A DNA stretch of 39,004 nucleotides, from positions 1-39,004 of the forward strand of contig JANYIL010000217.1 in the NCBI GenBank assembly GCA_025362075.1. The letters run 5' to 3'. How positions within the stretch are numbered: position 1 is the first letter of the stretch; the number at the start of each line of letters is the position of its first letter. Origin of the DNA: Chloracidobacterium sp. (GTDB lineage Bacteria > Acidobacteriota > Blastocatellia > Pyrinomonadales > Pyrinomonadaceae). A program made the translations under genes and the position numbers. Shown here one piece after another: positions 1-39,004 of this stretch. The notes under the pieces are model-generated. The model ran no database searches and had not been told where the DNA came from. It saw only the letters and a list, made by a program, of their open reading frames with translations.

Positions 1-8
1 CTAAAAAG

Positions 9-377
9 GTGGTCAAACCAACAATGAACAAAGTGCAGCGAAGAAACGTTTCCCCCGGCAACTGGGGCGGCAATGGCATCAGGCTTGTTGTCGAAGCCAA
101 TTCGACCGCGATCGAATACGACTGCGCCCATGGCGAAATAACCGGTGTCCTGACGATCGACCAAAACGGTAATTTCGACGCCAAAGGCTTTCACACCCGC
201 GAACGGGGCGGCCCGATCCGCGAAGGCGTCCTCGACAGACGCGACCCCGCCCACTACACCGGCCGGATATCAGGCAATCAAATGACCCTTAAAGTCATGA
301 TGGCGGACACGGGCGATCTGATCGGTGATTTCCAACTTGAACTGGGAAAGAACGTCCGGCTGCATAAGTGCTTATAG
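9..377 (+). CDS. hypothetical protein, possibly 5'-truncated by window edge
   Basis: ORF with GTG start at 9; the frame stays open to the window edge, so the true start may lie upstream. No family recognised. Confidence 0.5.
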   Translation: MVKPTMNKVQRRNVSPGNWGGNGIRLVVEANSTAIEYDCAHGEITGVLTIDQNGNFDAKGFHTRERGGPIREGVLDRRDPAHYTGRISGNQMTLKVMMADTGDLIGDFQLELGKNVRLHKCL

Positions 378-441
378 CTCACGCAAGCGGCGAACGGCTG
401 TTCGTAGCCTAATCTTCAGACCCGGGTGGGACACTACCCAA

Positions 442-2904
442 TCATTCAGTTTCTTTAACTTCCTGCATTTGAATGTTATTGACGTCCTGCGTGGCCGCAT
501 CGAATACGTGCGGTGGCGTCGGCGATGGCGATGCGTCGGCTTCGAGGGCGGCGGTAAGGACATCGCTGATAAACTTTGCCGGAATGATCTCAAGGTCTTT
601 TCGCACGTCGTCGGGGATCTCCTCGATGTCCGGCACGTTTCGGTCCGGCATGATTATCCGTCGGATGCCGGCACGGTGGGCAGCGAGTACTTTTTCCTTG
701 ACACCGCCGACGGGAAATACAAGGCCCGAAAGCGTGATCTCGCCGGTCATCGATGTGTCGGAGCGTACCTTGCGGCCAGTAAAGAGCGACGCCATCGCTG
801 ACGCCATGGTCACCCCCGCGCTCGGGCCGTCCTTTGGTATCGAGCCGGCAGGGACGTGGACGTGAATGCCGTTTTGCTTAATGACATCGGGGTCGATGCC
901 AAATTCGGAGGCGTGCGACCACAGATAGCTGCGTGCCGCCTGGGCCGACTCCTTCATCACCTCGCCAAGCTGGCCGGTCAGCGTCAGGCCGCTGCCGCCA
1001 GGCAGCAGAGTTGCTTCGATAAACAGAACTTCCCCGCCCATCTCGGTCCAGGCCATGCCGGTCGCTACACCTGCGGGCAATTCTTTGCGGGCCTCTTCCG
1101 GATAAACTCTCGGCGGCCCGAGATAGCCTTTGACCTCCTCAGCGGAGATCGAGACTTTTTCGGTCAGGCCCTGGGCGACCTTTAGCGCCACCTTTCGGGC
1201 AAGATTGCCAACCGTGCGCTCGAGCTGGCGGACACCGGCCTCGCGGGTATATCTTGAGGTCAAAAGGTTTATCGCGTCATCGGTGATCGCAAGCTGCTCA
1301 TCCGAGAGGCCATTTTCCTTGATCTGACGTGGTATCAGGTATTGCTTGGCGATATTCAGCTTTTCGCGGTCGCTGTAACCGGCAAGCTGGATAATCTCCA
1401 TGCGGTCGCGAAGCGGCATCGGTATCGGTGAGAGCTGGTTGGCGGTCGCGATAAAGAAAACCTTTGACAGGTCAAACGGCAGATCGATGTAATTGTCACG
1501 AAACGTATTGTTTTGCGCCGGATCGAGGATCTCTAGCAAAGCAGCAGACGGGTCGCCGCGAAAATCATTGCCGAGCTTGTCGATCTCATCGAGCATCAGC
1601 ACCGGGTTATTGACCGCCACGCGACGAAGGGCCTGGATAATACGTCCCGGCATTGCTCCGACATATGTCCGGCGATGGCCACGTAATTCCGCTTCGTCAC
1701 GCATACCGCCCAAGGATATTCGGTCAAATTCGCGGCCCAAGGCCCGTGCGATCGACCGCCCAAGCGACGTTTTACCGACTCCCGGAGGGCCGACGAACAG
1801 GATGATCGGGCTCTTGGAATCGGGCCGCAGCTTTACAACCGCAAGGGATTCGAGAATACGTTCTTTAATGTCATCGAGGCCATAATGATCCTCGTCGAGT
1901 ATTTTCCGAGCTTCGTTGAGGTCGAGCTTTTCCTCGCTGGACTTCATCCACGGCAATTCGAGGATATATTCGAGATATGTGCGAATGACGTGGTAATCGG
2001 GTGCGGCCTGGGGCAATTGCTCCATCCGCTTGAGTTCGCGGGTCGCTTCTTTGCGGACATCGTCGGGCAGATCGGCCTTTTCGAGCCGCTCGCGAAGCTG
2101 GTCGGCCTCAGCCTTTTCTCCCGTTTCGTCGTCGCCAAGCTCCTTTTGGATCGCCTTCATCTGTTGGCGCAGCACGTAGTCGCGTTGCGATTTGTCCATC
2201 TCGTGCTGGGCCTCGTTGGCGATCTTAGACCGTATCTGCATGATCTCGAGCTCCCGTGCGAGCGCCGCGTGCGTCAGCGTCAACAATCCGTCGACGGTAC
2301 TCGATTCGAGCATTTTCTGCTCGGTCTCGAAGCCGAGGTCGAGCACCGACGCCATAAAATAGGCGAGCTGCACCGGGTTATCCTGCGACGTGACCGCCAT
2401 CCGGATCTCGGGCGGTACGTTTGGCAGTAACGCGAGGGCCTCCTGGATCATTCCCTGAATATTGCGTTTTAACGCCTCGATCTCTTCGTCGTCAACGCGG
2501 CGAAGCTCGGGCAGTATTTGCACTTTCGCCTTTAGATAGGGCTGTTCGCCGGTCCATTCAACGATCTCAAAGCGGTCCATTCCCTGGACGATAAGCTGCA
2601 TAATGCCCTCGTTTCGCATCATGCGTTTGATGTTGACGATGGTGCCGATCTTAAACAGATCGTCATATTTAGCATCGTCACCCGTGACATTGTCGGAGCG
2701 GGTTGTAACCGTGGCGATGAGCTTTTCCTCGGTCGCAAGAGCAGCTTCGACCGCGCGGGTCGAACGCTCGCGGCCAACCGCAAGCGGCACGACCGTTTCG
2801 GGAAAAAGCGTCGTATTTTGCAGCGGCAAGACCGCTATCTCAAATTCCTGCGGCTTTTTTATCTCAGCAGTTTCAAATGGGTCAATGTTTTCGTTATCAG
2901 CCAT
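442..2904 (-). CDS. lon: ATP-dependent protease La (Lon)
   Basis: 820 aa; N-terminal LON substrate domain, Walker A GPPGVGKTSLG, Walker B MLDEIDK, Ser-Lys protease motif PKDGPSAGVTMA with GGVKEKVLAAHRAG. Confidence 0.98.
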   Translation of the reverse strand: MADNENIDPFETAEIKKPQEFEIAVLPLQNTTLFPETVVPLAVGRERSTRAVEAALATEEKLIATVTTRSDNVTGDDAKYDDLFKIGTIVNIKRMMRNEGIMQLIVQGMDRFEIVEWTGEQPYLKAKVQILPELRRVDDEEIEALKRNIQGMIQEALALLPNVPPEIRMAVTSQDNPVQLAYFMASVLDLGFETEQKMLESSTVDGLLTLTHAALARELEIMQIRSKIANEAQHEMDKSQRDYVLRQQMKAIQKELGDDETGEKAEADQLRERLEKADLPDDVRKEATRELKRMEQLPQAAPDYHVIRTYLEYILELPWMKSSEEKLDLNEARKILDEDHYGLDDIKERILESLAVVKLRPDSKSPIILFVGPPGVGKTSLGRSIARALGREFDRISLGGMRDEAELRGHRRTYVGAMPGRIIQALRRVAVNNPVLMLDEIDKLGNDFRGDPSAALLEILDPAQNNTFRDNYIDLPFDLSKVFFIATANQLSPIPMPLRDRMEIIQLAGYSDREKLNIAKQYLIPRQIKENGLSDEQLAITDDAINLLTSRYTREAGVRQLERTVGNLARKVALKVAQGLTEKVSISAEEVKGYLGPPRVYPEEARKELPAGVATGMAWTEMGGEVLFIEATLLPGGSGLTLTGQLGEVMKESAQAARSYLWSHASEFGIDPDVIKQNGIHVHVPAGSIPKDGPSAGVTMASAMASLFTGRKVRSDTSMTGEITLSGLVFPVGGVKEKVLAAHRAGIRRIIMPDRNVPDIEEIPDDVRKDLEIIPAKFISDVLTAALEADASPSPTPPHVFDAATQDVNNIQMQEVKETE

Positions 2905-2917
2905 AAAATCCTTTGTA

Positions 2918-3006
2918 CGACAGACTGCCGAGTCTGTCGGTTAAGTCGAACGTCCATTCAACTTGATTGCATACTTACGTTGATGAACAGGCTCGGCAGC
3001 CTGTTC
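2918..3006. repeat. Bipartite palindromic element, copy 1 (HP1 CGACAGACT-GCCG-AGTCTGTCG; HP2 GAACAGGCT-CGGC-AGCCTGTTC)
   Basis: Two perfect 9-bp-stem inverted repeats at 2918-2939 and 2985-3006, separated by 45 nt. Confidence 0.9.
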
Positions 3007-3365
3007 TACACTGCTTTCCGCAAAGTGATAATCAGCAGGCCATTCTCAAACATGTGCTCGATCGACGCACCTTCGAGTGGCGCGGGAAACCGCAGCGTTT
3101 TCTCAAAACTGCTGTACGTTATCTCCATCTGCTGATACGAAATGCCGCTGGCGCACGACCGGTCCTTGCGGCTGCCCGCGATGTAAAGCGCATTACCCTG
3201 GATTTCGATCACGATTTCCTCGGCCGAAACGCCGGCTAGCTCGACCTTGACGACCCAGCCGTCCGGCGTCTGATACACATCCGCCGCCGGATACCACAAG
3301 CGGCCGGAAACTGGGGTTTTCGACGAGCCGATGAATTGAAAATTACGATTGGTGGATTTGGCCAT
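3006..3365 (-). CDS. Hsp20/alpha-crystallin family small heat shock protein
   Basis: Alpha-crystallin pattern (DVYQTPDGWVVKVELAGVSAEEIVIEIQGNALYIAGSR...RFPAPLEGASIEHMFENGLLIITLRK). Start set at ATG 3365 because the ORF extension to 3419 translates a repeat. Confidence 0.92.
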   Translation of the reverse strand: MAKSTNRNFQFIGSSKTPVSGRLWYPAADVYQTPDGWVVKVELAGVSAEEIVIEIQGNALYIAGSRKDRSCASGISYQQMEITYSSFEKTLRFPAPLEGASIEHMFENGLLIITLRKAV

Positions 3366-3369
3366 TTTC

Positions 3370-3433
3370 GGGTGACGGGTAACAAGTGACTGGTAACAAG
3401 ATTCGATCTTTCCTGTCACCCGTCACCTGTAAC
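3370..3433. repeat. Heptad-iterated hairpin A (unit ~GTRACNN)
   Basis: Left GGGTGAC|GGGTAAC|AAGTGAC|TGGTAAC; right arm CCTGTCACCCGTCACCTGTAAC is the reverse complement of the same unit in 7-nt phase. Confidence 0.85.
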
Positions 3434-3900
3434 TAATTCTTACTCCAAAACGAACTTCCGCTTGAAATCTCTTCAAGAGTCTCGGCGATCTCACGTTCGT
3501 CTTCCATTTCAAGGGCGACATCTGCCATCGCGATGATGCCGGCGAGTTCGCCTGACGAACCGACGACCGGAATACGACGGATCTGTTTGTCGCCCATCAG
3601 GCGGATCGCTTCGAAAGCAAAATCGTCCCGCGTGACAGTAAAAAGCTCGGTCGTCATCGCCTCACCGACAGATGTGTCAATTCCTTTGCCCTCGGCGATC
3701 ACGCGAATAACGATGTCGCGGTCAGTTACGATACCGATCAGCTTGACGCCGTCAACGACCGGCACGGCACCCATATCGCCGTCGCGCATCAAGGCCGCGA
3801 CCTCGCTAAGTGACATATCGCGCGTCGCCGTCCGCACGTTTTTCGTCATTATTTCGCTGCACCGCATGCGTGAGATCGCGGATGATTCGGCTTCGGTCAT
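3433..3900 (-). CDS. CBS-domain pair protein
   Basis: Two CBS motifs (GAVPVVDGVKLIGIVTDRDIVIRV; IRRIPVVGSSGELAGIIAMADVA). Start at 3900 has an upstream AGGAG on the minus strand. Confidence 0.9.
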   Translation of the reverse strand: MTEAESSAISRMRCSEIMTKNVRTATRDMSLSEVAALMRDGDMGAVPVVDGVKLIGIVTDRDIVIRVIAEGKGIDTSVGEAMTTELFTVTRDDFAFEAIRLMGDKQIRRIPVVGSSGELAGIIAMADVALEMEDEREIAETLEEISSGSSFWSKN

Positions 3901-3963
3901 CGTAAGTATTCTCCTTTTAATTATTTTGTTTGACCTGAGTGAATAATGCAAGGAAAGAGTTTT

Positions 3964-4019
3964 GCCACGAATTACACGAATAGCACGAATAAAGCCTCTT
4001 CATTCGTGCTATTCGTGGC
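3964..4019. repeat. Nonamer-iterated hairpin D (unit ~NNCACGAAT)
   Basis: GCCACGAAT|TACACGAAT|AGCACGAAT then loop AAAGCCTCTTC then ATTCGTGCT|ATTCGTGGC. Confidence 0.9.
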
Positions 4020-5143
4020 TAATTTCTTTTTTCTGTAAGCGAGATCATCCGGTCAAGGGCAACGCCCGCGAAGTGCTTAGTTTCGTCATCTACCACTATC
4101 TCGTTGACGACGTTCCCGTCGATGAGATTTTCCATCGCCCACGCCAGGTTTTGCGGGGCGATGCGGTACATAGTCGCGCACATGCAGAGGTCGGGGGCGA
4201 GGAGACGAATTTCCTTATCGGGAAAGCGTGTCTGTAGGCGGTTGACGAGATTTACTTCGGTTCCTATCGCCCATTTTGATCCGACAGGCGAATTTTCGAC
4301 GGTTTTGATAATGAACGATGTCGAGCCGTCGAGATCGCTCAATTCTACAACCTCGCGGATACATTCGGGATGGACGAGTACCTGCACGCCGGGTAACTCT
4401 TCTCTAATTTTATCGACATGCCACGGCTTAAAGCGTCCGTGGACCGAGCAGTGGCCGCGCCAGAGAATTAATTTTGCTTCGCGAAGCTGCTCCTCGGTAT
4501 TGCCGCCCAATTCCTCGTGCGGATTCCACAGCACCATCTTGTCGAGCGGGATGCCAAATTTCGCACCGGTGTTTCGCCCAAGATGCTGATCGGGAAAGAA
4601 AAACATCTTGTCGAACTCTTTCAGGTAGATGTCGAAGAGCGGAATGGCGTTCGACGACGTACACACGACACCCTCGTTCCGGCCACAAAACGCCTTGATC
4701 TGCGCCGTCGAGTTCATATAGGTGATCGGCGCGACCTTTTTGTCCAAAACACCGATCTCGCCTAGCTGCTCCCACGCATCCTCGACCTGATCGATAGTCG
4801 CCATGTCGGCCATCGAGCACCCGGCACCGAGGTCGGGCAGGATTACGTGTTGATGATCTTTCCCAAGAATATCAGCCGATTCGGCCATGAAATGAACGCC
4901 GCAAAAGACGATATATTCAGCCTCGGTCTGCGACGCCATTACCGAAAGCTGGTAGCTGTCGCCCGTCAGATCGGCGTGACGGATGACATCGTCTCGTTGG
5001 TAATGATGGCCGAGAATAACGACCCTTTTACCCAATTCCTCACGCGCTGCCTCGATCCGCGCGTGAACCTCTTCATCAGGCATGATGAGATAATCTTCCA
5101 GAAGCTGAGGTGTTTCGAGTGTTATGGACATCACATTCTCCAA
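4019..5143 (-). CDS. nadA: quinolinate synthase
   Basis: NadA-like: VILGHHYQRDDVIRHADLTGDSYQLS, YIVFCGVHFMAESADIL, conserved Cys motifs (VHPEC, CMCATMYR). Confidence 0.95.
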   Translation of the reverse strand: MENVMSITLETPQLLEDYLIMPDEEVHARIEAAREELGKRVVILGHHYQRDDVIRHADLTGDSYQLSVMASQTEAEYIVFCGVHFMAESADILGKDHQHVILPDLGAGCSMADMATIDQVEDAWEQLGEIGVLDKKVAPITYMNSTAQIKAFCGRNEGVVCTSSNAIPLFDIYLKEFDKMFFFPDQHLGRNTGAKFGIPLDKMVLWNPHEELGGNTEEQLREAKLILWRGHCSVHGRFKPWHVDKIREELPGVQVLVHPECIREVVELSDLDGSTSFIIKTVENSPVGSKWAIGTEVNLVNRLQTRFPDKEIRLLAPDLCMCATMYRIAPQNLAWAMENLIDGNVVNEIVVDDETKHFAGVALDRMISLTEKRN

Positions 5144-5191
5144 AAGAAAATGATGTCATTCGGGACAAGTTTTGGCAAGTAAATGAGGCTT

Positions 5192-6274
5192 TTACGACAC
5201 AACGCCGAAGATCTTTTCAACCAGGAGTACCACAAAATACGAGCCTGCGGCGATTGCGGCGGCGGCGGGGATGGTCAGCACCCAGGCCCAGACGATGCGG
5301 CCGGCGACGCCCCATTTTACTGCGGAAAAGCGTTTGGCGGAGCCAACACCGACGATCGAACCGGTGATTGTATGCGTCGTTGAAACGGGAATTCCAAACG
5401 CGGTCGCGCCAAAGAGCGTGATCGCCCCGGCCGTTTCGGCGCAGAAACCGCCGACCGGTTGGAGTTTGACGATCTTTGTGCCCATTGTTTTGACTATGCG
5501 CCATCCGCCTGAGAGCGTGCCCAGGGCGATTGCTCCACATGCAGCGACCTCAACCCAGAGCGGGATGTCGGGCAATTTATTGCCGGGAGCCATTTGGAGA
5601 AAACCGCCGGATACAAGCACGATCGTGATGATGCCCATCGTCTTTTGAGCGTCGTTTCCGCCATGCCCCAGAGAATATGCAGCCGCCGAAAAGAGTTGGC
5701 CGATGCGGAAAATGCGGTCAACGCGGTTGACCCGCACACGGTGAAAGATCCAATACACTGAAACCATCAGTATAAAACCAAGGAGCATCCCTATCAACGG
5801 CGACAGCACGATGAACGTGATCGTTTTGATCCAACCGGCAGCCTTTAGCACGGTTTCTACTCCACCTATACCGGAATTCGACCAAATGTAAGCGGTAATA
5901 GCAGCTCCGGCGTATGCCCCTACCAGAGCGTGTGAACTTGATGTCGGCAGCCCGAGCCACCAGGTGATAAGATTCCATATAATGGCGCCGATCACCGCTG
6001 CAAGCAGGACGTAAAGCCGTTCTTCTACACGGATAGCGTCAATATTTATCATATCGCCTCCGACAGTTTTAGCAACAGCGGTCCCGAAAACAACTACGGC
6101 GAAAAAATTGAAAAACGCGGCCATCGCGACTGCGACGCCAGGCGAGAGAACGCGTGTGGCAACGACCGTCGCTATCGAATTTGCGGCATCGTGAAAGCCG
6201 TTGACGTAATCAAAGGCAAGGGCCACCGCGATAATGACAATTACCAGGGCTAATGAAGCAGTTTGTTGATCCAT
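5192..6274 (-). CDS. PiT-family inorganic phosphate transporter
   Basis: Two PHO4 signatures (DYVNGFHDAANSIATVVATRVLSP; SLGHGGNDAQKTMG) and GIPVSTTHTITGSIVGVG. Confidence 0.95.
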   Translation of the reverse strand: MDQQTASLALVIVIIAVALAFDYVNGFHDAANSIATVVATRVLSPGVAVAMAAFFNFFAVVVFGTAVAKTVGGDMINIDAIRVEERLYVLLAAVIGAIIWNLITWWLGLPTSSSHALVGAYAGAAITAYIWSNSGIGGVETVLKAAGWIKTITFIVLSPLIGMLLGFILMVSVYWIFHRVRVNRVDRIFRIGQLFSAAAYSLGHGGNDAQKTMGIITIVLVSGGFLQMAPGNKLPDIPLWVEVAACGAIALGTLSGGWRIVKTMGTKIVKLQPVGGFCAETAGAITLFGATAFGIPVSTTHTITGSIVGVGSAKRFSAVKWGVAGRIVWAWVLTIPAAAAIAAGSYFVVLLVEKIFGVVS

Positions 6275-6280
6275 ATGGTC

Positions 6281-6350
6281 GGTCAGTTGTCAGTGGTCAG
6301 TTGCCGGTTGTCAGTTCCAAAGCCCATTCTGACAACTGACAACCGACACC
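6281..6350. repeat. Heptad-iterated hairpin B (unit ~GTCAGTT)
   Basis: GGTCAGT|TGTCAGT|GGTCAGT|TGCCGGT|TGTCAGT then TGACAAC|TGACAAC|CGACACC. Confidence 0.88.
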
Positions 6351-6352
6351 TA

Positions 6353-6973
6353 TTAATTATGTTTTAGAACGATGGATTCGATGATATTACCGACATACTC
6401 GCACTTGTCGGTCGCGTTCTCGAGCATGTCATAAAGCTCCTTGTATTTAATGAGCCTTACGGCGTCGGGTGAATTCTTAAATAACTCTGCCATTGCCCGG
6501 AAATAAATGTCGTCGGCATCATTTTCGAGCCGCTGGATGTTTAGCAGATGCTGCTCCATTCCCTTTGCGACTTTAAGGAACGAAACAGCTCCGTTGATCT
6601 CGCCCGCGAGCTTTTGAATTATAGCTCCGAGCTGTTGTGCATGCGGGTCGTTACCGTGGATGTCATACATTACGATCGATCGGGCCGAGGCATCGATGTA
6701 ATCGCAAACGTCGTCCAGGGCCATTGCCAGCGTATAAATATCCTCGCGGTCAAATGGCGTAATGAACGATTTATTGAGCTTGGTGGTCACGCTGTGCGCG
6801 AGTTCGTCACACTCGTGCTCAACGCTCTTGATACGTTTCGAGAACGAGTCAAACTCCTCGTCGGATGCCTTAAGCATATCGACCAGAATGTCCGCCGCTT
6901 CCTGAATTTTCTTCGACATTTGCGAGAACAATTCAAAATATTGATCTTCTTTCGGCAAAAAGCTAAAAGCCAT
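6353..6973 (-). CDS. DUF47 family (PhoU-like) phosphate transport regulator
   Basis: 206 aa helical PhoU-like protein (MAFSFLPKEDQYFELFSQMSKKIQEAADILVDML) next to PiT. Confidence 0.9.
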   Translation of the reverse strand: MAFSFLPKEDQYFELFSQMSKKIQEAADILVDMLKASDEEFDSFSKRIKSVEHECDELAHSVTTKLNKSFITPFDREDIYTLAMALDDVCDYIDASARSIVMYDIHGNDPHAQQLGAIIQKLAGEINGAVSFLKVAKGMEQHLLNIQRLENDADDIYFRAMAELFKNSPDAVRLIKYKELYDMLENATDKCEYVGNIIESIVLKHN

Positions 6974-7056
6974 TCGATGTATCTCCCGATCTATTTTTTA
7001 CTAAGAAATCAAATCATAAACGAGCGCCGAAGTTATTGTCGAACAAGCGCGCACCT

Positions 7057-7791
7057 TTAACTTTGCGGGCTGTGCTTGATAAAGACAGCCTCTCGCAGAT
7101 ATACGTTCAATTCGCAAATATCTTTTACATAATCGCCGATCCGTTCGATGTGCTTTGCAACGAACATCAGCCGTGCCGTTCCGGCCGATGATTCCGGGTG
7201 TCTGGACATATTTGCGAGCAGCCCGTCGAAGACGCGGCCGTAGCACGCATCCAACTCGCGGTCGCGGCTGATGATCTCGCGCGATTTGTCCGCGTCCTCG
7301 GACGTGAAGGCGTTTAACGCCTCGCCTAACATATCCGCCGCGATGTCGGCCATCATCGAAAAATCAACATAGCTGTCTATCTGCGGCTCATTGTTGAGAA
7401 TGATCGCTGCCGCGGCAATGCTCGACGCGTGATCGGCGATGCGTTCGAGTATTGGCGTAATTTTGGCGACTGACACGACAAGCCGCAGGTCGTGTTCCGT
7501 CGGCTGCTGCGACGCGAGTATCTCGATGCTGAGCTGATCGATCTCCAACTCCATCTGGTCGATCTGCTCGTCGTTTTCGCAAACGCTTAACGCCAATTCG
7601 CTGTTGCGTTCCGTCAGCGAACGCAGGCCCCGGTGGACGGCCTCCTCAGTCTTGCCGCCGAGCAATAAGATTTTGTCCCTTAACAGGTCAAGTTGTGAAT
7701 TTGCTATGCGTCGTTCCATTTTGTCATCGGCGAATGTGCCGAAATGTCCCCGAGCAGGATCGAACGTGATCGATTGCGGTCGCTGATTCAT
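7057..7791 (-). CDS. phoU: phosphate signalling complex protein PhoU
   Basis: Two PhoU repeats (LRDKILLLGGKTEEAVHRGLRSL...; ADMLGEALNAFTSEDADKSREI). Confidence 0.9.
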   Translation of the reverse strand: MNQRPQSITFDPARGHFGTFADDKMERRIANSQLDLLRDKILLLGGKTEEAVHRGLRSLTERNSELALSVCENDEQIDQMELEIDQLSIEILASQQPTEHDLRLVVSVAKITPILERIADHASSIAAAAIILNNEPQIDSYVDFSMMADIAADMLGEALNAFTSEDADKSREIISRDRELDACYGRVFDGLLANMSRHPESSAGTARLMFVAKHIERIGDYVKDICELNVYLREAVFIKHSPQS

Positions 7792-7842
7792 AAATGACTC
7801 GCACGATTATAGTTCAGAGCGGATGTCCGGCAGGTTACATAA

Positions 7843-7859
7843 TACTTAACTTTTAAGTA
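7843..7859. promoter_or_regulatory. Inverted repeat TACTTAA-CTT-TTAAGTA in the phoU/M48 divergent region
   Basis: Perfect 7-bp arms in an AT-rich divergent intergenic region. Confidence 0.4.
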
Positions 7860-7960
7860 GTACTCTTTTTTTAGGTGGGTTTTGTAACATCTTGTTAACA
7901 TTTTGATAATATTGCGGCCGTCAATTGCGGCGAACGCGCGCGAAAACAATTTACATCCAA

Positions 7961-7990
7961 GTTGGCGTCACCTAAGCTATGTTGGCGTCA
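7961..7990. promoter_or_regulatory. Direct repeat GTTGGCGTCA-N10-GTTGGCGTCA upstream of the M48 protease gene
   Basis: Exact 10-bp repeat with 20-bp period, about 50-80 bp before ATG 8040. Confidence 0.5.
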
Positions 7991-8039
7991 GACCGGCATT
8001 GCTATTAGAATCTTGGGTATTGAGATTCCGGAGGAACAT

Positions 8040-9464
8040 ATGAGAAAGGGATATTTTGGCAAACAGTTAACCGCTGCCGTGATGGCGGCCACGCTTTTGA
8101 TACTGCCGCTCGCGGCCTCGGCCCAGACGCGGATCGTGGCACCTAAAAATAAGTACAAGGTGCAGGACGACATAAAATTAGGCAACGACGCCGCCCGCCA
8201 GGTCGAACAGCAGATGCCGATCATCTCGGACACTGACGCGGCCCGTTATATCGACCGGGTCGGTCAGCGGCTGGTCGCGTCGATCCCGCCGGAGTTTCAA
8301 CATCCGGAATTCAATTACCGGTTTCAGTGGCTCAATGCCAGCGACCTCAACGCATTTGCCCTGCCCGGCGGCCCGATGTTTATCAATCGCGGAATGATCG
8401 AAGCGGCGCATAACGAAGGCGAACTTGCGGGCGTCATGGCCCACGAGCTGAGCCACGTCGCGCTTCGCCACGCGACCGCGCAGGCGACCAAGGCGTCGAG
8501 TACGAGCAGCACTCTTCGCAATCTTGGTTTGATACTCGGCGGCGCGGTTATTGGCGGTCAGGCCGGTGCACAGCTCGGAGCGGGCCTTGCCGGGACATTT
8601 ATGCTGAAATTCAGCCGCGAGTACGAGTCTCAGGCCGACACGCTCGGTGCCCAGATCATGGCCAAGGCCGGGTACGATCCGCATGACCTAGCCAATGTAT
8701 TTAAGACAATCGAGGGGGAATCCAAAGGCAGTGGCCCCGAATGGCTCAGCGATCATCCAAATCCCGGCAACCGTTACGAGAACATCAACAGAGAGGCATC
8801 GTACCTACGCGTCTCTCAGGACCCGCCGATCAAAATAACCCGCGATTTTGAGCGTGTTCAGGCCAGATTCCACGCCTTGCCGAAAGCAAAGACGATGGCC
8901 CAGATCGAAAAAGACGCCCAGGCGGGCAAGGGAACGGAGGGGTCTAACAACACGCCGAACCCGACCGCAAATGGACGGTATTCGAACAGCGTCCGGTTTC
9001 CGTCCAGCCGCGTCAGAGCATACACCGGCCTCAGTTGGCTCCGCGTCAACGTCCCGTCAAATTGGCTCGATTTTCCAAGCCAGGACGATGTCCAGTTTTC
9101 CCCCGAAGGGGCCTACGGCGACCAGGGCATCACTCGCGGAGCGATGATCGGCATCTACAACGGCCGAAATAATAACCTGACTAACGACTCAGAGGCCTAT
9201 GTCAGCAGCATGCTACAGGGCAATCCGTACCTAACGCAACGCGGCGACCTCGTCCAGACATACGTCGCCGGACGGCAGGGCTTGACCACTATTCTCTCGG
9301 GCCGTTCGCCGGTCACAAACCGTACCGAGGTTGTCACGATCTACACGACAACCCTACGGAACGGTGGCCTGCTCTACGTCGCGACCGTCGTCCCACAAGC
9401 CGAGTCGGCAAGCTATTCGGCGGCGTTTCGGGCGATGCTCAATTCGATGCGTTTGAACGACTAG
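8040..9464 (+). CDS. M48 family metalloprotease, secreted/periplasmic
   Basis: Signal peptide, HELSHVALRH zinc motif, EYESQADTLGAQIM. ATG at 8040 has GGAGG just upstream; the ORF-track start at 7962 (TTG) is less likely. Confidence 0.93.
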   Translation: MRKGYFGKQLTAAVMAATLLILPLAASAQTRIVAPKNKYKVQDDIKLGNDAARQVEQQMPIISDTDAARYIDRVGQRLVASIPPEFQHPEFNYRFQWLNASDLNAFALPGGPMFINRGMIEAAHNEGELAGVMAHELSHVALRHATAQATKASSTSSTLRNLGLILGGAVIGGQAGAQLGAGLAGTFMLKFSREYESQADTLGAQIMAKAGYDPHDLANVFKTIEGESKGSGPEWLSDHPNPGNRYENINREASYLRVSQDPPIKITRDFERVQARFHALPKAKTMAQIEKDAQAGKGTEGSNNTPNPTANGRYSNSVRFPSSRVRAYTGLSWLRVNVPSNWLDFPSQDDVQFSPEGAYGDQGITRGAMIGIYNGRNNNLTNDSEAYVSSMLQGNPYLTQRGDLVQTYVAGRQGLTTILSGRSPVTNRTEVVTIYTTTLRNGGLLYVATVVPQAESASYSAAFRAMLNSMRLND

Positions 9465-9470
9465 AATGTA

Positions 9471-9559
9471 CGGCAGACTGCCGAGTCTGCCGGTCAAGTT
9501 TATTATCCGCACATCTTGAAAGTAAATGAACGTTGATGAACAGGCTTGGCAGCCTGTTC
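9471..9559. repeat. Bipartite palindromic element, copy 2 (HP1 CGGCAGACT-GCCG-AGTCTGCCG; HP2 GAACAGGCT-TGGC-AGCCTGTTC)
   Basis: Perfect stems at 9471-9492 and 9538-9559, same 45-nt spacer; spacer end CGTTGAT shared with copy 1. Confidence 0.9.
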
Positions 9560-10797
9560 TACGTTTTCGCCTCTGTTTTTACGGTCGTTAATAACAATAT
9601 TGCCAACAAAGACACGCCGCCGCTGGCCAAAAATGCGGTGGCGGCCCCGAATTGATTCCAAGCCAAACCGAACAACAGCGACGCCGGAAATACCGTAATG
9701 CCGAACGCCAAATTGTACAACCCGTATGCCGTCCCGCGTTTGTCTTCGGGCACCATGTCGGCTACAAATGCTTTTTCGACGCCCTCGGTCAGGCCAAAAT
9801 ACGTGCCGTAGACGATGAAGAGCACCCACGCGTGCCAGGCCTCGGACGCGAAACCAAACCCGACGTAAACTAAAGCATAGATCAGCCAACCCGCGACGAT
9901 CAGCTTTTTTCGTCCGACGCGGTCGGAGAGGTCGCCGCCGATCAGCGAACTGACGACCTTGCTCACATGCAGCGTCATCCACAGCAGCGGCAAAATTACC
10001 GGCGAAATACCCGATTGGCCGGCCCGCAGCAGCAAGAATGCGTCGGTTGAATTCGAGAGCGTAAATATCGCTATGACGAACAGAAATCGTTTGAAATTGC
10101 CGTCAAAACCGCGAAGCGACAGATTTGGCGGCGCGACAGGAGCGGCGTCGGCAGCCGGTTTGTCTCGCTCTTTGACAAAAAAGGCGATGACGATCAGGCC
10201 GAGCACCACGGGAATGGATGCGAACAGGAAAACCTGCTGGTACTCGCGGATCGTCGGGTTCTGCGTATTTGCGGCGAAAATCGAGAGCAGAGCAAACGAT
10301 GCGAGCGGCCCGAAAACGGCCCCGAGATGATCGGACGCGCGGTTAAATCCGAAGGCAAATCCGCGTTCGCTGGGCGGCACGCTGTCCGCGATGAGAGCGT
10401 CGCGCGGTGCTCCGCGAATGCCTTTGCCGACGCGGTCGGTCATTCTAACGACGAGGACCTGCGGCCAGCTTGTGACAAATGCGAGGAAAGGCCGCGTGAC
10501 GGCGGCGAGCGAATAACCCAGGAAAACAGGCAGTTTACGGGTGCCGAAACGGTCGCTGAGATAGCCGGAAAAGAGCTTGAGAATGCTGGCGACCGACTCG
10601 GCAAACCCCTCGATCAGGCCGATCGCGAATGGCGACGCGCCGAGGCTAAGAGCTAGAAACGCGGGTAGAACCGGGTAGATTATTTCACTCGACGTGTCAT
10701 TTAGCAGGCTAACAAGGCTCAGGGCGAGGACATTTTTCGGTAGGTTGCGATACCGGTGCCAAGCCCTTGTTTTTGTCCCGGCCCCGGTGTCTGCCAT
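9559..10797 (-). CDS. MFS transporter
   Basis: 12-TM MFS pattern (GYLSDRFGTRKLPVFLGY; RVGKGIRGAPRDALIAD; GGDLSDRVGRKKLIVAG). Confidence 0.93.
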   Translation of the reverse strand: MADTGAGTKTRAWHRYRNLPKNVLALSLVSLLNDTSSEIIYPVLPAFLALSLGASPFAIGLIEGFAESVASILKLFSGYLSDRFGTRKLPVFLGYSLAAVTRPFLAFVTSWPQVLVVRMTDRVGKGIRGAPRDALIADSVPPSERGFAFGFNRASDHLGAVFGPLASFALLSIFAANTQNPTIREYQQVFLFASIPVVLGLIVIAFFVKERDKPAADAAPVAPPNLSLRGFDGNFKRFLFVIAIFTLSNSTDAFLLLRAGQSGISPVILPLLWMTLHVSKVVSSLIGGDLSDRVGRKKLIVAGWLIYALVYVGFGFASEAWHAWVLFIVYGTYFGLTEGVEKAFVADMVPEDKRGTAYGLYNLAFGITVFPASLLFGLAWNQFGAATAFLASGGVSLLAILLLTTVKTEAKT

Positions 10798-10803
10798 AAA
10801 TCG

Positions 10804-11052
10804 TTATCGGGGCTGCGTCGGGCGCGGCTGCGGACGGGTTTTTGACGCGCTGAACGCCCATAGTGCGACGCTGCCGGCGACGGCGATTGTCAGGATGACC
10901 ACAACAATCGCGACGCGAAACGCCATTTTCAGCGAGCGTTTGAGCATCTTAAAAGCAACAAACGCCACCGCCAGAAATATGAGGAAAAATACGACCGCAG
11001 CGATCACGCCCACGCCGTTCGCGACCGGTGCAACGTCCATTAAAAGTGTCAT
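10804..11052 (-). CDS. small membrane protein, unknown function
   Basis: 82 aa with hydrophobic helices; start overlaps the yacG stop by 4 nt. Confidence 0.65.
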   Translation of the reverse strand: MTLLMDVAPVANGVGVIAAVVFFLIFLAVAFVAFKMLKRSLKMAFRVAIVVVILTIAVAGSVALWAFSASKTRPQPRPTQPR

Positions 11053-11252
11053 ATTTCTTTCTTCTCCAATGCTCTCTCGATCTCGTCGAGCTCGTCGTCG
11101 CTCATTTCCGTGGGTTCGCCGGCTATCCCAAATTTTTCATTCGCCCAGTCGCCAAAATCCAGCAATTTGCACCGTTCCGAGCAAAAGGGCCTAAATCCAT
11201 TATTGTTATATTCCGTTTCCTTACCGCATTGCGGGCATTTTACGATCGGCAT
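11049..11252 (-). CDS. yacG: DNA gyrase inhibitor YacG (zinc-binding)
   Basis: CPQCGKETEYNNNGFRPFCSERCKLLDFGDWANEKFGI matches YacG C-x2-C...C-x3-C with LxDLGxW-like motif. Confidence 0.93.
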   Translation of the reverse strand: MPIVKCPQCGKETEYNNNGFRPFCSERCKLLDFGDWANEKFGIAGEPTEMSDDELDEIERALEKKEI

Positions 11253-11323
11253 ATGGTGCGTCTTCTTAAAAAGCTAGGATACCAAATCCCGCGCAAAAAT
11301 CTATTTAATATGGTGGTAAAGTA

Positions 11324-11410
11324 GAACAGGCTGCCGAGCCTGTTCATCGACGCTCGTTATGTTCAAAATGAACTGGCAACAGGCTGGATCGACAGACTAG
11401 CAGTCTGTCG
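11324..11410. repeat. Bipartite palindromic element, copy 3, inverted orientation
   Basis: GAACAGGCT-GCCG-AGCCTGTTC at 11324-11345 and CGACAGACT-AGC-AGTCTGTCG at 11390-11410, 44-nt spacer. Confidence 0.9.
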
Positions 11411-11479
11411 TACGTTTGGGCGAACAATCTAACGTTAATAGACGTATTTGATTGGAGAGATCGGGAGGAAGATGGATAT

Positions 11480-12457
11480 ATGGCCGATTATAAAGAAACA
11501 TTCGAGCGTTGGACAAAAAAGGCGACTGAAAAGCTTGAGGAGATCGATTCGCAGTACGACCTGAAAGGCAAGATCGAGGGAGCCGCCAATGTCGTCGTCG
11601 ACACCGCACGTACCGGGGCCGAGTATATCAAGACCGAGGCCGAGAAATCTGAACTTGGCAAACAGGCGGTCAAGGTGACCGGGGACGTGATCCACACCGC
11701 GGGTGACGCCGCGAAAACCGCTTGGAATGTAAGCGAACCCGTTCGCGACGTCGCCGTCGAGGCCGGTTCCAAAGCAGGCGGCGTTGTCGTCGATGCAGCC
11801 GGGAAAGCAGGCGATTTTTTTGACGATGCCGCCGATTCGGTCGGCACAAATGCTAAACGCGTAGCGAAGGTGGTCGGTTTTGGCGCCAGCCTGTCAACCA
11901 CGCTTGATTCGGCGATCAATTCGGTCAAGAAAGCGGCCGGTTGGGCACAGGAGGATCCGCTCCGCGCGGCAACCACCGGGGTTTCTATGGCGATCGGCGC
12001 GGGCCTTGGCGTCGTTTTTACGGGCATCAGCTCGCATTGGCTGTTAAACTCCGCGATCCCGACATGGTCGGTCAAAAAGCTTGCCGAAAATTTCGACGGC
12101 TATCTCAAACGCCGCGAAGACCTGATCGAAAAAGGCCAGCTTTCCGAGGCCGACGCCGAACGCATTAAGTTTGAGCGCGACATTGCGACACGCATCGGGG
12201 CCCCGCTGCTCGGAGCATTTTCGTTTGCGTCGGGTGCGGTCATGATGACAAATGTCCTCAATCCCGCAGCCGTCACGGGTTTTCCGCTCGGCAACATCAT
12301 CGGCGGCAACCCGCTACTCGAGGGTGTCTGGTTCTTTGGCAACGGAATGGTCTGCTTTAAGACGAGCTACGACTTTTTCATGATCGCCCTCGATGGTCAG
12401 GAAGATGTTGAAAAGATGGTGAAGGAGATCAAGGGCTTGTTGCCGGCAGCAGCGTAG
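11480..12457 (+). CDS. hypothetical protein with LEA/apolipoprotein-like amphipathic N-terminal half and hydrophobic C-terminal half
   Basis: 325 aa; Ala/Lys/Asp/Val amphipathic segment (KAGGVVVDAAGKAGDFFDDAADSVGTNAKRVAKVV) then Gly-rich TM segments. Confidence 0.75.
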   Translation: MADYKETFERWTKKATEKLEEIDSQYDLKGKIEGAANVVVDTARTGAEYIKTEAEKSELGKQAVKVTGDVIHTAGDAAKTAWNVSEPVRDVAVEAGSKAGGVVVDAAGKAGDFFDDAADSVGTNAKRVAKVVGFGASLSTTLDSAINSVKKAAGWAQEDPLRAATTGVSMAIGAGLGVVFTGISSHWLLNSAIPTWSVKKLAENFDGYLKRREDLIEKGQLSEADAERIKFERDIATRIGAPLLGAFSFASGAVMMTNVLNPAAVTGFPLGNIIGGNPLLEGVWFFGNGMVCFKTSYDFFMIALDGQEDVEKMVKEIKGLLPAAA

Positions 12458-12465
12458 GAAGATTG

Positions 12466-12536
12466 GCCACAAAAGGCACGAAAAACATAAAAGAAATTTA
12501 TTTTCTTACTTTTGCGCTTTTTGTGCCTTTTGTGGC
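12466..12536. repeat. Nonamer-iterated hairpin E (unit ~GCCACAAAA), between convergent genes; possible bidirectional terminator
   Basis: GCCACAAAA|GGCACGAAA|AACATAAAA|G...; perfect outer arms GCCACAAAAGGCAC/GTGCCTTTTGTGGC. Confidence 0.88.
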
Positions 12537-12544
12537 TATTGTTC

Positions 12545-13573
12545 TTAATTAATCTGTATAGGAAACGGTACGAAGCAAAGCACAAAAATCACTAATGTCA
12601 AAAACGCGATCACTTTGCGTTTTCCATCGAGTGGGGTTTGATCGTACGGCATCGGGTGCCGGATGCGCATCATTATACCGAGGATGATCGCGATAAGAAA
12701 ACCGCTTGGACTGCCAAAAAAATACAGACCTAAAACCGACAGCGAAGCCATTATTCCGAACGCGATTCGGCCCGTCCACTTGTGGATGGTCTCGCCAAAA
12801 ATAGCGTAGATCGCATGGCCGCCGTCGAGCTGGCCGGACGGGATGAGATTTAACGCCGTCACCAACAGGCCGACCCACGCTGCGAAATAAAACGAGTTTC
12901 CGATACCGTATTTCAGATCGATCCCCAAAAACATTGCAAATATCCGCATCAACAAAGGATCGGTAAATATCAGCCCACCGTGAATGTCGGCCATCTGCTG
13001 CTGCGTCGCCACCTGCATGGTCGCGAGGCCGATCAACGCCACCGGTATCAAAGCAATAAATCCCGCGATCGGTCCGGCGACGCCGATGTCGAAGACCGCC
13101 CGACGTGACGGCATTGGCGACAGTATCTTGATAAACGCACCAAACGTCCCGGCCGGCCCGACCATGGGCGGCGTCGGGATAAAAAATGGCAGCGTCACGT
13201 CGACCTTGTACAAACGGCATGCGATGTAATGGCCCATCTCGTGAGAGATCAGGATAAAGAGCAGCGAGAGTGAAAAGCTGAGCCCGTATTTGAGAATTTC
13301 GGGTTTGGAAAAGATCGCGGTGACCGCATCCGAGATAACGCCGGCGTATTTCAACGGAGCGGTGGCCAAAAACTGAAAGAATTCAGAGGCCGTTTGCGGA
13401 TCGGCGTCCGGCAGTGTTGTGTTTGGGCCAAAGGGAAAGAGTGTTCCTGCAATGGTCGCCGTACAAAACGTAACGCCGAGCAGTAGCAGGTGCTTTGCAT
13501 AGCCGAGCGCGGTTGGCCGCCTTAGGGGCGGCTCATATGAAAATTCGGGTTCGATCAGATCGGGATCAGTCAT
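12545..13573 (-). CDS. site-2 protease family (M50) membrane metalloprotease
   Basis: HEMGH motif in TM context (ILISHEMGHYIACRLY) and second motif NLIPSGQLDGGHAIYAIFG. Confidence 0.92.
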   Translation of the reverse strand: MTDPDLIEPEFSYEPPLRRPTALGYAKHLLLLGVTFCTATIAGTLFPFGPNTTLPDADPQTASEFFQFLATAPLKYAGVISDAVTAIFSKPEILKYGLSFSLSLLFILISHEMGHYIACRLYKVDVTLPFFIPTPPMVGPAGTFGAFIKILSPMPSRRAVFDIGVAGPIAGFIALIPVALIGLATMQVATQQQMADIHGGLIFTDPLLMRIFAMFLGIDLKYGIGNSFYFAAWVGLLVTALNLIPSGQLDGGHAIYAIFGETIHKWTGRIAFGIMASLSVLGLYFFGSPSGFLIAIILGIMMRIRHPMPYDQTPLDGKRKVIAFLTLVIFVLCFVPFPIQIN

Positions 13574-13697
13574 CGGTTGTCAGACAAAAAAAGACCGCAG
13601 GTCCCGGGCTCGCGCGAATAAAGCGCGCCGTGCGATCTACGATCAATAAACCTCTCTTATATATGTTACTACCGTTAGCCGGCTTTCGCCGAAAACG

Positions 13698-13970
13698 TCA
13701 GAAGGCTTTCGCCGAAAGCTCTTTGCCGGGTTTGAATCTTATGGTCTTGCCGGCGGGGATCGGAACCTCTTTGCCCGTTCGTGGATTGCGGCCAACGCCA
13801 CGCTTTCGCGGTTTGACGACAAAAACACCGAAGCCGCGAAGCTCGATGCGATTACCATGGGCAAGTGCGTCCTTCATCGCCTCAAACAGCGAATCGACGA
13901 CCTGCTCGGCCTTTTGCTTGGGGACACCCGTCCGGTCAGCGACCAGATTGACTATATCTAGTTTGATCAT
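13698..13970 (-). CDS. HU/IHF family DNA-binding protein
   Basis: 90 aa with the HU signature GFGVFVVKPRKRGVGRNPRTGKEVPIPAGKTIRFKPGKEL. Confidence 0.95.
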   Translation of the reverse strand: MIKLDIVNLVADRTGVPKQKAEQVVDSLFEAMKDALAHGNRIELRGFGVFVVKPRKRGVGRNPRTGKEVPIPAGKTIRFKPGKELSAKAF

Positions 13971-14083
13971 TATTGCCTCCTATGGTTCGGAAACTCGTAG
14001 AGAGAACTTAAACTAAAGCGTCTCTGAATCATAATCCTCTAAGTCCGCATCTGTCAAGATTTTGCGGTTCAATTAGCATTCGG

Positions 14084-14282
14084 GTAGTGTCCTAATCCTG
14101 TGGTGCCGAGAAGAATGGGAGAAAACCTCGGCTTTTCTCTCTCGTCTTCCTCAAGCGGCCTCTGCGTTCAAAGCCAGGTTAACGCAGAGGCCGCAGAGAT
14201 TTTCGCAGAGGACGCGGAGGAGACTATTACTCCTTAATTCACATCCATAAATCAGAACGGCACCACAAGATTAGAACACTAC
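14084..14282. mobile_element. MITE-like non-coding element, ~199 bp, 25-bp terminal inverted repeats
   Basis: GTAGTGTCCTAATCCTGTGGTGCCG (14084-14108) vs reverse complement of CGGCACCACAAGATTAGAACACTAC (14258-14282): 23/25 match. No ORF inside. Confidence 0.75.
14155..14220. repeat. Nonamer-like iterated hairpin F (unit ~CGCAGAGGN) inside the MITE-like element
   Basis: GCGGCCTCTGCGTT / AACGCAGAGGCCGC perfect 14-bp arms, followed by further CGCAGAG units. Confidence 0.85.
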
Positions 14283-14318
14283 AGGATGTTGTTATTACAT
14301 GTTATAATCTTAACCACC

Positions 14319-15353
14319 ATGTTATTAAAGAAAATTGGCGGGATCACGTTTGGTATAACGTTGCTTTTCGTCTTTTCGTCCGTTCGGCTAACCGCTCAGG
14401 GCATCCCCAACGGGGCGGCAACAACCGACAGCGGGATGGGCGGAGTGAATTCAATATCGGGCATGGTATTGTCGTCAAACGGTCAGCGTCTCGAGCGGCG
14501 CATCACGGTCCGCATCCAAAGCATGCTCGTCGGCGACCGGGTTACATCGACCGACGAGTACGGTAATTTTAAGCTAAACGGCCTGCCGTCCGGTGACTAT
14601 ACGGTCGTTATCGATAAAGAAAAGGATTTTGAGCCGTTTTCACAGGTGGTAACGATCATCCAGCCGCGCGGCATGCCGCCGCAAAACTATTTCGTCAATC
14701 TTCGCCTTAAGGTCAAGCCGGGTACCGACGCGCCGCCCGGGGTCGTAAATTCGGATCTGGCCAACGTACCAAAAGTGGCGATGGACTATTTTAAGAAGGC
14801 CGGCGACCTGGTCAAGGCAAACGACAACAAGGGGGCCATCGAGCAGCTGGAGCTTGCGATCAAGGAATACCCGGACTTTTACTATGCGCACAGCAAAATG
14901 GGCGATCTCTATCTTCGCCTTAACGATTATGAACGAGCCGACGGCGCATACGTCGCCGCACTCAAGATCAAGCCCGATTTCTACGAGCCAATGCTAAATC
15001 ATGGGATAATACTTTTCACCCAGAAAAAGTACACCGACGCCGAGCCCGTTTTCCGCAATGTGGTAAAGGAACGCTCTCAGTCTGCACCCGGACACTATTT
15101 TCTCGGCCAGTCACTCGCCAATCTCGGAAGATTTGATGACGCGGAGCCGGAACTCAAAACCGCTTTTTCAGTGGGTGGCGACGCCATGGCGGACTCGCTA
15201 AAAGAGGGCCACCGGCTACTCGCGATAATATACAGCACCCGCGGCGACAAGAAACGTCAGGTGGCCGAACTCGAAACCTATCTGGGGTTAGCACCAAACG
15301 CTAAGGATGCCGACCAGCTCAAGGCCCTCGTCCAGCGGCTAAGAGGGCAGTGA
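14319..15353 (+). CDS. carboxypeptidase-regulatory-like domain plus TPR protein, secreted
   Basis: Signal peptide; beta-sandwich segment (ITVRIQSMLVGDRVTSTDEYGNFKLNGLPSGDYTVVIDKE); 3-4 TPRs. Start reset to ATG 14319. Paralogue of 19881-20930. Confidence 0.87.
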   Translation: MLLKKIGGITFGITLLFVFSSVRLTAQGIPNGAATTDSGMGGVNSISGMVLSSNGQRLERRITVRIQSMLVGDRVTSTDEYGNFKLNGLPSGDYTVVIDKEKDFEPFSQVVTIIQPRGMPPQNYFVNLRLKVKPGTDAPPGVVNSDLANVPKVAMDYFKKAGDLVKANDNKGAIEQLELAIKEYPDFYYAHSKMGDLYLRLNDYERADGAYVAALKIKPDFYEPMLNHGIILFTQKKYTDAEPVFRNVVKERSQSAPGHYFLGQSLANLGRFDDAEPELKTAFSVGGDAMADSLKEGHRLLAIIYSTRGDKKRQVAELETYLGLAPNAKDADQLKALVQRLRGQ

Positions 15354-15722
15354 TGGACTGCAAGTAATTTTTGGGTCAATCGACTTCCTTGTAACTGAAT
15401 TTTCCGATTTTTTCCATTTTTTTGACAATTCTTTGCAAATCTTGAGATTCTAAGACGGGTCTTTTAGATAACCGCTTAAGCGAACGATTAAATCGTCGCC
15501 CTTCAAAAAATCCGTAACTTGTTCATTGCCAAATACTATCCGCTGGCATACTCATTCTCCGGATTGTGCCTTTGAATCCCAAGCATACTATTGGCACGAA
15601 ATTTGCGCCTATTCTTAATTAATTTTCTATCCACATAAAAAGTTTTGGTGAGAATCACTCCGGTTTAGGTTTAACTAATCCCGGAATGAGTAATGACACG
15701 GGGAGACAAATATACTTTTGCC

Positions 15723-15741
15723 AGGTATTGACTAAATACCT
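15723..15741. promoter_or_regulatory. Inverted repeat AGGTATT-GACTA-AATACCT upstream of the TonB-dependent receptor gene
   Basis: Perfect 7-bp arms about 80 bp upstream of ATG 15820, overlapping a TTGACT hexamer. Confidence 0.4.
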
Positions 15742-15819
15742 CATTTGGTCATTTATGATCCTGACCATGCACTTATTTTTGAGTGAAACCTTGAATTATT
15801 TTTCTTGAGGAGGAAATGA

Positions 15820-18800
15820 ATGAGAAGACTAACAAATGTCTTGATAGCTGGTCTGGTGCTGCTGTTAGCCCAGATCGCTATTCAGGCGCAAAATACCGGA
15901 TCGGTCACCGGTACGGTAACCGACCCTAATGGTGCCGTACTTCCCGGGGCCGCCATTAAGGTAAAAGGGCAAAGCGGCCAGGAATTTGCTACCGTCACGA
16001 CCGACGGCGGGGCCTACCGCATCCCGTCCGTCGAGAACGGCCTATACGTCGTTACCATCACGGCCAACGGCTTTAAGACCGTGACCGTGAGAAACGTTAA
16101 AGTCGACATCGGAACCCCGGTGACGGTCGACGCCAAGCTGGAAATCGGCGGCATTGGCGAGATTGTCGAGGTGGCAAGCGGCGGCGAGGTTCTGCAGACA
16201 GAGACCGCCGCGGTTGGAACCACGATCACGGGCCGCCAGATTACGGGAACGCCGATCGCCTCGCGAGACGCTCTCGATCTGGTCGGGCTGCTGCCGGGAA
16301 CCGCCACTGTCGGACGTCCCCGACAGGCATCCATTAACGGTCTGCCGAAGGGGGCGCTGACCATAACGATCGATGGCGTTGACGTGCAGGACAATCTGCT
16401 GCGTTCGAGCGATGGTTATTTTACCTACGTTCGTCCGAGGGTCGACGCGATTGAGGAAGTGACGGTTTCGACCGCCAATCCCGGTGCCGAGAGCGGTGGG
16501 GACGGAGCCGTGCAAGTCAAATTTGTTACCAAACGCGGAACAAATGACTATACCGGCGGAATATTTTACCAGCATCGTAACGAGGCCTTGAACGCCAATT
16601 ACTGGTATCTCAATCGCAATCCGGTTGGATTCGATAAGAACGGCAATTCCACCCGGCAGAAGATCCGGCTCCATCAATTTGGTGGCCATTTCAGCGGCCC
16701 CATCCCGTTTCTTAAGTTCGGCGAGGGAGTCGGCGCCGTTGATTCCGGCAGGAACAAACGATTTTTCTTCGTCAATTATGAGCAGTTTCGTCAACCGGAA
16801 TCGCAAACGAAAACCCGCGTAGTTCTGACACCTGCCGCACAATCGGGTATTTACAGCTATATCGTCAATGGCGTTACGAACACCGTAAATGTTTTGACGG
16901 TTGCGGCCGCAAATGGACAACTTGCGACCCCGGACCCAACCGTCGCCGCGGTTTATAACCGGATTCGTTCCGCCGTCGGCTCAACGCCGCTGGTTCCGAT
17001 CGCAAATTCGCCAAACATACAGAACTTTAACTTTGCCCCGATCAGCAACACGCTGCGAAAGTTTCTGGCATTGCGTTTTGACGCGAACATTACAAAAAAT
17101 CACAGCGTTGAGTTGGTTGTTAACAGGCAAAAATTTGACGGAACAAAGGACTTTCTCAATGGGGTTGAAGAGAGATTCCCGGGCTTCCCGTTTTACACGC
17201 AGAGATCCGACCGCAATTCATATTCATTCGCGGTTCGATCCACTTTCTCGAAGAGCATCGTAAACGAGGCCCGATATGCCGTTGCCGTCGGACCTGCAGT
17301 ATTCTTCCCCGGATCTTCGGTGGCCGATTTTGCCTATATGGGCGGCCGCAGTCTTGGGGTAAATGTCCTCGGATCGACATCGCCCGTCAACCTGAACTCG
17401 AATAGCCAACGTGCGACACCGACCTATGACCTTACCGATTCGGTAACCTGGATCGCGGGGTCTCACTCGATCAACTTTGGCGGCCAGTACAAACGGATCA
17501 AGTCTGAAGGCTCGGCTTTCAATCTGTTAGCTCCAACCGTCACCTTCGGTCTTGATTCGACGGCCGGTTCGGCCGATGCGGTTGCGTTTAATATGTTCAA
17601 CGCTACGACGATGCCGGGAGCATCTGCCGCTCAGATCACGGATGCGAGAAATCTTTACGCCGTGACGGTTGGCCGGGTGCTCAGCTATGGCACGACCGCG
17701 TATCTTGGAGCGGACGGAATTTATTCGGAAAGAGGGTCATTGGCCAGAAGGGCTGAGCAGAAGAGCTACGGGCTGTTCATTCAGGACAGTTGGCGGATGA
17801 AGCCCAATTTTACGGTAAATTATGGTATCCGATGGCAGCCGCAGACCGCCTTTGTAGCACTAAGCAAGGGTAACTACACGGCCCTCGAAAATTTTGGCGA
17901 GATCTATGGCCTTTCGGGTGTCGGCAATATTTTCAAGCCGGGTGCAACCGGCGGGACAGCCTCACGTGTCGTGGCGGTTCCGGTAGGCCAGAAAGTCTAT
18001 CCCAACGATTTCAATAACTTTGCTCCAACGGTCGGCGTTGTATGGAGTCCGAGTTTTGGCGATAAAGGCTTTTTCCACACCCTGTTTGGTGGCGCCGGAA
18101 AGAGCGTTTTCCGGGGCGGTTATTCGATTTCTTTTGTACGTGAGGGGACAAACCTTCTCGAAAGCATCAATGGTTCGAATCCGGGTGGCTCGCTGCCGCT
18201 ATCACGAAGCCTGACTGTTGCGGGCAGTTTTGTCGCGGGAACGAACTTGCGTGACGCGAATAATCCCAACCTCACCCCGCTTCCGGGCATCGTCGGGACT
18301 GCTCCGGCTTTTCCGATAGCCTTGTCTCCGTCCAATTCGGCTAATGCGTTCGACCCGACAATAAGGACGGGTGCGGTCCATTCGTTTAGTTTTGGATATC
18401 AGCGCGAGATAGACCGCAATACGGTGGTCGAGGTCCGTTATGTCGGCAACCGTGGCAAAGGCCTCCAGCGTCAGTACAACATCAACGAATTTAATACGAT
18501 TGAAAATGGATTTGCTGACGAATACCGGCTTGCACAGGCTAATTTGTACGCAAACATTGCGGCCGGCCGCGGATCGAGCTTTGCATACTTTGGTGCTGGA
18601 ACGAGCACAAGTCCGCTGCCGATAATGGTTTCGTATTTCAATCCGACGGCGACTAACAACCCCAATATCGCTCAGGGTTTGGCAAATTCGGGATATACGG
18701 CGGCTAATTTTGCCAATACGACCCTTGTTTTGGCGTTGTCAAATCAGGGAACGAACATCAACGCGTTCAGCGGCACGAGTTTTGAAAACAGTGCGGCCCG

Positions 18801-19791
18801 TAGAGCAAATGCCATTGCGAACGGGCGTCCGGCGAATTTCTTCTATGTAAACTCGTCCGTTTTGTCGGGCGGTGCTTTCATCGTCGGCAATAACAGCACT
18901 ACTTGGTATGACTCGGGGGTCATAGAGGTTCGCCGCAGATTGTCACAGGGGCTTCGTATCTCGGCCAACTATGTGCTCTCAAAGGCACAGGCGAATGCGT
19001 ATGCATCAAGCAGCGTTGCTTTCGCGGGATATTCCCTGCGTAATGACGGCTTGAAACTTGCGAAGGGCGTTCAGGCGTTCGACCTTCATCATCAATTCAA
19101 GCTTGATGCGACATACGACCTCCCGTTTGGAAAGGGACGTGCGTTCTGGTCCGGTGCCAACTGGTTAGCTGACGCTCTTGTGGGCGGATGGTCTATCACG
19201 CCGACAATTCGTTGGCAGAGCGGGTCGCCATTCACATTTGGAAACGTTCAGCTTGTCGGAATGACGGTTAAGGAACTACAGAAGATGATCAAGGTCCGCA
19301 AAGAGGCCGATCTGGCTTATTATCTGCCGGCCGATGTTGTACTGAACACGCAAAAGGCGTTCGATCTTAACCTGGCCAACACGGCCACTAATAATGGTTA
19401 TGGCACTACGTTTGGCACGGGCGGACCGACGGGCAAATTTATTGCACCGGCGGGATACGGCAATTGTGTTCAGAAATATGCCGGCACCTGTGGTTTCAAT
19501 AACCTGGTTGTTTATGGCCCGGGATTCTTTAAACTGGACGCGAGTGTGGCAAAGAAGGTTAATCTTGGCGAAAGGAGAAATCTCGAGATCAGAGCGACAT
19601 TCCTTGATGCTCTTAACCACCCGAATTTCCGCGTAGGCGGATGGACAGCCGACACGGTTAATGTGCAGCCGGGCATCGGTGCAAACACAACGTTTGGCCA
19701 GTTGGGTAACGGTTCGGCCTATCAGGACGTTTCGACGACGAACGATCCAGGTGGCCGAGTCATTGATCTGATGATCCGATTTAACTGGTAA
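15820..19791 (+). CDS. TonB-dependent receptor, Oar-like, with N-terminal CarboxypepD_reg domain
   Basis: 1323 aa; signal peptide; GSVTGTVTDPNGAVLPGAAIKVK...GGAYRIPSVENGLYVVTITANGF; plug and barrel-like segments; C-terminal aromatic residue (IDLMIRFNW). Confidence 0.93.
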   Translation: MRRLTNVLIAGLVLLLAQIAIQAQNTGSVTGTVTDPNGAVLPGAAIKVKGQSGQEFATVTTDGGAYRIPSVENGLYVVTITANGFKTVTVRNVKVDIGTPVTVDAKLEIGGIGEIVEVASGGEVLQTETAAVGTTITGRQITGTPIASRDALDLVGLLPGTATVGRPRQASINGLPKGALTITIDGVDVQDNLLRSSDGYFTYVRPRVDAIEEVTVSTANPGAESGGDGAVQVKFVTKRGTNDYTGGIFYQHRNEALNANYWYLNRNPVGFDKNGNSTRQKIRLHQFGGHFSGPIPFLKFGEGVGAVDSGRNKRFFFVNYEQFRQPESQTKTRVVLTPAAQSGIYSYIVNGVTNTVNVLTVAAANGQLATPDPTVAAVYNRIRSAVGSTPLVPIANSPNIQNFNFAPISNTLRKFLALRFDANITKNHSVELVVNRQKFDGTKDFLNGVEERFPGFPFYTQRSDRNSYSFAVRSTFSKSIVNEARYAVAVGPAVFFPGSSVADFAYMGGRSLGVNVLGSTSPVNLNSNSQRATPTYDLTDSVTWIAGSHSINFGGQYKRIKSEGSAFNLLAPTVTFGLDSTAGSADAVAFNMFNATTMPGASAAQITDARNLYAVTVGRVLSYGTTAYLGADGIYSERGSLARRAEQKSYGLFIQDSWRMKPNFTVNYGIRWQPQTAFVALSKGNYTALENFGEIYGLSGVGNIFKPGATGGTASRVVAVPVGQKVYPNDFNNFAPTVGVVWSPSFGDKGFFHTLFGGAGKSVFRGGYSISFVREGTNLLESINGSNPGGSLPLSRSLTVAGSFVAGTNLRDANNPNLTPLPGIVGTAPAFPIALSPSNSANAFDPTIRTGAVHSFSFGYQREIDRNTVVEVRYVGNRGKGLQRQYNINEFNTIENGFADEYRLAQANLYANIAAGRGSSFAYFGAGTSTSPLPIMVSYFNPTATNNPNIAQGLANSGYTAANFANTTLVLALSNQGTNINAFSGTSFENSAARRANAIANGRPANFFYVNSSVLSGGAFIVGNNSTTWYDSGVIEVRRRLSQGLRISANYVLSKAQANAYASSSVAFAGYSLRNDGLKLAKGVQAFDLHHQFKLDATYDLPFGKGRAFWSGANWLADALVGGWSITPTIRWQSGSPFTFGNVQLVGMTVKELQKMIKVRKEADLAYYLPADVVLNTQKAFDLNLANTATNNGYGTTFGTGGPTGKFIAPAGYGNCVQKYAGTCGFNNLVVYGPGFFKLDASVAKKVNLGERRNLEIRATFLDALNHPNFRVGGWTADTVNVQPGIGANTTFGQLGNGSAYQDVSTTNDPGGRVIDLMIRFNW

Positions 19792-19811
19792 CGCGTGTTA
19801 TTCGGTTTATG

Positions 19812-19840
19812 GGCGTTGCCGGCGACGGCAACGCCTTTTT
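19812..19840 (+). terminator. Rho-independent terminator after the TonB-dependent receptor gene
   Basis: GGCGTTGCCG-GCGA-CGGCAACGCC followed by TTTTT. Confidence 0.9.
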
Positions 19841-19880
19841 CCGACTTGCAGATAGCTGGGATTTATTCAAAACTACCGCC

Positions 19881-20930
19881 ATGATTAAGAGTCACGCCCG
19901 ACATTTGATCTTCTCACTCCTGATTTCCCTTGGTGTCTCGGTTCCAGCCCTGGCTCAGATCGCGGGTGGTATGACCGAGACGACTAACACAAATCTCGGT
20001 GGTAATAATTTTATTGTCGGGACTGTTTTTTGGCCCTCGGGCAGGCCGATAAATGTTCGGATGGCGATAAAGCTGGCGTCGATGACCAAGGGCGATATCA
20101 TGGCAAATACCGACGACAACGGCCAATTTATCTTTAGCAAGGTCGGTGCCGGAAATTACTTCATTGTGATCGATGGCGAGCAGGATTTTGAGCCCCTCGC
20201 TCAGGCCGTCGATATTTCTACATCCCGAAACCCCGTTCCCCAAACCTACAATGTGTCGGTTAGGCTACGCGATAAAACTAAGTCAGGCATGAAACCGGCC
20301 GTGATCGATCAGGCGAGTCTTGGTATCCCAAAACGCGCGTCGGAATTTTTTAAGAAGGCGGGAGCGTTGTCAGCGGCCGGTGATCATAAGGGAGCGGTCG
20401 AGCAGCTCGAACATGCCATTGCCGAGTATCCCGGTTTTTTTGACGCTTACAATGAGTTGGGCGTCCAGTACATGCAGCTCAATGATCTCGCAAAGGCAGA
20501 TGCGGCCCTACAGTCGGCGCTCAAGATCAAGGCCAATGGTTTCGAGCCGCTCGTCAATCGCGGGATCACGTTGTTTCGGCTAAAGCGCTATCCGGACGCC
20601 GAGACCTCATTGCGCGCTGCCATCGCCGCCAAAGAACAATCGGCGGTTGCCCACTATTACCTGGGCCGAACCCAGATAGGTCTCGAAAAATACGACGCAG
20701 CCGAGACTGAGCTGAATCAGGCAATCAAGATCGGCGGCGATGCCATGAAAGAAGGGCATCGGATGCTGGCTAATCTCTTTATCCAAAAGGGTGACGACCG
20801 GAACGCCGTTAAGGAACTTGAGATCTATCTCAAACTCGCGCCTGGTGCTCCTGACGCCGCGAATCTGCGCAAAGTCATTAACCAGCTCAAGACGCCCGGA
20901 CCGGCCAGTCCAAAGCCAAGACCTCTCTGA
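19881..20930 (+). CDS. carboxypeptidase-regulatory-like domain plus TPR protein, secreted
   Basis: Same architecture and clear similarity to 14319-15353 (e.g. EFFKKAG-x-L-x5-D-x-KGA-x-EQLE-x-AI-x-EYP). Start set at ATG 19881. Confidence 0.87.
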   Translation: MIKSHARHLIFSLLISLGVSVPALAQIAGGMTETTNTNLGGNNFIVGTVFWPSGRPINVRMAIKLASMTKGDIMANTDDNGQFIFSKVGAGNYFIVIDGEQDFEPLAQAVDISTSRNPVPQTYNVSVRLRDKTKSGMKPAVIDQASLGIPKRASEFFKKAGALSAAGDHKGAVEQLEHAIAEYPGFFDAYNELGVQYMQLNDLAKADAALQSALKIKANGFEPLVNRGITLFRLKRYPDAETSLRAAIAAKEQSAVAHYYLGRTQIGLEKYDAAETELNQAIKIGGDAMKEGHRMLANLFIQKGDDRNAVKELEIYLKLAPGAPDAANLRKVINQLKTPGPASPKPRPL

Positions 20931-21054
20931 TTCTCCGCGTCACCGCTGTTGTTGATCGACTACTTTTTTGTCAGCGGAAAAGACGTTACAATTAACGCAT
21001 TCCTACTTACAAAAGGGTGAGGCTTTACAGCAGGCCCAAAATTTGGAGAATAAA

Positions 21055-21768
21055 ATGATGAAAAATCTGTGTGTTGTGTTTGTATGTCTGCTGCTGGCCG
21101 GGTCGGCGTTTGCCCAGAAAACCAAGCCGTGGGGCGACTGGTCGAAAAAAGACGCTGATAAAATATTGAACGATTCGGCGTGGGGCCAAAGCCAGACAAA
21201 GGGCGAAAGCCCGGCTGGCCTGCCGCAAGGGGCCAATGCCGGCAATGCAAACAGAAACGCAAACGCCGGGGCCAACTCGGTGACGATTCCGACGGAATAT
21301 TACATGCGCGTTCGCCTTATATCCGCAAAGCCGATCCGTGAGGGCGTCGCCCGCCGGATCCAGCTCGCTCAGCCCGACAAGGCGAGCGAAATGGCCGGGC
21401 CGCTGCAAAATATCATTGATAAGGGATTCGGTGATTTTATCATCGTGGCACTAAATGCCGAAGGCGTGGACCCGCGAACCGGGGCCATGGTCATGCAGGG
21501 ATTCTCGAGGCTCAATACGGCGGCACTCAACGGCAAGGCATATCTTGAACGCAAGGACGGGAAACGGCTCGAACTGATCGAATACCAGGCACCGGTCGGC
21601 GATAATCTGGGCGGCAAGTTTCTGTTCCCCCGCACGCTTGACGGAGCACCGTTCCTATCGCCTGACAGCGGGACGCTACGGTTTGTGCTGAATGGTTCCG
21701 ACAAGATGAAGGTCGACACAAAATTCAAGGTAGCGGACATGATGTACGGCGAAAAGCTCGAGTACTAG
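21055..21768 (+). CDS. hypothetical secreted protein
   Basis: Signal peptide MKNLCVVFVCLLLAGSAFAQ, then KTKPWGDWSKKDADKILNDSAWGQSQ. Likely start 21055 or 21058. Confidence 0.75.
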   Translation: MMKNLCVVFVCLLLAGSAFAQKTKPWGDWSKKDADKILNDSAWGQSQTKGESPAGLPQGANAGNANRNANAGANSVTIPTEYYMRVRLISAKPIREGVARRIQLAQPDKASEMAGPLQNIIDKGFGDFIIVALNAEGVDPRTGAMVMQGFSRLNTAALNGKAYLERKDGKRLELIEYQAPVGDNLGGKFLFPRTLDGAPFLSPDSGTLRFVLNGSDKMKVDTKFKVADMMYGEKLEY

Positions 21769-21791
21769 TTGCCGCCGCGAATTGTTTTAGG

Positions 21792-21822
21792 AAGGTGATG
21801 CCCGTGTGGTGTCACCTTTTTT
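21792..21822 (+). terminator. Probable Rho-independent terminator
   Basis: AAGGTGA ... TCACCTT followed by a T run, 24 nt after the 21768 stop codon. Confidence 0.75.
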
Positions 21823-21868
21823 GTTACTGCGACGGCGGTTATACTTTATTGATGTCTGAAAACTCCTG

Positions 21869-22963
21869 ATGGCTGATCGAACCGAATTATCATTAGTTCC
21901 GCTCGGTGCCGGTGATTTGATCGACCGCGCTGTGCGGTTTTACCGTAAGTATTTTTGGACTTTCGTTTTGATCGCTTCACCGCCGGTCATTGTGGGGACG
22001 CTTGTTTCGGTTGGTTGGACGATCACGGGACGGCAGATATTTTCTCCGGGTACGGACAAAAATTCTTTTGAGAGCACGTTTTACATCCTGTTTCTGTGGT
22101 TTGGCAGCGTCGTTATCTGGCTGAGCGAGACGATCGCGACGCTGGTGGTCATGGGCGGAGCGTCGCGAAACTTTGTCCGGCATCTGCTCTTTGGCGAGGC
22201 GATAACGTTTCGCGAGACATATCGAAATACGTGGGGACGTCTCGGGGGGCTCGTCGCCGCTTCGACAATGATCACCATAATCGTCGGTGCGGTGGGGATG
22301 GCGATTTTTTATTTTGGAGCTATCATTACGGTCGTCGTTGTAGGGCTTGTTTATTGGGTATTTAGCCCGATTCCAATCGTCTTCGTTCTGCTGGCCATTA
22401 TTCTGGGTGGCGGGGTGTTGGTGGGGATAATGTGGCTTTTTTTTCTGGCAGCCTCGCGGCTCGCTTACGTGCCGCAGGTGATGCTGGTCGAGGGGCAAGG
22501 AGTTTTTTCGGCCCTGGCACGTAGTGCCTCGCTGGCCGGCGGCAGCGTAAAGCGGCTGGCGGCGTTGTTTATATTTACGACCGTGGCCGCGTATTCGGCT
22601 TTGGCCTTGTTATACGTTCCGCTCGCCTGGTACGCGCGGGCGAACGGCGTCCAGCTTATGACGTTTAACGCCGACCTCATCCCGGCGTGGTACGAGATCG
22701 CCTACAACGTGATCTGGCAGATCAGTTTTATCCTGATGTCACCGGTCTGGATGGTCGGGCTGTGTTTGCTTTATGTCGACGAACGCGTCCGATCCGAGGG
22801 CTACGATATTGAGCTAATGGCGGCCCGCCGATTGGGTGAAATACCAGCGGTTCCGACGACCTACCTTAACCCTTTGCAGCCCGCCCTGTCTACGGTTATG
22901 CCATCGAGCGATGCGGGCAGTGGCCCCGATCGGTCGTCGATCACAACGCTTGGTTTAGGATGA
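21869..22963 (+). CDS. multi-TM membrane protein (glycerophosphoryl diester phosphodiesterase membrane-domain-like)
   Basis: 364 aa, GAGDLIDRAVRFYRKYFWTFVLIASPPVIV then about 6 hydrophobic helices; 4-nt overlap with the next CDS. Confidence 0.7.
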   Translation: MADRTELSLVPLGAGDLIDRAVRFYRKYFWTFVLIASPPVIVGTLVSVGWTITGRQIFSPGTDKNSFESTFYILFLWFGSVVIWLSETIATLVVMGGASRNFVRHLLFGEAITFRETYRNTWGRLGGLVAASTMITIIVGAVGMAIFYFGAIITVVVVGLVYWVFSPIPIVFVLLAIILGGGVLVGIMWLFFLAASRLAYVPQVMLVEGQGVFSALARSASLAGGSVKRLAALFIFTTVAAYSALALLYVPLAWYARANGVQLMTFNADLIPAWYEIAYNVIWQISFILMSPVWMVGLCLLYVDERVRSEGYDIELMAARRLGEIPAVPTTYLNPLQPALSTVMPSSDAGSGPDRSSITTLGLG

Positions 22964-24006
22964 TGCGATTGACCCTAAAAAGAATATTGTGGGTTGCCGG
23001 GCTGGGCATTTTTTTGGTGTGCCCGGCAGCAGCGGCAACGTTGAGCGATTATCATAAACGGATTGACGCGGCCCGCGGCTATGTGGGCGAGCTTCTAAAG
23101 TACGCGGACGAAACCAATTCCGCATTCGAGCGTGAGAAATCGGCGGCGATACGAATGGCTATTCCGCCTACCGAAAAGATCCACTTGCCGGGTGGCGAGA
23201 TTGAGACGGACAACCGCTGGCTGACCACGAGCCTCGGCGAACTGGAGGCGGAAACCAACCGAGCGAAGCGCGGCCCGATCTTGACCGGCATCGAGGAACG
23301 TTTGCTTGCCCTGTCGGAGACGGCCGACGAACTTGAAAAAGCAATCGCCTCCGTCCACTCCAAGGACGAGGACAAACAAAAGCTGGCCGAAATTCTCAAA
23401 CGCGAGGAGTACCAAAAGCCTCAGGTAAAGGAAGAAAGCCTTTTTCAGAAATGGCTCCGCGAGTTTTTTGAGTGGCTCGCCCGCGTCTTTCCACGGCCGG
23501 AAATTTCACCGGATACGGCGACCGGTGTCGGGTCGATGAAATTTGGACTGCAGATTTTGATCTATGTTCTTGTTATCGGCCTGGTTGGCTTTTTAATCTA
23601 CAAATTTGCCCCTTTTTTCGCCCGACGATTTGGCTCCCGAGCGAAAAAGGAAAGGAAGGATCGCGTCATTCTCGGTGAGCGGATCGGACAGGACGAGTCG
23701 GCCGAGGACCTATTCAGCGAGGCCGAAGCGTTGGCCCGCGAGGGCGATCTGCGCGGAGCGATCCGCAAAGGCTACATCGCCATCCTGTGCGAGCTGAGCG
23801 ACCGCAAAGTGATCGGACTTGCGAGGCATAAGACGAATCGCGACTATTTGCGGGACGTTTACAAAGACCAGGGTTTGTTTGTCAATATGACTGGGCTAAC
23901 AGGCAGTTTCGAGCGAAACTGGTATGGCCTGGGGCAGTCGGGAATCCAGGATTGGGAAGATTTTAGGGACAGATATATGCGAACCATCGGCGAGGTTCGG
24001 GGCTAA
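22960..24006 (+). CDS. DUF4129 domain-containing membrane protein
   Basis: C-terminal DUF4129-like region (EAEALAREGDLRGAIRKGYIAILCELSDRKVIGLARHKTNRDYLRD...FERNWYGLGQSGIQDWEDFRDRY). Confidence 0.82.
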   Translation: MMRLTLKRILWVAGLGIFLVCPAAAATLSDYHKRIDAARGYVGELLKYADETNSAFEREKSAAIRMAIPPTEKIHLPGGEIETDNRWLTTSLGELEAETNRAKRGPILTGIEERLLALSETADELEKAIASVHSKDEDKQKLAEILKREEYQKPQVKEESLFQKWLREFFEWLARVFPRPEISPDTATGVGSMKFGLQILIYVLVIGLVGFLIYKFAPFFARRFGSRAKKERKDRVILGERIGQDESAEDLFSEAEALAREGDLRGAIRKGYIAILCELSDRKVIGLARHKTNRDYLRDVYKDQGLFVNMTGLTGSFERNWYGLGQSGIQDWEDFRDRYMRTIGEVRG

Positions 24007-24012
24007 GAAGCG

Positions 24013-25353
24013 GTGAAACAAAAGCTCTTCATTTTTGTGTTTTTGATATTGCTTGTCGGCTTGCTGGCGGGCCTCAATGCCGCGACGTACGTGCAAAAGG
24101 AAAAGACGCCGGACAGCGAGATCTCGCCGAACCGCTCGACCTTTAATTCGGGAGCGACGGGCACGCAGGCGTTTTATACTCTGCTCTTCGAGACGGGCCG
24201 CAATGTCGTAAGATGGCAGGAGCCGCCCGCCGCCCTGCTGACTGCCAAGGCAAACAAGCCGGCCATTTTTGTGGTTACGGGAACCATACGACGTGAATTC
24301 ACTCCGGCCGAAAGCGAGGCTTTGCTGCGATGGGTGTCCGATGGGGGCCGCCTGCTGATAGTCGATCGTGAGCCGCCGGAAACGCTTATCACGACGACCG
24401 CAAACTGGAAATTGTCGATCATGCCGTCCGGTCAGATGGCAGAGATGTTTTCCGTAGATCCGACAGATCAGAAGCAGATGATAGGCGACACGGTCGCCGC
24501 TAAGCCGGCCCAGCCGTCGCTTTTAACGCGAGGCGTGAATGCGGTGCAGCCCTCGAAACTGGCGTCGTCGTTGGTTTTTGATGGTTTATCAGAGTTTCGG
24601 GACGACGATGAGAATCCACCACCGCCGAGTAAAAATATGCAGCCGATGGTCGAATCACCAAGTCAGACGGCACCGGTTGTTCATTTTGTTTCGGGAGACC
24701 GCAATCTGCTCGTCGATGTGCCTTACGGCAGCGGAAAGATCGTTTACCTGAGCGACCCGTACATGATCTCAAATGGGGGCATCAGTCTGGTTGATAACTC
24801 CCAGATGGCGATCAATATGGTCGCGGCCGGTGACGGCATCGTTGCTTTTGACGAATACCATCAGGGCTACGGGACGGACAACAACCGCTTTCTCCAGTTT
24901 TTTGCCGGAACGCCGGTGGTCGCGATCTTTTTGCAGGCGGTGATACTGGTCGGCTTTATCTTTTATTCGCAGAGCCGCCGTTTTGCCCGGGCCGTGCCGG
25001 AGGCGGAGCCCGATCGCCTTTCGAAACTCGAATACGTCGCCGCGATGGCCGAGCTGCAGCAGCGGACGCGGGCCTTTGATCTGGCCATTGAGAATATTTA
25101 TGTCGAGTTTCGTCGACGGGTTGCAAGGCTTGTCGGCCTCGACGGTTTGACGGCCAAAAGTGGTGAACTTGCCGTTGCGATAGCCGGGCGGACAGGTCTT
25201 GATCGCTCGAAAACGGAAGACACCTTGTTTAAATGCGAAGACATTATTCGCGGTGAACCGACCAACAAACGGGAAGTCGTTGCTCTGACGACCGCTCTTC
25301 GCGAGATCGAGGCGACGCTCGGACTCAAGCGGGCCGTGAAATCAAAGATCTAG
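24013..25353 (+). CDS. DUF4350 domain-containing protein
   Basis: N-terminal TM, SPNRSTFNSGATGTQAFYTLLFETGRNVVRWQEPP, ...GDGIVAFDEYHQGYG...; sits between DUF4129 and MoxR genes. GTG start. Confidence 0.8.
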   Translation: MKQKLFIFVFLILLVGLLAGLNAATYVQKEKTPDSEISPNRSTFNSGATGTQAFYTLLFETGRNVVRWQEPPAALLTAKANKPAIFVVTGTIRREFTPAESEALLRWVSDGGRLLIVDREPPETLITTTANWKLSIMPSGQMAEMFSVDPTDQKQMIGDTVAAKPAQPSLLTRGVNAVQPSKLASSLVFDGLSEFRDDDENPPPPSKNMQPMVESPSQTAPVVHFVSGDRNLLVDVPYGSGKIVYLSDPYMISNGGISLVDNSQMAINMVAAGDGIVAFDEYHQGYGTDNNRFLQFFAGTPVVAIFLQAVILVGFIFYSQSRRFARAVPEAEPDRLSKLEYVAAMAELQQRTRAFDLAIENIYVEFRRRVARLVGLDGLTAKSGELAVAIAGRTGLDRSKTEDTLFKCEDIIRGEPTNKREVVALTTALREIEATLGLKRAVKSKI

Positions 25354-25356
25354 CCG

Positions 25357-26109
25357 ATGCCCATCTACGTTCTAATTATATTGATCGTGCTGTTTCTGCT
25401 GACCAGCATGATCGGCGTCGTCACGGGCAGCAATTCACTGATTACCGTGCCGGTGATGTTTCAATTCGGTATCGAGCCTAAGATTGCCGTTGCGACCAAT
25501 ATGTTCGGGCTGGTGTTTATGTCCATCGGCGGGGCGATACCGTTCGTACGGCAGGGAAAGATCGATTACGGCAAAATAACGCCGTTCATCATCCTGACCG
25601 TGTTCAGCTCGGCCATCGGGGCTTTGCTGGTCGGGGTCATCGGCAATCAGGGCGTCAAACTGGTCGTCTCGGTCGCGATGATCGCCGTGGTTATCTTTAC
25701 TCTGGTCAGGCACCGGGCGGGCGTCGATGACGATTTCACGCCGGCTGTGTACACTGTACCGCTGACATATCTGCTGGTATTCTTGCTCGGAATTTACGGA
25801 GGTCTTTTTAGCGGCGGATATACGACGATACTGACGGCAGTTTGTGTCGGCGTTTATGGAATGCGGTATGGCGAGGCGGTCGCATCGACCAAATTGATCA
25901 ACCTGTTTTCGTCGCTGATTGCCACGGTCATCTTTATGTGGCAAGGTTTAGTGGATTACAAACTCGGCCTGATCCTTGGCTTTACGATGTTTGTCGGAGC
26001 GTACGCCGGAGCTCATTTTGTCACAAAATTGAGCGATGTATGGCTGAGAAGGATATTTTTGACGGCGGTAATCCTCCTCGCGTTAAAGACGCTTTACGAT
26101 TTTATATAA
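25357..26109 (+). CDS. sulfite exporter TauE/SafE family protein
   Basis: About 8 TM; MIGVVTGSNSLITVPVMFQFGIEPKIAVATNMFGLVFMSIGG. Confidence 0.9.
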   Translation: MPIYVLIILIVLFLLTSMIGVVTGSNSLITVPVMFQFGIEPKIAVATNMFGLVFMSIGGAIPFVRQGKIDYGKITPFIILTVFSSAIGALLVGVIGNQGVKLVVSVAMIAVVIFTLVRHRAGVDDDFTPAVYTVPLTYLLVFLLGIYGGLFSGGYTTILTAVCVGVYGMRYGEAVASTKLINLFSSLIATVIFMWQGLVDYKLGLILGFTMFVGAYAGAHFVTKLSDVWLRRIFLTAVILLALKTLYDFI

Positions 26110-26199
26110 GGCGGAGACACGACCGGTAGGGAGTGTGTTCCTTCGCCACAATTTGTAGGTCGAGGCCATGGCACCCTCGCTACCGCTCAGGTTTCTGCC
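26110..26199. repeat. 90-bp palindromic element, intergenic degenerate copy
   Basis: GGCGGAGACACGACCGGTAGGGAGTGTGTTCC...GGCACCCTCGCTACCGCTCAGGTTTCTGCC. Left arm 29/32 and right arm 23/32 identical to the copy at 32197-32286; same 90-bp length. Confidence 0.85.
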
Positions 26200-26208
26200 C
26201 TTTAACCA

Positions 26209-27162
26209 ATGTTAACTTACACACCTACAACTGTTGCACATATATTGAACGAGCTTCGTAAAGTTATCGTCGGGCAGGATGACGTTATTGAGCAGATACT
26301 GGTCGCGGTCCTCGCCGAGGGCCATGCATTGATCGAGGGCGTGCCGGGGACGGCTAAGACGCTGACGGTCAAGACGCTTGCTCAGATCATCGGGGCGCAG
26401 TATTCGCGGATCCAGTTTACGCCCGACCTGATGCCGTCGGACATAACGGGAACGAACGTTTTCAATATGCAGACGTCTCAGTTTGCCCTAAGGCAGGGGC
26501 CAATATTCACAGACATTCTGCTGGCCGACGAGATCAACCGGACGCCGCCGAAGACGCAGGCCGCGCTGCTCGAAGCGATGGAGGAACGCCAGACGACGAT
26601 CGACGGCGAACGCTATCCGCTGTCGCCTCTTTTTACGGTACTCGCGACCGAGAATCCGATTGAGTATGAAGGCACGTACCCGCTGCCAGAGGCGCAGCTT
26701 GACCGGTTTTTGATGAAGATATTGATCGATTATCCGCAGGCAGCCGAGGAAGAGGAGATCGTCGCGCGTTGGGACGCGGGCTTTAATTCGCGTAATTTGC
26801 AGCATGTGCAGATCACACCTTTGCCCGACGCAACGGCGATCCAGCGATGCCGGATGGAGGTCCGCGAAATGCGGATGGAGCCGGGCGTGCAGAAATACGT
26901 CGTCGAGATCGTGCGTCGCAGCCGCAGCCACCCGACGATACTCTACGGAGCAAGCCCGCGCGCATCGGTTGCTTTACTGTTGTGTTCAAAGGCCTTGGCG
27001 GCGATTCGTGGCCGCGATTTCCCGACGCCGGACGACATCCGCGATGTGGCAATGCCAGTTTTGCGGCACAGGCTGGCGCTGCGTGCCGAGGCCGAATTGG
27101 ATGGAGCGACGGCGGACGCGGTTATCTCGGATATTTTGAAGACTGTCGAAGTGCCGCGTTGA
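26209..27162 (+). CDS. MoxR family AAA+ ATPase
   Basis: [15 protein letters not shown] Walker [36 protein letters not shown]. Confidence 0.95.
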
Positions 27163-27170
27163 CTGGAGCG

Positions 27171-27187
27171 GCAAGCATCCTGCTTGC
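27171..27187. terminator. Hairpin between convergent moxR and pseudokinase genes; possible terminator
   Basis: GCAAGCA-TCC-TGCTTGC perfect 7-bp stem in a 36-bp convergent gap; no clear U-tract. Confidence 0.5.
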
Positions 27188-27198
27188 GATTCTTTGGC

Positions 27199-28731
27199 TT
27201 AATCCAACTTGGGTTCGCCCGGCTTGCCCGTAGCGGGTTTCGTGCCTGTTGCGGGTTTATCTTTGCCCGGAGTGGTGGTTGCCGGCTTGTTGTTCTTCGG
27301 AACCGGGGTAGCTAGAGGCTTTGGAGTTGCTGACGGAACAGCTACATTCGCGTTGGGGTTTTTCGGCGTCGGCATGGCTTTCGCCGCCGTATTCGCGTCT
27401 TTCTGGACTGGAACGGGGACCAAAATTATCCCGCTGTCCTGCGGCATGAACTGGCTGCCACCGCCGGGATCGATGGTTACGGTTTGACCGCCGCCGTTTG
27501 GTACGTAAGCTGAGGGCGGAATACCATTGATCGGCTGCTGCTGTAGAGACGGAGCTCCGATCGGGGGGGCACCGCCGTTTGCCCATGCGTTGTAGCCGTC
27601 GCCGCCGGGCAGTGTTCCCGGTGGCAGGGCCATAGATCCAGATGATGCGGCGAGAATCTCGGCGTCGGTCATTTCGGGAAGCTTGGCTAGGCTCTCTTCC
27701 TGAGCGCCGGTCGCGGGGCCGATCGGTTGGACCGGCAGGCTGCCGGCGTCCGCGACCAATTGCGTCGTCGGATCCGTCTTTCTGACATAGGTCGCGTAGA
27801 TCAAGCCGCCGGCCAGCAACGAAATTCCCGCGAAAACGATGAATGCCGTCTGCCAAATATTTTTCTTAGGCGCGGCTACAGCCGCCGGGGCTACGGCCGG
27901 AGCCGGTGTGCCACCCGAAAGTAGTTCAAGATCTTCGGCGAACGCGGCCATCGTCGGGTAACGCCTGTCCGGATCGAGGGCCATGGCGCTCAGGATCATC
28001 GGTTCGAGGTCGTCGGGCAGATCGCGGCGAAAGGCCGATAGCGGGGGCGGCGGTTCCTGTTCGCGTTTTTGCTTTACCTCGGCGGTCGTTTTGCCCTCGA
28101 CCGGCGCCACCCCGGCGAGCATTTCGTACATGATCACGCCAAGCGAGAAAATGTCGGAACGCGGGTTCGCAACCGGGAACTGACCGGTTTGCTCAGGCGA
28201 CAGATATCGCGGATCAGCGTCGCGCGGGATACTCAGGTCGTCGCCGCCAAATCCGATCACCTTGACGGAATCAGAGCCGTCCTCGTTCTTAACTAGAAAA
28301 ATATCCGACGGTGTCAATTTGCCGTGAATGACGTTTTTGGCGTGGGCCGAGGCAATTGCGGCCGCCGTTTGTTTCGCGATACTCAGCGTGCGGTCGACGT
28401 CCAGGCTGCCATCGCGGGCGATCAGCGAACCCAGCGTCTCGTCAGGCGCCGACTCAAAAACGCTGTAAACAATACCACGCGAATCGGTGCCAAAATCCGT
28501 TGCGTTCAAAATATTTGGATGCGAAAGCGCAGCGGCATTTTTTGCCTGATCGAGAAACCGTTTGCTCCAGCGGCCATCCATCGCCAGTGCCTGCGGCAGC
28601 ACGCGGATTGTCACGGGCTTGTTCATAAACTCGTGCCGCCCCGAGTACAAGTCGCCGGAATCGCTCTCGCCGATCAGTTCGGCGAGACGATATTTATCCG
28701 CGATCAATTTTCCGTCAAATTCGTTAGCCAT
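27199..28731 (-). CDS. Ser/Thr kinase-fold protein with catalytic residues substituted (predicted pseudokinase), single TM, Pro/Thr/Lys-rich tail
   Basis: Kinase fold retained (LSHPNIL, RYLSPEQ, DIFSLGVIMYEMLAG) but HGKLTPSDI replaces HRDLKPxNI and IGFG replaces DFG; TM IWQTAFIVFAGISLLAGGLIYATYV. Confidence 0.9.
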   Translation of the reverse strand: MANEFDGKLIADKYRLAELIGESDSGDLYSGRHEFMNKPVTIRVLPQALAMDGRWSKRFLDQAKNAAALSHPNILNATDFGTDSRGIVYSVFESAPDETLGSLIARDGSLDVDRTLSIAKQTAAAIASAHAKNVIHGKLTPSDIFLVKNEDGSDSVKVIGFGGDDLSIPRDADPRYLSPEQTGQFPVANPRSDIFSLGVIMYEMLAGVAPVEGKTTAEVKQKREQEPPPPLSAFRRDLPDDLEPMILSAMALDPDRRYPTMAAFAEDLELLSGGTPAPAVAPAAVAAPKKNIWQTAFIVFAGISLLAGGLIYATYVRKTDPTTQLVADAGSLPVQPIGPATGAQEESLAKLPEMTDAEILAASSGSMALPPGTLPGGDGYNAWANGGAPPIGAPSLQQQPINGIPPSAYVPNGGGQTVTIDPGGGSQFMPQDSGIILVPVPVQKDANTAAKAMPTPKNPNANVAVPSATPKPLATPVPKNNKPATTTPGKDKPATGTKPATGKPGEPKLD

Positions 28732-28792
28732 CAGATATTAGAACGCTTAAAACACGCTCAGGTTGCAATTATAATGCCTCAAGCCCCCACGT

Positions 28793-28869
28793 TGCAGAAG
28801 CCCGCACGTTAGTAAGGGCGTAACAGTCAACTTGGATGTTACGCCCTGCTTACGCCGCGGGCTTCTGCA
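28793..28869. repeat. Long imperfect hairpin TGCAGAAGCCCGC...GCGGGCTTCTGCA with inner AGGGCGTAACA/TGTTACGCCCT
   Basis: Perfect 13-bp outer and 11-bp inner arms, downstream of atpE. Confidence 0.9.
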
Positions 28870-28895
28870 TTCATAAGCGGATCTCCGCAGTCCAA

Positions 28896-29213
28896 TTAAA
28901 GCTTGACGAAAACGATGAGCAGTGCAAAAAGCACCAGCGATTCGATCAGCGCGAGGGCGATGATCATCATCGTCTGGACGGTGCTGGCCGCACCCGGGTT
29001 ACGAGCTGCACCCTCTGCCGCACGCGAACCGACGAGGCCCTGGCCGATACCCGCGAGGCCAGCCGCGAGGCCGAAACCGATGCCGCCGCCGATAGCCTTA
29101 GCGGCACCGACGTACGATTCGTTGTAGGGGGCGGCTCCGCCCTGTGCCATTGCGGTAACCGCAAGCAATGCGATCGCCATCATCGCAAAAAATATAAATT
29201 TCAAGTTTTTCAT
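28896..29213 (-). CDS. atpE: ATP synthase F0 subunit c
   Basis: GLAAGLAGIGQGLVGSRAAEGAARNPGA...ALIESLVLFALLIVF, with a signal-like N-terminal leader. Confidence 0.95.
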   Translation of the reverse strand: MKNLKFIFFAMMAIALLAVTAMAQGGAAPYNESYVGAAKAIGGGIGFGLAAGLAGIGQGLVGSRAAEGAARNPGAASTVQTMMIIALALIESLVLFALLIVFVKL

Positions 29214-29436
29214 TTTAAATGTCTCCTGTTTTTATCTAACTCGAAGACTCGGGTTGCGGTCATAAAAACTCGCGCAGGTGGTATTATTTCGCCTCACTTC
29301 CGGTATGCCGCGGAATTTATACTCCGTAGAGTCCGCGTCTCCTGCGTGCGGGCACATCTGATATAAAACGCAAGTTTTCAATCGACCTTGTCCGGTCATC
29401 GTCATTTTGAAACGCGGTAGCGTACAAAAACTAAAA

Positions 29437-30342
29437 TTAAGCATGTGCCGCGATGGCTTCACCGTGGGCCTCATCCGTATGCTCTTCGTCGTGGTGATCA
29501 TGCGGAGCGTGGGTAACCTCGCCGATGTAGATCATCGAGAGCAGCGTGAAAACAAACGCCTGGACGAATGCCACGAATACACCGAGCAGCGTCAGCACGA
29601 GCGGTACGACAAAATGCGTGAATGGCGGTGCCAGATTAGTGATCTGCGTAAACACCTGTTCGTCCGAAAACATGTTTGCAAATAGCCGAACGCCGAGCGT
29701 AAATGGCCTGATCGAGTTACTGATCAGCTCGATCACAAAGATGAGCGGCGTAATGAACAACGCAATCGCAAACGGCAGTTTCGGCCCGGCGAAATGGGCA
29801 AGGTGGCCGAGCAGGCCGTTTTCGCTGATGCCGATGTAGTTGTAATAAACGAACGACGAGATGCCGAGGGCAAAGGTCACGTTGACCGACGCGGTTGGCG
29901 ACCAGAAGAGCGGAAATTGGCCCATCAGGTTCGATACGAGGATCAAAATGCCAAATGTCGCAACGACCGGAAAATGCCTTGCGCCGTGTTCGCCGATGAT
30001 CGTCGAGATCATGTTTTTGATCGCCAGATATCCGGCCTCCAGCGTCAACTGGCCGCCTTTTGGGTCGTCCTCCGAGAGCTTTCCTTTTAGCAAGCTGATG
30101 ACAAAGACGGTCAATGCACACGCGATCACAAACATTATCGTGTACCACGGAATTGCGTTTTCGACCGTGTAGGGTCCGCCGAACGCTTTTTCCGCCGTCG
30201 TGCCAAAATGTGAGAACACAAGTTTGTTCCACATCGGCTCGGTGTAAGCGACCTGAAATTTATGCACCGGCTCGCCCAGGTAATGGTTAACAAACTGGAC
30301 GATCAGGGGTAATTCGTGTGCTTGTTCTGCAAATAAGAACAT
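29437..30342 (-). CDS. atpB: ATP synthase F0 subunit a
   Basis: LISNSIRPFTLGVRLFANMFSDEQ motif; start reset to 30342 (MFLFAEQAHELPLIVQFVNHYLGE). Confidence 0.93.
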   Translation of the reverse strand: MFLFAEQAHELPLIVQFVNHYLGEPVHKFQVAYTEPMWNKLVFSHFGTTAEKAFGGPYTVENAIPWYTIMFVIACALTVFVISLLKGKLSEDDPKGGQLTLEAGYLAIKNMISTIIGEHGARHFPVVATFGILILVSNLMGQFPLFWSPTASVNVTFALGISSFVYYNYIGISENGLLGHLAHFAGPKLPFAIALFITPLIFVIELISNSIRPFTLGVRLFANMFSDEQVFTQITNLAPPFTHFVVPLVLTLLGVFVAFVQAFVFTLLSMIYIGEVTHAPHDHHDEEHTDEAHGEAIAAHA

Positions 30343-30346
30343 ATGT

Positions 30347-30772
30347 TCAAGACTTCCTGCCAAAAATATTGTTAAAAATGCTGTACATTCCGTCGGCGAC
30401 GACCGCCAGAGCAAAGGCCGAAAGGCCGATGATAACCGCCACAACGGGCACGACACCGGTCGCGTAGATCAGCCAAAGTGCGGCCCCGAGAGCAACGTAC
30501 CGCAGAATGTACCGGACGGCGAGCAGGCTCGGCATCACCCCGGCATAAGCATTGTCAAAAATTGCCCGGGTCGAGCGGTCGAGCCAGAAAAAATTGGCAA
30601 ATGCGAGGATGCCGCCGATCAAAATACCCGAACCAAACCCGGCCGAGCCGAACACAAATCCCGCCGCCGCGGCGATCACTACGAAGGCCGTCATCCAGAC
30701 GAGCAAACGCCGTTTGGTGATCTCATGCGGCTGCGGCCCGCCCTCTGTCAAAATATCCAATTCTTCGTCCAC
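30347..30772 (-). CDS. ATP synthase subunit I-like small membrane protein
   Basis: 141 aa, 4 TM, immediately upstream of atpB (FANFFWLDRSTRAIFDNAYAG). Confidence 0.7.
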   Translation of the reverse strand: MDEELDILTEGGPQPHEITKRRLLVWMTAFVVIAAAAGFVFGSAGFGSGILIGGILAFANFFWLDRSTRAIFDNAYAGVMPSLLAVRYILRYVALGAALWLIYATGVVPVVAVIIGLSAFALAVVADGMYSIFNNIFGRKS

Positions 30773-30852
30773 CCACGAAACCTATATTTTACAAAGAAAC
30801 GTCAAAAATTCAAAAAGGACTACGTGAAATAAGGCACAAAATAAGGGAGGCA

Positions 30853-31221
30853 TCATTTCTCATCATCGCGGTCGAGCAGCGGGCGGATCGCGTTTTTATC
30901 CTTTCCGTTGTTAAAGATCCGTGACGTGAGCCGGAAAAATTGAATAAATCCGATGATCGAGCCAAATACGATGCCACCGACAATTCCCCACGGCGAACTC
31001 CCAAGCAGCCAGTCGGCGATCCAGCCCAGAAAGAGCATGAACGCGATCGCGCTGAAAAACACGATGCCCGCCGACCACGCCAGCCCGCTGCGGCGGACGT
31101 TTTCGGCGGTCGAGACGGGGGCGAATGTTTGCGGCGCGAACGGCGCGGGCTCAGGCTCTTCTCCACGCCCCCATCCGTCTGTTTTTTCCGTTTCGTCGTT
31201 GTCGAAAATACTATTGGACAT
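30853..31221 (-). CDS. AtpZ/AtpI family protein
   Basis: Two TM with FLGWIADWLLGSSPWGIVGGIVFGSIIGFIQFFRLT, typical of AtpZ; first gene of the F0 cluster. Confidence 0.8.
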   Translation of the reverse strand: MSNSIFDNDETEKTDGWGRGEEPEPAPFAPQTFAPVSTAENVRRSGLAWSAGIVFFSAIAFMLFLGWIADWLLGSSPWGIVGGIVFGSIIGFIQFFRLTSRIFNNGKDKNAIRPLLDRDDEK

Positions 31222-31263
31222 TAAAAATAGCCGTTACTCACTGCGTTTGATGGCTGGCTGCGG

Positions 31264-31285
31264 AGCCCTTACTTACGTGCGGGCT
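31264..31285. repeat. Short relative of the 28793 element (AGCCCGCACGTAAGTAAGGGCT on the minus strand)
   Basis: 20/21 identity to AGCCCGCACGTTAGTAAGGGC within 28793-28869. Confidence 0.8.
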
Positions 31286-31295
31286 ACCGACACCT

Positions 31296-32558
31296 TTACT
31301 CTCCGCGTATGATGACAGTTTCGGTCGGTGATTTCAATTCGTAGGTAATGCCGCGCCATGTCATTCGCTTTGAAAGGGCGGCCGCGATGCAATTGATAAG
31401 AAATAGTACGGGCGACAGCAGCCACAATGTGGTTTGCAACCAAAACTGGTGTTTTAGCTTGGCTTTGTAATCGGTCAGGACGAGGCGGACCGCCCGCAGA
31501 CGCAGCCAAGCCTTGCCGACGCTAAAAAAAGTTACCAGAAACAAAACGCTGAGACCGATCCAGACCGGCAAGCTGTTCGTTCGGTCTAAGATAACGATCA
31601 AAAATGCGGCCAGCATCACCGCTATAAAGAGGACCGAGCCGATAAATGACATCAACCACAGCGGCGTTGCGTAGACGCGCGTGATCTTCATTTGGCGGTT
31701 GGTGAACTCGATGGTTTGGAGCAGAGACGAATCCTCGATCGACGCCGTAACCGCCTGTGGGACAAAGACGATTGGCCGGCCGGCCGCGTTCATCGCACGC
31801 GTGACGGCAAAATCGTCGGAAAGCGTTCCCCGCCATTTTTCGCGCATGCCGACTGCGTCAAAGACATCCCGCCGGATCGCCGTCGAGCCGCCCCAACAGA
31901 AATTCGATCTGGTGTTGGACCCGAGGGCCGACGCGATCGAGGCGTTCCAGACGGACCGCATTTCGGAGCCGAAGGTCGGATTTTTTGCAATGTACCAGCG
32001 GTAACCTGTTGCGGCCCCGACGTTTTCATCCTCAAGTGGGGCGACGAGATGGCGAAGCCAATCCTTCGATGGCCGCGCGTCGGAATCGACAAAAACAAAG
32101 ACTCGTGACAGGTCGGCGACATGCAAAACGGCCTCGCGAAGATTTTCGACCTTTTGGCTACAGCCGTGTGCCTTGGGTGCGACGACGAGTCGAGTAGGCG
32201 GAAACACGACCGGTAGGGAGTGTGCCCCAAGACGCGGAAAATCCTGCTTCCAAAGGGGCACACTCCCTACCAGTCGTGTTTCCGCCTTTATTACCTCTAC
32301 GGCCGGATCGGCGGGGTCATCCACGACAAATATGACCTCGTAATCTGGATAATCCTGTTCGATGAGAGCGATCAGATTTTGCTCCAGGCCGTCATCGAGA
32401 CCGCGGCAAGGAACTATTACAGAAACAAAAGGCGTAAATTCGGAGGGTGGTTTTGCCAACTCATCTTCAAAAAATTTAAGGTACGCAAGGCCGCTGCGGA
32501 ACGATTTGAGGCTCAGCCAGACCAGCAATGCGGCGAAGACGTTGAAGACGAATATCAT
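31296..32558 (-). CDS. GT2/GT21-like (ceramide glucosyltransferase/HpnI-like) membrane glycosyltransferase
   Basis: FVSVIVPCRGLDDGLEQNLIALIEQDYPDYEVIFVVDD, VFVDSDARPSKDWL, LSDDFAVTRAM, NRQMKITRVY, C-terminal TMs. Contains a 90-bp in-frame palindromic insert. Confidence 0.9.
   Translation of the reverse strand: MIFVFNVFAALLVWLSLKSFRSGLAYLKFFEDELAKPPSEFTPFVSVIVPCRGLDDGLEQNLIALIEQDYPDYEVIFVVDDPADPAVEVIKAETRLVGSVPLWKQDFPRLGAHSLPVVFPPTRLVVAPKAHGCSQKVENLREAVLHVADLSRVFVFVDSDARPSKDWLRHLVAPLEDENVGAATGYRWYIAKNPTFGSEMRSVWNASIASALGSNTRSNFCWGGSTAIRRDVFDAVGMREKWRGTLSDDFAVTRAMNAAGRPIVFVPQAVTASIEDSSLLQTIEFTNRQMKITRVYATPLWLMSFIGSVLFIAVMLAAFLIVILDRTNSLPVWIGLSVLFLVTFFSVGKAWLRLRAVRLVLTDYKAKLKHQFWLQTTLWLLSPVLFLINCIAAALSKRMTWRGITYELKSPTETVIIRGE
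32197..32286. repeat. 90-bp palindromic element inserted in frame in a glycosyltransferase CDS
   Basis: 32-bp arms GGCGGAAACACGACCGGTAGGGAGTGTGCCCC / GGGGCACACTCCCTACCAGTCGTGTTTCCGCC (31/32 complementary), 26-nt loop, exactly 30 codons. Confidence 0.93.
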
Positions 32559-33874
32559 TGATGTTGGTGGGGATGGATCAGCGGCATGAGATATTCGACG
32601 GTCCGGTGTGCGGCCCCGCGATTGTGCTTCATGACCTCGTGGGCGGCGGAACCGAGCTTTTGCCGGCGTTCGGCGTTAAGGAGCAGTTCGTTAAGGGCAG
32701 CGGACAATTTTTCGGCAGCGTTCCTTTCTGAAACGCTTTTGATTTGCACGAGAGCGTCTTTTTGCATAAATTCGTCAACGGCGGCGGTAAAGTTCGCGGT
32801 GTGCGGCCCTGTAACAATCGCTTTTCCGGCGGCCGCCGGTTCAAAGATGCTCTGGCCCCCGTGCGGGATCAGACTGCCGCCGACGAAAACGATCTCGGCC
32901 AGCGGATACGCCGCCCGCAGTTCGCCAATGCTGTCGAGCAGGATAATTTCAGCCGTCCGGTCGCGGCTCGATGCTGCCTCCGAGCGTCGCACCCACGTAA
33001 ACCCCGTTGCCTTGACCACATCCGCAACCTCATCAAACCGCTCAGGGTGACGTGGTGCTACCATCAGCCGCGGCAGCGCGTCTCCTGACGATTTCCAGAC
33101 ATTCTTAAATGCCTCGGTCACCCACTTTTCCTCTGGTTTATGGGTGCTGGCGGCGATGATCAGCGGGGCTTCGGGAGCGAACCCAAACCGTTCGCGGAGT
33201 TCGCCTGTGAGCGTATTTTCCTGTTCGTCCAGATCGTGGTCAAATTTTAGGTTGCCAGTCACGCGAACTTTGCTGGCACGCATGCCCAGGGACATCAGCC
33301 GCGTCGCATCGGCATTTTCCTGCATAAGAGCGAGATCGACGTAGACGAGTATGCGTTTCATGAAGTGCCCGATCTTGGCGTATCGGCCAAACGAGCGTTC
33401 GGAGAGGCGGCCGTTGACTATCGCGACGCGGCCGTTAGCTTTGCATGTCTCACGGATCAGGTTAAACCAGATCTCGGTCTCCATCAGCAGGAGGATCGAG
33501 GGTTCAAATCGCCTGAGCGCTCGCCGGACCGTCCACCGAAAATCGAAGGGCACGTAAAAAACGCACTCCGCCGCGTCGGCAAAGATCGATCTGGCCACTT
33601 TTTGACCGGTGCGGGTCGTGGTCGAGATTATCAGCCGATGATCGGGCAGCGTCGCCCTTAGTTCCTCGACCAGCGGGCGGGCGGCGTTGGTCTCGCCGAC
33701 GGATACGCAATGAAGCCAGACCACCATTCGATGGTCCGGCTTAAATTTTGGCAGAAAACCGAGCCTTTGGGAGAAGCCCGCAGCATGCTTGCCCCGAAAT
33801 ATCGCGCTCAACAAAAAGAGCGGCAACATCAAGACAAACGCGAGCGTGTATAAAAGGCTGTAGATGACGAACAT
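32555..33874 (-). CDS. waaA: 3-deoxy-D-manno-octulosonic acid (KDO) transferase
   Basis: WLHCVSVGETNAARPLVEELRATLPDHRLIISTTTRTGQKVA; VFVGGSLIPHGGQSIFEPAAAGKAIVTGPHTANF. Confidence 0.95.
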   Translation of the reverse strand: MFVIYSLLYTLAFVLMLPLFLLSAIFRGKHAAGFSQRLGFLPKFKPDHRMVVWLHCVSVGETNAARPLVEELRATLPDHRLIISTTTRTGQKVARSIFADAAECVFYVPFDFRWTVRRALRRFEPSILLLMETEIWFNLIRETCKANGRVAIVNGRLSERSFGRYAKIGHFMKRILVYVDLALMQENADATRLMSLGMRASKVRVTGNLKFDHDLDEQENTLTGELRERFGFAPEAPLIIAASTHKPEEKWVTEAFKNVWKSSGDALPRLMVAPRHPERFDEVADVVKATGFTWVRRSEAASSRDRTAEIILLDSIGELRAAYPLAEIVFVGGSLIPHGGQSIFEPAAAGKAIVTGPHTANFTAAVDEFMQKDALVQIKSVSERNAAEKLSAALNELLLNAERRQKLGSAAHEVMKHNRGAAHRTVEYLMPLIHPHQHQ

Positions 33875-33876
33875 AG

Positions 33877-33946
33877 TTCAAAGTCCAAGATCCAAGGTCC
33901 AAAGTTATCTGAGAAGATCTTGGACTTTGGGCCTTGGACTTTGGAC
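33877..33946. repeat. Heptad-iterated hairpin C (unit ~TCCAARG)
   Basis: TTCAAAG|TCCAAGA|TCCAAGG|TCCAAAG ... TCTTGGA|CTTTGGG|CCTTGGA|CTTTGGA; 14-nt perfect arms CAAAGTCCAAGATC/GATCTTGGACTTTG. Confidence 0.9.
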
Positions 33947-33953
33947 TGCCGAT

Positions 33954-34517
33954 TTATTTGACCCGTTCCATGTACCGGGCTTCGGTCGGGTTTACCTTGA
34001 TCCGCTCGCCCTCGACGATGAATGGCGGAACCGAAAGCGTTACGCCGTTTTCGAGCGTTGCCGGTTTGTTCGAATTCGAGGCGGTCGCACCTTTGAGAGG
34101 CGGATCGGTCCGGGTGACGGTCAGCTCCATCGTCGCCGGTAGAGCGACGCCGATCGGGGTGCCGTTGTAAAACTCAACTTCGATCTTTAAGTTCGGCATC
34201 AACCATTGGGCGGCGTCACCGAGTTCGTCCTCGGTTAGCTGCACCTGTTCGTAAGATTCCGAATTCATAAAATGATGGTGCGAGCCGTCAGAATAGAGGT
34301 AATCCATCTTGTGCTGCTCAAGCGTCACTTTTTCGAGTGTGTCGTTTGAGCGGAAGCGAAACTCGAACGAGTTGCCGGTCACCAGATTTCGCAGCCTAGC
34401 CTGAACCATCGCACGCAGATTGCCCGGCGTATGATGATGAAATTCCATCACGCGTACCGGCACGCCCTCGTGTACAATTACCATACCTTTTCGAATATCG
34501 TTTGCTGAAAGTGCCAT
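33954..34517 (-). CDS. efp: translation elongation factor P, with Asn at the loop tip (PGN)
   Basis: ANDIRKGMVIVHEGVPVRVMEFHHHTPGNLRAMVQARLRNLVTG...PPFIVEGERIKVNPTEARYMERVK. Confidence 0.96.
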   Translation of the reverse strand: MALSANDIRKGMVIVHEGVPVRVMEFHHHTPGNLRAMVQARLRNLVTGNSFEFRFRSNDTLEKVTLEQHKMDYLYSDGSHHHFMNSESYEQVQLTEDELGDAAQWLMPNLKIEVEFYNGTPIGVALPATMELTVTRTDPPLKGATASNSNKPATLENGVTLSVPPFIVEGERIKVNPTEARYMERVK

Positions 34518-34595
34518 AAACTATTTGTCCTCACTGCGCCCGTCCTATCGACGGTACGCAAAGGAGTTAGTTTAATTTTTCGCTCGCCGTTTTGT

Positions 34596-34988
34596 CTAGT
34601 GAACGGCGACCTTAAGCTTAAAGGTCCCTTTCCAGCGGTCGGCCTTCAGGCATTCGGTGACAGTTATCGTGTAGTCGCCGGCGGCGGTCGGGTCGATCTC
34701 ATTCGTCGAGTGGCAGTCGGCCGCCATATCCTGTTCGTAGTTCGATCCCGGAGGGCCTTCGATTGCGAGCGTGATGTAGTGGCTGCCGACATTTTCGGTC
34801 GTCATCTTCTGACCGGCTCGGACGTGGATGACATAGATCCGCTTACTCTTATAACCATTCAGCGTACCGGTAACGACGGCGCTCGTTTTGCCGGGGGCAA
34901 ATTTTATGCGCGTCTTTTGGCCGAGCGCAACAGTCGACAGAACAGTGAAAATACCGAGGACGAGAACGACTCTAGTAAACGTTTTCAT
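34596..34988 (-). CDS. secreted beta-rich protein, PliG/PPC-like
   Basis: Signal peptide MKTFTRVVLVLGIFTVLSTVALGQ; IKFAPGKTSAVVTGTLNGYKSKRIYVIHVRAGQKMTTE resembles g-type lysozyme inhibitor/PPC folds. Family call is tentative. Confidence 0.6.
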   Translation of the reverse strand: MKTFTRVVLVLGIFTVLSTVALGQKTRIKFAPGKTSAVVTGTLNGYKSKRIYVIHVRAGQKMTTENVGSHYITLAIEGPPGSNYEQDMAADCHSTNEIDPTAAGDYTITVTECLKADRWKGTFKLKVAVH

Positions 34989-34992
34989 ATAT

Positions 34993-35511
34993 TTAAATAG
35001 GTTTTGATAGCGGCAGCGGGGGCGGTTCCTCGCCTTCTTTCGGGGCTTCACGATTTATGGTGTCATAAATCGACATAATCTTGTCGATCCAGCCTTTGGC
35101 GTCAGTGTTCGCGGGATCGTACTTGATGGCCTTGCGATAATCACCGAGAGCCGACGCGTATTGCCCAGCATCGGTCAGAGCGACGCCGCGTTTGTAATAG
35201 GCCTCGGACATGACTTTTTTTAAGGCCCCGTCGTCGGGTTTTTTCTTCAGATTGACCTCGGCAGAGGCGATCTCGGTGTCAAATTTTTTCGTATCGATGG
35301 GGTTGCCGCTCTGTTTCCATTTAGATTTGCCGGCTGAATTGGCATCGACCGGCGGCTGCTGATTTTCGAGCGTGTGTGAGATCGCCGTCTGCGATTTTTC
35401 CGGGGTCGACGCCGTCGAAGGTTTCGTCGTATTCTCGGCGACGGGCCGAGCCGAGCTGTTACAGCCAGCCGCAAAGATACAGGACGCGATGACGATGAAT
35501 AATTTCTTCAT
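34993..35511 (-). CDS. TPR lipoprotein
   Basis: Lipobox (IVIASCIFAAGCNSS); TPR segment AYYKRGVALTDAGQYASALGDYRKAIKYDPANTDA. Confidence 0.8.
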   Translation of the reverse strand: MKKLFIVIASCIFAAGCNSSARPVAENTTKPSTASTPEKSQTAISHTLENQQPPVDANSAGKSKWKQSGNPIDTKKFDTEIASAEVNLKKKPDDGALKKVMSEAYYKRGVALTDAGQYASALGDYRKAIKYDPANTDAKGWIDKIMSIYDTINREAPKEGEEPPPLPLSKPI

Positions 35512-35514
35512 GAT

Positions 35515-37461
35515 TTATTTCTTATCAATATAGGGTCGTGATTGAACGACGTAGATCTTGCCGTTCATTATACCCCATTCGATGTCTTGTTCCTTCCGTC
35601 CACCGAACGCCGTTCGGATATTTATCGCCGCCCGTGCCAGAGCCCGGGCCTGCAAGTCGGTAAGGACGCGTTTCTTGGCGGCGGCGCAGACGTCGGCGGT
35701 TTCCTTGAGATCGCCATGCTCGTCAAAGCGGAGTGCCCCTTTCTGCTGCGAGAGCGTCATGACGACTACCGAATTCGACTTTGGATTAAACAGCACCTGT
35801 TCCGGCACACCATCGTTGGCGGTAACCTTGGTATTGTGTCCACAGGTCGCACTGATGTAGACCGAGTTTTTGTTGCGGTCGTCAAACGGGTCTTTGGTGA
35901 TCATCACTCCGCCGCGGTCCATGTCGATGCCGGTCTGTATGAGGGCCGACATGTAGACGTCGTTCTGACTGACATAGTTACGGACGCGAGCTTCGTAGCC
36001 CTGAAAATTCCAGAGCGAGGCCCACACCGTCTTAACGGCTTCGATGACCTTGTCTTCCTCGCGAACGTTTGGGACACTGGAATATAGCCCGGCGCCGCTG
36101 AATTTAGGCAAATCTTCGGCGTTTGACGAGCTACGGACAAAGACGGGCTTGCCGCCTAGCTGCTTTTTCCAACGGGCAATAATGTCCGCACGAAGGCCTT
36201 CATCAAATTTGCCGTTCTGGAGCAGTTTACGAAATTCGTCGAGCTTTTGACGGCGGATCTTGGGGTTGTGAACAAAGGTGTTGTCGTCCATCAGGTCGTT
36301 GATCACCTTGTCAAAACCGTTGTCCTTCATAAACTTGTCGTACCAGTAATAAGGCACCGAAAAGCCGTCAGGCACGCTGATGCCCCGCACGCGGGCGTGG
36401 AGCATTTCGCCGAGATTTGCGGCCTTTGAGCCGTAGGCGATGCTGTCCCTTTTACGCATTCCGCCGAGCGTCATCAGCCGGGTCGCCTTCATGTCGGCGG
36501 GCGGCACCTGTTCGTCGGGCGAGGCGGGCAGCTCCGTGCCCTTTGTGACCGGCTCGAGATGGTAATCGTCCATCTCAGCATTTAGCTTGTACCAGTGAGT
36601 GTCGTAGTCGCGAAAGAGCTTATCGGCGTCCTTGATGTATACGTTCGGGATGTTCCAGCCCTTTGCCAGGATATTGACATGCGACAACGGCGAGGATGGC
36701 TTGGCCACGATCACGCCGCGGACCAGCGGCAGATCGAGCGGCAATTCCTTTAGAATGATGATCTCGTTATCACCGATCTCGACCGTGTCGTCGAGCTTGT
36801 CGATGATGTGGATCCGGCCGACCGCCGAACCCGTGTTCAGGGCAAGATATGCCTGATTTCTATTAAGCTCGTCCTGCAAAACACGGTCAAGGCCGGAGCT
36901 TGCGGTCGCATCTTCCTGGCGGATCGAGTTTGGTTTGTACCACACCTTTTGAAAAAAATTGACGTTGATCGCGTGGTTTACCGCTTTGATCACGTCGCTG
37001 GAGGCAAGGTCGCCTTCGTAGAGTTCCCATGTGAATTTATCCACCGGCGACTGCCATGCGATCGTGCCGACGACGAAACGCCGGTCAGCATCAACGTATA
37101 TCGCCTTAAAAGTATCCGCTCCGCGCGGGATCAGATAGGTGGCAAGCAAAAAGTCTTTGTGAAAGCGAAACTTTTGCGAATTGACGAAATAGATCTTGTT
37201 ATTATTTCGGCGGTCGATGACGAACATCGCATGTGGCAGAGCATAGGGTGTTCCCTGATGATAGACGCGGGCGACCGAATTAAAGGCGTTTCGCGATTCG
37301 ATCTTGGGCAGGGAATTACGCATCGAATCGGGCCGTTTGTCCATCACACCTTTTGGCTCGCGGGTAGGCGACGGTTTGCGGGACAGTTGGGCCGGGACGC
37401 TTACAACGGAGAAGGCCGCTATCAAAAATAAAGCGAAGGTAAAAGTCTTAAAGTGATCCAT
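35515..37461 (-). CDS. exported PEP/pyruvate-binding (PPDK N-terminal-like) dikinase-family protein with phosphohistidine domain upstream of the ATP-grasp domain
   Basis: Signal peptide; His-domain GVIVAKPSSPLSHVNILAKGWNIPNVYI; ATP-binding YGSKAANLGEM, VFVRSSSNAEDLPKFSGAGLYSSVPNV; QDIEWGIMNGKIYVVQSRP. Confidence 0.88.
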   Translation of the reverse strand: MDHFKTFTFALFLIAAFSVVSVPAQLSRKPSPTREPKGVMDKRPDSMRNSLPKIESRNAFNSVARVYHQGTPYALPHAMFVIDRRNNNKIYFVNSQKFRFHKDFLLATYLIPRGADTFKAIYVDADRRFVVGTIAWQSPVDKFTWELYEGDLASSDVIKAVNHAINVNFFQKVWYKPNSIRQEDATASSGLDRVLQDELNRNQAYLALNTGSAVGRIHIIDKLDDTVEIGDNEIIILKELPLDLPLVRGVIVAKPSSPLSHVNILAKGWNIPNVYIKDADKLFRDYDTHWYKLNAEMDDYHLEPVTKGTELPASPDEQVPPADMKATRLMTLGGMRKRDSIAYGSKAANLGEMLHARVRGISVPDGFSVPYYWYDKFMKDNGFDKVINDLMDDNTFVHNPKIRRQKLDEFRKLLQNGKFDEGLRADIIARWKKQLGGKPVFVRSSSNAEDLPKFSGAGLYSSVPNVREEDKVIEAVKTVWASLWNFQGYEARVRNYVSQNDVYMSALIQTGIDMDRGGVMITKDPFDDRNKNSVYISATCGHNTKVTANDGVPEQVLFNPKSNSVVVMTLSQQKGALRFDEHGDLKETADVCAAAKKRVLTDLQARALARAAINIRTAFGGRKEQDIEWGIMNGKIYVVQSRPYIDKK

Positions 37462-37467
37462 ATAATG

Positions 37468-38127
37468 TTAAATCAGGGCTCCCGATTCCCGACCGCTTAA
37501 AATTCTTGTTCGTAGACGATGCAGGTCGTCCTCGCCCCTGAGCGAGATGTCGAGGTCGCGGATGTGGCCGTCCTTGAGGCCGTAGATCCAGCCGTTCACG
37601 GTCAACTCCTGTCCGCGTTCCCACGCTTCCTGGACGATGGTTGTCTCACCGACATTGATGACCTGTTCACCGACGTTTAGCTCGCAAAGCAGATTTACGC
37701 GTTCGCTCATATCGCCGATGGCCGCCAGTCGCTGTTCATTTTGATTAGCCGTATCCTGAATATGCCGGAGCCAATTGTCGATCAGCCCGTGACGCTGCCC
37801 CTCAAGAGCCGCGATCACGCCGCCGCAGCCGTAATGCCCGCAGACAATAATATGTTTGACGCGGAGCACCTCAACGGCAAACTGGATCACCGATAAGCAG
37901 TTCATGTCGGTGTGATTGACGAGGTTGGCAATGTTGCGATGTACGAAAACCTCACCAGGAGCAAGATCGACTATCGTGTTTGCGGAGACGCGGCTGTCCG
38001 AGCAGCCGATCCAAAGGTATTCAGGGGCCTGTTGGTCCGCGAGATCGGCGAAAAAATGGGGATCTTCATTGGTCATCCGCGATGCCCAACGCCGGTTATT
38101 TTCGAGTAGATATTTTAATTCGCTCAC
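37468..38127 (-). CDS. beta-carbonic anhydrase
   Basis: LWIGCSDSRVSANTIVDLAPGEVFVHRNIANLV...IIVCGHYGCGGVIAAL. Confidence 0.96.
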   Translation of the reverse strand: MSELKYLLENNRRWASRMTNEDPHFFADLADQQAPEYLWIGCSDSRVSANTIVDLAPGEVFVHRNIANLVNHTDMNCLSVIQFAVEVLRVKHIIVCGHYGCGGVIAALEGQRHGLIDNWLRHIQDTANQNEQRLAAIGDMSERVNLLCELNVGEQVINVGETTIVQEAWERGQELTVNGWIYGLKDGHIRDLDISLRGEDDLHRLRTRILSGRESGALI

Positions 38128-38163
38128 AATACGATTCCGAAAGAGATAGTTTACCCTTGCAGT

Positions 38164-39004
38164 CTAGTTCTGCAAAACATCTGAGATCGCGTCGCAGGCC
38201 GTCGCGGTGCCATTTTCAGCATCTATGATTCGCTGGAGCGGCAAAGCGTTTGCGTGGTATTTTTCGTTATTTAGGATCTTGTGCAGGGTTTTCGCGGCGC
38301 GTTCTGCCGTGTAACTGTCGCGGTCAATGATCTCGGCCACACCCGCACGGCGGCAGCGGGCGGCGTTGTCCGGCTGATCGTGGCTGTACGGCATTATTAG
38401 CTGCGGAACGCCGGCACGCAAAACCTGTGAAGTCGTGCCGACACCGGCCTGGTGGACGACGCAGGCGGCTTTTGGAAAAACCAGTGAGTATGGAGCAAAT
38501 TCAAAGGCGACGATATTATCATCCAGACCCTTTGGCGGATCGTTCTCGCGGCCGTAAAGCAATACCCCGCGGCGTCCGAGCAATTTCGCCGCCCCAGCGC
38601 TTTCGTCAAAAAAGTTACGGGCGTCCATCACGGCTGCTGAGCCGAGCGTGAACACTATCGGCGGCTCACCCGCATCGAGAAAATCGGCCAATGCAGGCGG
38701 CAACGCAAGCGTCTCGCTCTCATCGTAAAAACAAAATCCCGTTTGTAGCGTCGGTGAATACCAATCGGGCTGAGGTTTGCCCAGCACTCTAGAAAACATG
38801 GCGAGGTGTAGCAACGGCGAATACTTTCCTTCGACTATAGGGTCGTGGCCACCATCGAGGCCGAGATCGCGGCGAAACTTGCGATACGGTTCGAACCAGT
38901 CGGAAATTGTCCAAAGCATAAACCCGAACATAGCGCGGTGAAACGCGGCCGGCAGCGGTCGCAGATATTCGAGGATTTCGGCAGTCGAGAAAATGCTGGG
39001 ATCG
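38164..39004 (-). CDS. UGT/MurG-like glycosyltransferase, 5' end beyond the window
   Basis: GT-B C-terminal motif (KAACVVHQAGVGTTSQVLRAGVPQLIMPYSHDQPDNAARCRRAGVAE). The frame stays open from 38931 to the window edge. Confidence 0.85.
   Translation of the reverse strand, partial: DPSIFSTAEILEYLRPLPAAFHRAMFGFMLWTISDWFEPYRKFRRDLGLDGGHDPIVEGKYSPLLHLAMFSRVLGKPQPDWYSPTLQTGFCFYDESETLALPPALADFLDAGEPPIVFTLGSAAVMDARNFFDESAGAAKLLGRRGVLLYGRENDPPKGLDDNIVAFEFAPYSLVFPKAACVVHQAGVGTTSQVLRAGVPQLIMPYSHDQPDNAARCRRAGVAEIIDRDSYTAERAAKTLHKILNNEKYHANALPLQRIIDAENGTATACDAISDVLQN

Follow-up and report, generated by a model that had tools for sequence, protein, structure and literature searches.

An inverted REP doublet read in frame in a Chloracidobacterium glycosyltransferase gene, and the repeat family to which it belongs

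Palindromes that are translated as part of a protein have mostly been regarded as an oddity of Rickettsia, with scattered cases elsewhere. The Rickettsia palindromic elements are the classic in-frame case and measure ~150 bp (PMC10969869); for those of the CGTC type, no transposase is known (PMC3733652). REPs usually lie outside genes, but the rule is not strict: Di Nocera et al. (2013, PMC3733652) described GTAG and CGTC REPs located in frame within genes, most numerous in Opitutus terrae and R. conorii. Bertels and Rainey (2011, PMC3116915) described the REPINs of Pseudomonas, inverted doublets of ~70-110 bp that are linked to RAYTs, as extragenic. Class 3 of the TnpAY1 transposases (BMC Genomics 2018, PMC6006769) comprises proteins of ~178 aa with NHVH and Y----Q motifs, found in Acidobacteria and Planctomycetes, whose atypical hairpins carry a 5' CnGA foot; a text search of that paper does not find the word "intragenic". 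Within the REP/RAYT literature on Acidobacteria, we found nothing relevant beyond two comparative papers.

Here, we analyzed a window of 39,004 nucleotides (contig JANYIL010000217.1 of Chloracidobacterium sp. assembly GCA_025362075.1, the host genome in what follows) that contains a 90-bp palindrome inside a glycosyltransferase gene. As with the Rickettsia elements, to which we compare it by behavior and not by sequence, palindromes of the family to which it belongs sit in frame in many unrelated ORFs, although the doublet is 90 bp rather than ~150 bp (PMC10969869). As with GTAG and CGTC REPs, single units and dimers occur in frame in genes, which in that case include tRNA synthetases and DNA repair genes, with dimers adding 20-30 aa (PMC3733652); the unit, the foot, and the transposase class differ, and most host genes here lie outside replication and repair. 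The REPINs share the inverted, RAYT-linked doublet, whereas about a quarter of the clusters here are in genes. In-frame REPs in genes are, as a kind, already known. What is new, as far as the literature searched shows, is a class-3-linked family, its frequency in genes across a genus, the bias in sense and frame, and the refilling of one loop by different families.

The palindrome and the glycosyltransferase that carries it

An inverted-repeat search of the window recovered two 33-nt arms (32196-32228 and 32255-32287) that are 97% complementary. The palindrome folds as DNA at -43.9 kcal/mol, compared with -12.8 for shuffled versions (z -11.9; 0 of 200 shuffles as good), and its 90-bp core is translated without a stop as 30 codons, residues 92-121 (AETRLVGSVPLWKQDFPRLGAHSLPVVFPP) of an open 420-aa frame (Table 1). 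A preliminary description had reported just such a near-perfect palindrome in a GT2-like ORF, read in frame, together with a relative of the same length between genes, and these points are borne out: the second doublet is real and 90 bp long, although its right unit belongs to a different subtype, and its neighbors are a TauE gene (25357-26109) on one side and a MoxR-type ATPase gene (26209-27162) on the other. The palindrome in the GT2 gene consists of two ~30-bp REP units arranged head-on and is one copy of a small dispersed repeat.

Table 1. Repeat copies and their carrier gene in the window
Feature	Position	Strand	Evidence
Inverted REP doublet, 90 bp, read in frame	32197..32286	.	Inverted repeat, fold, translation
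REP unit GGCGGAAACACGACCGGTAGGGAGTGTG, antisense to the GT2 gene	32197..32224	+	Core matches
Second REP unit GGCGGAAACACGACTGGTAGGGAGTGTG, sense to the GT2 gene, encodes AETRLVGSV	32259..32286	-	Core matches
Intergenic REP doublet of the same family, 90 bp; subtype A on the left, subtype B (CCTGAGCGGTAGCGAGGGT) on the right	26110..26199	.	
Copy of a second dispersed REP family (CCCGCACGTNAGTAAGGGC), of similar kind but a different element	28793..28869	.	
Second REP family, one single copy immediately downstream of the GT2 gene	31265..31285	-	
GT2/GT21-type glycosyltransferase gene, 420 aa, carries the doublet	31296..32558	-	ORF list, Pfam PF13641 and PF13506, 24-row alignment

The insertion is not as clean as it had seemed. 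The preliminary description held that the palindrome splits an otherwise ordinary join between VEVIKA and TRLVVAPK and that homologues should show a clean 30-residue gap. Among 29 related loci, most of the GT2 homologues from the same genus do indeed lack the 30 residues. However, the first reading is wrong, and a clean gap was rejected on loop lengths: 35 residues separate the two motifs in the host, only 5 of them native, compared with 13-19 in most homologues, so that ~8 native residues are missing and the net gain is ~20 residues rather than 30. In the closest homologue, from G025, the loop is 21 residues long and a single REP (KAETRPAGSVPT) occupies the same place, and in three species with other inserts the loop has 24-33 residues. 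Other in-frame repeat-like sequences (GTTTCACGCAAAG..., ACAGGATGTACAGGATG...) were seen in this loop in G035, G023, and G008 (L060, L062, L066).

The missing loop residues could be taken to mean that the gene is a decaying pseudogene whose frame stays open through the palindrome by chance. We regard this as most improbable, since the ORF is full length at 420 aa, keeps the invariant residues of a 24-row homologue alignment, has a high dicodon coding score on both sides of the insert, and yields a confident AF2 fold. The mean pLDDT of the model is 90.7, and the sole segment below 50 covers residues 97-117, within the insert, where the low value stems partly from a shortage of aligned homologues. 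In the model, the 30 residues of the doublet are predicted to be disordered, as a loop that joins a helix to a strand, while the fold is otherwise intact. A KDO transferase gene adjoins the GT2 gene, which suggests a lipid A or LPS context for the latter.

The REP unit and its linked transposase

The preliminary description also proposed a dispersed, mobile-type element that is tolerated as protein sequence, and copies throughout the host genome and the genus agree with it. The 19-nt core (up to 3 mismatches) has 24 matches in the host genome, compared with 1 for a reversed control. They form 18 clusters with enough flank for judging, some of them single units and some inverted doublets. Other genomes of the genus hold up to 66 core matches each, while genomes from elsewhere in the class yield 0 or 1, as does the reversed control. 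Most of the ~36 species sampled, represented mostly by MAGs (the host genome is 88% complete), carry the unit, and the named records with the exact unit are MAGs of Acidobacteria or Pyrinomonadaceae. Other repeats are also visible in the window, including a ~96-bp family at 2914-3009, 9467-9562, and 11318-11358, whose arms surround GAACAGGCTCGGCAGCCTGTTC and which resembles a REP doublet, and local palindromes or imperfect inverted repeats at 12455-12547, 3975-4017, and 33875-33947 that look like other dispersed repeats.

We collected 401 distinct copies by an exact 14-base core, which misses decayed units. The consensus of the ~30-nt unit is A-GGC-RGAA-ACMC-GA-SC-[nGTA]-GS-GA-GKGT-GYC, starting with A-GGC[AG]GAAAC and ending with GTG[CT]C. 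Its stem changes are compensatory: pair 10-25 is AT in 298 copies and CG in 82, and pair 14-21 is CG in 293 and GC in 90, so ACAC/GTGT is exchanged for ACCC/GGGT and CC/GG for GC/GC. A tandem GA/AG mismatch is conserved in ~94% of the copies, and the loop is mostly nGTA. Directly 5' of the A-ACMC stem lies the foot GGC[AG]GA, i.e., 5' C(R)GA, which is partly imposed by the search pattern. As an imperfect palindrome in the range of 20-40 nt with many dispersed copies (401 distinct ones), the unit has the form of a REP.

In relatives of the host, this REP flanks the gene of a ~172-aa Y1 transposase (P0002 and its kin), part of a subfamily of IS200-like HuH transposases of the RAYT type, mostly in inverted orientation around the gene. 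It abuts 10 of the 30 RAYT loci found with P0002, all ten among the loci at least 56% identical to it, compared with 0 of 42 other Y1_Tnp loci (from five relatives and the host) with a REP within 500 bp, where the lone nearby REP begins ~600 bp away (Fisher p 6e-5). The variant of the repeat tracks the variant of the RAYT, with TGTT/CGTT loops in G013/G003 and ACCC-type stems in G033/G015. Most of the RAYT group carries RTNHxH and YVxxGQG motifs. P0002 itself (the RAYT of G017, L228 2163-2675) has HGH instead of the usual HuH motif, yet perfect REPs flank its gene; the RAYT copy of G004 has an internal stop. Set against the published description, the subfamily appears to fit class 3 TnpAY1 in its motifs, in its length, and in the 5' C(R)GA foot of its hairpins: the shared features are a Y1 protein of ~172 aa, NHxH and Y----Q, an acidobacterial host, and dispersed flanking hairpins with a C(R)GA foot. 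It differs in its W motif, which is WK in the REP-flanked clade and W[TA] in the published class, and in copy number, with tens here against ~600 (PMC6006769).

A search for a RAYT had been suggested at the outset, and it succeeded in part: the REP-flanked transposase exists in relatives, but P0002 has no match in the host genome, which is 88% complete. We considered the host's own 12 Y1_Tnp genes as cognate transposases and rejected them, as no REP lies within ~600 bp of any of them; one weak hit, on C264, is of another type and has a REP ~1.4 kb away. The cognate transposase seems to have been lost from the host genome or to be unassembled there, and because it has no close relative in that genome, movement of the REP in the host may be past.

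The same behavior, in frame in unrelated genes and often as dimers (PMC3733652, PMC10969869), might place these elements in the Rickettsia palindromic element lineage or in the CGTC or GTAG REP super-families. Such membership is very improbable given the linked class-3 type RAYT, since CGTC repeats are without a transposase (PMC3733652). Assignment to GTAG/CGTC was rejected on the structure of the unit: its GTAG lies within the hairpin (positions 17-20, apical loop and stem), its foot is C(R)GA, and the flanking consensus has no CGTC end and no GTAG/CGTC tail. The Rickettsia precedent offered by the preliminary description is thus a good functional analogy, limited to behavior, and the family itself belongs with REP/RAYT systems.

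Very probably, the doublet is a non-autonomous repeat that owes its spread to a class-3 type HuH-tyrosine transposase (RAYT), with copies in genes surviving in permissive loops. The RAYT of related species would act on single-stranded DNA, where it would recognize the hairpin together with its 5' C(R)GA foot and would move singlets or doublets to new places.

Copies within genes and the saccharopine dehydrogenase loop

To judge coding context, we used a dicodon score for which 407 long ORFs served as the training set. Across the genus, 68 of 240 distinct clusters are in frame within ORFs that are coding on both sides, and the other 172 were not called intragenic; this proportion does not exclude REP membership, because REPs in genes are a known exception. 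Both 150-bp flanks are open and code on one and the same strand in 70 clusters, of which 59 preserve the phase and 11 shift it (p 2e-18). Inverted doublets number 15 in genes and 62 elsewhere. Lengths that are a multiple of three were found for 13 of the former, which is partly built into the in-frame criterion, and the informative part is the even spread (22/20/20) of the doublets outside genes. Single units in genes are sense-oriented in 44 of 51 cases, and 35 read AETRPVGSVP-like. Insertions into genes would survive only if open, a multiple of three in length, and located where the protein is permissive, in a surface loop or an interdomain linker. The unit would be suited to survival in frame, with ~10 codons that most often read AETRPVGSVP, a peptide both bland and polar.

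As the preliminary description had suggested checking, the host genome does hold further in-frame copies: 6 of its 18 clusters lie within genes, namely GT2, saccharopine dehydrogenase, GcvPB, an asparaginase-family protein, an EamA transporter, and a Type ISP-type specificity protein. Genus-wide, the carriers also include CarA (with the insert between its two domains), GltX, aldehyde dehydrogenase, MutS2, acyl-CoA ligase, and FolC, and GcvPB, the asparaginase-family protein, the EamA transporter, and saccharopine dehydrogenase recur. The carriers are housekeeping enzymes, in several of which profile matches continue through the insert, and the decorated proteins are presumably produced and working.

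The loop that follows LEFVG in saccharopine dehydrogenase is occupied by this REP in four genomes (the host, G005, SJ253, and UBA7659) and by a subtype of it in G016. In G006 (L386), a unit is read there in a different frame, with a would-be TAG changed (CGTGAGGG), giving QKHDREGV. Other repeat-like inserts fill the same loop in G009, G011, G015, G019, and G020 (judged by eye for all but G009), and it is empty in G001, G007, G010, G012, and others. The insert of G009 is a member of a second REP family (CCCGCACGTNAGTAAGGGC), which has 25 copies in the host genome and 35 in G009 (controls 0), flanks another class-3 type RAYT of G009 (C21:22559-23044), and is in frame within genes in 10 of 29 clusters. 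After this survey, plain common descent was set aside as the account of shared positions in genes.

Shared positions might instead be target hot spots of the transposase, hit independently in several species and not filtered by selection, and a loop filled in the host, G005, SJ253, and UBA7659, by a subtype in G016, and in another frame in G006 is what such hot spots would produce. We consider this rather unlikely, because the sequence target of one transposase cannot account for unrelated repeat-like sequences in that loop (G009, G019, G020, G011), and base composition in the flanks is alike within and outside genes. Selection-filtered permissive loops remain our preferred reading. At shared sites, the units are mostly 89-100% identical compared with 61-87% for their flanks, a difference that the exact-core collection biases upward and that, with this qualification, neutral inheritance alone does not explain. 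This high identity, and the retention of arms while the spacers of doublets diverge, could also mean that repeats in genes persist because the hairpin has a function as DNA or RNA, such as translation pausing, mRNA stability, or binding of gyrase or nucleoid, rather than as neutral survivors. Collection by an exact core favors intact units, other species have either nothing or unrelated repeats in the same loop, and the host genes share no common function, all of which makes a hairpin function unlikely.

Implications for the genus

We tentatively propose, at somewhat less than even confidence, a broader picture in which this genus carries at least two REP families, each with its own class-3 type RAYT, and probably more, as routine coding inserts. 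The main family would supply inserts of ~10 codons, mostly in sense orientation, and the families would refill the same loops of housekeeping enzymes across species. This would make them a standing source of loop evolution, with a unit selected to be harmless as a peptide.

For annotation, inserts of 10-30 residues such as AETRPVGSVP in proteins of this group should be read as repeat-derived. More broadly, the genus provides uncultured environmental bacteria outside Rickettsia in which coding repeats are frequent and candidate transposases have been identified. This opens questions as to how mobile DNA becomes protein sequence, whether repeats evolve harmlessness within genes, and whether loops serve as landing pads.
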